This document shows, piece by piece, positions 1-57,357 of a stretch of DNA of 57,357 nt (positions are counted from its first letter, which is position 1; each line of letters begins with the position of its first letter). Below the pieces are notes generated by a model. That model did not search any database. It was not told the DNA's origin and worked only from the letters and a program-made list of their open reading frames with translations. This DNA comes from an uncultured Clostridia bacterium (GTDB lineage: Bacteria; Bacillota; Clostridia; TANB77; CAG-508), in NCBI GenBank assembly GCA_946401865.1, contig CAMIVO010000005.1:1-57357 (forward strand). Reading direction: 5' to 3'. A program made the position numbers and the translations under genes.

Positions 1-77
1 CCTCGAAAATACAGGGGTGTAGATTAATTAAATATAAATTTAGTTTACACTACCAACAACAAAATAGGAGGATAATT

Positions 78-1112
78 ATGAAAAAAATGTATCAGGAATT
101 AGAAAAAAAATATGAAATAGGTGAAGATATAAAGGATTTATTAGACAAATTTTCTTCATTTGAAGATTTTTATGATTCTTATATAACGCATATTGAAAAT
201 CATATAATTGTAGGTCATAAAGAAAGAAGGATGATACAAAAATTAGTAAAAGGAATAATAAAAGAGGCAATTGATGTTGAAGGTAAATCTTTTAGAGGTT
301 ATGATTTATTATGGTATGATTTAAGAATGCTAAGAAAGTTCCCAAATGTACAGATTTTTTATTCTTCAGAGAAACTGAGAAAAGCTATTGAGGAATTATT
401 AGATGATACAGAAAAATTTGTATTAAAAGAAAAATATGGATTAGTAGATGGCGCAAAACCAAAGTCTTTAGAAGCAATTGCAAAAGAGGTAGGGCTAACA
501 AGGCAAACAATTAGAATGAGATTGGGTAAAATTAAAGAAAAACTATTTAAGTATTTTACGCAAATAAGCAATCAGGAGTTTATATGTATAATCCCTGATT
601 TTATAGATATTCTTGAAAATGAAGAGACAGAAAAAATAGAAAATATTATAAAAGATATTCGATTACAAAATGGAGATTTATCTGAAAATTTAAGACAATT
701 AAGAAAATTTGAAGAGGAAATCTGTTCAGAAAAAAGTAAAGAAATAGCCAAACTTAAAAAAATGGATGCTTTGAAAGTTAAAAATCTTGGTTTCTCGTCA
801 AGAACATATTATAGGTTAAGTAGTGCAGATATAACATTTTTATCTGATCTAGAAAAGTGGACACCAGAAAGATTATTGGAAATAAAAAATTTAGGAACAT
901 GTTCTTTTGATGAAATTGTTGAGAAAATGAGAGAACATGGAATACATTTTAAAGCTGAAAAATCAAAAGATGAATTAGAAGACGGTATTAAAATTACTAC
1001 AGCAGAAATTGGTAGAGAAACAAAGTGTGTTCCAACTGAAGCAAAACTAAAAGCAGCACAAGTTGAAATTAGCAAAAAAATACAAGATAATAAAAAAGGG
1101 GAAATTGTGTGA
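78..1112 (+). CDS. Sigma region 4-like HTH plus alpha-CTD-like DNA-binding protein
   Basis: The 344-residue protein looks like a transcription regulator assembled from parts of the polymerase machinery. Residues about 101-162 resemble sigma-70 region 4: an ELLDDTEKFVLKEKYGL helix, then SLEAIAKEVGLTRQTIRMRL as the helix-turn-helix. Residues about 228-292 resemble the helix-hairpin-helix of the RNA polymerase alpha C-terminal domain (core LLEIKNLGTCSFDEIVEKM). There is no region 2, so it is not a complete sigma factor. The first 100 residues are helical and unassigned, and the tail after 292 is charged. ATG is preceded by AGGAGG at 66-71. Its TGA overlaps the GTG start of the next gene (GTGA), so the two are probably translated together. 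Domain calls are by motif; the target is unknown. Confidence 0.8.
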   Translation: MKKMYQELEKKYEIGEDIKDLLDKFSSFEDFYDSYITHIENHIIVGHKERRMIQKLVKGIIKEAIDVEGKSFRGYDLLWYDLRMLRKFPNVQIFYSSEKLRKAIEELLDDTEKFVLKEKYGLVDGAKPKSLEAIAKEVGLTRQTIRMRLGKIKEKLFKYFTQISNQEFICIIPDFIDILENEETEKIENIIKDIRLQNGDLSENLRQLRKFEEEICSEKSKEIAKLKKMDALKVKNLGFSSRTYYRLSSADITFLSDLEKWTPERLLEIKNLGTCSFDEIVEKMREHGIHFKAEKSKDELEDGIKITTAEIGRETKCVPTEAKLKAAQVEISKKIQDNKKGEIV

Positions 1113-1546
1113 GGTTAACTAAAGAATATGCTATGGCATATAAGGAAGTCATTGAAATATTAAAATATGTACCAGATGAAGATGTTAAAAAAATTCCAGA
1201 AGAAAAATTGAAATTTTATAAAAATAATATGGATTATGAATATAATTATACATTAGATATGACAAAAAAATTTGAAGAACAGAAAATGTCAGACATAACT
1301 AAAGCAATACTTGCAAATATATTTAAAGATTATTGGGCGACTCCATATCAAAAAGAAAGAATAGAAGCAAAGGAAAAATATGATTTAGAAAAATTAGAAG
1401 AAGAAAAAAGAAAAAAATATAATCCAGATAATATATTCGAAAGACAAAAAGAAGAAAAAGTTTTTGAAAGTACAAATTTACCAAATCAAATAAAAAAAGA
1501 ACCATTTTGTAATAAATTAATTAGTTTTATAAAAAGGATTATTTAA
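1109..1546 (+). CDS. Small unknown protein, family shared with the gene at 50380
   Basis: This 145-residue charged protein of unknown function starts at GTG, inside the stop of the upstream gene, with AAAAGGGG at 1096-1101 as the ribosome binding site. Its first 90 residues align with the product of 50380-50889: both share AY.EVIEILK.V.DE, an (I/L)P.E.L stretch, an EY, a later TxAIL or TFAIL, and a (D/K)YW motif. Both then have a very charged Lys/Glu linker and end in a basic hydrophobic helix (here around KLISFIKRII). I do not recognise the family. The shared core and amphipathic end suggest a small adaptor or membrane-associating protein, which is inference only. Confidence 0.72.
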   Translation: MRLTKEYAMAYKEVIEILKYVPDEDVKKIPEEKLKFYKNNMDYEYNYTLDMTKKFEEQKMSDITKAILANIFKDYWATPYQKERIEAKEKYDLEKLEEEKRKKYNPDNIFERQKEEKVFESTNLPNQIKKEPFCNKLISFIKRII

Positions 1547-1580
1547 TAAAGTTAATTAATATAAATACCTATTTTACAAA

Positions 1581-1617
1581 ATAGCTAAAGATTCAAAATC
1601 TTTAGTTATTTTTTTTT
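1581..1617 (+). terminator. Rho-independent terminator after the first operon
   Basis: An inverted repeat around AGCTAAAGATT / AATCTTTAGTT with a three-base loop is followed by a long T run (1608-1617). It closes the two-gene unit that starts at 78. Confidence 0.85.
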
Positions 1618-1663
1618 ATTTAAAACATATAATTAAATCAAATAAGGAAAGGAAATAAAATTA

Positions 1664-2467
1664 ATGAATAAGGAATTTAAAACAATAGTATTAGGAGGAA
1701 TTCTAAGTTTAATATTAACATTAACAATTTTTACAGGAGTAAATCAAAATGAAATATTAACAAATGCAAATGTTGAAGTTAGTAATACCAAAATAGGTTG
1801 GGGAATAAAAAGAAATGATAATAATTTACAACCAGATTTAGGAAGTACAAATAAGTCTTTAATCGATAAATATAATGGAATTGCAATGGGAAATAATGAA
1901 GAAAAAGTTATATATTTAACCTTTGATTTAGGGTATGAAGCCGGATATACAAGTAAAATTTTAGACACTTTAAAAGAAAAAAATGTGCAAGGTACTTTTT
2001 TTATAACAGCTCATTATTTAAATACAGCATCTGATTTAGTTGAAAGAATGATAAATGAGGGGCATATTGTTGGCAACCATACAGTAAACCATAAAAGTAT
2101 GCCAGATTTGTCAGATGAGGAAATAAAAAATGAGCTAATGAAGCTAAATCAAGCAGTATATGAAAAATTTGGATATGAAATGAAGTATATGAGACCACCT
2201 AGAGGAGAATTTAGTGAAAGAACATTAAAGATAACAGAAAACTTAGGATTTAAAACAGTAATGTGGAGTTTTGCATATGTTGATTGGAATGAAGATAGTC
2301 AACCAAGCCATGAAGAAGCATTAAAGACTGTGACTTCAAATTTTCACAATGGTGAAATAATGCTACTTCATGCAACTTCTAAAACAAATTCGGAAATTAT
2401 GGGGCAAATTATAGATGAAGCCAGAAAGCAAGGGTATGAATTTAAAAGTCTAGATATGTACTTTTAA
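1664..2467 (+). CDS. pdaA: Polysaccharide deacetylase, PdaA-like (spore cortex)
   Basis: A 267-residue carbohydrate esterase family 4 protein with an N-terminal hydrophobic segment (about 8-26) that would export or anchor it. The NodB-type domain is visible: YLTFDLGY with the metal Asp at 88, VGNHTVNHKSM with His139 and His143, MRPPRGEFSERT, and MLLHATS near the C terminus. Length and the FDLGY variant fit the PdaA group, which deacetylates N-acetylmuramic acid on the way to muramic-delta-lactam in spore cortex. The sporulation genes yqfC and yqfD follow directly, which supports that role. A related peptidoglycan deacetylase of vegetative cells is the alternative. Confidence 0.88.
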   Translation: MNKEFKTIVLGGILSLILTLTIFTGVNQNEILTNANVEVSNTKIGWGIKRNDNNLQPDLGSTNKSLIDKYNGIAMGNNEEKVIYLTFDLGYEAGYTSKILDTLKEKNVQGTFFITAHYLNTASDLVERMINEGHIVGNHTVNHKSMPDLSDEEIKNELMKLNQAVYEKFGYEMKYMRPPRGEFSERTLKITENLGFKTVMWSFAYVDWNEDSQPSHEEALKTVTSNFHNGEIMLLHATSKTNSEIMGQIIDEARKQGYEFKSLDMYF

Positions 2468-2503
2468 AATTGTTAAAGAATTGTTATATTGGGAGATGAA
2501 AAA

Positions 2504-2767
2504 GTGAAAAAAATTAATAGATTATTGGAAATTCCAAAAGAAGTGTATTCTAACAGCCCAAATATCATTTTAACAGGTTTTGAAGAAATGATTATAGAAA
2601 ATAATAAAGGAATTTTAGAATATGAAGATTATTATGTTAGAATCAATACACATATTGGAATTGTAAATGTACATGGATTAAATTTAAAATTAGAAAAAAT
2701 GACAGAAGATAATTTAAAAATAATAGGAAAAATTGAAAAAATTGAATTAGAATCAACATCAGATTAA
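2504..2767 (+). CDS. yqfC: Sporulation protein YqfC
   Basis: A small protein of 87 residues matching the YqfC family: an LLEIPKEV start, then ILTGFEEMIIENNKGILEY and a HIGIVNVHGLNL-type C-terminal half. I chose GTG at 2504 because GGGAG at 2491-2495 sits eight bases upstream. A TTG five codons earlier (2489) would put the Shine-Dalgarno inside the gene. YqfC is conserved in endospore formers, directly upstream of yqfD, and is expressed in the mother cell during sporulation. Its biochemical role is not known. Confidence 0.9.
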   Translation: MKKINRLLEIPKEVYSNSPNIILTGFEEMIIENNKGILEYEDYYVRINTHIGIVNVHGLNLKLEKMTEDNLKIIGKIEKIELESTSD

Positions 2768-2800
2768 TGAATAGCTTGTAGAGAGGAATAGGAGAAAACA

Positions 2801-3980
2801 ATGCTGATAAAGCTACTTATACAAATAATTTTAGGTTATGTTAGAATTGAAGTAGAAGGTTATTATATAGAAAGATTTATTAATTTATGCACAAACAGAA
2901 AAATATTTACTTGGAATTTAAAAAGAGATAGTGGAGTTAAATTATTTTTAAATATTGGAATAAATGAGTTTAAAAAAATAAAAGATATTGCAAGAAGAAC
3001 TAGTTGCAAGATAAAAATTAAAGAAAAAAGAGGGATGCCTTTTTTATTATATAGATATAAAAAAAGAAAGATCTTTGCAATATTTTTATTAATTATATTA
3101 ATAATTTTGTTTATAAGTTCAAGATATATATGGAATATAGAAATATCATTTCAAGATAATCAAGTTGTAGAAAATATAGGAACAGATTTAGAAAAATTAG
3201 GATTAAAACCAGGAATTGCAAAAAATAAAATAGATACAGAAAAAATAATAAATGATATAAGATTAAATAGAAGCGATATCGCATGGATTCGGAATAGATA
3301 TTGAAGGAACAAATATAAAAATAAAAATAACAAAAGCAAAAGAAATACCTGAAATAATTAATAATACAGATTATTGTGACATTGTAGCTAAAAAGTCAGG
3401 TGTCATTTCTAAAATAACTGCTCAAAATGGAACAGCTATTGTAAATGTGGGAGATAGTGTAAATGTAGGAGATGTATTAATTAAGGGAATTATGGAAGGA
3501 AAATATACAGAACCTAGAAAAGTACATAGCTTAGGAAGTGTTGAAGCAGAAGTTATTTATGGAAAAACAAAAGAAATTAATTTTAAAGAAGAAATATATA
3601 AAGAAACAGGCAAAAAAGAAATTAAATATGAAGTTAATTATAAAAATAATAAGATAAAATTATATAAAAACAATTCAAAATTTAATGATTATAAAACAGA
3701 AAGTAATTGTAAAAAAATAAAAATATCTAAGAATTTTTATTTACCAATATCAATAACTAAAATAACAAATATTGAGCTAATTAAAAATACACAAAATCAT
3801 TCTTTAGATGAAGCAATTAATATTGCAACCAAAGAGTTATCAGAAGAATTAGAAAAAGAAATACCTAATTTAGAAAATATTGTAGATAAAAAAATAGAAA
3901 CTATACAAGGTAAAAATTCTGTAATAGTAACATTAAAATATATAATTAGAGAGGAAATTGGTGAGAACAAAAAAAATTAA
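2801..3980 (+). pseudogene. yqfD: Sporulation protein YqfD, broken by a single extra C
   Basis: Two adjacent reading frames together form one YqfD. The first runs from ATG 2801 and stops at 3304. The second continues the same protein in the +1 frame to TAA 3980. Removing one base, C3290, joins ...DIAWI to GIDIEGTNIKIKI without loss and gives about 392 residues, close to the usual length of the family. The N-terminal part has a transmembrane segment (FAIFLLIILIILFISSRY). The C-terminal part has the VGDSVNVGDVLIKGIM motif typical of the family. YqfD is a stage IV sporulation membrane protein in the mother cell. The joined sequence shows no other damage, so a sequencing error or a very recent mutation is more likely than old decay. 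Confidence 0.88.
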
Positions 3981-4013
3981 AAAAATAGTAATTTTTTATT
4001 GCTATTTTTTTTT
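3981..4013 (+). terminator. Terminator after yqfD
   Basis: AAAAATAGTAA pairs with TTGCTATTTTT (one G-U pair) around a seven-base loop and runs into a T tract. It separates the pdaA-yqfC-yqfD genes from the next unit. Confidence 0.7.
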
Positions 4014-4089
4014 ATTTGGTATAGAATGTAAATGGTAAAAGCTAAAAAAGTACTTCAGAAAAAACTAGTTAAGAAAGGAAGATGCGCAA

Positions 4090-5313
4090 ATGGAAGAAAC
4101 AAGTTTAAGAATTACGGGAGCTAATAAATCTTTTATTAACAAGATTTCAAACACTATTTCAAAAATATTAATTCCAACAAAAATTGGAATTAATGGAATG
4201 CTTATTTCTGTAAAAAGAAATTCCATGATAAAAGCCTTCGAGAATTTTAACTCAGTAGAAGAAAAAGATAATTTTGAAAAAAAGTACGAAGAAACATATA
4301 TAGCATATTTGGAGGCTTTAGATAAATATGTAATGGATTCAGTATATAAAAAAGTAAAGAATAATACTGCCTCAGACTTTGAAAAAGAAGCATTATCAAA
4401 ATATTATGGAGTTATTTCCCTAAAAGAAAACGAATATGTAGAATATAAATTTAGAAAACAGAAATTTTTATTAGAACTAGACTATCAAACAGTAAAAAAT
4501 ACTTTAAAAGATAAAACAATAGAAAAATATAATAAATTTTATATAGACAAAATGGATTGGCTTTACAAAGGAATATTAAAAAATTATTCTATAAAACTTG
4601 CAGATACAACTTCAAAATATGATGCAACTAAAGAATGGATATATATTAAAATATTTAATACTTTAAAAGAATATATGCAAAATATTTTAATATTAAAATT
4701 AGAAATAGACAGTAAATCTGCAAATCCAAAATATAAAGAAATAAAACAAGATTATGAAGAATACGAAGCTTTTGAAGTTGGAAAATTAGATCAAAAAGAT
4801 ATGATAGAAAAAAATATGCTTTTATTAGGTTTAAGCAGAAAATTGTTTACACATAGTTTACCATTAACAGTTGCTGAACAATGCTATATGAAACTTCTTA
4901 ATGATGCAAGATGTTTAGTACAAGACACCAAGCTTTCTGTAAGAAGGGAAAAGGCATATAGTACACTTATAAACTTAATAGAGGACTATAATGTAAAACT
5001 ATTATCAACAAAGGTTTATTGGGAGAGCAATGAACAAAGAGAAGAATTTAAAAAATTCTGGTCAAAATTCCAAAAAGTACTTAAATATAAAGATATAGAT
5101 TTTATAGAATTTATAAAACAAAAAGAAATATTATTTATAAAAGATGAAATAAAGAAAGTTAAAAATGAAAAATTTGATTATTCTAGGTTAATAAAATATT
5201 ACAAGAGAAAATTAGTTGACTATGGAGCAATGAAGGAAATATGTGGCTATAAAACATATTCTAATTGTACTAGAGAGAAAAAGAATGAAAAAATAGGAGT
5301 ATATAGTGTTTAA
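4090..5313 (+). CDS. Unknown helical protein in the position usually held by phoH
   Basis: The 407-residue product is not recognised. It is strongly charged, predicted mostly helical from its Lys/Glu/Leu pattern, without a signal peptide, membrane segment, P-loop or obvious metal motif. It starts at ATG with AAAGGAAG at 4075-4082 and overlaps the GTG of ybeY by eight bases, so it is translationally coupled to that gene. In most Firmicutes the gene between yqfD and ybeY is phoH (sometimes with others), and nothing here resembles the PhoH ATPase. A role alongside YbeY in RNA metabolism is only a context guess. Confidence 0.72.
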   Translation: MEETSLRITGANKSFINKISNTISKILIPTKIGINGMLISVKRNSMIKAFENFNSVEEKDNFEKKYEETYIAYLEALDKYVMDSVYKKVKNNTASDFEKEALSKYYGVISLKENEYVEYKFRKQKFLLELDYQTVKNTLKDKTIEKYNKFYIDKMDWLYKGILKNYSIKLADTTSKYDATKEWIYIKIFNTLKEYMQNILILKLEIDSKSANPKYKEIKQDYEEYEAFEVGKLDQKDMIEKNMLLLGLSRKLFTHSLPLTVAEQCYMKLLNDARCLVQDTKLSVRREKAYSTLINLIEDYNVKLLSTKVYWESNEQREEFKKFWSKFQKVLKYKDIDFIEFIKQKEILFIKDEIKKVKNEKFDYSRLIKYYKRKLVDYGAMKEICGYKTYSNCTREKKNEKIGVYSV

Positions 5314-5779
5314 TATAGAGTATCTAGATGTAAAAGAAAAATCAGAATATGAAAGTATTATTTCTAAAGTTTTAGATAAATGTTTCGAAGTTGAACACTT
5401 ACCAAAAGATAAGCTTTTGGTAAGTGTTACTTTAACTAATCCAGAAAATATTAAAAATATTAATAATGAATACAGAAAAATTGACAAATCAACAGATGTG
5501 CTTTCATTTCCAATGTTTGAAAAAGAAGAAATAGAGAAAATGGTAAAATTACAAAATTGGGAATATACGGATATTTTAGGAGATATGGTTATTTCTATTG
5601 AGCAAGTTGAAAATCAAGCAAAAGATTTTGGTCATAGTTTTGAAAGAGAACTAAGTTATATGGTAGTTCATAGCTTTTATCATCTTATGGGATATGATCA
5701 TATAAAAGAAGAAGATAAAGAAAAAATGAGACCAAAAGAAGAGTATGTTCTAAATGAGCTTGGAATAACAAGAAAATAA
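5306..5779 (+). CDS. ybeY: Endoribonuclease YbeY
   Basis: A 157-residue UPF0054 protein. The zinc-binding signature is intact: VVHSFYHLMGYDH gives H-x3-H-x5-H. The upstream STDVLSFPMF segment is also typical. YbeY is a single-strand endoribonuclease acting in 16S rRNA 3' maturation and ribosome quality control. The start is GTG at 5306 with TAGGAG at 5294-5299, overlapping the end of the unknown gene before it. After TAA come about 30 bases and then a strong GC hairpin. Confidence 0.94.
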   Translation: MFNIEYLDVKEKSEYESIISKVLDKCFEVEHLPKDKLLVSVTLTNPENIKNINNEYRKIDKSTDVLSFPMFEKEEIEKMVKLQNWEYTDILGDMVISIEQVENQAKDFGHSFERELSYMVVHSFYHLMGYDHIKEEDKEKMRPKEEYVLNELGITRK

Positions 5780-5811
5780 GGGATATATAATTATAAATTT
5801 GTAAAAAAGCA

Positions 5812-5830
5812 GGGGCGAATTTATCGCCCC
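5812..5830. terminator. GC-rich hairpin between convergent genes
   Basis: GGGGCGA and TCGCCCC form a seven-pair stem with a five-base loop, between ybeY (plus strand) and the convergent gene ending at 5834. It has short A/T tracts on both sides, so it may stop transcription from either direction. Confidence 0.7.
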
Positions 5831-5833
5831 ATT

Positions 5834-6883
5834 TTATGTTTCAGCTTTTTTATTAAGTAATTGTTTAATTTTATTAAAAATCTCGCTAATTGAAAAGATT
5901 TTAACTACAGGAGCTGTTTCAGTTCCACCATTTTCCAATATGTTTGATTTATGTTCTAATTTATTCATCATTTCTGTTAGGTAATCATTAAAAAATGTAT
6001 AATTTTCGCTATGCCCAATATATTTATCAAATTTAGTTATTTTTCTTCTAAATTTTTCAAGTAATTCTAAGTTATTTATCTGTATAAATTCATATTCAAA
6101 AAATTTTTTAATAATTAAATTTTGTATATCAAAGAATGTTTTTTTAATAGTAGCTCGGCATTTTTCAACTTTTATTTGTGTTTTTTCAGAATTTTTATTG
6201 TTTAATTTAATTATTTTTTCTTCAAGTTTTAAGATTTTATCAAATGAGGTTATTATATAGTTATAAGTATTTTCAGAAGTATATTTTATAATTTCATTTT
6301 TAAATTCATCTGTTGAAAAATAAGTACTTTGAAATAGTTTTTCCTCACCAATAAAAAATACTAATTCATTTAGTAGAGCGCATTCTACAGGATAATATGA
6401 TGGACTTGGAGTATATAAATTAATATTATAGTATTTTTCAAAATCAGGTTCTATACCAATTATTTTAGAGGAGATATATTGTACACAAGCTTCATTTATA
6501 CCTGTTCCAACGACTTTATGTTTCGAATAATTTGCAAGGCCCATACGTTTTATATTATTATTTTCATCTTTTTGTTCTTGTAAAAAGTGTATACATTCAT
6601 GAATTGCAAATTCTTCTAAATCTTCATTTGCAATGTTAAAGTTAAAATATATTGAAGAATTTTTGTAGCAATAACTTGCCTCTTGCATTCCTTCTGGCAT
6701 TTGCGCTTTATACATATTTAGTGAAAATAATTTAGCAAACAATTCATTTGTGTTTAAATTAAAACTTGGGAATGTTGAAACAATCTTTTGAGAGATACTA
6801 TTCGTTATATTTAATACTGTATCTGTAGGTACTTTTTCTGTGACAATTATACCATCTTTTTGTAGTTGTTTTTCTATGTTCAT
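5834..6883 (-). CDS. Putative zinc metallopeptidase-like protein (HExxH)
   Basis: The 349-residue protein has no family I recognise by name. It carries HECIH at residues 95-99 in a helix (EEFAIHECIHFLQEQ), followed about 30 residues later by GINEACVQYISSK with Glu131. That is the HExxH...E arrangement of gluzincin-type metallopeptidases. The rest is helical, without a signal peptide. I use ATG at 6883, six codons inside the longest frame, because AAAGGAAA lies just upstream of it. It is a monocistronic gene on the minus strand between ybeY and the MITE. A peptidase is the natural reading, but substrate and activity are unknown. Confidence 0.7.
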   Translation of the reverse strand: MNIEKQLQKDGIIVTEKVPTDTVLNITNSISQKIVSTFPSFNLNTNELFAKLFSLNMYKAQMPEGMQEASYCYKNSSIYFNFNIANEDLEEFAIHECIHFLQEQKDENNNIKRMGLANYSKHKVVGTGINEACVQYISSKIIGIEPDFEKYYNINLYTPSPSYYPVECALLNELVFFIGEEKLFQSTYFSTDEFKNEIIKYTSENTYNYIITSFDKILKLEEKIIKLNNKNSEKTQIKVEKCRATIKKTFFDIQNLIIKKFFEYEFIQINNLELLEKFRRKITKFDKYIGHSENYTFFNDYLTEMMNKLEHKSNILENGGTETAPVVKIFSISEIFNKIKQLLNKKAET

Positions 6884-7000
6884 ATGAATGTTTCCTTTCA
6901 CAATTATTATACTATAAAATTATAACAATTGTGTTACTATAGTATTACATTTTCATGACAAAATTCTTAAAGTATATTTAAATATATAATTACTCTTTTT

Positions 7001-7246
7001 GTTACAATTCACGGTCAAATTACTAAAAGCCCGCACTAAGTTTATATATTTATTTTTAAAGTAAACTTGTGCGGGGACCACTTTCTTACAAAATGTTTTC
7101 AAATATGAGAATTTTTAGGAAGCTTGACTTCCGTTAAAAAAATTCCATATTTGATTACATTTTTGTTAGAAAGAAGGGATTTACGCATAAAAATAAATAT
7201 ATAAACTTTAGGCAGGGCTAATTTATAATAAACCGTGAATTGTAAC
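7001..7246. mobile_element. MITE with 15-bp terminal inverted repeats and 8-bp target duplication
   Basis: A 246-base non-coding element. It begins GTTACAATTCACGGT and ends with the exact reverse complement (7232-7246). CTCTTTTT occurs immediately outside both ends (6993-7000 and 7247-7254), a clean 8-bp target-site duplication. A 21-bp perfect inverted repeat follows inside (7038-7058 with 7188-7208), and the middle is also roughly palindromic (ATTTTTAGGAAGCTTGACTT region), so the whole element can fold into one long hairpin. A local stem around CCCGCAC / GTGCGGG lies at 7030-7075. It has no ORF, so it must have been moved by a transposase encoded elsewhere. Confidence 0.85.
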
Positions 7247-7260
7247 CTCTTTTTATATAA

Positions 7261-8247
7261 TTAAATCATTTTCTCCATAATTTGTATTGCATTTGTAGCA
7301 GCTCCTTTACGAATATTGTCTGCAACACACCAGAAATTAAGAGTATTAGCTTGACTGTAATCACGTCTTAATCTTCCAACAAAAACTTCATCTCTTCCAT
7401 TTGCAACACTTGCAAGAGGGTAAATATTGTTTTCTGGATCATCATATAAAATAATACCTTCAGAATTTTTTAAAATACTTTTTACTTCTTCTAAATCAAA
7501 ATCATTTTCAAATTCCACATTTATAGATTCACCATGGCAATTTTCTACAGGAACTCTAACAGTTGTTGCAGTAATTCTTATACTAGAGTCTCCTAAGATT
7601 TTTTTAGTTTCATCTATCATTTTATGTTCTTCTTTTGTATAACCATCTTCCATAAAAACATCAATGTGAGGTAAGCAGTTATTATGTATTGGATGAGGAA
7701 ATTTTTTTAAATCCTGATAACTTGCATTTGAAAGCAAATCTTCTAGGCCATTTTTTCCTGCTCCAGAAACTGCTTGATAAGTAGAATATACAATTCTTTT
7801 AATTCTATATCTGTCATGTAGAGGTTTTAAAGGAACAACAGCCTGAATTGTTGAACAATTTGGGTTGGCAATTATTCCTGTATTTTTTTGTATTTCTTTT
7901 GGATTTACCTCAGGAACTACCAAAGGAACATCTTCATGCATTCTCCAATAACTACTATTGTCTATTACAATACATCCTTTTGAAGCTGCAATTGGAGCAA
8001 ATTTTTTAGAGGTTTCTCCACCTGCAGAAAAAATCGCAAAATCAAAGCCTTCATCAAAAGAAGTTTCAGTTAATTCATTTGCAATGTATTCTTTTCCCAT
8101 AAAATTTATTTTTGTTCCAGCAGATTTTTTTGAACAGAATAATTTATATTCAAAGTTTGGTAAATTCCTTTCTTCTAAAACTTTTAAAGCTGTTCTTCCA
8201 ACTAAACCTGTGGCTCCTACAATTGCTAATTTATATTTCTTTTCCAT
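7261..8247 (-). CDS. asd: Aspartate-semialdehyde dehydrogenase
   Basis: A 328-residue enzyme that reduces aspartyl-4-phosphate to aspartate-semialdehyde with NADPH, the branch point to lysine/diaminopimelate, threonine and methionine. The N-terminal GATGLVG (11-17) binds the nucleotide. NPNCSTIQAV carries the catalytic Cys131. The NGRDEVFVGRLRRD segment near the C terminus is typical. It starts at ATG with AAAGGTG upstream. The gene has its own promoter, divergent from obg, and stands alone rather than in a dap operon. Confidence 0.96.
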   Translation of the reverse strand: MEKKYKLAIVGATGLVGRTALKVLEERNLPNFEYKLFCSKKSAGTKINFMGKEYIANELTETSFDEGFDFAIFSAGGETSKKFAPIAASKGCIVIDNSSYWRMHEDVPLVVPEVNPKEIQKNTGIIANPNCSTIQAVVPLKPLHDRYRIKRIVYSTYQAVSGAGKNGLEDLLSNASYQDLKKFPHPIHNNCLPHIDVFMEDGYTKEEHKMIDETKKILGDSSIRITATTVRVPVENCHGESINVEFENDFDLEEVKSILKNSEGIILYDDPENNIYPLASVANGRDEVFVGRLRRDYSQANTLNFWCVADNIRKGAATNAIQIMEKMI

Positions 8248-8273
8248 AAAATCACACCTTTCTAATTAATTAA

Positions 8274-8302
8274 ATTATATTCATGAAGATTTTTTTTGTC
8301 AA
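8274..8302 (-). promoter_or_regulatory. Sigma-A type promoter of asd
   Basis: On the minus strand TTGACA (8297-8302) and TATAAT (8274-8279) are separated by 17 bases, a perfect consensus, with the start codon 26 bases further on. Confidence 0.85.
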
Positions 8303-8316
8303 TAAAATTTTAAATA

Positions 8317-8345
8317 TTGACATCTTATGTAAAATTGGGTATACT
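8317..8345 (+). promoter_or_regulatory. Sigma-A type promoter of obg
   Basis: TTGACA (8317-8322), a 17-base spacer and TATACT (8340-8345) lie just upstream of the obg ribosome binding site, back to back with the asd promoter. Confidence 0.8.
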
Positions 8346-8347
8346 AA

Positions 8348-9643
<1,296 letters not shown>

Positions 9644-9690
9644 TGGGCTGAAAAATAATTATGTTATAGCATGAAGGGGAGAAAAGAAAA

Positions 9691-10257
9691 GTGTTACCAA
9701 AAGAAATAGAAAGAAAATATACAATAAATTATTTACCAAAAAACATAACAAAAATTATAAGAATCACACAAAAACATATTTATAGAGATCCAATTTGTAG
9801 CATAAGGGTAAGAAAAAGTTTAAATACTGCTACAAATGAAGCTATATATACACACACAATAAAAATTAAAGAAAAAGAAAAAGAAAAATTCTCAACAATC
9901 GAATTAGAAGAAAATATTTCACAAGAACAATATGAAGGTTCAAATCCATTTAAAGGAAGTCAAATAATAGAAAAATACAGATTAATAATTCCACTAGAAA
10001 GTGGTTTAAAAGCAGAAGTAGATATATTTGAAAAAAAATTAAAAGGATTAATAATTGCAGAAGTAGAATTTGAAAGTATTGAACAAGCAGAAAATTTTAA
10101 GATGCCATCATGGTTTGAAAAAGAAGTTCCACATAAAGAATTTTCAAATAGAAAAATTTCAACAAAGACACGTAGAGAGGTTTTAGAATTGATTGGAAAA
10201 AAACAGCTTGCAATTAATGAAAAGATTTTAAAAGAGTTTAGAAAAAGAGTGAAATAA
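9691..10257 (+). CDS. CYTH domain protein (triphosphate-binding tunnel fold)
   Basis: The 188-residue protein opens with PKEIERKY, the EIERK signature of the CYTH superfamily (class IV adenylate cyclases, thiamine triphosphatases and inorganic triphosphatases). Alternating basic and acidic strands (SIRVRKS, HTIKIKEKEK, AEVEFES) are as expected for the tunnel. The start is GTG at 9691 with AAGGGGAG upstream. Inorganic triphosphatase activity is the commonest bacterial role, but the substrate cannot be read from the sequence. It is downstream of obg and ends just before tRNA-Leu on the other strand. Confidence 0.85.
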   Translation: MLPKEIERKYTINYLPKNITKIIRITQKHIYRDPICSIRVRKSLNTATNEAIYTHTIKIKEKEKEKFSTIELEENISQEQYEGSNPFKGSQIIEKYRLIIPLESGLKAEVDIFEKKLKGLIIAEVEFESIEQAENFKMPSWFEKEVPHKEFSNRKISTKTRREVLELIGKKQLAINEKILKEFRKRVK

Positions 10258-10261
10258 ATTT

Positions 10262-10344
10262 TGGTACCGATGGTGGGACTCGAACCCACATGGATAACCG
10301 CATGATTTTGAGTCATGTGCGTCTACCAATTCCGCCACATCGGC
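10262..10344 (-). tRNA. tRNA-Leu (anticodon CAA)
   Basis: The reverse complement folds as a class II tRNA of 83 bases with an encoded CCA end. The acceptor starts GCCGATG and pairs with CATCGGT (one G-U). The anticodon loop CTCAAAA sits between CATGA and TCATG. A short variable arm (CGGTTATCCATG region) and GGTTCGAGTCC T-loop are present. Confidence 0.96.
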
Positions 10345-10427
10345 ATATTTATTTTACAAAAGAAAAAAAATTGTGATTAGATGTAAATAAAATAAATGAG
10401 CTGAATATTAAATTTCAGCTCTTATTT

Positions 10428-10503
<76 letters not shown>

Positions 10504-10568
10504 ATGTGCAACACTCATTATTATAATATGCAAAAATCAAAAAGTCAATACTTTTTAAGCAAAATTTA

Positions 10569-10597
10569 TTGATTTTTTTTAAAAATTATGATACATT
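10569..10597 (+). promoter_or_regulatory. Probable promoter of the mfd unit
   Basis: TTGATT (10569-10574), 17 bases, TACATT (10592-10597), ahead of the small acidic gene and mfd. Confidence 0.5.
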
Positions 10598-10632
10598 ATT
10601 AGTATGAAAAGTATAAAATCAAGGAGATTTAT

Positions 10633-11031
10633 ATGCAAGAGAATAATAATGAAAAAGAAGAAAAACTAACAGATTTAAAAGGAGCTTTAGAAAGCATTAT
10701 AGAAGGAGAAGGCCCAGAACTTTCTCAAGAAGATGCAATTAAAGCATATAAAGGAGAAAATGTAACAAAACATAAAAGAAAAAAGAATTCTACATCAGAT
10801 GATGAAGATGTTGAAGATGATGAACACTTAAAAAGACTTAAACAAGAACTTCTAGCTTCTCTTGAAAAGGTAAATAAACTTGCAAAACAGCTTTTTGGAG
10901 AAAAAGAGTCTTTAAATGTAAAAAAATTAAAAGTTAAAGAAAAATACGAAAAAGCTAAAGAAAATGAACAAGTTATAGACAAAAATATAAAAAAAGAGAA
11001 GGAAGGAATAGAAAGAAGTAGAGAAGAATGA
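10633..11031 (+). CDS. Small acidic coiled-coil protein coupled to mfd
   Basis: A 132-residue unknown protein, very rich in Glu and Lys. There is an acidic patch in the middle (DDEDVEDDEHL), then a long helix likely to form a coiled coil (about 66-130). No enzyme motif is visible. It begins at ATG with AAGGAG at 10620-10625. Its stop overlaps the mfd start as ATGA, so it is translated with mfd. A DNA-repair or transcription-linked accessory role is inference from position only. Confidence 0.7.
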   Translation: MQENNNEKEEKLTDLKGALESIIEGEGPELSQEDAIKAYKGENVTKHKRKKNSTSDDEDVEDDEHLKRLKQELLASLEKVNKLAKQLFGEKESLNVKKLKVKEKYEKAKENEQVIDKNIKKEKEGIERSREE

Positions 11032-14000
11032 ATTTACTGTTAAAAGAATTAGAAAAGTCGCAAAAGTATAGCGATTTTCTGGAACAAATTAAAAATAAAA
11101 AAAGCCCGGTAGAAATATCGGGCTTAACTGACGTATTAAGTGGAGAAATTTTAGTAGATATTTTAGAAAAGTTAAAAAGACCTATTTTTATTGTAACATA
11201 TAATGAAATTCAAGCACAAAAACTATATCAAAATATTAAGTTCCTTACAGATAAAGTTGAATTTTTACCCAAAAAAGAAATAGTAACATATGATTATGTT
11301 GCTGAAAGTAAAGATTTACCTTATGAAAGAATAGATGTTTTTAACAAAATATATCAAAAACAAAAATTAATAGTAATTGCCTCAACAGAAACCATTAAAC
11401 AAAAATTAATTTCAAAAAAATCGCTTTATAAAAATATTTTAAGCTTTAAAATAGGGGACAGGTGTAATTTAGAAGATTTAAAGCAAAAACTTGTTAAATT
11501 GGGCTACCAAAGGTTTGAATTAATAGACGGAAGAGGAGAGTTTAGTGTTAGAGGTGGAATAATAGACATTTCCTTAAATGAAACAACAGGAGTAAGAATT
11601 GAGCTTTGGGGAGATGAAGTTGACTCAATTAGAATTTTTAATATAGTATCTCAAAGGTCAATTGAAAACAAGGAAAATGTAGATATTTATCCTGCTTATG
11701 AATATATTTTAGATAATGATATAGAAAAAGTAGTAAAAAATATTAGAGAAAAAATTTATCCAGAAGTATTAGTTGAAAAAGTTGAAACTGATATAGAAGC
11801 TATTTTAGAAGGAAATTATTTAAGTAAAATAGATAGATATTTTGATTCATTTTACCATGAACAAGAAACAGTTTTGGACTATTTATCTGATGAATTTATT
11901 GTTTTTATAGATGAAAATAGTAAAGTTATCGCAAGAAGTAAAAGTATAGAAGAAGATAACGAAAATGTAATAAAAGCCTTAATTGAAAAGGAAAGAATTG
12001 TACCAGAGAGTTTACAAAATTACTTAAATACTGAAGAAATTGAAACAAAAATACTAAATCGTCAATGTGTTTTTTTAAATAAATTAGATGCACTAGAAAA
12101 AAGCGGAAGAGAAAAATATGACTTTAATGCAAAAGAATTGAACTATTACAAAAGTGGAATAGATTTATTTATAAATGACATAAAAAAATTTATAAAGGAT
12201 AATAAAAATGTTTATATAGTTGTAGATGCAAAAGAAAAGGCAGATAAAATAAAAAATCTTCTTGAAGAAAATGAAATATATTCAATATATCAAGAAAATC
12301 TGAATCAAGCAATTCTTAATAAAAATGCTAACATAACAGTAATTACAACAGGTAAAATAACAGGTGGATTTTTTAGCTATAATTTAAATCAAATTGTTAT
12401 AGAAGCCTCTGAATTAGTTGAAGTACAAAGAAAAGCCAGAAAAAGAAAAAATGAAACTTTTAACAAAAGCGAAAAAGTTGTATTTGCTGACTTAAAAGTG
12501 GGAGATTATGTAGTACATAGAAGATATGGTATAGGAATATATATAGGTGTTAATACTATAAAAGCAGATGGAATAACAAGAGATTATATAAAAATAAAAT
12601 ATCAAGGTGAGGATATTTTATATATTCCAACAAATTCTCTAGATGAAGTAAGAAAATACATTGGTGGAGAAGAAAGTAATTTAAAACTAAATAAATTAGG
12701 TTCAAAAGATTGGGAAAAAACAACTGCAAAAGTAAAAAATAATTTAAGAGCAGTTGCTAAAGATTTAATCGAACTATATGCACGACGTGAAAAATCAAAA
12801 GGACATGCGTTTTCTCCAGATACAGATTGGCAAAGAGAATTTGAAGGAAAATTTCCATATATTGAAACAGATGATCAACTTCGTTGTATAGAAGAAGTAA
12901 AAAAAGATATGGAAGCAGAAAAGCCAATGGATAGATTGCTTTGTGGGGATGTTGGATATGGAAAAACAGAGGTTGCCATTCGAGCAGCATTTAAAGCAGT
13001 TATGGATAGTAAACAAGTTGCATATTTAGCACCTACAACAGTTTTAGCAAAACAGCAATATGAAACTTTTAAAGAAAGAATGAAAGATTTTCCAATTAAG
13101 GTAGAATTATTAAACAGATTTAGAACAGTCAAAGAACAAAATAGAATTATAAAAGAGCTAAAACTTGGAAATGTAGATATAGTTATAGGAACCCATAAAT
13201 TACTTGGAAAAGATGTAGAATTTAAAGATTTAGGATTATTAATAATAGATGAAGAGCATAGATTTGGAGTAAAAGCGAAAGAAAAAATAAAACAATATAA
13301 AACAAATGTAGATGTTTTAACAATGACTGCAACTCCAATACCTAGAACACTACATATGTCTATTGTTGGTGTAAGAGATATGTCAGTAATTTATGAACCA
13401 CCACAAAACAGAAAACCTGTTCAAACTTATGTAGTAGAATATGATGAAGAAATAATTAAAGAAGCAATTATAAAAGAGCTTGAAAGAAATGGTCAAGTAT
13501 TTTATATTTTCAATAATGTAAAAGATATCATGTTAAAAGCTGACAAAATATCTAGACTAGTTCCAGAAGCAAGAGTTGGATTTGCACATGGTCAAATGAC
13601 AGGTAACGAAATTGAAGATATAATGGAAGACTTTGTCGAAGGAAAAATAAATGTATTAGTTTGTACTACAATTTTAGAGTCTGGAATTGATATACCAAAT
13701 GCAAATACAATAATTATAGAAAATGCTGATAGAATGGGACTTGCACAGCTTTACCAAATTAGAGGAAGAGTAGGAAGATCTGATAGACAGGGATATAGTT
13801 ATATAACCTATAGAAAAGATAAAATGCTTGCAGAAACTGCTGATAAAAGATTAAAAGCAATAAAAGAATTCACAGAATTTGGTTCAGGATTTAAAATTGC
13901 AATGAGAGATTTAGAAATAAGAGGTGCAGGAAGTTTAATTGGAGAAATTCAGTCTGGACACTTAGAGGAAGTTGGATATGATACATATACAAGACTTTTA

Positions 14001-14486
14001 AATGAAGTGTTGAAAGAAGAACAAGGAATTAAAGTTGAAGAAGATTTAGAGTGTCAGATAGATTTAAATGTTACTAGTTATATTCCAGATGATTATATAT
14101 CAGATCAAAATCAAAAAATTGAAATCTATCAAGATATTGCTCTTGTTAAAACAGAAGAAGATATTTCAAATGTAGTAGATGAATTAATAGATAGATATGG
14201 AAACATGCCACCTGAAATAGAAAATTTACTAGAAATCTCAAGAATAAAACAACTTGCAAAGAAAAATAATATTATAAAAATTCAAAGCAAGAGAGATGCA
14301 ATAGTATTTACATATGAAAATAATACCTTTGATGATGATTTTATTTCAAATTTAATAAAAAAATATGGAACTCAAATTAGATTTTCTAATGGAATAAAAC
14401 CTATGATTACACTAAAAATAGAGAAAATTGGAGAACAAGCACTTTTAGAAAAAGTAAAAGAATATTTACATATTACAAATATATAA
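11028..14486 (+). CDS. mfd: Transcription-repair coupling factor Mfd
   Basis: A 1152-residue DNA translocase that removes stalled RNA polymerase and recruits UvrA. The UvrB-like N-terminal part (GRGEFSVRGGIIDI) is followed by the polymerase-interacting CarD-like domain (FADLKVGDYVVHRRYGIGIY, about 484-503). The RecG-like motor comes next, with GDVGYGKTEVAIRAA near 640 and DEEHRFG near 742. The QIRGRVGRSDRQGYSY helicase motif VI follows, then a C-terminal TRCF domain. It is full length, starts in the stop of the small acidic gene, and is followed by a palindromic element. Confidence 0.98.
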   Translation: MNLLLKELEKSQKYSDFLEQIKNKKSPVEISGLTDVLSGEILVDILEKLKRPIFIVTYNEIQAQKLYQNIKFLTDKVEFLPKKEIVTYDYVAESKDLPYERIDVFNKIYQKQKLIVIASTETIKQKLISKKSLYKNILSFKIGDRCNLEDLKQKLVKLGYQRFELIDGRGEFSVRGGIIDISLNETTGVRIELWGDEVDSIRIFNIVSQRSIENKENVDIYPAYEYILDNDIEKVVKNIREKIYPEVLVEKVETDIEAILEGNYLSKIDRYFDSFYHEQETVLDYLSDEFIVFIDENSKVIARSKSIEEDNENVIKALIEKERIVPESLQNYLNTEEIETKILNRQCVFLNKLDALEKSGREKYDFNAKELNYYKSGIDLFINDIKKFIKDNKNVYIVVDAKEKADKIKNLLEENEIYSIYQENLNQAILNKNANITVITTGKITGGFFSYNLNQIVIEASELVEVQRKARKRKNETFNKSEKVVFADLKVGDYVVHRRYGIGIYIGVNTIKADGITRDYIKIKYQGEDILYIPTNSLDEVRKYIGGEESNLKLNKLGSKDWEKTTAKVKNNLRAVAKDLIELYARREKSKGHAFSPDTDWQREFEGKFPYIETDDQLRCIEEVKKDMEAEKPMDRLLCGDVGYGKTEVAIRAAFKAVMDSKQVAYLAPTTVLAKQQYETFKERMKDFPIKVELLNRFRTVKEQNRIIKELKLGNVDIVIGTHKLLGKDVEFKDLGLLIIDEEHRFGVKAKEKIKQYKTNVDVLTMTATPIPRTLHMSIVGVRDMSVIYEPPQNRKPVQTYVVEYDEEIIKEAIIKELERNGQVFYIFNNVKDIMLKADKISRLVPEARVGFAHGQMTGNEIEDIMEDFVEGKINVLVCTTILESGIDIPNANTIIIENADRMGLAQLYQIRGRVGRSDRQGYSYITYRKDKMLAETADKRLKAIKEFTEFGSGFKIAMRDLEIRGAGSLIGEIQSGHLEEVGYDTYTRLLNEVLKEEQGIKVEEDLECQIDLNVTSYIPDDYISDQNQKIEIYQDIALVKTEEDISNVVDELIDRYGNMPPEIENLLEISRIKQLAKKNNIIKIQSKRDAIVFTYENNTFDDDFISNLIKKYGTQIRFSNGIKPMITLKIEKIGEQALLEKVKEYLHITNI

Positions 14487-14509
14487 TTATTTTTCAGATG
14501 TTTTATATA

Positions 14510-14695
14510 TTAAGTACACAATAAAAATAATTTATTTTGCTCGGTTTCAGCCAATCAGCGCTAATTTCTAAAGCGATTTTTGGACTCCCTTCCATTGTTG
14601 CTTCGCAAAATGAACTCTTGTCCTAAAATTGCTTAAGAAATTACGCTAGATTGCTTCACATTCGCTTCAATCAATTATTTTTATTGTGTACTTAA
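14510..14695. repeat. Nested palindromic element (type A), after mfd
   Basis: The outer arms (14510-14532 and 14673-14695) are a perfect 23-bp inverted repeat beginning TTAAGTACACAA. Inside, GCGCTAATTTCTAAAGCG-like sequence near 14558 pairs imperfectly with the TCCTAAAATTGC...TTACGCT stretch ending near 14646. The apex is GC-richer. CTCGG lies near the left inner edge and CACATTCG near the right, as in the elements at 20.4 and 48.9 kb. It fills most of the gap between mfd and the response regulator. No ORF is present. Confidence 0.85.
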
Positions 14696-14753
14696 AATAA
14701 AAATTATAAATTGTAATATTGTAATATATTTATAAAAAACTTTTAAAAAAAAC

Positions 14754-14782
14754 TTGTATAAAAAAAATAAATATGATATATT
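14754..14782 (+). promoter_or_regulatory. Probable promoter of the response regulator gene
   Basis: TTGTAT, 17 bases, TATATT, placed 33 bases before the GTG start codon. Confidence 0.5.
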
Positions 14783-14814
14783 ATGGTTAAATAGCAAAAA
14801 AAGGAGGCTTTTTT

Positions 14815-15567
14815 GTGGAGGAAGAATTAGATTACAAAAAAACTATTTTAATAGTTGATGATGAAAAAATGATTTTAAATTTATTAGCACACAACTTAGA
14901 AAAAGAAGGATATAATGTAATTGAAGCAAGTGATGGACTAGAAGCAGTAAATATTGCACAAGAAAAAAAGATAGACCTAATTTTGCTAGATGTAATGCTT
15001 CCAAAATTAGATGGCTTATCTGTATGTAAAAGAATAAAAAACATGATGAACATTCCTATACTTATGGTTACAGCTAAAGATGATGAGTTAGATAAAATAC
15101 TTGGACTAGAACTTGGCGCAGATGATTATATTACAAAGCCATTTAATATAAGAGAACTTTTGGCAAGAGTAAAAGCTAATTTAAGAAAATATGATATTGT
15201 ATCTAATATAGAAAAAGTTCATCAAGACAATCAAAACAAAGAAATAAGCAACATTACAAGAACAAATATAATTACAATTGGAGCATTAACACTTGACTTA
15301 GATAGATTTGAGGCTATGATTAATAATCAAATTGTAGATCTTACATTAAGAGAATTTGAAGTTCTTAGGTTTTTAGCTCAAGAACCTGGTCAAGTAGTTA
15401 CAAGAGAAACATTGCTTGAAAAAGTATGGGGTTATGAGTATTTTGGAGATATAAGAACAGTTGATGTAACAGTTAGACGTATAAGAGAAAAAATCGAAGA
15501 AGATACATCAAATCCAAGAATATTAATAACCAAAAGAGGTGTTGGTTATTATATAGCAAATAACTAA
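14815..15567 (+). CDS. OmpR/PhoB-family response regulator, orphan
   Basis: The 250-residue protein has a receiver domain at about 10-125 (ILIVDDEKM acidic pocket, LLDVMLPKLDG with the phosphoacceptor Asp, MVTAKDD, ADDYITKPF). A winged-helix DNA-binding domain is at about 157-249 (LTLREFEVLRFLA, DIRTVDVTVRRIREKI, RGVGYYI). The linker between them is longer than usual (about 125-155) and polar. The start is GTG with AAAGGAGG upstream. No histidine kinase is adjacent, so its partner is elsewhere. A PhoP- or WalR-like role is possible but cannot be assigned. Confidence 0.93.
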   Translation: MEEELDYKKTILIVDDEKMILNLLAHNLEKEGYNVIEASDGLEAVNIAQEKKIDLILLDVMLPKLDGLSVCKRIKNMMNIPILMVTAKDDELDKILGLELGADDYITKPFNIRELLARVKANLRKYDIVSNIEKVHQDNQNKEISNITRTNIITIGALTLDLDRFEAMINNQIVDLTLREFEVLRFLAQEPGQVVTRETLLEKVWGYEYFGDIRTVDVTVRRIREKIEEDTSNPRILITKRGVGYYIANN

Positions 15568-15573
15568 AATTAA

Positions 15574-15606
15574 GGGCTTAATAAAAAAATTAAGCCTGTT
15601 TTTATA
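15574..15606 (+). terminator. Terminator after the response regulator
   Basis: GGGCTTAAT and ATTAAGCCT form a nine-pair stem with a short A-rich loop, followed by GTTTTT. Confidence 0.8.
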
Positions 15607-15660
15607 CTCTAAGAAAGTCATTGTTGTAAGATGTAATAATGGATAGGAGGAATATATTTT

Positions 15661-16191
15661 ATGATTAAATTTAAAAATAATTCAGGAATTACGTTAATAG
15701 CTCTAGTTATAACAATAATTGTTATATTAATACTTGTGGGAATAACAATAAATGGTGGTAAAGAATTAATAAAAAGATCTAAAATTGAAAGTTTACTTAC
15801 AAATATGATTACTATAAAATCAAATGCAAAAGTATATGCAGAAGAAATTAATGCAGAAGTCTGGGATTTAGGAGATCAGGATAAAGTTAACAAAAGAAAA
15901 GAATTATTTCAAAGTAAATACAAAATGTCAGAGGGAGATAGCAGTATAATCAATAAAGTAGATAATTCTATTAATGACTCAAATGGATGTGAAGTATATA
16001 ATATTACAAGAGAGACATTAAATGAAATGGGATTATCAAGCTTAGCAAATGATAGCGAAGATGGAGAATTTGTTGTTGTATATAATTCAAAAGATTTTAC
16101 AAAATTAGAAATTGTTTATCCATCAGGAGTACCATACGATAATTCAACATATTATACATTAACAGATCTACAAGATAAAATGAGAGAATAG
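15661..16191 (+). CDS. Type IV pilin-like protein (prepilin N terminus)
   Basis: The 176-residue protein begins with a short basic leader, then NSGITLIALVITIIVILILV. This is a prepilin peptidase-like site (after Gly) followed directly by a long hydrophobic helix. At position +5 after the presumed cut it has Ala, not the Glu conserved in major pilins. The C-terminal half (SNAKVYAEEINAEVWDL onward) is soluble and ends in a DLQDKMRE helix. ATAGGAGGAA precedes ATG. No pilus ATPase, PilC or prepilin peptidase is nearby, so it is an isolated pseudopilin-like gene. Confidence 0.75.
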   Translation: MIKFKNNSGITLIALVITIIVILILVGITINGGKELIKRSKIESLLTNMITIKSNAKVYAEEINAEVWDLGDQDKVNKRKELFQSKYKMSEGDSSIINKVDNSINDSNGCEVYNITRETLNEMGLSSLANDSEDGEFVVVYNSKDFTKLEIVYPSGVPYDNSTYYTLTDLQDKMRE

Positions 16192-16222
16192 ATATTTTTT
16201 AACAAAAGGAATAAATATAATA

Positions 16223-16849
16223 ATGAAAGAAAAAGAGGAAGCAAGACTAATTGAACTTAAAAAAATGGATAAAGAATTTTATGATAAAGGGGTAAAATAT
16301 GTTGCAGGAATAGATGAAGCAGGACGTGGACCTTTGGCAGGACCAGTTGTTGTTGCAGCTGTAATTTTACCACAAGACTCTATGATAGAAGGAATAAATG
16401 ATTCCAAAAAAATATCAGAAGCTAAAAGAGAAAAATTATATGAAATAATTACAAAAGAGGCAATAAGTTATGGAGTAGGGATAATTTATCAAGAAGAAAT
16501 CGATGAAATTAATATTTTACAAGCAACAAAAAAAGGACTAACAGAAGCTATAAAGCAAATGAGTATAAAGCCAAATATTATTATGGTAGATGCATTAAGC
16601 GGAATAGATACTTTAGGAATACCATATAAGTCTATTATAAAAGGAGACGCAAAATGCTATTCTATTGCAGCTGCATCAATTGTAGCAAAAGTCACAAGGG
16701 ATAGAATAATGCGTGAATGGGACAAAGTATATCCTGAATACGGATTTGAGTCACATAAAGGTTATGGAACAGCAAAACATATAGCAGCAATTAAAGAGTA
16801 TGGACCTTGTCCAATACATAGAAGAAGTTTTATTACTAAATTTATATAA
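16223..16849 (+). CDS. rnhB: Ribonuclease HII
   Basis: A 208-residue enzyme that cuts RNA in RNA/DNA hybrids and at single ribonucleotides in DNA. YVAGIDEAGRGPLAGP carries Asp31 and Glu32 of the active site. IMVDALSG and the SIIKGDAKCYSIAAASIVAK stretch hold the remaining catalytic residues. The C-terminal SHKGYGTAKH motif is typical. Full length with AAAAGGAA upstream. A long palindromic element follows. Confidence 0.97.
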   Translation: MKEKEEARLIELKKMDKEFYDKGVKYVAGIDEAGRGPLAGPVVVAAVILPQDSMIEGINDSKKISEAKREKLYEIITKEAISYGVGIIYQEEIDEINILQATKKGLTEAIKQMSIKPNIIMVDALSGIDTLGIPYKSIIKGDAKCYSIAAASIVAKVTRDRIMREWDKVYPEYGFESHKGYGTAKHIAAIKEYGPCPIHRRSFITKFI

Positions 16850-16886
16850 AAAATAGAAATTATTAATAATATAAATTAATAATATA

Positions 16887-17059
16887 AACTAATAATATAT
16901 AAAATTTATAAATGACGAATGCGCCGTGGAGTTACTGTATAATTTCTTAAAATTCCGAATGAGGGTGCGACTACTCGGAGAGGCTCATTCGGAATTTTTT
17001 AGAAATTATAAGTAACGTATCAAGCCGAGGAATGAAATAAATTTTATATATTATTAGTT
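16887..17059. repeat. Nested palindromic element (type A, inverted), after rnhB
   Basis: A perfect 22-bp outer inverted repeat (16887-16908 with 17038-17059, beginning AACTAATAATAT) encloses a second one around AATTTCTTAAAATTCCGAAT / ATTCGGAATTTTTTAGAAAT, with a GC-rich apex. Read on the minus strand it shows CCTCGGCTTGATAC near one edge and GCATTCG near the other, the same layout as the elements at 20.4 and 48.9 kb. It fills most of the gap between rnhB and the phosphorylase gene. Confidence 0.82.
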
Positions 17060-17091
17060 AAATATTATTAAAAATTGAGAGGAACTATATT

Positions 17092-18351
17092 ATGAATATA
17101 TTAGATATTATTGCAAACAAAAGAGACAAGAAAGAATTATCAAAAGAAGAAATAGATTTTTTTGTTAAAGGGTATACTAATGGAGAGATAACAGATTATC
17201 AAGCTGCAGCTCTAATAATGGCAATATATATAAATGGAATGAATGATGAAGAATTATTTAATCTTACATTTAGTATGGCAAATTCTGGAGAAGTTTTAGA
17301 TTTATCAGAATTTGGGACAAATGTGGTAGACAAACATTCAACTGGAGGAGTAGGAGATAAGGTTTCAATAGTTTTGCTTCCAATAATCGCTTCATTTGGA
17401 ATACCTGTTGCTAAAATGTCTGGAAGAGGGCTTGGTTTTACAGGAGGAACAATAGATAAATTAGAGGCAATTCCAGGATATAATACAGCTGTAGATATAG
17501 AAAACTTTAAAAATTATGTACATAAAATTGGTATTAGTATAATAGGTCAAACAATGAATTTGGCTCCTGCAGATAAAAAAATATATGCATTAAGAGATAC
17601 AATCAGCTGTGTAGATAATATTCCATTAATTGCTTCAAGTATAATGAGTAAAAAAATAGCAGCTGGAGCAAATAAAATAGTGCTTGAGGTTACATATGGA
17701 AAAGGTGCATTTATGAAAACGTTAGAAGATGCTAAACTTCTTGCACAAAAAATGGAAAGCTTAGGAAAATATGCTGGAAGAGAAGTGAAATCAGTATTTA
17801 CTCCAATGAATGAACCTATTGGATTTGCTGTAGGAAATTCGCTTGAAATAATAGAAGCAATTAACTTTTTAAAAGGAAAAAATATGCCAGAAGATTTAAA
17901 AAGAATAGTGTTAGAAATAGGAAGTCATATGATAAAACTAGCAGGAAGAGGAGATAACATTGAAGAAAATAAGCAAAAAATGTTAGAAAATATAAATAAT
18001 GGATTAGCATTTAACAAATTAAAAGAAATGGTCCAAATTCAAGGAGGAGATATAACTTATCTGGATAATATAGAAAAATTTGAAAAAGCTAAATATATCA
18101 TTGAAGTAAAGAGTGATAAAAATGGTCAAATTAGCGAAATGAATGCAGAGGATATTGGAAAACTTGCCTGTTTTTTAGGAGCTGGAAGGATAAAAAAAGA
18201 AGATAAAATAGATATGTCAGTAGGAATTGTATTAAATAAAAAAGTTAATGATTTTGTAGAGCAAGATGAAACTTTGGCAACCATTTATGCAAATGATGAA
18301 GAAAAATGTAAAACTGCTGTAGAAGAAATAAAAAATATTATTAAGATTTAA
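17092..18351 (+). CDS. pdp: Pyrimidine-nucleoside (thymidine) phosphorylase
   Basis: A 419-residue enzyme of nucleoside salvage, cleaving thymidine or uridine with phosphate to the free base and (deoxy)ribose-1-phosphate. VDKHSTGGVGDKVSI binds phosphate and KMSGRGLGFTGGTIDKLE is the family signature. LRDTISCVDNIPLIASSIMSKK carries the substrate-binding Arg, Ser and Lys. Slightly shorter than the usual 430 or so residues but intact. GAGAGGAAC precedes ATG. No other nucleoside catabolism gene is adjacent. Sequence alone does not separate the deoA and pdp specificities. Confidence 0.92.
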   Translation: MNILDIIANKRDKKELSKEEIDFFVKGYTNGEITDYQAAALIMAIYINGMNDEELFNLTFSMANSGEVLDLSEFGTNVVDKHSTGGVGDKVSIVLLPIIASFGIPVAKMSGRGLGFTGGTIDKLEAIPGYNTAVDIENFKNYVHKIGISIIGQTMNLAPADKKIYALRDTISCVDNIPLIASSIMSKKIAAGANKIVLEVTYGKGAFMKTLEDAKLLAQKMESLGKYAGREVKSVFTPMNEPIGFAVGNSLEIIEAINFLKGKNMPEDLKRIVLEIGSHMIKLAGRGDNIEENKQKMLENINNGLAFNKLKEMVQIQGGDITYLDNIEKFEKAKYIIEVKSDKNGQISEMNAEDIGKLACFLGAGRIKKEDKIDMSVGIVLNKKVNDFVEQDETLATIYANDEEKCKTAVEEIKNIIKI

Positions 18352-18431
18352 TTTGTTGAGACTATAAAAATTGATTATTTATTATAGAATATAATTTATA
18401 GAAAAAGTTATTGCTAGATAATTTTTATATC

Positions 18432-18459
18432 TTGAAAAAATTAAAATAAGTGGTATAAT
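18432..18459 (+). promoter_or_regulatory. Probable promoter of the cdaA unit
   Basis: TTGAAA, 16 bases, TATAAT, 25 bases before the first gene of the unit. Confidence 0.6.
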
Positions 18460-18484
18460 ATTAATTGTAGAAACGGAGGGCAAT

Positions 18485-18616
18485 ATGAAGAATAAGGAAG
18501 AAAAAAATAAAAATAAAAGAAACAAAGGAGAACTTGCAGTTAAAATAATGGCAGGATTTATGGCAATATTAATGCTATTTTCTGTAGCGGTTTCACTAAT
18601 TTATTATTTTATCTAA
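18485..18616 (+). CDS. Small single-span membrane protein upstream of cdaA
   Basis: A 43-residue frame with a strong ribosome binding site (CGGAGGGC at 18475-18482). The N-terminal third is very Lys/Asn-rich (KNKEEKNKNKRNKG). A hydrophobic segment (IMAGFMAILMLFSVAVSLI) follows and reaches the end. It fits a one-pass membrane protein with the basic part inside. It lies between a good promoter and cdaA on the same strand (23-base gap), so it is probably co-transcribed. The layout recalls small DUF4044-type membrane proteins, without certainty. Confidence 0.7.
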   Translation: MKNKEEKNKNKRNKGELAVKIMAGFMAILMLFSVAVSLIYYFI

Positions 18617-18639
18617 TGTGAAAAAATAAAGGAGAACAT

Positions 18640-19548
18640 ATGAACCAAATAAAAGAAAATATATTAGCACATATTCAAATATATCAACAAAATCCATTAA
18701 AAGTTATTACTCTAATTGTAGATATTTTAATAGTTGTATTTTTAGCATATCATATACTAAAAATATTTAAAGAATCCAGAGCTTTGCAGTTAATAAAAGG
18801 AATTGCATTTCTAATTGTAGCTACTTGGCTAAGTGATTTATTAAATCTACACATATTAAATTATATATTATCAGCGGTTATGAATTGGGGAGTTATATTA
18901 TTAATTATAATTTTTCAGCCTGAAATAAGAAGAGCGCTAGAACAATTAGGCACAAACAAGTATACACAGCTTTTCGGAATGGATAAAGACATAGCTACAA
19001 AAACAAAAGAAGATATATATAAGGTTGCAATAGCAGCAACAGAGCTTGCTAAAAGCAAAACAGGAGCATTAATTGTTATAGAAAGAGATATTCAAATAAA
19101 AGATATTATTTCAACTGGAGTAGAATTAAATAGTGATGTATCTCCTCAATTACTTGTAAATATATTTGTTCCAAACACACCACTTCATGATGGAGCGGTA
19201 GTAATATCTGGCAACAAAATAGTAGCAGCAGCGTGTATGCTACCATTAGCCTCAGATAAAGATATAGCTAAAGAACTTGGTACAAGACATAGAGCTGCAA
19301 TTGGAATTTCTAAAGAATCAGATAGTATAGCTGTAGTTGTATCTGAAGAAACTGGAAAAATATCAGTTGCAAAAGATGGTACACTAATTGCAGATGTTAG
19401 AGAAGATGTTTTAAAAAAGATTTTAATTAGTAATATTGTAACAAAGAGATTTCCTGAAAAAGAAGAAAATCATAATAACTGGCTTAATAATATTGCTATG
19501 TTTTTCAAAAATTTGAAGAATAAACAAAATAATAAAGAGGATAACTAA
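18640..19548 (+). CDS. cdaA: Diadenylate cyclase CdaA
   Basis: A 302-residue membrane enzyme making cyclic di-AMP from two ATP. Three hydrophobic helices occupy about 22-95. The DAC domain follows, with LHDGAVVISG (DGA at 184-186) and GTRHRAAIGIS (RHR at 216-218), the two catalytic motifs. The C-terminal tail is Lys/Asn-rich. Cyclic di-AMP controls potassium and cell-wall homeostasis. In many Firmicutes cdaA is followed by cdaR and glmM; here a terminator and truA follow, so cdaR is missing from this locus. Confidence 0.96.
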   Translation: MNQIKENILAHIQIYQQNPLKVITLIVDILIVVFLAYHILKIFKESRALQLIKGIAFLIVATWLSDLLNLHILNYILSAVMNWGVILLIIIFQPEIRRALEQLGTNKYTQLFGMDKDIATKTKEDIYKVAIAATELAKSKTGALIVIERDIQIKDIISTGVELNSDVSPQLLVNIFVPNTPLHDGAVVISGNKIVAAACMLPLASDKDIAKELGTRHRAAIGISKESDSIAVVVSEETGKISVAKDGTLIADVREDVLKKILISNIVTKRFPEKEENHNNWLNNIAMFFKNLKNKQNNKEDN

Positions 19549-19576
19549 AGACCAAATAAAATACTTGGTCTTTTTT
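19547..19576 (+). terminator. Terminator after cdaA
   Basis: AAAGACCAA and TTGGTCTTT pair around a nine-base loop and run into a T tract; the stem begins inside the cdaA stop codon. Confidence 0.85.
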
Positions 19577-19617
19577 ATACTTTGCTAAAGATATAAATAA
19601 GAAAAGGAATTTGTAAA

Positions 19618-20355
19618 ATGAGAAATATTAAATTAACAATAGAATATGACGGAAAAGACTTTAATGGGTGGCAAAAACAGCCTAATAAATTAAATATTCA
19701 GGGAACAATTGAAAAAGCGATTGAAGAAATAACAGGAGAAATTGTTGAACTTAATGCTTCTGGAAGAACTGATAGTGGAGTACATAGCTTAGGGCAAGTT
19801 GCAAATTTTAAAACAAATTCATTAATACCAATTGAAAAGATCCCAATAGCGTTAAATACAAAACTTAAACAATCTATAAGAATAATAAAAGCAGAAGAAG
19901 TTGATGAAAGATTTCATAGTAGACTTGCATGTAAAAGAAAAACATATAGATATATAATAAACAACAATGTAGTTGCTTCTGCAATTTATAGAAATTTAGA
20001 GACATTTATACCACAAAAGCTAGATGTCAACAAAATGAAACAGGCAATTAAATATTTTGAAGGAGAACATGATTTTAAAGCATTTAAGGCTAGTGGAACA
20101 AGTAGTAAGTCAAGTGTAAGAACAATATACAAAGCAGAAATTTATGAACAAAAAGATAATAGATTGTGGATAGAACTAACTGGAAATGGATTTTTATACA
20201 ATATGGTTAGAATTATTGTTGGAACATTGGTAGATGTTGGTCTTGGAAAAATTGAACCAAATGAAATTCCTAAAATAATTAAAGAAGGTAAAAGAGAAAA
20301 TGCAGGAAAAACATTGCCACCAAATGGATTGTATTTGGTAAAAGTAGAGTATTAA
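19618..20355 (+). CDS. truA: tRNA pseudouridine synthase A
   Basis: A 245-residue enzyme making pseudouridine at positions 38-40 of tRNA anticodon stems. NASGRTDSGVHSLGQV holds the catalytic Asp52. GNGFLYNMVRIIVGTLVDVG near the C terminus is the other conserved block. Full length, ATG with AAAGGAATT upstream. A palindromic element begins five bases after its stop. Confidence 0.96.
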   Translation: MRNIKLTIEYDGKDFNGWQKQPNKLNIQGTIEKAIEEITGEIVELNASGRTDSGVHSLGQVANFKTNSLIPIEKIPIALNTKLKQSIRIIKAEEVDERFHSRLACKRKTYRYIINNNVVASAIYRNLETFIPQKLDVNKMKQAIKYFEGEHDFKAFKASGTSSKSSVRTIYKAEIYEQKDNRLWIELTGNGFLYNMVRIIVGTLVDVGLGKIEPNEIPKIIKEGKRENAGKTLPPNGLYLVKVEY

Positions 20356-20359
20356 ATAG

Positions 20360-20557
20360 TAAATAGAATATTATAAATATTGAAGCACATCTCGGCTCCC
20401 TACATATATAAACAAAATCTAACAAAGTTTATGGAACCTTTTTCGCTTAGTCCTCGCTATGCTCGACGCGAACATTATTCCATAAACTTTATTGATTTTG
20501 TAATTATATATTCCAGTCACATTCGATGATGCTTCAATATTTATAATACTCTATTTA
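20360..20557. repeat. Nested palindromic element (type A), after truA
   Basis: The outer arms 20360-20387 and 20530-20557 are complementary over 27 of 28 positions. The core runs CACATCTCGGCTCC ... CTAACAAAGTTTATGGAACC ... CCTCGCTATGCTCGACGCG ... TTCCATAAACTTT ... CCAGTCACATTCGATG and is itself a nested hairpin. The core is nearly identical to that at 48941-49076, but the outer arms of the two copies are unrelated in sequence. No ORF is present. Confidence 0.9.
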
Positions 20558-20636
20558 TATGTATAATTGTAAACTTTATTTTTGTAAATTCATAATATAT
20601 AATATATAACATTTTAGAAAAGGAGTATGTATATAT

Positions 20637-21092
20637 ATGGATTTACTAATATTTTTAGCTTTGCCAATTGCTACAGTTCTTCTTGCAATAGTTTTAGAAA
20701 GAGTGTTGCGATCTCCAATATTAGTTGCAGTAACATTTTTTGCATTATATTTAATTGTATTATTTGCTTTGTTTGCAACAGGAGCTATTACAGATTTAGC
20801 AACTGTATTAATAGCATTAATAGTTTTTACTTTTTTAGCTTATATTACAGCTATAATTGTAAGATTTATTAGATGTATATGCCGAAAATTCTTAAAACCT
20901 TGTTGCTCAATTTGTCCTGAAAGAAATGAAGATGTAGGAAATATTATAGATAATAATGACAATGAATGTAATGGCAATTTTAATAATTTGCCAACTGCAA
21001 ATGAAGGAATAGCACTTTCTGGAAATATAATACCAAATCAGAATAATAATGGAAGAACAGGTGTAGTAAAAGGTTGTTATAGAAGATATTAA
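20637..21092 (+). CDS. Membrane protein, DUF2651-like N terminus
   Basis: A 151-residue protein with three hydrophobic segments (about 2-22, 27-49, 54-80). The pattern resembles the small DUF2651 membrane proteins. A Cys-rich stretch follows (CICRKFLKPCCSICP), then an Asn-rich soluble tail ending in KGCYRRY. AAAAGGAG lies about eleven bases before ATG. An overlapping frame from 20627 is just a shadow. Function is unknown. The clustered cysteines could bind metal or form disulfides, which is speculative. Confidence 0.65.
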   Translation: MDLLIFLALPIATVLLAIVLERVLRSPILVAVTFFALYLIVLFALFATGAITDLATVLIALIVFTFLAYITAIIVRFIRCICRKFLKPCCSICPERNEDVGNIIDNNDNECNGNFNNLPTANEGIALSGNIIPNQNNNGRTGVVKGCYRRY

Positions 21093-21118
21093 AAAAGATG
21101 CCATTAGGGCATCTTTTT
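21092..21118. terminator. Bidirectional terminator between convergent genes
   Basis: AAAAAGATGCC and GGCATCTTTTT form an eleven-pair stem with a five-base loop, and the A and T tracts serve both the plus-strand gene and the SPFH gene on the minus strand. Confidence 0.85.
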
Positions 21119-21124
21119 TAAGTT

Positions 21125-22039
21125 TTATTTTTTATCATCATTTTTTAAAATTTCTTTAACGGCTCCAAGTGAGCTTAGTGTAGATGTTGCTTCAAATGGG
21201 ATAAATACTTTATTTGCTTCACCATTTGCAACCTCTTTTAAAGCCTCTAAAGATTTTAATTGAACTAGTTTTTCATCTGGTTTTGAATTTTTCATAGCAC
21301 CATAAACCATTTCAATTTCCTTAGCTTTAGCTTCTGCAACTTCTTTAATAGCTTTTGCTTCACCTTGTGCACGTCTGATTTTTGCTTCACTCTCAGCTTC
21401 GGCTTCTAAGATTGCAGCTTGTTTTTTACCTTCTGCAACTGTTATATCAGATTGTTTTTGTGCTTCAGCTTCTAATATTAAGGCTCTCTTATTACGTTCT
21501 GCATTCATTTGTTTTTCCATTGCTTCTCTAATGTCTGCAGGTGGGTTAATATCCTTTATTTCAACTCTATTAATTTTACAACCCCATTTATCGGTAGCCT
21601 CATCAAGTATTGCACGAAGTTGATAGTTAATGCTATCTCTTGCACCAAATGTTTCATCTAAGTCCATTTTACCAACAATATCACGGATAGTTGTAATTGC
21701 AAGGTATTCTATACCTTTCTTTAAATTTGCTATTTCATAAACTGATTTTTCTGGGTCTGTTATTTGATAGAAAACAACAGTATCAATACTGATTGTAACA
21801 TTATCTTTAGTAATAACACCCTGTGGAGGGATGTCCATTGTTAGCTCTTTTAATAGAACTACTGAGCTTACTCTATCAATAAAAGGTACAATAAGAGTTA
21901 AACCTGCATCAGCTGTTTTATAGTATTTACCAAGTCTTTCAATAATATAGACTTCAGATTGGTTTACTACCTTTATTGATTTGAATGCAATAACTAGGAT
22001 TATAATAATTAAGAATCCAAAGAAAATTACTGCTCCCAT
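21125..22039 (-). CDS. SPFH/band 7 (stomatin-like) membrane scaffold protein
   Basis: The 304-residue protein has an N-terminal membrane helix (VIFFGFLIIIILVIAF), then the band 7 domain (VYIIERLGKYYKTADAGLTL, DIPPQGVITKDNVTISIDTV). A long Ala/Glu-rich coiled coil follows (EAEAQKQSDITVAEGKKQAA), typical of QmcA/stomatin-like proteins. These oligomerise and organise membrane microdomains. It is downstream of an NfeD gene on the same strand, the standard pairing for this family. ATG with AAGGAGG upstream. Confidence 0.93.
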   Translation of the reverse strand: MGAVIFFGFLIIIILVIAFKSIKVVNQSEVYIIERLGKYYKTADAGLTLIVPFIDRVSSVVLLKELTMDIPPQGVITKDNVTISIDTVVFYQITDPEKSVYEIANLKKGIEYLAITTIRDIVGKMDLDETFGARDSINYQLRAILDEATDKWGCKINRVEIKDINPPADIREAMEKQMNAERNKRALILEAEAQKQSDITVAEGKKQAAILEAEAESEAKIRRAQGEAKAIKEVAEAKAKEIEMVYGAMKNSKPDEKLVQLKSLEALKEVANGEANKVFIPFEATSTLSSLGAVKEILKNDDKK

Positions 22040-22089
22040 AATTTAAACCTCCTTAAAATATTTATTTATAAATAAAAATTAATATCAAA

Positions 22090-22515
22090 TTATTCTTCTA
22101 TTTTTTCAACCTTAAGTTTAACTCCATCAATACTTAATACTTTAACTTTTGCATCTTTTTCTATATCTTCATCTGAGATTGCTGACCATAGCTCACCTTT
22201 TACTTTTACTTGACCGGTAGAGTTATTGCAATCAATTTTTTTAGTAACAATTCCTTGTTTTCCAGATAAGCTGAAAAAATTAGTAGGTACTGTTTTTTCA
22301 CTTTTAGTGAATTTTTTCATTAAAGGCTTAGTTAAAATAACTAGAAGACTTGAAGATACAAGAAATACTGCAATTTGAATAAATAAATTGTTTGTAATAA
22401 AGCTTGTTAATAATGCAAAAAGTGCACCAATTCCAAACCAAAAAATAAAAAATCCAACTGTATATATTTCAATTACTAAGCATAGTCCAGCGATAATTAA
22501 CCAAAATGGCCACAT
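22090..22515 (-). CDS. NfeD family membrane protein (short form)
   Basis: A 141-residue protein with closely spaced hydrophobic segments (about 3-60), then a C-terminal OB-fold domain (GKQGIVTKKIDCN, GQVKVKGELWSAIS, KVKVLSIDGVKLKVEKI). This is the short NfeD without the protease domain, which partners the SPFH protein encoded next. Start ATG with AGGAGGAT upstream. Confidence 0.92.
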   Translation of the reverse strand: MWPFWLIIAGLCLVIEIYTVGFFIFWFGIGALFALLTSFITNNLFIQIAVFLVSSSLLVILTKPLMKKFTKSEKTVPTNFFSLSGKQGIVTKKIDCNNSTGQVKVKGELWSAISDEDIEKDAKVKVLSIDGVKLKVEKIEE

Positions 22516-22570
22516 AATTTATCCTCCTATAAATATATATTAAATTACTAAAAAATTATCACACATAATA

Positions 22571-22599
22571 ATTATACCATATTATGTAAGAAAAAGCAA
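22571..22599 (-). promoter_or_regulatory. Promoter of the nfeD-SPFH operon
   Basis: On the minus strand TTGCTT, 17 bases, TATAAT. Confidence 0.7.
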
Positions 22600-22621
22600 A
22601 TAAAAAAATTAATTAAAATCC

Positions 22622-22650
22622 TTGTAAATAACTTGGAAAAGTGATAATAT
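22622..22650 (+). promoter_or_regulatory. Probable promoter of murB
   Basis: TTGTAA, 17 bases, TAATAT, divergent from the nfeD promoter. Confidence 0.55.
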
Positions 22651-22708
22651 ATTCTAGGATTAAATTAGTTATTATATCTATATACCCATGAAGGGAATGA
22701 GAATAAAT

Positions 22709-23599
22709 ATGGACGAATATTTTCAAATAACTCAAAAGATATTATATAATGAACCAATGAAAAAACATACATCTTTTAAAATAGGTGGGAATGCAGATTT
22801 ATTTATTAGTGTTCAAAATGAAGAAGAATTAAAACAAGCTTTAAATTATGCAAAGCAGGAACAAATTCCTGTAACAATAATAGGAAATGGAAGTAACATT
22901 TTAGTTTCAGATGAAGGTATAAAAGGATTAGTAATCAAAATAGATATACAATATTTTGGTATACAAAATAATGAAGATGAATTTGAAGTTATTGTTGGAA
23001 GCGGAAATAAAATGATGGCATTAGCAATACAACTAAAAGATCAAGAAATTTCTGGATTTGAACAGCTTTCAGGTATTCCTGGGACAATTGGTGGAGCTAT
23101 TTATATGAATGCCGGTGCATATGGAAAAGAAATGAAAGATATTGTTGTATCTACAAAATGCATGAATATGGATGGCAAAATTTTTGAACTTTCCAATAAA
23201 GAGCAGGAATTTCAATATAGGTCAAGTATATTTAACAAAAATAAATACATTATTTTAGAAACAAAATTAAAGCTACAAAAAGGTAAAAAAGAAAATATAG
23301 AACAACAAATGAATGAATACTTAAACCAAAGAAAACAAAAACAACCATTAGAATACCCATCTGCAGGAAGTACTTTTAAAAGGCAGGAAGGCATAATTAC
23401 AGCAAAGGTAATAGATGAATGTGGATTAAAAGGATACAAAATTGGTGGAGCTATGGTTTCAGAGAAACATGCTGGATTTATTGTAAATACAGGAGATGCC
23501 ACAGCAAAAGATGTTATAGAACTTATAAAATACGTTAAAGATAAAGTTTTTGAAAAATTTAATGTAAAAATAGAAGAAGAAATCAAATTACTAAAGTAA
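22709..23599 (+). CDS. murB: UDP-N-acetylenolpyruvoylglucosamine reductase
   Basis: An FAD enzyme making UDP-N-acetylmuramate for peptidoglycan. TSFKIGGNADLF opens the FAD-binding domain. GIPGTIGGAIYMNAGAYG binds FAD and substrate. EYPSAGSTFKR holds the proton-donor Ser, and a GFIVNTGDATAKDV segment is near the end. I chose ATG 22709 (296 residues). The longest frame begins at 22688, but AAGGGA lies between the two, so the earlier start has no ribosome binding site. yvcK follows on the same strand. Confidence 0.95.
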   Translation: MDEYFQITQKILYNEPMKKHTSFKIGGNADLFISVQNEEELKQALNYAKQEQIPVTIIGNGSNILVSDEGIKGLVIKIDIQYFGIQNNEDEFEVIVGSGNKMMALAIQLKDQEISGFEQLSGIPGTIGGAIYMNAGAYGKEMKDIVVSTKCMNMDGKIFELSNKEQEFQYRSSIFNKNKYIILETKLKLQKGKKENIEQQMNEYLNQRKQKQPLEYPSAGSTFKRQEGIITAKVIDECGLKGYKIGGAMVSEKHAGFIVNTGDATAKDVIELIKYVKDKVFEKFNVKIEEEIKLLK

Positions 23600-23692
23600 A
23601 GAAATTTGTTACTTCATTACAGATGAAGCAACATACTGAGAACACAAGGATATATAATAAAAAATAATGCTGTAATAACAAGGAGTATTGTA

Positions 23693-25237
23693 ATGAAAAG
23701 TATTTTATATTGGTTTAAAGACAGTTCAAAAATGAAAAGATGGATAATGCTTATTTTGGTGGGAGTTGTATTTGCATCATATGGAATGGCAAGCTTAATA
23801 GTTTCGAATGATTCAATATCTTTTGCACAAGCAATAAAAATAATAATATATTTTGTTATTGGATTTACATGTGTTGTAATGGGACTTATTTTTATAAATA
23901 AAAGAACTATGGAGCTTTTTGTAGAGGCTACAGATGATAGAATAGATTCAGAAAAAAAAGTAAATGTAAACTCATTAATTTTCAATAAGAAAATATATAA
24001 CAAAGGACCAAAAATTGTTGTAATAGGCGGAGGAAGTGGACTAAATACAACTTTAGAAGGTTTAAAAAAACATACATCAAATATAACAGCGGTTGTTACA
24101 ATTTCAGATTATGGAGATAATTTTGGAAAAGACAATCAAACAATGTTTTATAGTCAACTGGAAGATATAAAAAATGGTATTGCTTCACTTGCAGTTTCAG
24201 ATGAAAGTAAAATGAACGAACTTCTAAATTACAGATTTTCGGATGACAATCTTAAAGGAATAGCATTTTCAGATCTTTATTTTTCAGCAATGAATGAGCT
24301 TTCAACAAATACTGCTGATGCAATAAAAAATTCAAATGAAATTTTTAAAATATGTGGAAAAGTTTTACCAGTTACAAAAGATAAAATGAAAATATGTGCA
24401 GAATTAGAAAATGGCTATTTAATAGAAGAAAAATCTAAAATTGCAGAAACAGTATATGACAAATTAACAAAAGTAGAAAGAGTATATTTAAATCCTGGAA
24501 ATTGTAAGGCACTTCCTGAGGTTTTAGAAGCTATAAAAGAGGCAGATGGAATTATAATAGGACCAGGAAGTTTATATACAAATGTAATACCTAACTTACT
24601 TGTCAATGGAATTGCTAGGGCAATAAAAGAATCTAAAGCCGTTAAATTATATGTATGTAATATCATGACAGAGCCAGGATTAACAGATAATTATACAGTT
24701 GCAGATCATATAAATGCAATTATAGATCATTGTGGAGAAGGATTAATTGATTACTGTTTGTATGACACAGGAGAAGTTGTTCCAGAATTTATAAAAAGAT
24801 ACAATTTAGATGGTTCAGAACTTGTAGAGCAAAAAATAGAAAATGTAAAAGATAAAAAAATAAAATTTATAAAAGAAAATATATCTATTATAAAAGATGA
24901 TTTTATTAGACATAATAGTATGATAATAGCAGACACTTTAATAAAAATTATATGTGATGATTTAAAATTCCAGGATAAGCAAGATGATATAGAATATATT
25001 ATGATGAATTCAAAACTTAAAGCAGATAAACAAATCAAAAAGGAAAAGATACTTCAAGAAAAATACAATAAAAAAATTCAAAAAAGTGATAGATTACAAC
25101 AAAAAATAAAAAAGAATAAAAGTAAATTTGCAAGTAAATATAGTGATAGAATTCAATCTATAAAAGCGTCAGATGAAAAATCTATAAAAAAGAAAAAGGA
25201 AAGTTTAAAAAGAAAAGAGAATAATCACAAAAAATAG
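23693..25237 (+). CDS. glmR: YvcK/GlmR-family UDP-sugar-binding protein with membrane anchor
   Basis: The 514-residue protein has two hydrophobic helices (about 15-38 and 46-69) ahead of the CofD-like YvcK domain. That domain starts at KIVVIGGGSGLNTTLEGLK (about 107-125) and includes TISDYGDNFG and IIGPGSLYTNVIPNLLV. YvcK/GlmR binds UDP-GlcNAc and steers carbon into cell-wall precursors. B. subtilis YvcK is about 320 residues, so the anchor and a Lys-rich tail (about 440-514) are additions. The usual neighbours rapZ and whiA are absent; murB is upstream. Just after the stop an open Lys/Arg-rich run in another frame (to 25301) could be read through if one A of the run at 25228-25233 were absent. 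Confidence 0.87.
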   Translation: MKSILYWFKDSSKMKRWIMLILVGVVFASYGMASLIVSNDSISFAQAIKIIIYFVIGFTCVVMGLIFINKRTMELFVEATDDRIDSEKKVNVNSLIFNKKIYNKGPKIVVIGGGSGLNTTLEGLKKHTSNITAVVTISDYGDNFGKDNQTMFYSQLEDIKNGIASLAVSDESKMNELLNYRFSDDNLKGIAFSDLYFSAMNELSTNTADAIKNSNEIFKICGKVLPVTKDKMKICAELENGYLIEEKSKIAETVYDKLTKVERVYLNPGNCKALPEVLEAIKEADGIIIGPGSLYTNVIPNLLVNGIARAIKESKAVKLYVCNIMTEPGLTDNYTVADHINAIIDHCGEGLIDYCLYDTGEVVPEFIKRYNLDGSELVEQKIENVKDKKIKFIKENISIIKDDFIRHNSMIIADTLIKIICDDLKFQDKQDDIEYIMMNSKLKADKQIKKEKILQEKYNKKIQKSDRLQQKIKKNKSKFASKYSDRIQSIKASDEKSIKKKKESLKRKENNHKK

Positions 25238-25337
25238 AAGAAATAAAAAAAGAAAAGAAGATATTACTAAAGCATATGAAAATATAAAAAAACACAAATA
25301 ACAATGGAATAATTAATATAAAATTGGAGGAATACTA

Positions 25338-27380
25338 ATGAAATTTGAAAAAAAAGACTTAGGTCTACAAGAAGGACTAAAGAAAGAATGGATTATAACA
25401 AATGGAATAGGTGGATATTGTTCATCAACTATTATAGGTGCAAATACTAGAAAATATCATGGATTACTTGTAGCTCCGCTATATAGTCCTGCAAGAAGAA
25501 ACTTAATTTTATCAAAATTAGATGAGAGCATTATTTTAGATGGTAGAAAATATGACTTATATACAAATGTATGTAAAAACTATATTTCACAGGGATTTCA
25601 GTATTTAGAATCTTTTCAAAAAGAAATGTTACCAGTGTTTAAATATAAAATAGAGAATACAGAAATTACAAAAACTATATGTATGCAATATGGAAGAAAT
25701 ACAGTTATTGTGTATTACAAAATAAGAAATGGTAACTCTAAAGCTAAATTGCAATTAGCACCAATTTTAAATTTTAGAGATTTTCATTCTATGAATACCA
25801 ATCATAATTTTGATATTTCTCAAGAAATTGATTCTGATAAAATAAAAATAATAATTGATAAAAATACATATAATCCAGTATATATGAAGGTATCAGAAGG
25901 AACATATACTGAACATATAAATGATATTTTTTATAATATGTTTTATATAGAAGAGGAAAAACGTGGATTTTTCCCTGAAGAAAATCATATTGTTAGTGGG
26001 GTTTTCGATATTGAAATAGAGCCAAATGAAGAAAAAAATATATCTTTTATATGTTCTTTAGAAGAAAATATAGATGAAATTGATTATAAACAAATAATAA
26101 ATAATGAAATTATAAGATTAAATAATATATATAATGATTCATTATTAATAGACAATGGAAAAGAAAATAAAACAAAAGACGAATTAAATAGAGATGAATT
26201 AGCAAGATTATTTATGATTGCTGCAGATAACTTTGTTGTATATAGACCTACTTTTGGATTACATACACTAATTGCTGGGTACCCATGGTTTTTAGATTGG
26301 GGAAGAGACAGTTTAATTTCATTTGAAGGATTGTGTCTGGTACCAAAAAGATATGACATTGCAAGAGATGTTTTACTTACATGTACAAGAGATATAAAAT
26401 ATGGACTACTTCCAAATGGATATAGTGAAGTGGATAACAGTCCATTATATAATAGTGCAGATTCAGCATTACTATTATTTGAACAGGTAAAAAAATATAT
26501 TGAATATACAGGGGATAATAAATTTATAAAAGAAAATATTTATCCAAAACTTAAAACCATAATAGAAAACTATTCTAATGGAATAGATTTTCATGATAAC
26601 AATATAAAATTAGAAGAAGATGGATTAATTTCATCTGGAACAGAAAATACTCAAAATACTTGGATGGATGCTAAATATGGAGATTTTGCATTTACTCCTA
26701 GATGTGGAAAAGTCGTAGAAATAAATGCACTTTGGTACAATGCATTAAAAATTATGGAAGAACTAACCAAAAAATACGAGAGAATTGGAAAAAGACTTTT
26801 AAGCAAAAAGTATGCTGATATGGCAGAAAAATGCAAAGAATCATTTAATAAAGAGTTTTATAATATAAAGAAAAAATGCTTATATGATGTTATAGGTGAT
26901 GGAAAAGTTAGACCAAATCAGCTATTTGCACTTTCTTTAACATACCCTGTAGTAGAACCAAATTCTGAAATAGCAGAAAATATAATTACAGTAGTAGAAA
27001 AAAAGTTACTAAATAATTATGGTTTAAAAACTTTAGCAAAAGGTGATAAAAACTATGTGGAAGTATATGAGGGAGATGGCTTTAAAAGAGATGCAAGTTA
27101 TCATCAAGGAATTACTTGGCCATGGCTTCTTGGACTTTATTATAATTCATTAAAAAATATAAAAAATTCTAAAAAAGATAAAGAAAAAAGAAAAGAGTTA
27201 GAAACTAAAATAGATGATTTTAAGAAAAAAGTTGAAAAAGTATTCAGTAAAGAAATAGTTGAACGTGGTTGCATAGGTACAATTTCTGAACTGTTCGATT
27301 CAAAGACTCCTTATTTACCTAAAGGAGCGTTTGCGCAGGCGTGGAGTGTGGCTGAAATCTTTCGTATAGTGTTTAAATAA
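25338..27380 (+). CDS. Glycogen debranching enzyme (amylo-alpha-1,6-glucosidase, GH133 type)
   Basis: A 680-residue protein. The N-terminal beta domain starts with EWIITNGIGGYCSST and TRKYHGLLVAP, typical of the bacterial/archaeal debranching family. The C-terminal (alpha/alpha)6 catalytic domain carries AGYPWFLDWGRDSLISFEGL, YGLLPNGYSEVDN, TWMDAKYGD and the end motif GAFAQAWSVAEIFRI. It removes the branch stubs of glycogen-like glucans. AATTGGAGGAA precedes ATG. No other glycogen gene is nearby. Its last codons and stop form part of the palindrome that follows. Confidence 0.92.
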   Translation: MKFEKKDLGLQEGLKKEWIITNGIGGYCSSTIIGANTRKYHGLLVAPLYSPARRNLILSKLDESIILDGRKYDLYTNVCKNYISQGFQYLESFQKEMLPVFKYKIENTEITKTICMQYGRNTVIVYYKIRNGNSKAKLQLAPILNFRDFHSMNTNHNFDISQEIDSDKIKIIIDKNTYNPVYMKVSEGTYTEHINDIFYNMFYIEEEKRGFFPEENHIVSGVFDIEIEPNEEKNISFICSLEENIDEIDYKQIINNEIIRLNNIYNDSLLIDNGKENKTKDELNRDELARLFMIAADNFVVYRPTFGLHTLIAGYPWFLDWGRDSLISFEGLCLVPKRYDIARDVLLTCTRDIKYGLLPNGYSEVDNSPLYNSADSALLLFEQVKKYIEYTGDNKFIKENIYPKLKTIIENYSNGIDFHDNNIKLEEDGLISSGTENTQNTWMDAKYGDFAFTPRCGKVVEINALWYNALKIMEELTKKYERIGKRLLSKKYADMAEKCKESFNKEFYNIKKKCLYDVIGDGKVRPNQLFALSLTYPVVEPNSEIAENIITVVEKKLLNNYGLKTLAKGDKNYVEVYEGDGFKRDASYHQGITWPWLLGLYYNSLKNIKNSKKDKEKRKELETKIDDFKKKVEKVFSKEIVERGCIGTISELFDSKTPYLPKGAFAQAWSVAEIFRIVFK

Positions 27381-27498
27381 ATGAAAAACTTCGTCTTGCG
27401 TTGTTAAAATTTTCTTTAAAAATCCTCAAGTACAACACGTACATTCCGGTTTTTAAAGAAAATTTTGCCTAGCAATACTTGTTTTTGATTTATTTAAA
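27372..27498. repeat. Short nested palindromic element (type B), overlapping the debranching gene stop
   Basis: The outer arms begin TTTAAATAAATGAAAAAC (27372-27389) and pair with 27481-27498 with one mismatch. The left arm contains the last two codons and TAA of the debranching gene. The inner arms AAAATTTTCTTTAAAAA and TTTTTAAAGAAAATTTT are perfectly complementary, and the apex holds CCTCAAGTAC ... GTACATTCCGG. The core is related to the element at 53412-53540. No ORF is present. Confidence 0.85.
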
Positions 27499-27525
27499 AT
27501 AAAATATAATAAAAAGAGGGTTGAT

Positions 27526-28545
27526 ATGAAACTGGAGGATTTGGAAAAAGAATTGAAACAAAGGAAATTAGATTCTTTATATTTACTTTATGGTGAAGAA
27601 AGATTTTTATTAGAGAGTTGTTTAAAAAAGATAAAGAATTTATTTGGTGAAACTTTAAAAGGAATTAATTATATAGAAATAGATGAGACTAATTTAGATG
27701 AAATAATATCTGACATTGAAACTCCACCTTTCGGTTTTGAAAAAAAACTTATTTTTGCTAAAAACACAGGGCTATTTAAAAAGGAAGGCAAAAAAAAGAA
27801 TAAAAAAGAAGAAAACAGTATACAAGTAAAACTACTAGAATTTTTAGAAGAAAATTATGAAAACATAAAAGATTCAATAGTTCTTGTATTTATAGAACAA
27901 GATATTGAAAAATCAGATTTGGTAAGTTTTATTGAAAAAAATGGAATTTGTTGTAATTTTGAATATCAAAAACCAAATCAAATTCAAGCGAGAATAAAGC
28001 AAATTACAAATGCTTACAAAGTAAATATAGATGTCCCAACATTAAGTTATTTTATAGAAGTTTGTGGAACAGACATGCAAGAATTAATAAATGAAATAAG
28101 AAAATTAATAGAATATGTTGGAGAAAATGGAACAATAACTAAACAAGATATAGACAATTTGTCTATAAAGAAAATTGAAAGTGTAATATTTGATTTAACA
28201 GATAGTTTAGGAAAAAAGCAAACAAAACAAGCTATTGATGTTTTAAGAAATCTAATTCTTGCAAAAGAACCTGAACAAAAAATTTTAATAACATTATACA
28301 ACCATTTTAAAAAGTTGTATTTAACTAAAATTGCTTTAAAAGAAAATAGAAATTTAATAGAAGCATTAAATTTAAAACCAAATCAAACATTTTTAACAAA
28401 TAAATACAGAACTCAAGCAGGATATTTTAAAACACAAGAAATAAGGACCATTTTGCAGAAATTAACAGATTTAGATTATAAATATAAAATTGGGTTAATT
28501 GATTTAACTGTGGGATTTGAGTCAATTCTTTGTGCATATTGTTAA
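27526..28545 (+). CDS. holA: DNA polymerase III delta subunit
   Basis: The 339-residue clamp-loader delta subunit. The N-terminal SLYLLYGEERFLLESCLKKI is the family start. IDETNLDEIISDIETPPFGFEKKLIF and a C-terminal collar domain (KQAIDVLRNLI, EQKILITLYNHFKKLYLTKIAL) follow. It opens the beta clamp for loading onto DNA. Full length, ATG with AGAGGG upstream. The sleB-like gene follows after a hairpin. Confidence 0.93.
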   Translation: MKLEDLEKELKQRKLDSLYLLYGEERFLLESCLKKIKNLFGETLKGINYIEIDETNLDEIISDIETPPFGFEKKLIFAKNTGLFKKEGKKKNKKEENSIQVKLLEFLEENYENIKDSIVLVFIEQDIEKSDLVSFIEKNGICCNFEYQKPNQIQARIKQITNAYKVNIDVPTLSYFIEVCGTDMQELINEIRKLIEYVGENGTITKQDIDNLSIKKIESVIFDLTDSLGKKQTKQAIDVLRNLILAKEPEQKILITLYNHFKKLYLTKIALKENRNLIEALNLKPNQTFLTNKYRTQAGYFKTQEIRTILQKLTDLDYKYKIGLIDLTVGFESILCAYC

Positions 28546-28556
28546 TAATTATGTAT

Positions 28557-28614
28557 AAAAAACCTTTTTTGGATAAAAATAAATATAAGTATTTTTATTT
28601 AAGGAAGGTTTTTA
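28557..28614 (+). terminator. Terminator hairpin whose 3' arm holds the sleB ribosome binding site
   Basis: 28557-28580 can pair with 28591-28614 in RNA over nearly the whole length, using a few G-U pairs, and a T tract follows. AAGGAAGG (28601-28608), the Shine-Dalgarno of the next gene, is in the 3' arm. The hairpin may both end holA transcription and mask sleB translation. Confidence 0.65.
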
Positions 28615-28619
28615 TTTTT

Positions 28620-29309
28620 ATGAAAAGATTTAGTCATAAATTAGTAATGTTTGTTTTTGTAGTTGGTTTAATAACAATAATGCTTTTTTGTGGATTTTCA
28701 AAAAATAATGAGGTTGAAGCATTATCTAAATATGGATCACGTGGAGATGAGGTAAAGCAAATTCAACAGAAATTAAAAAATTGGGGATATTATAAAGGTT
28801 CAGTTGATGGGATATATGGTAGTAAAACTTTAGAAGCGGTAAAATATTTCCAAAGAAAAAATGGATTAACAGTAGATGGAATAGCAGGAGACAAGACTTT
28901 ATCAGCATTAGGAATAAGAAGTTCCTCAAACTCTTCAAGTTCAAGTTCGAATAGTAATTCAAATAATGTAACACTTCTTTCAAAATTAATATATGGAGAA
29001 GCAAGAGGAGAACCATATACAGGACAGGTTGCAGTTGGAGCAGTTGTTATGAATAGAGTAAAAAGTAATTTGTTTCCAAATACTATTGCAGGAGTAATTT
29101 ATCAAAGTGGTGCATTTGATGCGGTTTCAGATGGACAAATAAATAAAACACCAGACTCAACAGCAAGAAAAGCTGCACAAGATGCTATAAATGGCTGGGA
29201 TCCATCTTATGGTGCAATATATTATTTTAATCCTTCAACCGCCACTAATAAGTGGATATGGTCAAGACCACTAACAATTGTAATAGGAAAGCATAGATTT
29301 TGCAAATAA
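28620..29309 (+). CDS. sleB: Spore cortex-lytic enzyme, SleB-like
   Basis: A 229-residue germination enzyme. A signal peptide or anchor is at about 8-25. A PG_binding_1 domain is at about 37-97 (YGSRGDEVKQIQQKL, KTLEAVKYFQRKNGLTVDG). A Ser/Asn linker follows. The Hydrolase_2 lytic domain is at about 118-229 (LIYGEARGEPYTGQVAVGAV, catalytic Glu127). SleB cleaves muramic-delta-lactam-containing cortex at germination, matching the pdaA-like gene earlier in the window. I chose ATG 28620 because AAGGAAGG precedes it; a longer in-frame reading from 28530 runs through the hairpin and lacks a signal peptide. Confidence 0.92.
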   Translation: MKRFSHKLVMFVFVVGLITIMLFCGFSKNNEVEALSKYGSRGDEVKQIQQKLKNWGYYKGSVDGIYGSKTLEAVKYFQRKNGLTVDGIAGDKTLSALGIRSSSNSSSSSSNSNSNNVTLLSKLIYGEARGEPYTGQVAVGAVVMNRVKSNLFPNTIAGVIYQSGAFDAVSDGQINKTPDSTARKAAQDAINGWDPSYGAIYYFNPSTATNKWIWSRPLTIVIGKHRFCK

Positions 29310-29332
29310 TACTTGCAAAATCTATTTTTTTT
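29294..29332 (+). terminator. Terminator overlapping the sleB stop codon
   Basis: TAGATTTTGCAA and TTGCAAAATCTA form a perfect twelve-pair stem with a seven-base loop that contains the TAA stop, followed by eight Ts. Confidence 0.9.
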
Positions 29333-29391
29333 ATGTATAATACCAATATATTTACATTTATTTATTCGTGACTATAAAATTATAATTATAT

Positions 29392-29466
29392 TGGGGTATC
29401 GCCAAGCGGTAAGGCATCGGACTCTGACTCCGACATTCCTGTGTTCGAATCACAGTACCCCAGCCA
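29392..29466 (+). tRNA. tRNA-Gln (anticodon CTG)
   Basis: A 75-base cloverleaf with CCA encoded: acceptor TGGGGTA / TACCCCA, D arm GCC...GGC, anticodon stem TCGGA / TCCGA around CTCTGAC, T arm CTGTG TTCGAAT CACAG. The CTG anticodon reads CAG, a rare Gln codon in such an AT-rich genome, so a TTG-anticodon tRNA-Gln is presumably elsewhere. Confidence 0.96.
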
Positions 29467-29473
29467 AAAAAGT

Positions 29474-29503
29474 AAAATCAACTTGTAAAAGGTTGATTTT
29501 TTA
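29474..29503 (+). terminator. Terminator after tRNA-Gln
   Basis: AAAATCAAC and GTTGATTTT pair around a nine-base loop, followed by Ts. Confidence 0.85.
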
Positions 29504-29531
29504 TTTTACATAAAATTAGATGCTTTAAAAA

Positions 29532-29560
29532 TTGACAAAACCTTATAAAAGTAGTATAAT
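29532..29560 (+). promoter_or_regulatory. Consensus promoter of typA
   Basis: TTGACA, 17 bases, TATAAT: a perfect sigma-A promoter, 39 bases before the start codon. Confidence 0.88.
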
Positions 29561-29598
29561 CATAAAGTTAGATAATTGTAAATTAAAAGGAGAAAAAA

Positions 29599-31419
29599 AT
29601 GATAAACGAAAAAATTAGAAACATAGCAATAATTGCACACGTTGACCACGGAAAAACAACACTTGTAGATAGTTTGTTAAGACAAAGTCATATTTTTAGA
29701 GAGAATGAGCAAGTTCAAGAAAGAGTAATGGATTCAAATGATCTAGAAAAAGAAAGAGGAATCACAATTCTTTCTAAAAACACATCTGTAAAATATAAGG
29801 ATATAAAAATAAACATAGTAGATACTCCTGGACACGCGGATTTTGGAGGAGAAGTAGAAAGAGTTTTAAAAACAGTTGATGGAGTTCTATTATTAGTAGA
29901 CAGCTTTGAAGGTGTTATGCCACAAACAAGAGAAGTTCTTAAAAAAGCTTTAGCACTTAATTTAAAGCCAATAGTTGTAATTAATAAAATAGACAGACCA
30001 GGCTGTAATCCACAAAAGGTTGTTGACCAAGTTATGGAACTATTTATAGAGCTTGATGCAAATGATGATCAATTAGAATTTCCAGTCGTATATGCATCAG
30101 CAAAAAATGGAATATCAAAATTAGATTTATCAGATTCAGATAGTGATATGACACCATTATTTGAAACAATAATAAACACTATAAAAGCTCCAGAATGTGA
30201 TGAAGATGGCACAAGCCAAATGCTAGTTTCTAATATAGATTATGATGATTATGTTGGAAGAATTGGTGTTGGAAGAGTTGAACGTGGACACTTCAAAGTT
30301 GGACAAGTTGTATCAATTGTTAAAGGAGATGACTCTGTATATTCTGGAAAAATTGCAAAACTTTATACTCATACAGGACTAAAAAAAGAAGAAGTTCAAG
30401 AGGTTTCAGCTGGAGATATTATAGAATTTGCAGGTATTTCTGACATAAGTATTGGTGAAACTGTATGTGATCCAGAAAATGTTGAAAAAATTCCATTTGT
30501 AAATATAGATGAACCAACTGTTACAATGACATTCTCTGTAAATAATGGACCATTTGCAGGTAGAGAAGGTGAATTTGTAACATCACGTCATATTAGAGAT
30601 AGATTATTTAAAGAACTTGAGAGAAATGTTTCATTAAGAGTAAAAGAAGGAGAGACTCCAGATTCATTTGAAGTTTCAGGTAGAGGAGAACTTCATTTAT
30701 CTGTATTAATAGAAACAATGAGAAGAGAAGGATTTGAGCTTCTAGTATCTCGACCAAAGGTTATTATTAAAGAAATAGATGGTATAAAATGTGAACCAAT
30801 AGAAACTCTAGTTGTTAATATTCCTGATGATTCAGTAGGAACAGTTATAGAAAAGCTTGGAAGAAGAAAAGGCGAAATGGTTAATATGGAGCCAGCAGAA
30901 GAAGGTCATACAAAAATAGAATTTAGTATACCAGCAAGAGGTTTAATAGGATATAGAACAGAATTTTTAACAGATACTAAAGGTGAAGGAACAATGGCAA
31001 CTATGTTTAAAGGATATGAACCATTTAAAGGTGATGTAGTATCACGTGTTAGAGGAACAATAGTTGCATTTGAAGCTGGAAAATCAATAACATATGGATT
31101 ATATAATGCTCAAGAAAAAGGTGATTTGTTTATAGGCCCTGGAGTAGAAGTATATGAAGGAATGATAGTTGGTCTTAACTCTAGAGGAGAAGACTTAGCT
31201 GTAAATGTATGTAAAGAAAAACATTTAACAAATACAAGAGCTTCTGGTTCAGATGACGCATTAAGACTTGTACCACCAATTCAAATGAGCTTAGAAAAAG
31301 CAATCGAATTTATACAAGATGATGAATTAGTTGAAGTTACACCAAAATCTATAAGACTTAGAAAGAAAATATTAAATAATAAAGAAAGAGAAAGGGCTGC
31401 TAGAAATAGTGGAAAATAG
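29599..31419 (+). CDS. typA: Ribosome-associated GTPase TypA/BipA
   Basis: A 606-residue translational GTPase involved in ribosome assembly under stress. AHVDHGKTTL (P-loop), DTPGHADFGGEVERVL (switch II), NKIDRPG, an EF-G-like domain II, and the TypA-specific C terminus (GRGELHLSVLIETMRREGFEL and later EAGKSITYGLYNAQEKGDL) are all present. Full length, AAAAGGAG before ATG. A small unknown gene starts five bases after its stop. Confidence 0.97.
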   Translation: MINEKIRNIAIIAHVDHGKTTLVDSLLRQSHIFRENEQVQERVMDSNDLEKERGITILSKNTSVKYKDIKINIVDTPGHADFGGEVERVLKTVDGVLLLVDSFEGVMPQTREVLKKALALNLKPIVVINKIDRPGCNPQKVVDQVMELFIELDANDDQLEFPVVYASAKNGISKLDLSDSDSDMTPLFETIINTIKAPECDEDGTSQMLVSNIDYDDYVGRIGVGRVERGHFKVGQVVSIVKGDDSVYSGKIAKLYTHTGLKKEEVQEVSAGDIIEFAGISDISIGETVCDPENVEKIPFVNIDEPTVTMTFSVNNGPFAGREGEFVTSRHIRDRLFKELERNVSLRVKEGETPDSFEVSGRGELHLSVLIETMRREGFELLVSRPKVIIKEIDGIKCEPIETLVVNIPDDSVGTVIEKLGRRKGEMVNMEPAEEGHTKIEFSIPARGLIGYRTEFLTDTKGEGTMATMFKGYEPFKGDVVSRVRGTIVAFEAGKSITYGLYNAQEKGDLFIGPGVEVYEGMIVGLNSRGEDLAVNVCKEKHLTNTRASGSDDALRLVPPIQMSLEKAIEFIQDDELVEVTPKSIRLRKKILNNKERERAARNSGK

Positions 31420-31424
31420 AAGAA

Positions 31425-31802
31425 ATGAAAAATGGTAGTTCAAATTTATTTTTACCAAATAATATAGAAGCAAAAAGCTATATTTGCAATATTTTAAATG
31501 GGCAAACTACTCAACAAATTATTGAAAGTATGAAAGATATTGAGGAAACGTCTAAAGAAAAAATATCACAAGAAATAGAAAGATATGGAGATTTAATTGA
31601 TGGATTTACAAATGAATCTGAAATTGAAAAACATATTAATAATAATGGGGGTAATTTACAATTAGCATGTATAGATTTTGCTAAGGCATTATTAAAGTGT
31701 TTAGGAATAAAGGAAAAAGAACAAGAATTATATATAAAGGCTGCAAGAAAATATGCTAAAAAATATATAGAAAAATATTGGACAAGAAATCAAGAAAGAT
31801 AA
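31425..31802 (+). CDS. Unknown helical protein downstream of typA
   Basis: A 125-residue protein of unknown function. It is mostly polar and helical, with an AKSYICNILNGQTTQQIIES segment near the start and a basic end (KAARKYAKKYIEKYW). No signal peptide or known motif. It starts five bases after typA with GGAAAATAGAAGAA as a weak ribosome binding site, so it is co-transcribed with typA. The next gene is also unknown, so the two could work together. Confidence 0.65.
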   Translation: MKNGSSNLFLPNNIEAKSYICNILNGQTTQQIIESMKDIEETSKEKISQEIERYGDLIDGFTNESEIEKHINNNGGNLQLACIDFAKALLKCLGIKEKEQELYIKAARKYAKKYIEKYWTRNQER

Positions 31803-31843
31803 TTGGAGCTAGATTTGTAATTAAAAATAAAGGAATTTAATAG

Positions 31844-32860
31844 ATGAGTAATAGTGGTATAATACCAGGATTGTCGGCTATAAGAGTAGGATATATTATT
31901 GAAAAAGGTAACAAAGCAAATAAAACATTAAATAAAGAAATTTATCCAGGAATTAATAACAAAATATTTAACAAATTAAATAATATAATAGAAAAAATGA
32001 TTGCAAGTGGAAAATCTGATGGAGCTATTAAAGCAGAATTAAAAGGATTCTTAGTTGATATAATGTTTGAAGAACTAATACAAAAATTTTCTAATCTTAA
32101 ATCATTAGAAAGAGATATAAAAAAAGTATTAAAAAATGCAATAAAGACTAAAAAATCAAAAGATGATATAATTGAAGATCTAATTGTATTACTTAGATAT
32201 AAAGAAGTATCTTCAAGTGATATTAAAGAAATAGAAAAGTGGTTAAAAGAAAAAATTGAATATTTATTAAGTGGCTTTAATTCAGTTGATACAAGATTAA
32301 CGCTTCAAGTAAATTCTAAATTAAGAGATGCAAATAGAGAAAAAATTTATTCAGGCAGTGAAAATATTGAAATGGTTATGAGATATTTTATAGCGGAAGG
32401 AATGACTGAAAATCAAATTTTACCTGCTTTATTTCAAACTATGAAAGAATACAAATCGGATGATTTAATAAAAAAGTATAACGAATGTGTAGAACAAATG
32501 AATAATTTCTTGAAAGAATTTTTAAAAAAATATGGTAATACCATAAAAATAAAATATAAAGATAATATTATTCTATTAATAAAAAGATTTTTTGAGAATC
32601 AAGGAGAGAGTGAACTTGATACAGGAAGATGTTCTTTTGAATATATAAAAGATGGTGAAATAGTAAGAGTAATAACAGAAAATGGAATTAGTATTTTAGC
32701 TAAGTATTGTATGAAGCATCCCGAATTATGTGTTTTATCAAATTCAGATAAGTTTAGGAGTTATCAAAAAGTTGTTTTACCATCAAATACTGGAAATACT
32801 GGAAAGACTAATAAAGAATTAGGAAGGTGTATTCCTATGGAATTGGAGAATAGAGGATAA
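31844..32860 (+). CDS. Unknown helical protein upstream of trmR
   Basis: The 338-residue product is not recognised. It has long Lys/Glu/Ile-rich helices (residues about 40-240), no membrane segment, and a C-terminal part containing SFEYIKDGEIVRVITENGIS and NTGNTGKTNKELGRC. Four cysteines fall in the last 90 or so residues. AAAGGAATT precedes ATG, and trmR begins two bases after its stop, so it is in the same transcript. Function unknown. Confidence 0.68.
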   Translation: MSNSGIIPGLSAIRVGYIIEKGNKANKTLNKEIYPGINNKIFNKLNNIIEKMIASGKSDGAIKAELKGFLVDIMFEELIQKFSNLKSLERDIKKVLKNAIKTKKSKDDIIEDLIVLLRYKEVSSSDIKEIEKWLKEKIEYLLSGFNSVDTRLTLQVNSKLRDANREKIYSGSENIEMVMRYFIAEGMTENQILPALFQTMKEYKSDDLIKKYNECVEQMNNFLKEFLKKYGNTIKIKYKDNIILLIKRFFENQGESELDTGRCSFEYIKDGEIVRVITENGISILAKYCMKHPELCVLSNSDKFRSYQKVVLPSNTGNTGKTNKELGRCIPMELENRG

Positions 32861-32862
32861 TA

Positions 32863-33450
32863 ATGAAAGATACTATAATAGATATTAAACAGACTGCTCT
32901 TGAAGCTCATATTCCAATAATTATGGATGATACATTGTTAGAAATTGAAAAAAGAATGAAAGAATCAAAGCCTACAAAGATTCTAGAAATAGGAACTGCA
33001 GTAGGCTATTCTGCAATATGTTTTTCTAAGTTTTTAACTGAAAATGGAAAAATTGTTACAATAGAACGAGATATAGAAAGAGCAAATGAAGCAAAAGAGA
33101 ATATAAATAAAATGAAACTGGAAGATAAAATAAACATAATAGTTGGAGATGCGGTTGAAATTTTACCTACTTTAAATGAAAAATATGACATGATATTTAT
33201 TGATGCAGCAAAAGGAAAGTATCCATTTTTCTTAAAAGAAGCCTTAAGGCTGTTAGCTGATAATGGAACAATTTTTGCAGATAACATTTTATATAAAGGC
33301 TATGTTATGAGTGATTATAATAAACACAAACAAAGAACTGCAGTAAGAAATTTAAGAGAATATATAAAAGAAGTTACAGAAAGCCCAAATTTAGAGACTG
33401 AGATTCTAGAAGTGGGAGATGGGCTTGCGGTAACAAAAAGAAAAGAATGA
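32863..33450 (+). CDS. trmR: tRNA 5-hydroxyuridine O-methyltransferase TrmR
   Basis: A 195-residue class I SAM methyltransferase of the YrrM/COMT-like group. ILEIGTAVGYSAICF is the SAM-binding motif I, VTIERD motif II, DMIFIDAAKGKY the metal-binding region, and FADNILYKGYV the following conserved block. In B. subtilis YrrM (TrmR) makes mo5U34 in tRNA from the ho5U made by TrhP. A U32 gene of the TrhP type lies 2.2 kb downstream on the same strand, which supports the assignment. TAGAGGATAATA precedes ATG. Confidence 0.87.
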   Translation: MKDTIIDIKQTALEAHIPIIMDDTLLEIEKRMKESKPTKILEIGTAVGYSAICFSKFLTENGKIVTIERDIERANEAKENINKMKLEDKINIIVGDAVEILPTLNEKYDMIFIDAAKGKYPFFLKEALRLLADNGTIFADNILYKGYVMSDYNKHKQRTAVRNLREYIKEVTESPNLETEILEVGDGLAVTKRKE

Positions 33451-33471
33451 AGATTAATACTTCATTCTTTT
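33441..33471. terminator. Bidirectional terminator between trmR and the convergent gene
   Basis: AAAAGAATGAAG and CTTCATTCTTTT form a perfect twelve-pair stem with a seven-base loop. It overlaps both the trmR stop and the end of the minus-strand gene. Confidence 0.82.
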
Positions 33472-35485
33472 ATCTTTCTGAATGAGAATTAGGAATTTCG
33501 TTTTGACCTTGTGGACGAAAGCCTATACTATCAAGATCTTGTAAATCTTCATCTATAGAGGACGAATTGACTGCCCTTTGGGTAGCTTGTTTCATAGCAT
33601 TATTAGCTTCAGCTTCATTGGATATAGTGCGGTAATCTCCTGAAACCATTTCGGGAGATGATTTTATATATTCTTCTATAAGCATATAAGATAAAACAGA
33701 GAGACCAACACGGTTTTTAAAAAAGGATAATAAAGTTTCTTTTGTAGTTTTACTTTTTATTTGGATTGTATTATGATCACCATCAGAATGGTTGGCTTGG
33801 ACCTCACCAAATGTTGCACAATGATAAGCTATAATATCTGCTATATAGTCATAAAAAGTATATTTGAAAGATGTAGATTTAGATAATTTTTGCCTGTAAA
33901 ATTCTCTATTATGAGAATATGCGTTAGCCAAATCTTTCTTTTCTTCATATGTATAAGGAATTTCGTTGTTAGATAAACCATAGTACTCATTAGTAAAATC
34001 ATTTTTGATTCTAATTCTAGATTTTGCATAATCAACTAGTTGCAATAATTTATCTAAATAAGGTTGATCAGATTTTGATTTTGTAATTTGAGATTTTATA
34101 GAATTGTATTGAATACAATTTAAAAAGGTACAAAATAAATTAAGATATTCGTCATTTGTTTGTTGGTTAGGATAAGGTTCATCTAATTCAAAGAAATGCA
34201 TAATATTAAAAGATTTTCCTGGTAAGCTTGAGTTATGTGCAGCATTTCCTTCATTTGCAATGTTTGTACGAAATTCTCCTCTACTTTGTAATTCAAAATC
34301 TGCTAGGTCATTAGCACGTATTATTAAATAATTAGAATAGAAACCATTCATTTTAGATACAACTTTTTTAGAAATAATATCAATTTTAAAACTTACAGAG
34401 TCAGATATTTTTTTTATGATGTTAGGTAGTTCTTTACTTAAAATATAATTGTGTAATCTATCTGTTTTTAAAAGCTCTAAATTTTTTTTATAATGATGCA
34501 GAATAATTTGATATTTTTCTTTTTGTTTGCTTGTAAGTGGAGATGTGAAGTCTTCTCGTTTTTCTGCTTCTTCTCTAGCAGAAATAGCTTCTTTAAGCTG
34601 AACATCAAATGGTTTATGAGAATTTTTTTCATTTTTTTCTTTACCAGGTAGATGGTTGTATTGCTGCATAAATTCAATTATTTTTTTTATATATTCAATA
34701 TTGCTTACAGGAACATTATTAGATAACTCAATCATATGAATTATTTCGATAATTGTATAATCTATTTCCGAAACAATACGATTTTCTCCATCTGTTCCTG
34801 TTTTGGGTTCTAAAACTTCAAACATGCTTGCATTAGTAAGAAGAGTTAAAATAGCAATTAATTGATCATAATAATCTTTAATGCTATTTATATTTTTTAT
34901 ATCAAGAAAAGCTATTCTTTTTGATATATCTGTTTCACCATCTATAAAGGTATCAGAAACGTCAATTAATTTTTTTCGCGATTTCATTTTTGTGGGTAGT
35001 TGACTGAATATACTACTTTGTATAATATAATTTTCAATAGCATTTAATTGTTTAAATAAATTTAAAACTTTTGGGTCATTTGAAGACTCACAATATTCAG
35101 ATAAATTATTATTCATATGAAAAACAATTGTTGCACCATATAAATCCTTACTAATACTTTTAATTGCTTTTGATACTGCATTATCAATGTCAGATTTAGA
35201 AGGATTTGTAGGAAGAGATTTAATACTTTTTTCAAATTCATTATTTATATTATTTATGAAACTTTTAACTCCTTTAGAACGGTTGGGAACATGGATACCA
35301 CTACCTAAAAAAAGACGAGTATATAGTGCTATTGTAGCAACACCTATATTTTGTAGATCAATTTTAGTAGGTAGTTGTTTATATATTTTTAAAACTTCAA
35401 TAAGAGCAGAATAAAACTTTTTTTGTGCATATTCTAATAGCTCTAAATCATTACTATTGTTAGTACGGTTATTTATATTTTCCAT
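33470..35485 (-). CDS. Large unknown protein with a possible divergent RelA/SpoT synthetase fold
   Basis: The 671-residue protein has no clear family. Several segments, in the right order, recall the RelA/SpoT nucleotide synthetase domain: NRSKGVKSFI (69-78, like the RxKS site), ISKDLYGATIVF (111-122, like DxxGxRI), KMNGFYSNYLII (378-389, like NGYxSLH), DFELQSRGEFR (396-406, like EVQIRT) and NEGNAAH (411-417, like AExGxAAH). The catalytic-type Asp114 and Glu398 are kept; the Arg of GIR and the His of SLH are not. An insert of about 255 residues separates the two halves. ATG 35485 is chosen because AAAGGAA lies upstream. It interrupts trmR-trhP on the opposite strand. The fold call is a hypothesis. 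Confidence 0.6.
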   Translation of the reverse strand: MENINNRTNNSNDLELLEYAQKKFYSALIEVLKIYKQLPTKIDLQNIGVATIALYTRLFLGSGIHVPNRSKGVKSFINNINNEFEKSIKSLPTNPSKSDIDNAVSKAIKSISKDLYGATIVFHMNNNLSEYCESSNDPKVLNLFKQLNAIENYIIQSSIFSQLPTKMKSRKKLIDVSDTFIDGETDISKRIAFLDIKNINSIKDYYDQLIAILTLLTNASMFEVLEPKTGTDGENRIVSEIDYTIIEIIHMIELSNNVPVSNIEYIKKIIEFMQQYNHLPGKEKNEKNSHKPFDVQLKEAISAREEAEKREDFTSPLTSKQKEKYQIILHHYKKNLELLKTDRLHNYILSKELPNIIKKISDSVSFKIDIISKKVVSKMNGFYSNYLIIRANDLADFELQSRGEFRTNIANEGNAAHNSSLPGKSFNIMHFFELDEPYPNQQTNDEYLNLFCTFLNCIQYNSIKSQITKSKSDQPYLDKLLQLVDYAKSRIRIKNDFTNEYYGLSNNEIPYTYEEKKDLANAYSHNREFYRQKLSKSTSFKYTFYDYIADIIAYHCATFGEVQANHSDGDHNTIQIKSKTTKETLLSFFKNRVGLSVLSYMLIEEYIKSSPEMVSGDYRTISNEAEANNAMKQATQRAVNSSSIDEDLQDLDSIGFRPQGQNEIPNSHSER

Positions 35486-35685
35486 AAAAAATTCATTCCT
35501 TTCCAATGTATCTATATTTTAGAAAAATTAAATTATGAGAAGTAAAATTTAAAAACTTATTACCGTATACGCTTTAAAATAACTTTTAAAAGTATTATAA
35601 TACAAAATTTAGAAAAAGTCTAGTAAATGTAAGTTCTTTATGGTATACTTATATAAAATAAACTAATATAAATAGGAGACAAATT

Positions 35686-36936
35686 ATGCAAAAACCAGAA
35701 TTACTAGCCCCAGCAGGGTCATTTGAAAAAGCAAAAATAGCTTTTCTTTATGGTGCAGATGCAATATACTGTGGCACTGCAAGCTTATCATTAAGATCAA
35801 GAGCAGCAATAGATGATGAAGATTTATTTAAAACAATAGAATATGCACATTCACTAGGAAAAAAAGTATATGTAGCAATGAATATATATGCATTTGACAC
35901 AGACTATGAAGAAGTAATATCAATGTGTGAAAAATTAGAGCAAATAAAGCCAGATGGAATAATAGCTGCAGATCCAGGAGTAATAAATGCTATTCTAAAA
36001 TATGCACCATCAGTACCTGTAAATGTAAGCACACAGGCAAATCTTGTAAGTTTGGAATCATGTAAGTTTTGGTATAATCAAGGCTGTAAAAGAATGATAA
36101 TGGCAAGAGAACTAAGTAAAGATCAAATAAAATATATTATGGAAAATAAGCCAGAAGGAATGGAAATAGAAATATTTGTGCATGGCGCAATTTGTTTTTC
36201 ATATTCTGGAAGATGTTTCTTAAGTGATTTTTTATGTGGAAGATCTGCTAACTATGGTAGTTGTGCACAAAGTTGTAGATGGACATATGATGTGTATCTA
36301 GAAGAAAGAAATAATCCAGGAAATTTAATGCCAGTCGAAATGGATGAACATGGAACAAGTATACTTTCATCAAAAGACTTATGTTTAATAAACGAACTTC
36401 CAGAAATAATAGAAATGGGAGTAGATAGTTTAAAAATAGAAGGAAGACTTAAAACAGAGTATTATATAGCAAGTATAGTAAGTATATATAGGTCTGCAAT
36501 AGATGATTATTTTGAAAATCCTTCAAATTATAATTCTGCAAAATATTTAAAAGAAATAGAAAAAATAAAAACAAGAGGATTAACAACATTCTATTTTAAT
36601 GACAGAAATAACAAAGATATTCAAGAATATGAAGGTAAACAATATAATACAGATTATGAATTTGGTGGAAAAGTTGTAGACTATAATGAAGAAAAATCAA
36701 TAATAGAAATAAGAAATAAGTTATCTGTGGGAGACGAATTAGAACTACTAATACCAGGAAAATTAGAACCATTAAAATTTACAATTGAAAAATTATGGGA
36801 CATAGAGACAGATGAAGAAATTCAAACGGTAAATCCAGGTAAATTAGGACAACAAGTTAAGATGAAACTACCAATAAAAGCTGAAGAAAATTGGATTATT
36901 AGAAGAAAAAAATTCTCATTTAGTGACGGGGATTAA
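35686..36936 (+). CDS. trhP: Peptidase U32 family protein, TrhP-like tRNA uridine hydroxylase
   Basis: A 416-residue U32 protein. It opens PELLAPAGSFEKAKIAFLYGADAIY. It has the signature EIFVHGAICFSYSGRCFLS and iron-sulfur-type cysteines (CFSYSGRC..., GRSANYGSCAQSCRW). GVDSLKIEGRLK lies near the middle. Members such as TrhP/YrrN-O use prephenate and an Fe-S cluster to make 5-hydroxyuridine at tRNA position 34. The trmR gene upstream makes the next modification. Related members modify rRNA (RlhA), so the exact substrate is inferred from context. AGGAGAC precedes ATG. Confidence 0.88.
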   Translation: MQKPELLAPAGSFEKAKIAFLYGADAIYCGTASLSLRSRAAIDDEDLFKTIEYAHSLGKKVYVAMNIYAFDTDYEEVISMCEKLEQIKPDGIIAADPGVINAILKYAPSVPVNVSTQANLVSLESCKFWYNQGCKRMIMARELSKDQIKYIMENKPEGMEIEIFVHGAICFSYSGRCFLSDFLCGRSANYGSCAQSCRWTYDVYLEERNNPGNLMPVEMDEHGTSILSSKDLCLINELPEIIEMGVDSLKIEGRLKTEYYIASIVSIYRSAIDDYFENPSNYNSAKYLKEIEKIKTRGLTTFYFNDRNNKDIQEYEGKQYNTDYEFGGKVVDYNEEKSIIEIRNKLSVGDELELLIPGKLEPLKFTIEKLWDIETDEEIQTVNPGKLGQQVKMKLPIKAEENWIIRRKKFSFSDGD

Positions 36937-36985
36937 ATAGGAAAAAATAAAAATGTCTCATTTATTCCCCGTCACCAAATGAGAA
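36913..36985 (+). terminator. Long inverted repeat over the trhP stop codon
   Basis: Arms 36913-36939 and 36959-36985 (27 positions, three mismatches) include AGTGACGGGG and CCCCGTCAC. The left arm contains the last eight codons of trhP. An A-rich stretch, not a clear T run, follows, so termination may be weak. The ribosome binding site of the next gene is just outside. Confidence 0.7.
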
Positions 36986-37005
36986 AAAATTTAAGGAGAT
37001 TAATT

Positions 37006-37569
37006 ATGTACTATGAAAAATTAATGCCAATTTTATCAGATTTGGAAAGCAAAGATACAGAAATAGCAGGAGGAAGCGTGGTTGGAATGATACTCTCTAC
37101 AATTAATTCACTTATAATCTATATTTCCAATTTGAGTATTGGTAAAAAAAAATATGAAGATGTACAATATATTATTAAAGAGATTTTAAAAGAAGCAGAA
37201 GATCTAAAAATAAGGTCTTTAAAAGCAATAGATGAAGACAAAAAGATTTTACAGGAAATATTAAATGCGTATAAAACAAAAAAAGATGATGAACAAAAAT
37301 ATCAAGATGTAAGTAAAAAATCAGTAGAATTTTGTATGGATGTTTTAAATATTGCTAATGAGACTTTAATTTTAACGAAACAAATAGCTAAATATGGAAA
37401 TAAAATGCTTTCAAGCGATTTTGAGATTTGTAAATTATATAGCATTGCTTCAATAAAAGCTGCAATTGTTAATGTAGATATAAACTTAAAAGGAATATAT
37501 GATGAGGAATATAAAAACAGAATAAAAAAAGATTATATAAAAGTACTTGAGACAATAGAAAAAGAATAA
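37006..37569 (+). CDS. Cyclodeaminase/cyclohydrolase family protein (FchA-like)
   Basis: A 187-residue protein of the FTCD C-terminal / FchA family: IAGGSVVGMILSTINSL corresponds to the PAPGGGS helix, then YISNLSIGKKKYEDV, the family's most recognisable block (GKKKY at 46-50). In clostridia and acetogens FchA hydrolyses methenyl-tetrahydrofolate to formyl-tetrahydrofolate; the mammalian relative deaminates formimino-THF. folD lies two genes downstream, so a cyclohydrolase role fits. I chose ATG 37006 because TAAGGAGA precedes it; the longer frame starts inside the hairpin. The Pro and one Gly of the usual PGGGS are replaced. Confidence 0.78.
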   Translation: MYYEKLMPILSDLESKDTEIAGGSVVGMILSTINSLIIYISNLSIGKKKYEDVQYIIKEILKEAEDLKIRSLKAIDEDKKILQEILNAYKTKKDDEQKYQDVSKKSVEFCMDVLNIANETLILTKQIAKYGNKMLSSDFEICKLYSIASIKAAIVNVDINLKGIYDEEYKNRIKKDYIKVLETIEKE

Positions 37570-37588
37570 AATAAAGGTGTTTTTAATT

Positions 37589-38836
37589 ATGATAGATAAA
37601 GATACTTATTCAACCAAATTAGCTGAAGGATTGAACAAATTATATACAGACTCAGATTTATACTATTCATTTATTCAAGAGAATAAATATACTGATATAT
37701 TAAATATTAAAATAGAACTAGCAACTATTTTAAAATATTATATAGAATCTAGAGATGATAATTTTGATACAAATTTTTTTGAATTACAGGCAAAGAGAAA
37801 TACATTTTTTCATCAAAGTGGACCACTTTCTTTTTTAGAAAAATGTGAAGAGATACAAAAAATGGATATTAGCGAAGATGAAAAAAAGGAAAAGGTTCGT
37901 ATGTTAAGAAAATCTTTTCAAATGAAAAATAACGAAAATGCCGAAAATATTGGAGAAAAAGGTTTCATTTCACATTCATTTTATGGGAAAGAAGGAGAAT
38001 ACATTAGAAAATATGGCTTAAACTATATAAATTATCTTTCTAGAGATGAACAAAAAGAATATGTTCAAGCTAAACATGCATTAGTATGGTTAATCAATTT
38101 TTTTAATAATACAACATTAGAAAAAGATAATTCTTCTATAGTTTATTTATTTGAATCAAGTAATCAAAAAATGAAAAAAGAAGTATCAAAAATCTTTTTT
38201 ACAACTCCTGGAGATACCACTTTTTTTTATACTATTGCACATACACCTGCTATTTTATATGAAGGACCATTAAGAGAATATTATAGAGAATTGGATTTCA
38301 CACAAGTCAAAGCAAAGAAAGAGCAAATTAAACAAATATTGCTAAATAGAGTAAAATTGATATCAATAAAAAGAAAAAATGAAAAAGCGAAAAATGAAGA
38401 ACAAAAAAAACGTATTGATTTCCTGGAAGAAATGGCTATAAAATATGTGAATATAGTAGTAGATTTCTATTGTTCAGGGTTACCTGGATTTGCTTTAATT
38501 CGAATTGAAGATATTAGAAATTCTAAAATAAAGTTCGGAACAGGAGATATTAAGGATGCTTCTGATATAAAATATAGTTTTGATCAATTAATAGATGAAA
38601 GAAAAAAACAAGTATGTAGATTATATAATAGAGAAGATATAACTATTACAAATATGTATTTACAATATTTTTTTTCAGATGACTTTTGTTTACCAACCAC
38701 TTCATTGTTAGAAAATTTTTGCGCAAAGTCAGAAGATTTAGATAAAATACCAACTTATTGTGTTTCGTGTTTAGATGAATTTGATATAATGAAAATAATT
38801 GAACAGATCAAGGAAATGGATAGATGGGCAAGGTAA
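37589..38836 (+). CDS. Unknown protein between the fchA-like gene and folD
   Basis: A 415-residue protein not recognised. The middle has EKGFISHSFYGKEGEYIRKY (123-142), then TTPGDTTFFYTIAHTPAILY and GSGLPGF-like CSGLPGFALIRIED. It has no signal peptide or membrane segment. ATG 37589 is used because AAAGGTG precedes it, four codons inside the longest frame. It is close behind the fchA-like gene and 26 bases before folD, so it is in the same operon. An ADP-ribosyltransferase-like fold crossed my mind from the FISHSFYG...YGL spacing, but no catalytic set is convincing. Confidence 0.68.
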   Translation: MIDKDTYSTKLAEGLNKLYTDSDLYYSFIQENKYTDILNIKIELATILKYYIESRDDNFDTNFFELQAKRNTFFHQSGPLSFLEKCEEIQKMDISEDEKKEKVRMLRKSFQMKNNENAENIGEKGFISHSFYGKEGEYIRKYGLNYINYLSRDEQKEYVQAKHALVWLINFFNNTTLEKDNSSIVYLFESSNQKMKKEVSKIFFTTPGDTTFFYTIAHTPAILYEGPLREYYRELDFTQVKAKKEQIKQILLNRVKLISIKRKNEKAKNEEQKKRIDFLEEMAIKYVNIVVDFYCSGLPGFALIRIEDIRNSKIKFGTGDIKDASDIKYSFDQLIDERKKQVCRLYNREDITITNMYLQYFFSDDFCLPTTSLLENFCAKSEDLDKIPTYCVSCLDEFDIMKIIEQIKEMDRWAR

Positions 38837-38862
38837 ATAATAAGTGAGGAGGCTTATTAAAT

Positions 38863-39681
38863 ATGGAATTATTATTAGATGGAAAAAAAGTAAGTGAAAA
38901 TATAAAAAGTAAATTTGAAGAAAAAATAAGTAAACTAACAAAACAGCCTAAAATAGCAGTGTTATCATTAAATCCTAATGATTCAAATTTAACATATATT
39001 AAAAGAATAGAAAAGAACTGTGAAAAATATAAAATAGGATTTGTTTTAAAGATAACCAAAACTGAACAAGAATTTATAACAGAATTAAATAAAGCAAAAG
39101 AGAGCAAAGAAATTACAGGAATTATGTGCCAACAGCCACTTCCAAGAAGTTTATTTAATGAGATAAATACAATACCACTTGAAAAAGACATAGAAGGAAT
39201 TACACATGAAAGCTTAGGTAAGGTTTTTGTAGGTGAAAAAAACATAAATATTCCATGTACAAGTAAGGCTGTAATGGAGGTTTTAGATTATTACAATATT
39301 GATTTAACAGGTAAAAATGTTGTAGTTGTAGGAAGGAGTAATATAGTTGGAAAACCACTTATACCACAATTCCTAGAAAAAAATGCGACAGTTACAGTTT
39401 GCCATTCAAAAACCAAGAATATAGAAACTATTTTACAAATGGCTGATATAATTGTTATGGCTATTGGAAAAGCCAAATTCTTAAAAAAAGAAATGATAAA
39501 AGAAGGAGCAATTATTATAGATGTTGGTATAAATTTTGAAGACGGAAAAATGTGTGGAGATGTTGATTTTGAAGATGTCAAAGACAAAGTTTATGCTATT
39601 ACTCCAGTTCCAGGTGGAATAGGAGTTGTCACTAATGCATTGCTAATGGACAACATAATAAATTCAGCAGTTCAAAAATAA
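38863..39681 (+). CDS. folD: Methylenetetrahydrofolate dehydrogenase FolD, divergent
   Basis: A 272-residue FolD. The nucleotide-binding half has VVVGRSNIVGKPL and PVPGGIGVVTNALLMDN. MCQQPLP matches the QLPLP substrate loop. FolD normally has Y-x3-K-x-K with the Lys essential for the cyclohydrolase step. Here the stretch is TYIKRIEKNCE: Tyr45 is kept but the Lys position is Ile49. The neighbouring signature PCTPxG is PCTSKA. So the dehydrogenase part looks usable, while the cyclohydrolase activity may be lost. An FchA-like gene in the same operon could supply that step. GAGGAGG precedes ATG. Confidence 0.9.
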   Translation: MELLLDGKKVSENIKSKFEEKISKLTKQPKIAVLSLNPNDSNLTYIKRIEKNCEKYKIGFVLKITKTEQEFITELNKAKESKEITGIMCQQPLPRSLFNEINTIPLEKDIEGITHESLGKVFVGEKNINIPCTSKAVMEVLDYYNIDLTGKNVVVVGRSNIVGKPLIPQFLEKNATVTVCHSKTKNIETILQMADIIVMAIGKAKFLKKEMIKEGAIIIDVGINFEDGKMCGDVDFEDVKDKVYAITPVPGGIGVVTNALLMDNIINSAVQK

Positions 39682-39772
39682 ATAAAATTATTTTGTTAAA
39701 TTTTTTGGAAATAAAAGGCAAAAACAGCTGAAATTCACATAATATTGCGGAAAAATTGATTTTTAGAAAATT

Positions 39773-39801
39773 TTGACTTTTTCGGAAATTTGTAGTATAA
39801 T
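39773..39801 (+). promoter_or_regulatory. Consensus promoter of carD
   Basis: TTGACT, 17 bases, TATAAT, followed by a 5' leader of about 60 bases. Confidence 0.85.
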
Positions 39802-39867
39802 AGAATTGTTGATGACATTCAAAGAAGAAATTGTTTATTAACATAAAATATTGGAAGGAGAATGCAT

Positions 39868-40452
39868 ATGTTTAATATAGGAGACAAAATTGTATATCCA
39901 ATGCACGGAGCTGGAACAATTGATTCAATAGAGGAAAAAGATATTTTAGGAGAAAAACTATCTTACTACATACTTAGAATGCCAGGAGAAGTTAAAGTTA
40001 TGGTGCCAATCAAGAACGCAGAACAGATAGGGGTAAGATCAATAATAGACAAAGGTTCAGCAGACAAAGTATTTAAAATACTAGAGCAAGATGAAACTGA
40101 AATGAACAAAAACTGGAATAAAAGATATAGAGATAACATGGATAAACTTAAAAGTGGAGATATATATGAAATTGCAGATGTTGTTCGAAATTTAAGTTTC
40201 AAGAAAAAAGAAAAAGGTCTTTCAACAGGCGAAAACAAAATGTTAACAAATGCTAAACAAATTTTAGTAAGCGAATTGGTTTTAGCTGAACATTCAAATG
40301 AAGATGAAATCTCAGAAATGGTTGATAACAAAATTAATAATTCTTTTATGACATTTAGAACAGGAGACACAATTAAAGAAAACATAGTAAATAAATTTAT
40401 TCCATTTAATGGAACTGGAGCAAATGATGCTACAGGTACAGAAAATACATAA
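39868..40452 (+). CDS. CarD/CdnL family RNA polymerase-binding regulator
   Basis: A 194-residue protein. The N-terminal Tudor-like polymerase interaction domain (FNIGDKIVYPMHGAGTIDSI, residues 1-70) matches the CarD/Mfd RID family. A helical DNA-binding C-terminal domain follows (LKSGDIYEIADVVRNLSF, KMLTNAKQILVSELVLAE). CarD stabilises open promoter complexes, typically at rRNA promoters. Two ATGs lie six bases apart; the second is used because GGAAGGAG would sit only two bases from the first. It has its own strong promoter. Confidence 0.9.
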   Translation: MFNIGDKIVYPMHGAGTIDSIEEKDILGEKLSYYILRMPGEVKVMVPIKNAEQIGVRSIIDKGSADKVFKILEQDETEMNKNWNKRYRDNMDKLKSGDIYEIADVVRNLSFKKKEKGLSTGENKMLTNAKQILVSELVLAEHSNEDEISEMVDNKINNSFMTFRTGDTIKENIVNKFIPFNGTGANDATGTENT

Positions 40453-40483
40453 TGTTAATAATATAAAAATGAATAATATAAAA

Positions 40484-40519
40484 AAAATACACCAAAATAT
40501 AATTGAGGTGTATTTTTTA
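40484..40519 (+). terminator. Terminator of carD whose 3' arm carries the next ribosome binding site
   Basis: AAAATACACC and GGTGTATTTT pair around a 13-base loop and end in a T run. GAGGTG (40505-40510), the ribosome binding site of the bofC-like gene, is partly in the 3' arm and the ATG overlaps the end of the T run. Confidence 0.75.
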
Positions 40520-40944
40520 TGTGGAAAAAAATTTTAATATCATTAGCATTGATGATAATATCAATTATTGGAATAGGGCTAATTTATGGAAATCGTATAG
40601 AAAAAGACAACAAAGAAAATATAGTAAAAAATGAAACAAACTTATCTAATGAATATGTAACAGATGATTGTGTAAATGAATGGAAAGATTATAGTTTAGT
40701 AGTTCAAGAAGAAATAAGACAAGCAAGTCAAAACTTAAATGATGAAAACAGAATATATATAGTAAGAGCAGAAGAAAATTATTTAAAAGTGTATTATTTA
40801 AATAACAAAAATGAAGAAATATTATATAGAGTAACAGATATTTCTACACAATATTTGGAAAAAGAAGATGTTGAAAAATTAATTATAGGAGTTGAAGTAA
40901 AAGGTTTGCAAGAATTAAATCAATTGTTGGAAGATTTTGAATAA
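40519..40944 (+). CDS. BofC-like membrane-anchored protein
   Basis: The 141-residue protein has one N-terminal membrane helix (ILISLALMIISIIGIGLIYG) and an extracytoplasmic C-terminal half. The latter resembles the BofC C-terminal domain: a VRAEENYLKVYYL strand, TDISTQYLEKEDVEKL, and an end motif VKGLQELNQLLEDFE. BofC-type proteins act in forespore intercompartmental signalling (SpoIVB inhibition) in Bacillus. In clostridia the domain occurs in otherwise unstudied proteins, so the role is uncertain. priA follows about 80 bases on. Confidence 0.68.
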   Translation: MWKKILISLALMIISIIGIGLIYGNRIEKDNKENIVKNETNLSNEYVTDDCVNEWKDYSLVVQEEIRQASQNLNDENRIYIVRAEENYLKVYYLNNKNEEILYRVTDISTQYLEKEDVEKLIIGVEVKGLQELNQLLEDFE

Positions 40945-41021
40945 TTGCCACAGGTACCGGAGATTTTTGGCAACATTGCAAATGTTTTGGAAATATGATA
41001 TAAATATCACAGGTGAAAAAA

Positions 41022-43245
41022 ATGATAGCAGAAGTTATAATAGATAGTAGAGCAAAGAAACTTAATAGAAAATTTGATTATGAAATCCCTAAAAATTTAG
41101 AGGATATAATTTTTGTGGGAAGTAGAGTATTAGTTCCTTTTGCAAATTTTAAAACTCTGGAACAAGGATATGTAATAAAAATAAAAGAAACAACAAATTA
41201 TGAAGTAAAACAAATTGCAGGTTTAGAGGAGAATTTATCTAAAGATAAAATAGATTTAGCTAGATGGATGGCAAGAAAATATTTTACAAATGTATCTGAA
41301 TGCATAAAGTTAATGCTTACTCCAGGAACAAAATCTAAAGACACAGAAAAAAGAATAAAAGATAGAACAATAAATTTTGTATATTTTAATATTCCATATG
41401 AAGAAATTGATTTAGAAAAAATTAGAGGAGAAAAGCAAAAAAAACTTATACAATTTTTAAAGAAAAATGAAGGACTTACAATTACAGAAATTGAAAGTAT
41501 TACAGAAATTTCAAGAGCAACTGTAAATTCTCTTATAGAAAAGAATATTTTGAAAATAGAAAATAAAAAAGTAGATAGAAACCCATTGATAAATAAAGAT
41601 GTAGAAAAACAAAACAAATTAGAACTAACAAATGAGCAAAAAATGGCATATTCTGCAGTTGAAAAGGCAATAGATGAAAACAGATTCGAAGAATTTTTGT
41701 TATATGGTGTTACAGGTTCAGGAAAAACGGAAGTTTATTTACAATTAATAGAAAAAATAATAAAACAAAATAAATCAGCAATTATGCTTGTTCCAGAAAT
41801 ATCTTTAACTCCTCAAATGATAGATAGATTTATAAGTAGATTTTCAAAAGAACAAGTTGCTGTATTACATAGTAAACTTTCTATGGGAGAAAGACATGAT
41901 GAATGGGAAAGAATAAAAAACGAAGAAGCGAAAGTTGTAATAGGAGCTAGATCTGCTATTTTTGCTCCATTTGATGATTTAGGGTTAATAATAATTGATG
42001 AAGAGCATGATTCATCATATAAATCTGAAGTAGCTCCAAGGTATTCTGCAAAAGAAGTTGCAAATTATATTGCACAAAACAAGAAGATACCACTTATATT
42101 AGGTAGTGCAACACCAGATTTAAATACATTTTATAAATCTGAGAATAATGAAATAACCAAATTAACACTGACTAAAAGAGCCAACAAATCAAATTTACCA
42201 GATGTAAAAATTGTAGATTTAAAACAGGAACTTGCTGTTGGAAATAAATCTATGATAAGCAATTTATTATATGAAGAGATAGAAAAAAATTTAAAAGATA
42301 AAAGACAAACAATTTTATTTTTAAACAGAAGAGGATATTCAACTTTTATTATGTGCAGAGACTGTGGATATACTGTTAAGTGCCCAAATTGCAATATAAC
42401 TCTTACATATCATAAAAGTCAAAATGTTTTAAAATGCCATTATTGTGGTCATATAGAAAGACCTGTAACAATATGCCCAAATTGTAACAGCACAAAAATT
42501 AGATATTTTGGAACTGGAACACAAAAATTGGAACAGGAAATAAATAAATTATTTCCTAATGCTTCAACAATACGAATGGATATAGATACGGTAACTAAAA
42601 AAAATTCACATGAGAACATTTTAAATAAATTTAAAAATGAAAACATAGACATTTTAATAGGAACTCAAATGGTGGTAAAAGGACATCATTTTCCAAATGT
42701 AACTTTAGTAGGTGTTATTGCTGCAGATGGGAGTTTAAACCAAGATGATTTTAGAGCAAATGAAAAAACTTTTCAAATATTAACACAAGTTGCTCGGAAG
42801 AGCTGGAAGGGAAAATTTATCTGGAAAAGTTATAATTCAAACATATAACCCAAATAACTTCGCAATTGAATGCTCAAAAGAACAAAATTATGATTTATTC
42901 TATAACACAGAAATAAACTTGAGAAAACAGTTGAAATATCCGCCATTTTGCGATATAATAGTAATTGGTATTTCAGGAGAAAATGAAAAAGAAATAATAA
43001 GTTCAAGTAACTATATTTATAATTTATTAAATAAAAATCTTGAAAAATATCAAATAAAGGTATTTCATGCAATGCCAGCTCCAATAGATAGAATTCAAAA
43101 TAAATTAAGATGGAGAATAATAGCTAAAGGAAATGTTACAAAAGATGTTACAATTATAATTAATAAATGTTTACAAAATATTTATGAAAAAAATTTAAAA
43201 TATACTAATATATATGTAGATATTAATCCAAACAATATGATATAG
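41022..43245 (+). pseudogene. priA: Primosomal helicase PriA, broken by a single extra C
   Basis: Two frames make one PriA. The first reads to TAA 42848 and the second to 43245. Removing C42795 joins ...QILTQVA to GRAGRENLSGKVIIQTYNP, the conserved helicase motif VI. The joined product is about 740 residues. Visible are the N-terminal DNA-binding part, GVTGSGKTEVYL (P-loop), DEEHDSSYK, and all eight zinc-binding cysteines (CRDCGYTVKCPNCN, CHYCGH, CPNCNS). PriA restarts collapsed replication forks and is nearly essential, so an intact gene is expected. ATG 41022 follows AGGTG; def follows nine bases after the stop. A sequence error is the simplest explanation. Confidence 0.9.
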
Positions 43246-43254
43246 GAGGTAGTC

Positions 43255-43740
43255 ATGGCACTAAGAACAATAAGAGAGCAAGAAGATGAAATATTAAGAA
43301 AAAAATCAAGAGAAGTTAATGTAGAAGATATTACTTTAGAAAAAAATCAAGCATTAATTGAAGATATGTTAGAAACAATGTACAGGTATAATGGTGTAGG
43401 ACTAGCAGCTGTGCAAGTTGGGGTATTAAAACAAATAATTGTAATAGATGTAGAAGATGGAAATGGTCCATATATATTTATTAATCCTAAAATCACAAAA
43501 ACTAAAGGAGAAAAAGAATGTGATGAAGGTTGTCTTAGTTTTCCAAACGAATTTGGAAAAGTAGTAAGACCTACAGAAGTACATGTTGAATTTTATGATA
43601 GAAATGCAAAATTTACTAAATTAAAAGCAAAAGACTTATTAGCACAAGCAATAAGCCATGAGGTAGATCACCTAAATGGTGTACTTTTTACAGATAAAGT
43701 TATACCAGGAACTTTAGAATATGTGGAACCTAAAAATTAA
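43255..43740 (+). CDS. def: Peptide deformylase
   Basis: A 161-residue enzyme removing the N-formyl group from new proteins. All three motifs are present: GVGLAAVQVG, EGCLSFP (Cys93) and QAISHEVDHLNG (His135, Glu136, His139), which bind the metal. ATAGGAGGT precedes ATG. The order priA-def-fmt is the common Firmicute arrangement. Confidence 0.97.
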   Translation: MALRTIREQEDEILRKKSREVNVEDITLEKNQALIEDMLETMYRYNGVGLAAVQVGVLKQIIVIDVEDGNGPYIFINPKITKTKGEKECDEGCLSFPNEFGKVVRPTEVHVEFYDRNAKFTKLKAKDLLAQAISHEVDHLNGVLFTDKVIPGTLEYVEPKN

Positions 43741-43761
43741 AAAATTATAAAATTAGAAATA

Positions 43762-43789
43762 GACCTTATAAATATATATTTATAAGGTC
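43762..43789 (+). terminator. Hairpin between def and fmt
   Basis: GACCTTATAAA and TTTATAAGGTC form an eleven-pair stem with a six-base loop. There is no T run after it, so it may be a processing or attenuation hairpin, not a full terminator. Confidence 0.5.
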
Positions 43790-43822
43790 AGATTAAAATT
43801 ATATAGAAAGGAATCTAGATTT

Positions 43823-44779
43823 ATGAAAATTATATTCATGGGAACACCAGATTTTGCTGCAACTTCATTAGAGGCACTAATAAATTCAAATTATAATATA
43901 GAAGCTGTTGTTACAAATACAGACAAGCCAAAAGGAAGAGGAATGAAAATGCTATATACACCGGTAAAAGAAGTGGCACTTAGCAAAGACATTCCTATTT
44001 TTCAACCTGAAAAGGTAAGAAATAATACTGAATTTATAAATAAAATAAAAGAAATTAATCCAGATGTTATTTGTGTTGTAGCATATGGAAAAATATTACC
44101 AAAAGAGATTTTAGATATCCCAAAATACGGTTGTATTAATGTTCATGCATCATTACTTCCAAAATATAGAGGAGCAGCACCTATTCAATGGGCAATACTT
44201 AATGGAGATAAAGAAACTGGTGTTACTACAATGTATATGGATGTTGGTATGGATACGGGAGATATGATTTTAACCCAAAAAGTTCAGATTGGCGAAAATG
44301 AAACTACAGGTGAATTGTGGAATAGATTATCTAAAATTGGAGCTAATCTTTTAGTAGAAACATTAAAACAAATAGAACAGGGAATAGCACCTAGAATTCC
44401 ACAAGGAAATGATTATACAATGGCTCCAATGTTAGAAAAAGAAATGTCAAAAATTGATTGGGAAAATAAAACAGCAGAAGAAATAAAAAACTTAGTAAGA
44501 GGGTTAAATCCAATTATGGGAGCTTATACATATTTAAATGGGAAAAAAATAAAATTTTGGAAAGTTGAAGTTTCAGAAAATATTGGATATGATGAAAATA
44601 ATATTAAAATTTTAAAAAATGGAACAGTTTTAATTTCTGATCCAAAGGATGGAATTTATATAAAAACTAAAAAAGGTATTTTACATGTTTTAGAAATACA
44701 AGGAGAAAATGCTAAAAAGATGCCAATTCAAGACTTTTTAAGAGGAAATAAAATAAATGAATTTCAAATATTTGAATAA
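43823..44779 (+). CDS. fmt: Methionyl-tRNA formyltransferase
   Basis: A 318-residue enzyme formylating initiator Met-tRNA with formyl-THF. IIFMGTPDFAATSLEAL opens the Rossmann fold. NVHASLLPKYRGAAPIQWAI contains the catalytic Asn, His and the SLLPKYRG loop. TTMYMDVGMDTGDMIL follows. The C-terminal OB-like domain begins about residue 205. Full length; AGAAAGGAA precedes ATG. With def and the initiator tRNA it completes the formyl-Met cycle inside this window. Confidence 0.97.
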   Translation: MKIIFMGTPDFAATSLEALINSNYNIEAVVTNTDKPKGRGMKMLYTPVKEVALSKDIPIFQPEKVRNNTEFINKIKEINPDVICVVAYGKILPKEILDIPKYGCINVHASLLPKYRGAAPIQWAILNGDKETGVTTMYMDVGMDTGDMILTQKVQIGENETTGELWNRLSKIGANLLVETLKQIEQGIAPRIPQGNDYTMAPMLEKEMSKIDWENKTAEEIKNLVRGLNPIMGAYTYLNGKKIKFWKVEVSENIGYDENNIKILKNGTVLISDPKDGIYIKTKKGILHVLEIQGENAKKMPIQDFLRGNKINEFQIFE

Positions 44780-44934
44780 TGTAAAAGCTAGAGCAAGTTA
44801 TAGTTTAGTAAATAAATAATTTTGCTATTCCTAAGGAATTTAAGGCTTTTAAGAAAATTAAAAATTTTTATAAATTTATAATTAATAAACATAAAAACTT
44901 TTTTGAAAAAAATTTTTTTATTTATAAAAATACC

Positions 44935-45024
44935 TGTGGATAACTTTAAAAAACAATAACCTTAAAACTACATATTTATAGTTATTCACAGAGTTATCCA
45001 CAATATCCACATAACTGTGAATAA
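44935..45024. other. Cluster of DnaA-box-like sequences in a 520-base gap
   Basis: Five 9-mers match or nearly match the DnaA box: TGTGGATAA (44935, reverse strand, perfect), TTATTCACA (44982), TTATCCACA (44994, perfect), ATATCCACA (45003) and TGTGAATAA (45016, reverse). The last four fall within 43 bases. The rest of the gap between fmt and the rhodanese gene is very AT-rich, and I see no gene in it. dnaA and dnaN are not near, so this is more likely a DnaA-binding regulatory or titration site than the origin. Confidence 0.6.
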
Positions 45025-45302
45025 AATAATTTACATAAAAAGATAAACATAATGTAAATTAATAGACATAATTGTAATATTTTTGTAATAAATGTATAAT
45101 TTTTGAAATATTACTGTAATATTAGAGTTTATAATGTGATAATTATTTGTATAATTCGACATAAAAAGATAAAATTATTAACTAGTAGACTTTTGACTTT
45201 TTACTTCAAATATTTCATACATAGTATAATAGTATTATTTCACTTCACATTGTTATATTTCAATTGTTATATTTCATATAATAATGTGTGGAGGTATTGA
45301 AA

Positions 45303-45623
45303 TTGAAAACAATATTTAGACATTTATTCAGACAAATGGATGTGTATGATATAGATTTAGAAACTTTATATAAAATGAAAGCACAAGGAGCGAAAATAGT
45401 TGATGTTAGAAGTAGCAGAGAATATTCAGAAGGACATATTGCGGGAAGTATAAATATTCCAGATTATGAAATTAATAAAAAATTTTACAATATATTTACA
45501 AATTTTAATCAATTGATAGTTTTGTATTGCAGTACAGGAAAAAGAAGCAAAAGTGTATGTAGGAAATTAATAAGAAAAGGATATAAAAATATATATAATT
45601 TATATGGTGGAATTGAGAATTGA
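45303..45623 (+). CDS. Rhodanese-domain protein
   Basis: A single rhodanese domain of 106 residues. AKIVDVRSSREYSEGHIAGSINIP is the N-terminal part. LIVLYCSTGKRSKSVCRKL carries the active-site Cys76 in the loop CSTGKRS. It could transfer sulfur or act in redox handling. I chose TTG at 45303 because GGAGG (45290-45294) is eight bases before it. The longest frame's ATG would include that site. The lepA promoter overlaps its stop codon. Confidence 0.85.
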   Translation: MKTIFRHLFRQMDVYDIDLETLYKMKAQGAKIVDVRSSREYSEGHIAGSINIPDYEINKKFYNIFTNFNQLIVLYCSTGKRSKSVCRKLIRKGYKNIYNLYGGIEN

Positions 45624-45648
45624 CTATAAAAATCATATATGATAAAAT
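45620..45648 (+). promoter_or_regulatory. Probable promoter of lepA
   Basis: TTGACT, 17 bases, TAAAAT; the -35 box overlaps the TGA of the rhodanese gene. Confidence 0.7.
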
Positions 45649-45684
45649 ACACAGTAATAAACGGTTGGAAGGAATGAACAAAAT

Positions 45685-47502
45685 TTGAACGAATATCAAA
45701 AATATATAAGAAATTTTAGTATAGTTGCTCATATAGATCATGGAAAATCAACATTAGCAGACAGATTAATAGAAATGACAGGTGCACTTTCTAAAAGAGA
45801 AATGGAAGAACAAGTGCTAGACAATATGGATATTGAACGAGAAAGAGGAATTACAATTAAAGCACAATCTGTTAGAATGAAATATAAGGCAAAAGATGGA
45901 AATGAGTATACTTTTAATTTAATAGATACACCAGGACATGTAGATTTTAACTACGAAGTTTCAAGAAGTTTGGCTGCATGTGATGGAGCAATTTTAATAG
46001 TAGATAGTACTCAAGGCGTAGAGGCTCAAACTCTTGCAAATGTTTATTTAGCAATAGATAATAATCTAGAAATATTGCCAGTTATAAATAAAATTGATTT
46101 GCCTAGTAGCAGACCAGAAGAAGTACAAAAAGAAATAGAAGATATTATAGGTATTCCTGCGCTTGGATGTCCATGTATTTCAGCAAAAACAGGTCTTAAT
46201 GTGGAAGAAGTTTTAGAAAAAATAGTAACTGAATTACCTGCTCCAAAAGGAGATGAAAGTGAAAAAACAAAATGCTTAATATTTGATTCATATTATGACA
46301 ATTATAAAGGAGCAGTTGCCTTTGTAAGAGTAATGGATGGAAAAGTAAAAACAGGTGACGAAATACTTCTTATGCAAGCAAATAAAGTATTTACTGTAAC
46401 TGAGGTAGGGTATTTTGCACCTGGAAGTTATATGCCAGCAAATGAACTAAAAGCAGGAGAAGTCGGATATATAGCAGCAAGTATAAAAAGTTTATCAGAT
46501 ATTCATGTTGGAGATACAATTACATTAAATAAAGATAGAGCAGAAAAACCATTACAAGGTTATAAAAAAGTACAACCTATGGTATATTGCGGAATATACC
46601 CAATAGATGGAAGTCAATTCGAAGCTTTAAAACTTGCTTTAGAAAAATTAAAATTAAATGATGCAGCTTTAGAATATGAACAAGAAACATCAAATGCTTT
46701 AGGATATGGATTTAGATGTGGATTTCTAGGACTTTTACATTTAGAAATAATAGAAGAAAGACTAGATAGAGAATTTGATTTAGGTTTAATTACAACAGCT
46801 CCTTCTGTAATATACAAAGTACATAAAACAAATGGAGAGGTTTTAGATATCTATAATCCTGGAGATTTACCACCACAAGCTGAAATTGCTTTTATGGAAG
46901 AACCAATAGTTACAGCAAATATTTTAACACCAAAAGAATATGTTGGCGGAATAATGGAAATGTGTCAAAATAGGCGTGGAAATTATATAGATATGAAATA
47001 TCTCGATGAAAACAGAGTAGAACTTATATATGAAATGCCTTTAAATGAAATAATATATGACTTTTTTGATAATTTAAAATCAAAAACCAAAGGATATGCA
47101 TCTTTTAATTATGAATTTAAAAATTATAAAGAATCAAAACTTGTAAAGCTTGATATATATGTTAACGGAGAACCAGTTGATGCTCTTTCATTTATTGTAC
47201 ATAAAGATATGGCATATAATAGAGGAAGAAAAATGGTTGAAAAACTTAAAACAGTAATTCCAAGACATTTATTTACAATACCACTTCAAGCATATGTTGG
47301 AGGTACAGTAATTGCAAGAGAAACAATTTCAGCTTTAAGAAAAGATGTACTTGCCAAATGTTATGGAGGAGATATAACAAGAAAGAAAAAACTTTTAGAA
47401 AAACAAAAACGTGGAAAAGCTAGAATGAGACAAATTGGAAAAGTTGAGATGCCACAAGAAGCATTTTTATCAGTTCTTAAGCTAGATGATGATGAAAAGT
47501 AA
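45685..47502 (+). CDS. lepA: Elongation factor 4 (LepA)
   Basis: A 605-residue translational GTPase that acts on stalled or mis-translocated ribosomes. [16 protein letters not shown] (P-loop), [22 protein letters not shown], a domain II, and the LepA-specific C-terminal domain ([31 protein letters not shown] in part) are present. The start is TTG at 45685 with TGGAAGGA upstream. Full length. Confidence 0.97.
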
Positions 47503-47540
47503 AAAAATGTGTAAGTAGATAAGCTACTTACACATTTTTT
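47502..47540. terminator. Bidirectional terminator after lepA
   Basis: A 17-pair perfect stem (arms starting AAAAAATGTGTAAGTAG) with a five-base loop between lepA and the convergent membrane-protein gene. Confidence 0.92.
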
Positions 47541-48237
47541 ATATATTAATTTCTAAAAAGCTTAATGCAAAGCATATTATGTAATAAATTGCTTCAACTT
47601 TAATAAATGATTTTAATGCATCTGAATCATTTTCTTCATTAGATAAGAATTTTACAGCAAAATATACTAAAACTGTTGAGATTACACTTAATAATGAACC
47701 AATTGGATTTGTTATTGATGTTACTTTATAACTTATATAAGTTAAAAATCCTAATAGAGAAGAAATTATCACTGGAATTTTAGCTACTGTCATAGCTGTA
47801 ATTATTGTAATAAATGATCTTTTTGATTTTTTATTTACAATATAAACTGAAAGAGTTAAAGCTAAAATTCTACATATAGGCGCAATTGTTACTTTTACTA
47901 AAGTTAAAATATTTGAACCACTAAATTTGGTATATTTTGATGTTATATAGTATATCAATTGTTTAGCAAAAACTATAATAGCCCAAATTGCAACTAATAA
48001 AATAGCTGTTTTGAAAAAGTTATTTTCTGAATCTTGTGAAATTTCCTTTATAGCTTCTAATGGGTTCTTAAAAAGTTTTTTTAATAAACCTTTACCAGTT
48101 TCTGCTTCAGCTTTAAAGTCAATATTTTTCATTTTTTCTTTAGCCTCATTGAAAGTGTTTACAGTTTCTTGTTTTGCTTCGTTAAAAGTGTTTACTGCTT
48201 CTTGTTTTACATTATTTTCTTTCTGTTCTTCATCCAT
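47539..48237 (-). CDS. Multi-span membrane protein with repeated N-terminal segment
   Basis: A 232-residue protein of unknown function. The cytoplasmic N terminus contains a near-perfect 11-residue tandem (VNTFNEAKQET, then VNTFNEAKEKM). Five or so hydrophobic helices follow from about residue 72 (FFKTAILLVAIWAIIVFA, later ISSLLGFLTYISY, SLLSVISTVLVYFAVKFL, IYYIICFALSFL). The layout resembles Yip1-like or DUF-type integral membrane proteins. AAAGGAGG precedes ATG. It is monocistronic, opposite to trmL. Confidence 0.68.
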   Translation of the reverse strand: MDEEQKENNVKQEAVNTFNEAKQETVNTFNEAKEKMKNIDFKAEAETGKGLLKKLFKNPLEAIKEISQDSENNFFKTAILLVAIWAIIVFAKQLIYYITSKYTKFSGSNILTLVKVTIAPICRILALTLSVYIVNKKSKRSFITIITAMTVAKIPVIISSLLGFLTYISYKVTSITNPIGSLLSVISTVLVYFAVKFLSNEENDSDALKSFIKVEAIYYIICFALSFLEINI

Positions 48238-48351
48238 AAAAAAATCCTCCTTTTAATATATAACTTTATATTTATATATGCTATTATACAATAAAAAGAA
48301 TAATAAATCAATAAAAAATAGAATATTTTCTAGTATAAAATTGTAATGATG

Positions 48352-48380
48352 TTGCAGTATTTATAATTTTGTGTTATTAT
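48352..48380 (+). promoter_or_regulatory. Probable promoter of trmL
   Basis: TTGCAG, 17 bases, TATTAT, 28 bases before the start codon. Confidence 0.55.
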
Positions 48381-48407
48381 AAAAAGTATGAGAAAGAGGT
48401 AATTAAA

Positions 48408-48914
48408 TTGAAACTAAATATCGTAATGGTAGAACCAGAAATACCAGCAAACACAGGAAACATAGCAAGAACATGTGCTATTACAGGAGCTAAATTACAT
48501 TTGGTACATCCTTTAGGTTTTAAAATAGACGAAAAAAGTGTAAAAAGGGCAGGACTAGATTATTGGGACAAACTAGAAATAGAAGAACATCATTCTTTAG
48601 AAATGTTTTTAGAAAAATACAAGCCAGAAGAAAATAATATGTTTTTTGCAACTACCAAAGGAAAGACAAAATATACAGATATAGATTATTCAAAAATGAA
48701 AGAAGTTTTTGTTTTATATGGAAAAGAAACTAAAGGACTTCCTGAATGGTTACTTGAAAAATATTTGGATACTAAAACAATAAGAATTCCAATGTTACCA
48801 ACACTTAGGTCTCTTAATTTATCAAATTCTGTTGCTATAATTACATATGAGATTTTAAGACAACATGGGTTTGAAGATTTGCAAGAAGTGAGTAATTATT
48901 TTAATAATCAATAA
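48408..48914 (+). CDS. trmL: tRNA (cytidine/uridine-34 2'-O) methyltransferase TrmL
   Basis: A 168-residue SPOUT methyltransferase. VEPEIPANTGNIARTCAITG is the N-terminal signature. FVLYGKETKGLPEWLL and TIRIPMLPTLRSLNLSNSVA make the SAM-binding trefoil knot. It methylates the wobble base of tRNA-Leu species, one of which (anticodon CAA) is encoded in this window. The start is TTG at 48408, with AAAGAGGT upstream; the longest frame reaches back into the promoter. The palindromic element begins at the last base of its stop. Confidence 0.92.
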   Translation: MKLNIVMVEPEIPANTGNIARTCAITGAKLHLVHPLGFKIDEKSVKRAGLDYWDKLEIEEHHSLEMFLEKYKPEENNMFFATTKGKTKYTDIDYSKMKEVFVLYGKETKGLPEWLLEKYLDTKTIRIPMLPTLRSLNLSNSVAIITYEILRQHGFEDLQEVSNYFNNQ

Positions 48915-49107
48915 CTTTAAATAATAATATAAAGATTTATTTCACATCTCGGCTCCTTTCATATATGAACAAAATCTAATAAAGTTCATGGAACCTTTTT
49001 CACTTAGTCCTCGCTTTGCTCGACGCGAACATTATTCCATAAACTTTATTGATTTTGTATCCAGTCACATTCGATGCTTTATAAATCTTTATATTATTAA
49101 TTAAAGT
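48914..49107. repeat. Nested palindromic element (type A), after trmL
   Basis: Outer arms 48914-48939 and 49082-49107 are complementary at 25 of 26 positions. The core CACATCTCGGCTCC ... CCTCGCTTTGCTCGACGCG ... CCAGTCACATTCGATG is nearly the same as that at 20360-20557. The outer arms of the two copies, however, share no sequence. It starts at the last base of the trmL stop. No ORF is present. Confidence 0.9.
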
Positions 49108-49140
49108 GAATAGATTAGGATAAAAAGAAAGGGATAAATT

Positions 49141-49938
49141 ATGCAACAAATTACAAGTAAAGAAAATCCAGTCATAAAGCATATTATAAAATTAAAAGAA
49201 AAAAAATATAGAAAAGAATATAATGAATATATTATTGAAGGTGCAAAAATAGTTAAAGAAGCAATAGAGGAAAAGGTAAATATTAAAAATATAATTATTA
49301 ATGAAAATAATATTAATAGTGAATTAATAGAAAACCAACTTAAAAAAGTTTTAAAAGAAAAAAACTATATAATTGTTCCAAATAATATTTTTAAACTATT
49401 ATCTGATGTAGAAAAACCTCAAGGAGTACTTGCAGTTGTTGAAAAAGACATAAATAGAGAGAAAATAGACTACAATCAAGATGTAATACTTATTTTGGAT
49501 AATATACAAGATCCTGGAAATTTAGGAACTATTATCAGAACAGCAGATTCAGCAGGTTTAAGACAAATTATTGTATCTAAAGGAACTGTAGACTGTTATA
49601 ATTCAAAAGTATTAAGGTCAACAATGGGAGCAATTTTTAGAGTAAATATAATAGAAGCGGAAAATTTAGAAAAGAATATTGAGGAGATTAAACAAAATAA
49701 TTTTAAAATAATAACAACATCACTTCAAACAGATAAATCAATTTATGATATACAGCTAAAAAATGTGGCAATAGTTATTGGAAATGAAGCTAATGGTGTT
49801 TCAAAAGAAATAACGGAGCTTTCAGATATTAAAGCAATAATTCCAATGAAAGGAAAAACAGAAAGCTTAAATGTGGCAGTGGCAACAGGAGTAGTTTTAT
49901 ATGAATATGTTAGACAGAATTTTTATAATAATAAATAA
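49141..49938 (+). CDS. TrmH/SpoU-family RNA 2'-O-methyltransferase
   Basis: A 265-residue SPOUT enzyme. The N-terminal substrate-binding domain begins QITSKENPVIKHIIKLKEKK. The methyltransferase domain has ILDNIQDPGNLGTIIRTADS, AIVIGNEANGVSKEI and ESLNVAVATGVVLYEYVR, the three conserved motifs. It resembles the YsgA/RlmB-type 23S rRNA methylases. The precise target nucleotide cannot be read. AGAAAGGGAT precedes ATG. The small secreted protein gene follows on the same strand. Confidence 0.9.
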   Translation: MQQITSKENPVIKHIIKLKEKKYRKEYNEYIIEGAKIVKEAIEEKVNIKNIIINENNINSELIENQLKKVLKEKNYIIVPNNIFKLLSDVEKPQGVLAVVEKDINREKIDYNQDVILILDNIQDPGNLGTIIRTADSAGLRQIIVSKGTVDCYNSKVLRSTMGAIFRVNIIEAENLEKNIEEIKQNNFKIITTSLQTDKSIYDIQLKNVAIVIGNEANGVSKEITELSDIKAIIPMKGKTESLNVAVATGVVLYEYVRQNFYNNK

Positions 49939-49977
49939 ATTAGAAAGGAAATATGATATAAAATATCGTAAAAAATT

Positions 49978-50334
49978 ATGAGTAAAAAAATTAAAATAAT
50001 ACTTATTATAATTAGTTTAATAAATCTTTTTACTATCAATTCAAATGCATACTCAGAGCGTACTAGAGTATATCAAAAAGATGAGAGTACAATATCACAA
50101 AAAGATTATTCCTGGGATACGGATTATAGCTATAGAACTGAAAGTACTAAAACAACAGATTCCAGTAATAAAACTTTAGATAGAGTTGGAACTATATTGC
50201 TTATAGGTACAGTATGTATTACTATTGGAATAAAGGAGTATAAAAAAAGAAATAAACCCCAGAGAGATTATTCTAAATTTTATACAGAAGAGTATTATAA
50301 TTTTAATAAAGATATAGATAATACAAATAAATAG
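49978..50334 (+). CDS. Small secreted or membrane-bound unknown protein
   Basis: A 118-residue protein with a good signal-like N terminus (KIIIIISLINLF-type, ending SNAYS), an acidic/Tyr/Thr-rich middle (DYSWDTDYSYRTEST) and a second hydrophobic stretch (VGTILLIGTVCITIGI) before a charged tail with EEYYNF. It could span the membrane twice. The nearest AAAGGAAA lies about 25 bases before ATG. Not recognised. It precedes two genes that are coupled to each other. Confidence 0.6.
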   Translation: MSKKIKIILIIISLINLFTINSNAYSERTRVYQKDESTISQKDYSWDTDYSYRTESTKTTDSSNKTLDRVGTILLIGTVCITIGIKEYKKRNKPQRDYSKFYTEEYYNFNKDIDNTNK

Positions 50335-50379
50335 ATAAAGGAGTATATAGTATATTAAAAATATATTATAAAAAGAAAA

Positions 50380-50889
50380 ATGGAAGATAATAAAAATGCT
50401 TATTCAGAAGTAATTGAAATATTAAAACTTGTAGATGATGAGAAAAAATTGGAAGCTTTGCCAATGGAAATGCTAGAACTTTTAAAATCAAAGGTTAATC
50501 CGGAATACAAACCAATAATCAGCAAAGACATACCATTAGATGAACAAAATTTACAACCAGAAACATTTGCAATTTTAAACTGGATTACGCAAAAATATTG
50601 GAATGATGAACAGGATGAAGAGCAAGAAGAACAAATAGACAGGGAAATTTCTATAGAAAAAATAGATAAAAATACATTAGCCAATATTGAGGTTGAGAGT
50701 AAAGAGGTTGAAAAAAGCACTGAAAAAACAAAAGAGATTATAGACGACTCAAAAGAAACTACAAATAAACTACCAGCATTAATAGATAACTTAAAATGGT
50801 ATGAAAAAATCAAAATTAGAATTATAGAATTATTTAGTAAAATTTTTAGAAGAAATAAATCAGAAGATAAACAGGAAGGAATTATTTAA
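50380..50889 (+). CDS. Small unknown protein, second copy of the 1109 family
   Basis: A 169-residue paralogue of the product of 1109-1546. The N-terminal part aligns (AYSEVIEILKLVDDEK, LPMEMLELLK, NPEYKP, EQNLQPETFAILNW, KYWNDEQ). An acidic linker follows (DEQDEEQEEQ), then a basic hydrophobic end WYEKIKIRIIELFSKIF. The ribosome binding site is weak. The stop TAA overlaps the ATG of the next gene, so it is coupled to the RsiV-like gene. The two loci share no other gene type. Function unknown. Confidence 0.75.
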   Translation: MEDNKNAYSEVIEILKLVDDEKKLEALPMEMLELLKSKVNPEYKPIISKDIPLDEQNLQPETFAILNWITQKYWNDEQDEEQEEQIDREISIEKIDKNTLANIEVESKEVEKSTEKTKEIIDDSKETTNKLPALIDNLKWYEKIKIRIIELFSKIFRRNKSEDKQEGII

Positions 50890-51740
50890 TGAGACCAGTT
50901 ATAGAAAAAAATCGATTTGGATTAAGACATATTGTATATATTATAATGATTTTAATATGTGTTGTAGCAATAGGAATAGGTGTATACATGCAATTTTTCA
51001 AAGATGAAAAATTGGGAGTTATATTTGGAATTACTAAAGAAAAAGAAGACCAAGAATTAAAAGAATTACAAGAAAAATTTTTTAGTATTTTTACTAACGA
51101 TTTAGAAATTATAAATGAATATTCAGGAAACATTCAAAAAATAAAGGAAGATGGAGACATAATAATTCTTGCTTATGATTCACAAGAGCAAAAAGAAAAT
51201 TATACTATGGATGTAAAAATACCATATTTTAATATAAAGGCAGAAAATGCACTAAAATTAAATCAAAAAATTAAAGATGTATTCAAAGACAAGTCAGAAA
51301 ATGTTGCCATGTCAACTTCTAATATAAATACAATATATAATGTTAAATATAAGGCATATTTAAACAACAATATATTGTCATTAGTAATTCTTTCAGAATT
51401 GAAAGAGGGAGAAAATAATCAAAGAATTATAGTTATGACATATAATTATAACATAGAAACTAATTGTGAAGTCACAATAAATGATTTAATTTTAAATAAA
51501 AATATTGACACAAAACAAGCAAATGAATATATTAAAATGGTTATTGACAATTCTCAAGAAGAAAACTTAAAATTAAGAGAATTAGGCTATCCAATTGATG
51601 TAAGAGATACAAATAGTGAAGAATATAAAATTGAAAATGCAAAAAAATTTTTCATGGGTCAAAACGGATATTTATATGTATTATATCCATATGGAAATAA
51701 AGAATTTACAAGTGAAATGGATATAGTAATAATTAGATAA
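50889..51740 (+). CDS. Membrane-anchored protein with RsiV/DUF3298-like extracellular part
   Basis: A 283-residue protein with one N-terminal membrane helix (HIVYIIMILICVVAIGIGVY). The external part resembles the DUF4163/DUF3298 region of RsiV-type anti-sigma proteins: VKIPYFNIKAENALKLNQKI, NVKYKAYLNNNILSLVILSE, and IETNCEVTINDLILN. The cytoplasmic stub is only about 14 residues, too short for a classical anti-sigma domain, and no ECF sigma gene is adjacent. It may be a sensor or structural protein. It overlaps the upstream gene as TAATG. Confidence 0.72.
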   Translation: MRPVIEKNRFGLRHIVYIIMILICVVAIGIGVYMQFFKDEKLGVIFGITKEKEDQELKELQEKFFSIFTNDLEIINEYSGNIQKIKEDGDIIILAYDSQEQKENYTMDVKIPYFNIKAENALKLNQKIKDVFKDKSENVAMSTSNINTIYNVKYKAYLNNNILSLVILSELKEGENNQRIIVMTYNYNIETNCEVTINDLILNKNIDTKQANEYIKMVIDNSQEENLKLRELGYPIDVRDTNSEEYKIENAKKFFMGQNGYLYVLYPYGNKEFTSEMDIVIIR

Positions 51741-51754
51741 AAAGAAAATCAATA

Positions 51755-51792
51755 AAATAGGCGAGAAGCAGTTTAAGCTTCTCGCTTATTTA
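51755..51792 (+). terminator. Terminator after the RsiV-like gene
   Basis: GCGAGAAGC and GCTTCTCGC with flanking A/T pairs form a strong stem with a seven-base loop, followed by a T-containing run. A second small hairpin (AGTTAGTT / AACTAACT, 51823-51843) lies beyond, before htrA on the other strand. Confidence 0.8.
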
Positions 51793-51960
51793 AGAAAAAT
51801 AAAAGGGGATGTTTTCTTTTTAAGTTAGTTTTTTTAACTAACTAAGTATAATATACTATATTATTTTGTCCTTTGTGTGAATACGGTGTGAAATCTTATA
51901 TTTTTTAAACCCATCTGCACATCTTTCTCGTGGGCTACTCTACAGTTATAATAGTGCATG

Positions 51961-53178
51961 TTAACTTTGTTCACCTAAAGTCAATGTGATTTCTTTTTCA
52001 GCTCCATTACGGTTTATTTTTAATTTCATAGTGTCACCAATAGAATGTGTATTTTTAATTTCGTTTAATTCATTCATAGTTTTTATTTTTTTGCCATCTG
52101 CTTCTATAATAACATCACCAACTTTTAAACCAGCTTTTTCAGCTGCTGAGAATTCGTCTACTGTTACAATGTAAATGCCTTCTACCATATTATATCTTTT
52201 AGCAGTAGCTTCATTTAAATCTCTTCCAGAAATTCCAATATATGGTCTTTTTACCTTTTTATAAGTTTTTAATTGATCAATGACATCTGTTGTTGAATTA
52301 ACAGGGATTGCAAATCCGATTCCTTCAACACCTGTGCTTGATACTTTTAAGGTATTTATTCCAATTACTTGACCTTGTGAATTAACTAATGCACCACCAC
52401 TATTTCCAGAATTTATTGCGGCATCTGTTTGTATACAAGTATAAGTTGTTGAATTTTCACTATCTTGTACTTTTCTATTTACTGCACTTACAACTCCACA
52501 TGTAATTGTTGTTCCTAAATCTAATGGATTTCCAACTGCCATTGCAAATTCACCAACTTTAACAGTATCTGAATCAGCAAATTCTGCAGCTGTAAGACCT
52601 GTTTTTTCTATTTTTAAAACTGCTAAATCTGTTTGAGAATCTTTTCCAATAATTGTAGCATCATATTGTGTTTCGTCATTAAATAGTTTTATTTTAATTG
52701 ATTTTGCTTCTGATATCTCATAATAAGTAGATTGAGATTCTGAACTTACTACATGGTTATTTGTAACTATGTATCCATCTTCACTAATAATAATTCCTGA
52801 ACCTGAAGCAGTAGCTTGAGAGGTAGTATTTCCTCCACCAAAACCAAACATACTAAAATAGTTTGAAGTTGTAACATCATAAGTAATAGAAATACCTACA
52901 ATTGATGGTAAAATTTTACTTGCTGCAAAAACTGCAGTATCAGAATAATTTGAAAGTGATACTAAATTTGGATTAACAATTCCAGCATTTTCATAAGAGG
53001 TTGTATTTTGAGAATTATTTTCTCCAATAATTTTTTCTCTAATATTTGGTACTCCAAAACATGTTCCAAGTACTAGTGAACATCCTAAAACTCCACTTAT
53101 AAATGGAACTATAACGCTTCTTCCAAAAGAACCGTTTTGTTTTTTATTAATTACACTTCTAAATTCATTTTCTTCCAT
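51961..53178 (-). CDS. htrA: HtrA/DegP-family serine protease with PDZ domain
   Basis: The 405-residue membrane-anchored protease has one membrane helix (VIVPFISGVLGCSLVLGTCF). The trypsin-like domain has the triad His142 (TNNHVV), Asp184 (QTDLAVLKI) and Ser260 (NSGNSGGALV). A C-terminal PDZ domain (EFSAAEKAGLKVGDVIIEADG) follows. It degrades misfolded exported proteins and is often induced by envelope stress. AAGGATAATATTT precedes ATG; the promoter is at 53216-53243. Confidence 0.95.
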   Translation of the reverse strand: MEENEFRSVINKKQNGSFGRSVIVPFISGVLGCSLVLGTCFGVPNIREKIIGENNSQNTTSYENAGIVNPNLVSLSNYSDTAVFAASKILPSIVGISITYDVTTSNYFSMFGFGGGNTTSQATASGSGIIISEDGYIVTNNHVVSSESQSTYYEISEAKSIKIKLFNDETQYDATIIGKDSQTDLAVLKIEKTGLTAAEFADSDTVKVGEFAMAVGNPLDLGTTITCGVVSAVNRKVQDSENSTTYTCIQTDAAINSGNSGGALVNSQGQVIGINTLKVSSTGVEGIGFAIPVNSTTDVIDQLKTYKKVKRPYIGISGRDLNEATAKRYNMVEGIYIVTVDEFSAAEKAGLKVGDVIIEADGKKIKTMNELNEIKNTHSIGDTMKLKINRNGAEKEITLTLGEQS

Positions 53179-53215
53179 AAATATTATCCTTCTTTCTTTA
53201 TCTATACATATATAT

Positions 53216-53243
53216 ATTATAATAATTATTTTTAATAATACAA
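53216..53243 (-). promoter_or_regulatory. Probable promoter of htrA
   Basis: On the minus strand TTGTAT, 16 bases, TATAAT, about 38 bases before the start codon. Confidence 0.6.
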
Positions 53244-53353
53244 TAAGTTTGTGAAAATTTTGTGAAAAATTGATAAAGTTTTGGAGAAAAAGATAAGTTA
53301 ATTAAATTGTGTGAAAAGAAAGAAAACATAAACTCTATTTTTGCTTATTTTCC

Positions 53354-53383
53354 TTGCTTTTTAGCTACAGTATATGATATAAT
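53354..53383 (+). promoter_or_regulatory. Probable promoter of ftsY
   Basis: TTGCTT, 18 bases, TATAAT. If used, the transcript would begin near 53390 and carry the palindromic element in its 5' leader. Confidence 0.55.
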
Positions 53384-53411
53384 ATACACATAAACAAATT
53401 AAAGAAAAGAG

Positions 53412-53540
53412 GCCAAGTTTGAAAAATAATTACAATTTTGGTTGTGTTAGAATTTTGTTTAAAAATGCTCATGTACCTCATGTACACTCCGCTTTTTACA
53501 CAAAATTCTGCCTTGCCAAAATTTAATTCTTTTCCAAACC
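53412..53540. repeat. Short nested palindromic element (type B), in the ftsY leader
   Basis: The outer arms (AGTTTGAAAAATAATTA... and ...TTAATTCTTTTCCAAAC) pair imperfectly. The inner arms AGAATTTTGTTTAAAAA and TTTTTACACAAAATTCT pair with one mismatch, with an apex GCTCATGTAC...GTACACTCCGC. The core is related to the element at 27372-27498; several differences between the two come as compensating pairs. It lies between the probable promoter and ftsY; the 387-base gap otherwise holds only the promoters of htrA and ftsY. Confidence 0.78.
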
Positions 53541-53565
53541 GAATTAGAAAGGAAAGTCAATAAAC

Positions 53566-54471
53566 ATGGGATTTTTTGATAAATTAAAATCAGGATTAAG
53601 TAAAACAAAAGAATCATTTGATTCAAAAATAAATAATGTATTTAGTAACTTTAGAAAAGTAGATGAAGACTTTCTAGAAGAACTTGAAGAAGTTTTAATA
53701 ATGTCAGATATGGGAATGGATACATCTGTAAAAATAGTAGACAGTTTAAGAAAAAGAATAAAAAGAGAAAATATAAAAGATGAGGAAGAGGTAAAACAAG
53801 CTCTAAGAGAAGAAATACAAGCAATTTTTGATAATGTAGACAATTCTTTAAAATTGGAAACAAAGCCTTCAATAATTTTAGTTGTTGGTGTTAATGGTGT
53901 TGGAAAAACAACATCAATTGGAAAAATAGCAAACAGATTAACCAAAGAGGGAAAAAAAGTTGTAATCGCTGCAGCAGATACATTTAGAGCAGCAGCAGTT
54001 GAACAGCTTGAAATTTGGGCTAATAGAAGTGGTTCCGAAATTGTAAAAAGAGCAGAAGGAGCAGATCCTGCATCTGTTGTATATGATGCAATTAGAATTA
54101 CAAAAGAAACTGAAAGTGATGTTTTAATAGTAGATACAGCAGGAAGATTACACAATAAGAAATATTTAATGGACGAACTCCATAAAATTAAAAAAGTAAT
54201 AACAAAAGAAATGGGGGATTTATCTCAAGAAGTACTTTTAGTAATTGACAGCACTACTGGTCAAAATGCAATAAACCAAGTAAAGGCATTTAAACAAGAA
54301 ACAGATGTAACAGGTTTAGTTTTAACAAAGCTTGATGGAACAAGTAAAGGTGGAGTTGTTGTAGGAATTGTAGAAGAAAATAAAATTCCAGTAAAATTTA
54401 TTGGAGTAGGGGAACAAATTGATGATATGGAAATTTTCAATAGCGAAGATTTTGCAAAAGCAATAATTTAA
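53566..54471 (+). CDS. ftsY: Signal recognition particle receptor FtsY
   Basis: A 301-residue SRP GTPase that docks ribosome-SRP complexes at the membrane. The N domain is at about 1-95. The G domain has VVGVNGVGKTTSIGKIA, AADTFRAAAVEQLE, DTAGRLHNKK and TKLDGTSKGG. The acidic A domain is missing, so this is the short form with only a small amphipathic start (MGFFDKLKSGL). AGAAAGGAAA precedes ATG. Confidence 0.97.
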   Translation: MGFFDKLKSGLSKTKESFDSKINNVFSNFRKVDEDFLEELEEVLIMSDMGMDTSVKIVDSLRKRIKRENIKDEEEVKQALREEIQAIFDNVDNSLKLETKPSIILVVGVNGVGKTTSIGKIANRLTKEGKKVVIAAADTFRAAAVEQLEIWANRSGSEIVKRAEGADPASVVYDAIRITKETESDVLIVDTAGRLHNKKYLMDELHKIKKVITKEMGDLSQEVLLVIDSTTGQNAINQVKAFKQETDVTGLVLTKLDGTSKGGVVVGIVEENKIPVKFIGVGEQIDDMEIFNSEDFAKAII

Positions 54472-54487
54472 GAAAGGATTTAAAAAG

Positions 54488-57256
54488 TTGGAAAAAAAGA
54501 AAATATTTACAGTTAGAAGATTGCTTGTTTCAATATTTTTGATTGTATTTGCAATAATTGCATACATAAACTTTAGAGCAAGTTATCTAGAATTTAAAGA
54601 ACTGGGAGAAAATTATTTAAAAACATTTTTAACCAAAGAAAAATATCAATATAATGTAATGATATTTAATTTTATATTTGTATTTTTAATTATGTATTTT
54701 TCAGGTAGAAGAATAAAAAAAGGATTAAAAGTTTTTTTTGAACAAGAAAAAAAGCAAATGCCAAAACTTCCAAATAAATCAATAGCATTAGTAGTTGCAA
54801 GTATAGAAAGTTTAATTGTTACAAAAATATTTACACCTAATATTATACTTCTAATGAGTAATACAGCAGTGGGAGAGACAGATCCTATTTTTGGACTTGA
54901 TATTTCATTTTTTATGTTTATAGAACCATTAATAAAAATGAGTATAATTTATCTAATTTGTTTATTAGTTGCAATAATTATATATTCATTTGGATACTAT
55001 GTAGTAGTATTTAATAAGTATTTTGATGGAATAGACAAAGAAACATTAAAAAATAGTCCAATGATGAAAACAATATATAGAAATTTAAAATTAATAACAA
55101 TATGCATTTCTACTTTTATTGCAGTATGTTCATTAGACATAGTATTTGACAATTTTTTAACAACAGATAATAATATAAAACTTGCTGGTGCTGGAATTGT
55201 AGACAGAACAATAAAATATTGGGGATATAATATTCTAGCAATAATATTGTTAATTGCAGTTTTTAAAGCATTACATAGTTTAAAAAAGGAAAAGCAAACA
55301 AAAGTCTTAAAAGATTTGGCAATTGTTCCAATATATCTTATAGCACTATTTTTTGTAATGGTTACATTTGATTTTATATTTATACGTCCAAATGAATTTG
55401 ATAAAGAAAAAAAATATATAGAATCAAATATAAAATCTACAAAAAAAGCATATGCTATTGACTGTGATATAGAAAATCTAGATTATTCTGGAACAATTTC
55501 AGTAGAAGAAGTTCAGGAAAATGAAAATATAATAAACAATGCAGTTATTGTTGATAAGAAAATAGTTTTAGATTATTTAAAAGAAAATCAAACAGAAACA
55601 GGATATTATAAATATAACACTGCCAAACTTTCAAGTTATACAATAGATGGAGAAAAAAAGCTAGTATATGTTTCTCCTAGAGAAATTATAAACAACAGAA
55701 GAACATATAATAGTAAAACTTATGAATATACACACGGATATGGTTTAATTTTTACTGAAGCAACAAAATATAACGAAGATGGAAAAGTAGAATATGTTCA
55801 AAATGATATATCTGGAAAAGATTCAAAAATTTCTATAACCAAACCACAAATTTATTATGGACTTGAAACAAACAGTATGGTTATTACAAATATACCAAAT
55901 AGAAAAGAATTTGATTATTCAGATAATGGTCAAGAATATGAGTATTCTTATGAAGGAAATTCTGGACTTTCTTTAAATTTTATAGACAGACTTATTTTAG
56001 GAATTAAACAAAAAAATATAAATTTACCATTTTCTAATTCAAAAAATAATAAGGTTTTAATAAATAGAAATATATTAAAAAGAGCTAAACTTGCACTTCC
56101 TGGAGTGGTATATGACAATGATCCATATACAGTAGTAGATAAAGAAGGAAGTATATATTGGGTTATAGATGCATATACAATTTCAAGTAGCTATCCATAT
56201 TCTACATATACAGAGATACTATACGATAATCAAAAAAAGGGAATTAACTATATTAGAAATTCTATAAAAGTAATAATAAATGCATACACAGGGGAGATGA
56301 AATTCTATATAACAGATAGAACAGATGCAATAGCTATGGCTTATAGAAAAGTATATCCTGAATTATTTCAAAATTTAGATGAAAAAATTCCAGAAGAAAT
56401 ACAGGAACAGTTTATTTATCCAGAGTTTTTATATAAGGTACAAAGTGAGCTTTTAGAAGAATACCATAATACTAAAGCAGATGTTTTATATAGAAGTGAT
56501 GATACTTGGGAAAAAGCTACTTATAAAAACAATCAATCCAACAATAAAGCAAAAAACACAATGGAGCCATATTATACATCTGTAAATATTGAGGAAGAAG
56601 AAAAAATAGGGCTTATCCAGTTTTATTCGCAAAAAAATAAACAAAGCTTAATTTCATACTTGGTTGGAACAACAGAGCAAGGAAAAAATAAATTAGCATT
56701 AAGAACTCTTAAAGCAGATACAAGTATATTAGGACCAACACAATTAGATGCTCAAATAGCTTTAGATGAAAATATACAAAACCAAATAAATAGTTTAAAT
56801 GTTACAGGAGCAAAAGTTACAAAAGAAATGATAGTAATTCCTGTAGGAAATACTATTCTTTATATAGAGCCAATTTATCAAACATTAATAAATGAAAGTA
56901 ATTTACCTGTTTTAAAAAAGGTTATAGTAGCTTCAGGAAATAAACTTACAATTGGAAATAATTTAAAAGAGGCAGTAGAAAAATTAATTTCACAGTATGC
57001 TGTAAGTATAGATTTGGAAACAACAGAGGATTTAGATGGAATATTAGACTCAATTATTAAGGCTAATAATAACCTTTCAGAATCTTTAAAAACCAATAAT
57101 TGGGAACTTATGGGATCTGATATACAGAAGTTACAAGAATTAATAACAACTTTAGAAAAACAAATAAAAGATGATAAAAAAGATGACAAAAATGAAACAG
57201 AAAATACGATAACAGATGCTAATAATACTACTATTAAAAATACAGTTGTAGAATGA
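54488..57256 (+). CDS. UPF0182 family large membrane protein
   Basis: A 922-residue protein with seven membrane helices in the first 300 residues (for example RRLLVSIFLIVFAIIAYINF and VMIFNFIFVFLIMYF). A large extracytoplasmic part follows with the family-typical motifs IYYGLETNSMVIT, GNSGLSLNFIDRLILG and NIPNRKEFDY. The last 60 residues are Lys/Asp/Asn-rich. UPF0182 proteins are conserved in clostridia and actinobacteria, and the function is unknown. The start is TTG at 54488 with AAGAAAGGA upstream; ftsY ends 16 bases earlier, so it is in the same operon. Confidence 0.92.
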   Translation: MEKKKIFTVRRLLVSIFLIVFAIIAYINFRASYLEFKELGENYLKTFLTKEKYQYNVMIFNFIFVFLIMYFSGRRIKKGLKVFFEQEKKQMPKLPNKSIALVVASIESLIVTKIFTPNIILLMSNTAVGETDPIFGLDISFFMFIEPLIKMSIIYLICLLVAIIIYSFGYYVVVFNKYFDGIDKETLKNSPMMKTIYRNLKLITICISTFIAVCSLDIVFDNFLTTDNNIKLAGAGIVDRTIKYWGYNILAIILLIAVFKALHSLKKEKQTKVLKDLAIVPIYLIALFFVMVTFDFIFIRPNEFDKEKKYIESNIKSTKKAYAIDCDIENLDYSGTISVEEVQENENIINNAVIVDKKIVLDYLKENQTETGYYKYNTAKLSSYTIDGEKKLVYVSPREIINNRRTYNSKTYEYTHGYGLIFTEATKYNEDGKVEYVQNDISGKDSKISITKPQIYYGLETNSMVITNIPNRKEFDYSDNGQEYEYSYEGNSGLSLNFIDRLILGIKQKNINLPFSNSKNNKVLINRNILKRAKLALPGVVYDNDPYTVVDKEGSIYWVIDAYTISSSYPYSTYTEILYDNQKKGINYIRNSIKVIINAYTGEMKFYITDRTDAIAMAYRKVYPELFQNLDEKIPEEIQEQFIYPEFLYKVQSELLEEYHNTKADVLYRSDDTWEKATYKNNQSNNKAKNTMEPYYTSVNIEEEEKIGLIQFYSQKNKQSLISYLVGTTEQGKNKLALRTLKADTSILGPTQLDAQIALDENIQNQINSLNVTGAKVTKEMIVIPVGNTILYIEPIYQTLINESNLPVLKKVIVASGNKLTIGNNLKEAVEKLISQYAVSIDLETTEDLDGILDSIIKANNNLSESLKTNNWELMGSDIQKLQELITTLEKQIKDDKKDDKNETENTITDANNTTIKNTVVE

Positions 57257-57269
57257 GAATTTAAGAAAA

Positions 57270-57329
57270 AAAAAAGGGGACGGAGAAAATTTTTCACAAT
57301 TGTGAAAAATTTTCTCCGTCCCCTTTTTT
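57270..57329. terminator. Perfect 60-base palindrome, bidirectional terminator
   Basis: Two 30-base arms meet without a loop at CACAA|TTGTG (57299/57300). Each arm carries GGGGACGGAG (or its complement CTCCGTCCCC) and ends in a run of A or T. The T run after the plus-strand arm fits Rho-independent termination of the UPF0182 gene. A related GACGGGG hairpin occurs at 36913-36985. Confidence 0.88.
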
Positions 57330-57357
57330 CTCATTTAATATTTTTTATTATATTATT

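What the first reader, a model, noticed from the sequence alone, without database searches (positions are those of the whole stretch)
78..1546. Sigma-4/alpha-CTD hybrid regulator coupled to a small unknown protein
One protein joins the -35-recognising fold of sigma factors with the UP-element-binding fold of the alpha subunit and lacks polymerase-core domains. The stop/start overlap ties it to a small protein that has a paralogue 49 kb away. It may act as a promoter-binding decoy, anti-activator or polymerase adaptor.
Basis: partly seen in the sequence, partly recalled or inferred. Interest (0 to 1): 0.6.

Follow-up and report, generated by a model that had tools for sequence, protein, structure and literature searches.

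The report
DNA-binding payload with swappable docking tail
Two overlapping genes in an uncultured gut bacterium encode a protein with two DNA-binding modules borrowed from RNA polymerase and a small helper protein; the helper turns out to belong to a large unnamed family that follows dozens of unrelated genes and probably docks to a shared tail at the end of each partner, so the pair looks like one cassette of an undescribed payload-and-adaptor system.

Summary
ORF 78-1112 (344 aa) folds as sigma-4 plus alpha-CTD, and ORF 1109-1546 overlaps it by 4 nt and has a paralogue at 50380-50889. The interpretation changes.

(1) The hybrid is the C-terminal part of a rare lineage (9 of 195 genomes of the bacterial family). 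Its fuller members are ~1000-aa SF2 helicases with HA, sigma-4 and alpha-CTD modules. Key polymerase-type DNA-contact residues are partly lost, so a promoter decoy is not favoured.

(2) The small protein is not a dedicated partner. It belongs to an unannotated multicopy family (156 of 190 genomes, up to 15 copies) lying directly downstream of dozens of unrelated genes.

(3) Unrelated partners share a C-terminal tail (consensus ITxxEIGKATIxTPTxxKxEAQ). The hybrid carries a divergent copy.

(4) The hybrid's relatives carry a different tail and a different ~118-aa companion. That second tail also occurs on unrelated proteins followed by the same companion. So tail and companion move together.

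(5) The two companion families share only one segment, a basic amphipathic helix like the MinD/FtsA membrane anchors.

Best reading: a payload-tail plus small-adaptor cassette that probably tethers its payload to the membrane. The anatomy is well supported; binding, membrane attachment and purpose are inferred.

The parts
1..54 (.). end of an insertion sequence (repeat shared exactly with the ends of contigs C35 and C40)
   Evidence: same end found in 16 of 195 genomes of the genus, mostly at contig ends; in G754 it flanks a 418-aa transposase-like ORF (L201)
66..71 (+). ribosome-binding site AGGAGG of the hybrid gene
   Evidence: sequence
78..1112 (+). payload gene: sigma-4/alpha-CTD hybrid, 344 aa
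   Evidence: relatives
366..563 (+). sigma-70 region 4 fold (residues 97-162)
   Evidence: PF04545 sub-threshold in this copy, over cut-off in relatives; structure match Z ~9
747..935 (+). alpha-CTD fold (residues 224-286)
   Evidence: PF03118 47.3 bits; structure match Z 12.4
969..1109 (+). C-terminal docking tail (residues 298-344), type A, core AEIGRETKCVPTEAKLKAAQ
   Evidence: held-out HMM E=0.0078 among 1300 ORFs
1109..1546 (+). small adaptor-like protein, 145 aa, GTG start, overlaps the payload stop by 4 nt
1109..1432 (+). helical domain of the small protein (residues 1-108), no clear structural match
   Evidence: pLDDT ~90; Foldseek best E 4.3; VIA-align best Z 3.3
1490..1543 (+). basic amphipathic C-terminal helix IKKEPFCNKLISFIKRII, MinD/FtsA-like membrane-targeting motif (inferred)
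1585..1616 (+). AT-rich hairpin followed by a T run, possible terminator that ends the two-gene unit
   Evidence: seen by eye; not reported by the scanner, which demands 3 G-C pairs
50380..50889 (+). paralogue of the small protein, 169 aa

Best explanation
Window 78-1546 is one two-gene cassette of a modular payload-adaptor system found in an order of small-genome gut Clostridia. The first gene is a payload (here a nucleic-acid-binding sigma-4 + alpha-CTD module, trimmed from a helicase-HA-sigma-4-alpha-CTD ancestor) that ends in a short docking tail. The second gene, probably co-translated, is a small helical adaptor that binds the tail with its N-terminal domain and anchors the complex by a basic amphipathic C-terminal helix to the inner face of the membrane, or to a membrane-bound machine. 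Shown by sequence or model: the two domain folds, the helicase-type relatives, the multicopy small family behind unrelated payloads, the shared C-terminal tails, a second tail/companion pair, and the shared amphipathic motif. Inferred: physical binding of tail to adaptor, membrane attachment, the direction of evolution (loss of helicase), and a conflict-type purpose (defence or attack).
For: Small family: 156 of 190 genomes, up to 15 copies, no Pfam/NCBIfam/PDB match. 70 of 98 copies have an upstream same-strand ORF within 60 nt, in 53 clusters unrelated by BLAST. Tail: leave-one-cluster-out, 40 of 70 tails rank in the top 5% of 475 decoys and 37 of 70 in the top 1% of shuffles; window tail 3.2% of decoys and 1.4% of shuffles. 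Model without the window row: window E=0.0078, ranked directly after the true set in 1300 ORFs; helicase-type relatives not hit below E=0.9. Genome-wide tail search: 28 hits in 21 genomes, all of which hold the small family; of the 14 hits not used in training I count 8 within ~5 kb of a listed small copy. Second code: a tail model built only from five sigma-4/alpha-CTD relatives picks, among 1303 C-termini, proteins outside that lineage (L211, L212 x2, L213, L219) at E<=7.6e-5, and these lie directly before the second companion family. Shared motif: profile comparison of the two companion families aligns only 24 residues, C-terminus of one to N-terminus of the other, P=3.7e-4; the second-companion model also hits the C-terminal ends of first-family proteins. 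Amphipathic basic C-terminus in 97 of 97 small proteins against 33% of controls.
Against: No interaction was measured or modelled; no complex prediction was possible. Tail detection fails for roughly 40% of partners, so either several tail types exist or some neighbours are not payloads. The window tail is a divergent member (held-out E only 0.008). The profile match of the two companions has probability 36% because it is short. The amphipathic helix could bind a protein rather than lipid, and the window's own copy has a lower hydrophobic moment (0.42) than the family median (0.58). The helix was modelled with low confidence (pLDDT ~40). No dedicated machine was found.
Confidence: 0.6

Rival explanations
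1. Secreted or injected effector: the small protein is a secretion chaperone/adaptor that recognises the C-terminal tail and delivers diverse enzymatic payloads to an unknown export machine; the sigma-4/alpha-CTD protein would act on nucleic acid in a target cell.
For: Payloads include Fic, amidoligase, HD and helicase domains and transglutaminases lie near some copies, typical of effectors; small helical partner genes next to effectors resemble secretion adaptors.
Against: No export machine identified; the T7SS marker WXG100 is absent from this genome and present in only 17 of 190 genomes, against 156 of 190 for the small family. No immunity gene pattern was seen.
Confidence: 0.25
2. Intracellular anti-phage or DNA-conflict module: helicase-derived nucleic-acid-binding protein kept at the membrane by the adaptor (a purpose compatible with the best explanation).
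For: Full-length relatives are SF2 helicases scoring against RadD, Dnd and type IV restriction models; sigma-4 matches MzaA and alpha-CTD matches BREX PglW models; alpha-CTD- and sigma-HTH-like modules are described in PglW and BrxL (PMC12839542); own-genome paralogue lies beside two PDC-S13 candidate defence genes.
Against: All matches are domain-level and far below cut-offs for the named proteins; the window copy has no helicase; no phage or plasmid homologue was found.
Confidence: 0.35
3. One reading: a promoter-binding decoy, anti-activator or polymerase adaptor with a dedicated small cofactor.
For: Both folds are genuine; R265 of alpha-CTD is kept.
Against: No conserved pairing; N268 and K298 of alpha-CTD and several sigma-4 recognition residues are lost; helicase-type relatives; sigma-4 of full-length relatives has a GGG/GGV-SP sequence in the recognition helix.
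Confidence: 0.1
4. Decaying remnant: an IS-flanked, truncated helicase gene with no function that happens to precede the small gene.
For: IS end 24 bp upstream; helicase and HA parts absent; a relative in G042 is visibly degraded (2 TAG inside).
Against: Intact 344-aa frame with strong RBS; well-modelled domains; tail matches the companion actually present rather than the tail of its relatives; the same IS sits upstream of RBSs of other genes.
Confidence: 0.15
5. Toxin-antitoxin or toxin-immunity pair, small protein as antidote.
For: Two-gene overlap, small second gene.
Against: One conserved small family follows dozens of unrelated partners; an antidote should match the toxic domain, not a shared tail.
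Confidence: 0.05

Closest known systems
RNA polymerase sigma-70 region 4 and RpoA alpha-CTD
   Same: Fold of both domains; in relatives sigma-4 resembles RpoD (VTRNRIRQIEAKALRKL) and alpha-CTD resembles RpoA
   Different: Joined in one protein, no sigma regions 2-3 and no alpha-NTD; several DNA-contact residues lost in the window copy
BREX PglW and BrxL, MZA MzaA
   Same: Use alpha-CTD-like or sigma-HTH-like modules as nucleic-acid-binding parts (PMC12839542 for PglW and BrxL; MzaA by model match)
   Different: No kinase, Lon or other defining parts; match limited to one domain
SF2 helicases with HA domain (RadD-, Dnd-, type IV restriction-like)
   Same: Fuller relatives carry ResIII/DEAD, Helicase_C and an HA-like region before sigma-4/alpha-CTD
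   Different: Window protein and most relatives lack the helicase core
Secretion adaptors and effector chaperones (T3SS, T6SS, T7SS types; own knowledge)
   Same: Small helical protein encoded next to diverse effectors and probably binding a conserved terminal region
   Different: No family or convincing fold match; no matching machine; recognises a C-terminal tail; carries a membrane-anchor-like helix
MinD/FtsA membrane-targeting sequences
   Same: Short basic amphipathic helix at a terminus (MinD: PMC6803595)
   Different: Attached to an unrelated small helical domain; lipid binding not tested

Membership tests
sigma-70 factor | regions 2 and 4 present | tested here: not met
   Only region 4 found; PF04545 sub-threshold, no region 2 model reported
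RpoA (alpha subunit) | alpha-NTD plus alpha-CTD | tested here: not met
   Only alpha-CTD; rpoA models far below cut-off; the genome's own RpoA is on contig C41
SF2 helicase | ResIII/DEAD and Helicase_C domains | tested here: not met
   Absent in the window protein; present in relatives G103 and G085
MZA (MzaA) | MzaA full-length match and MZA neighbours | tested here: not met
   No PADLOC match for the window protein; relatives match only about 50-107 C-terminal residues of MzaA, far below cut-off
BREX PglW | kinase domain plus alpha-CTD-like domain | tested here: not met
   Only the alpha-CTD-like part matches in relatives
T7SS effector/partner | WXG100 components in the genome | tested here: not met
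   No WXG100 match in this draft genome, 17 of 190 in the family
Payload-tail/adaptor cassette (this report) | small-family gene directly downstream | tested here: met
   4-nt overlap; family profile score 178 (the window copy is a row of that profile); found independently by BLAST to paralogues
Payload-tail/adaptor cassette (this report) | type A tail at the payload C-terminus | tested here: met
   held-out E=0.0078, top 3.2% of decoys; a modest match
Payload-tail/adaptor cassette (this report) | tail binds the small protein | not testable with these tools
   no complex prediction available
MinD/FtsA-type membrane anchor | amphipathic basic helix at a terminus | tested here: met
   window helix net charge +4, muH 0.42; family 97 of 97 over D=0.68
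MinD/FtsA-type membrane anchor | lipid binding | not testable with these tools
   needs fractionation or microscopy

The most novel reading that the evidence does not exclude
A previously undescribed, order-wide delivery or tethering system in gut Clostridia: dozens of unrelated payloads are addressed by at least two interchangeable C-terminal tail codes, each read by its own small adaptor family, and both adaptors share one anchoring helix that targets a common, unidentified membrane site or export machine; the sigma-4/alpha-CTD payload has switched from one code to the other.
Probability: 0.4. Interest if true: 0.88.

Novelty: new variant of a known kind. Interest (0 to 1): 0.68.

Why it matters
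If the tail-adaptor code is real, it gives a handle for finding and grouping hundreds of unannotated payload genes in uncultured gut bacteria: any protein with the tail or followed by the adaptor becomes a candidate. It raises a directly testable question (where do these payloads go, and what for?), and the swap of tail plus companion on one payload lineage is a natural experiment that predicts the binding interface. It also shows how polymerase-type DNA-binding modules are reused outside transcription.

Tried and rejected
Dedicated hybrid/small-protein pair: rejected by the surveys. Homology of the window small protein with the 118-aa companion: a first profile match was an artefact of having the window sequence in both alignments; repeated without it, only the 24-residue helix matches. 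The C9 cluster of sigma-4 hits is ordinary ECF-type sigma factors and similar genes. Phage or plasmid origin: no homologue in phages, plasmids or viral contigs (a weak PHROG hit for the small protein, E=0.0036). T7SS as the machine: not supported. Regulatory leader shared by contigs C5, C35 and C40: it is an IS end. Full-length local search with the broad tail model was uninformative; C-terminal-only scoring and the narrower model A6 worked. The decoy set was conservative because several top 'decoys' were themselves tail-bearing payloads. Structure of the small protein: no convincing relative in Foldseek; VIA-align best Z 3.3, which does not show that the fold is new. Papers: six searches found nothing describing the system; the library lacks most subscription journals.

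Full report
OBSERVATION. The ORFs are as described: 78-1112 (344 aa, RBS AGGAGG at 66-71) and 1109-1546 (145 aa, GTG start), overlapping by 4 nt. alpha-CTD is certain (PF03118 47.3 bits). Sigma-4 is below the Pfam cut-off in this copy (18.7 against 24.1 bits) but over cut-off in the relatives scanned. The AlphaFold model (8-sequence alignment, mean pLDDT 65.7, good only in these two domains) matches solved alpha-CTD (Z 12.4, rmsd 1.0 A) and SigA region 4 (Z ~9).

WHERE THE HYBRID COMES FROM. Only 9 of 195 genomes of the same bacterial family hold a relative. A scan of genome contigs found 13 loci, all uncultured Clostridia-type MAGs. Relatives G103 and G085 are ~1000-aa SF2 helicases (ResIII/DEAD, Helicase_C), then an HA-like region, sigma-4 and one or two alpha-CTDs. 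Others, including a 596-aa paralogue on contig C8 of the same genome, lack the helicase but keep HA + linker + sigma-4 and mostly alpha-CTD. The window protein aligns only from about residue 185 of the C8 paralogue and lacks helicase and HA. Helicase parts score against RadD, Dnd and type IV restriction models, sigma-4 against MzaA and RpoD, alpha-CTD against PglW. A recent survey describes an alpha-CTD-like domain in PglW and a sigma-HTH in BrxL as nucleic-acid-binding parts (PMC12839542). In the window copy alpha-CTD keeps R265 but has Y for N268 and C for K298. Inference: a nucleic-acid-binding module of a conflict-type protein rather than a transcription factor.

THE SMALL PROTEIN. It has no Pfam match, no credible NCBIfam match (best E 0.19) and no PDB sequence relative. 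Nine copies or fragments lie in this genome, and 156 of 190 family genomes hold it, up to 15 copies each. In a class-wide draw 15 of 16 hits were in the same order. Of 98 distinct copies examined, 70 have a same-strand ORF ending within 60 nt upstream or overlapping; the bodies of these 70 form 53 clusters unrelated by BLAST. Some are housekeeping neighbours (for example a tRNA methyltransferase); recognisable payload domains include Fic, amidoligase, HD, ResIII/DEAD and UBA-like, and transglutaminases lie near some copies.

THE SHARED TAIL. BLAST between unrelated partners found similarity at their C-termini, the window hybrid included. A leave-one-cluster-out profile test put 40 of 70 tails in the top 5% of 475 decoy C-termini and 37 of 70 in the top 1% of shuffled tails; the window tail was at 3.2% and 1.4%. 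Random decoy sets treated in the same way in a first round gave 0 of 35 three times. One clear subclass has the consensus ITxxEIGKATIxTPTxxKxEAQ. A model of it without the window row ranks the window hybrid directly after the true members among 1300 ORFs, E=0.0078. In genomes, 28 hits lie in 21 genomes, all with the small family. Fourteen of the 28 were training rows; of the other 14, I count 8 within about 5 kb of a small copy listed.

A SECOND CODE. The hybrid's relatives are followed by another small protein (~118 aa, alignment A5), and five of them end in another tail (EKSELIQRLLEQQQTIKAQQEEINRL in G103). A model of that tail built only from these five sigma-4/alpha-CTD relatives finds, in 1303 C-termini, the ends of proteins outside the lineage in L211, L212 (two), L213 and L219 at E<=7.6e-5, besides helicase-type relatives, and nothing else below 0.3. 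Those proteins directly precede A5 companions. The window hybrid, whose companion is of the A3 family, carries the A3-type tail and not this one. So tail and companion appear to have been exchanged together. G139 is a mixed case: an A3-family gene lies 23 nt upstream of the hybrid relative and an A5-type gene downstream.

THE ANCHOR. The two companion families are unrelated in profile comparison except for 24 residues: C-terminus of A3, N-terminus of A5 (P=3.7e-4, probability 36%). Independently, the A5 model hits the C-terminal ends of A3 proteins in G082, G100 and G055 among others. The segment is a basic amphipathic helix (97 of 97 A3 proteins over the lipid-binding threshold, 33% of controls), like the membrane-targeting helices of MinD (PMC6803595) and FtsA (own knowledge). 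Membrane attachment is inferred, not shown.

MECHANISM. Payload and adaptor are probably co-translated; the adaptor's helical domain binds the tail; its amphipathic helix holds the complex at the membrane or a membrane-bound machine. For this payload, nucleic-acid binding at the membrane could serve defence or delivery. A T7SS is unlikely as the machine (WXG100 absent here, 17 of 190 genomes).

LIMITS. Tails are short and about 40% of partners show none by this test; no complex could be modelled; the genome is a draft and the window starts at an IS end, so the native upstream region is unknown.

Noticed in passing
window 2801-3304 and 3447-3980: Two ORFs in different frames that look like the two halves of a yqfD-type sporulation gene, after a yqfC-like ORF (2489-2767): possible frameshift or assembly error (identification by eye).
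   Followed up: no
L014 8939-10757 (contig C8): Two Bro-N/DinD-like genes, strong matches to PADLOC candidate defence family PDC-S13, lie beside the helicase-derived paralogue.
   Followed up: partly
L043 around 5718 and 8402: In G139 the transglutaminase gene and the small-family gene share a 5' leader (ACCAGATTTGTGTCTTGTAAAGGA), suggesting a common promoter or a mobile cassette boundary.
   Followed up: no
L014, L037, L038, L039, L040, L041: The helicase/HA/sigma-4/alpha-CTD genes sit beside murA in six genomes, a possible insertion hotspot.
   Followed up: no
window 1-54; L022 1-52; L056 7311-7364; L201 ~1500-1560: An IS whose end lies a short distance upstream of RBS-like sites and start codons at four different places, as if it prefers 5' untranslated regions.
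   Followed up: partly
L107 and L112: Several tail-bearing payload genes in tandem near a small-family gene, so one adaptor may serve more than one payload.
   Followed up: no
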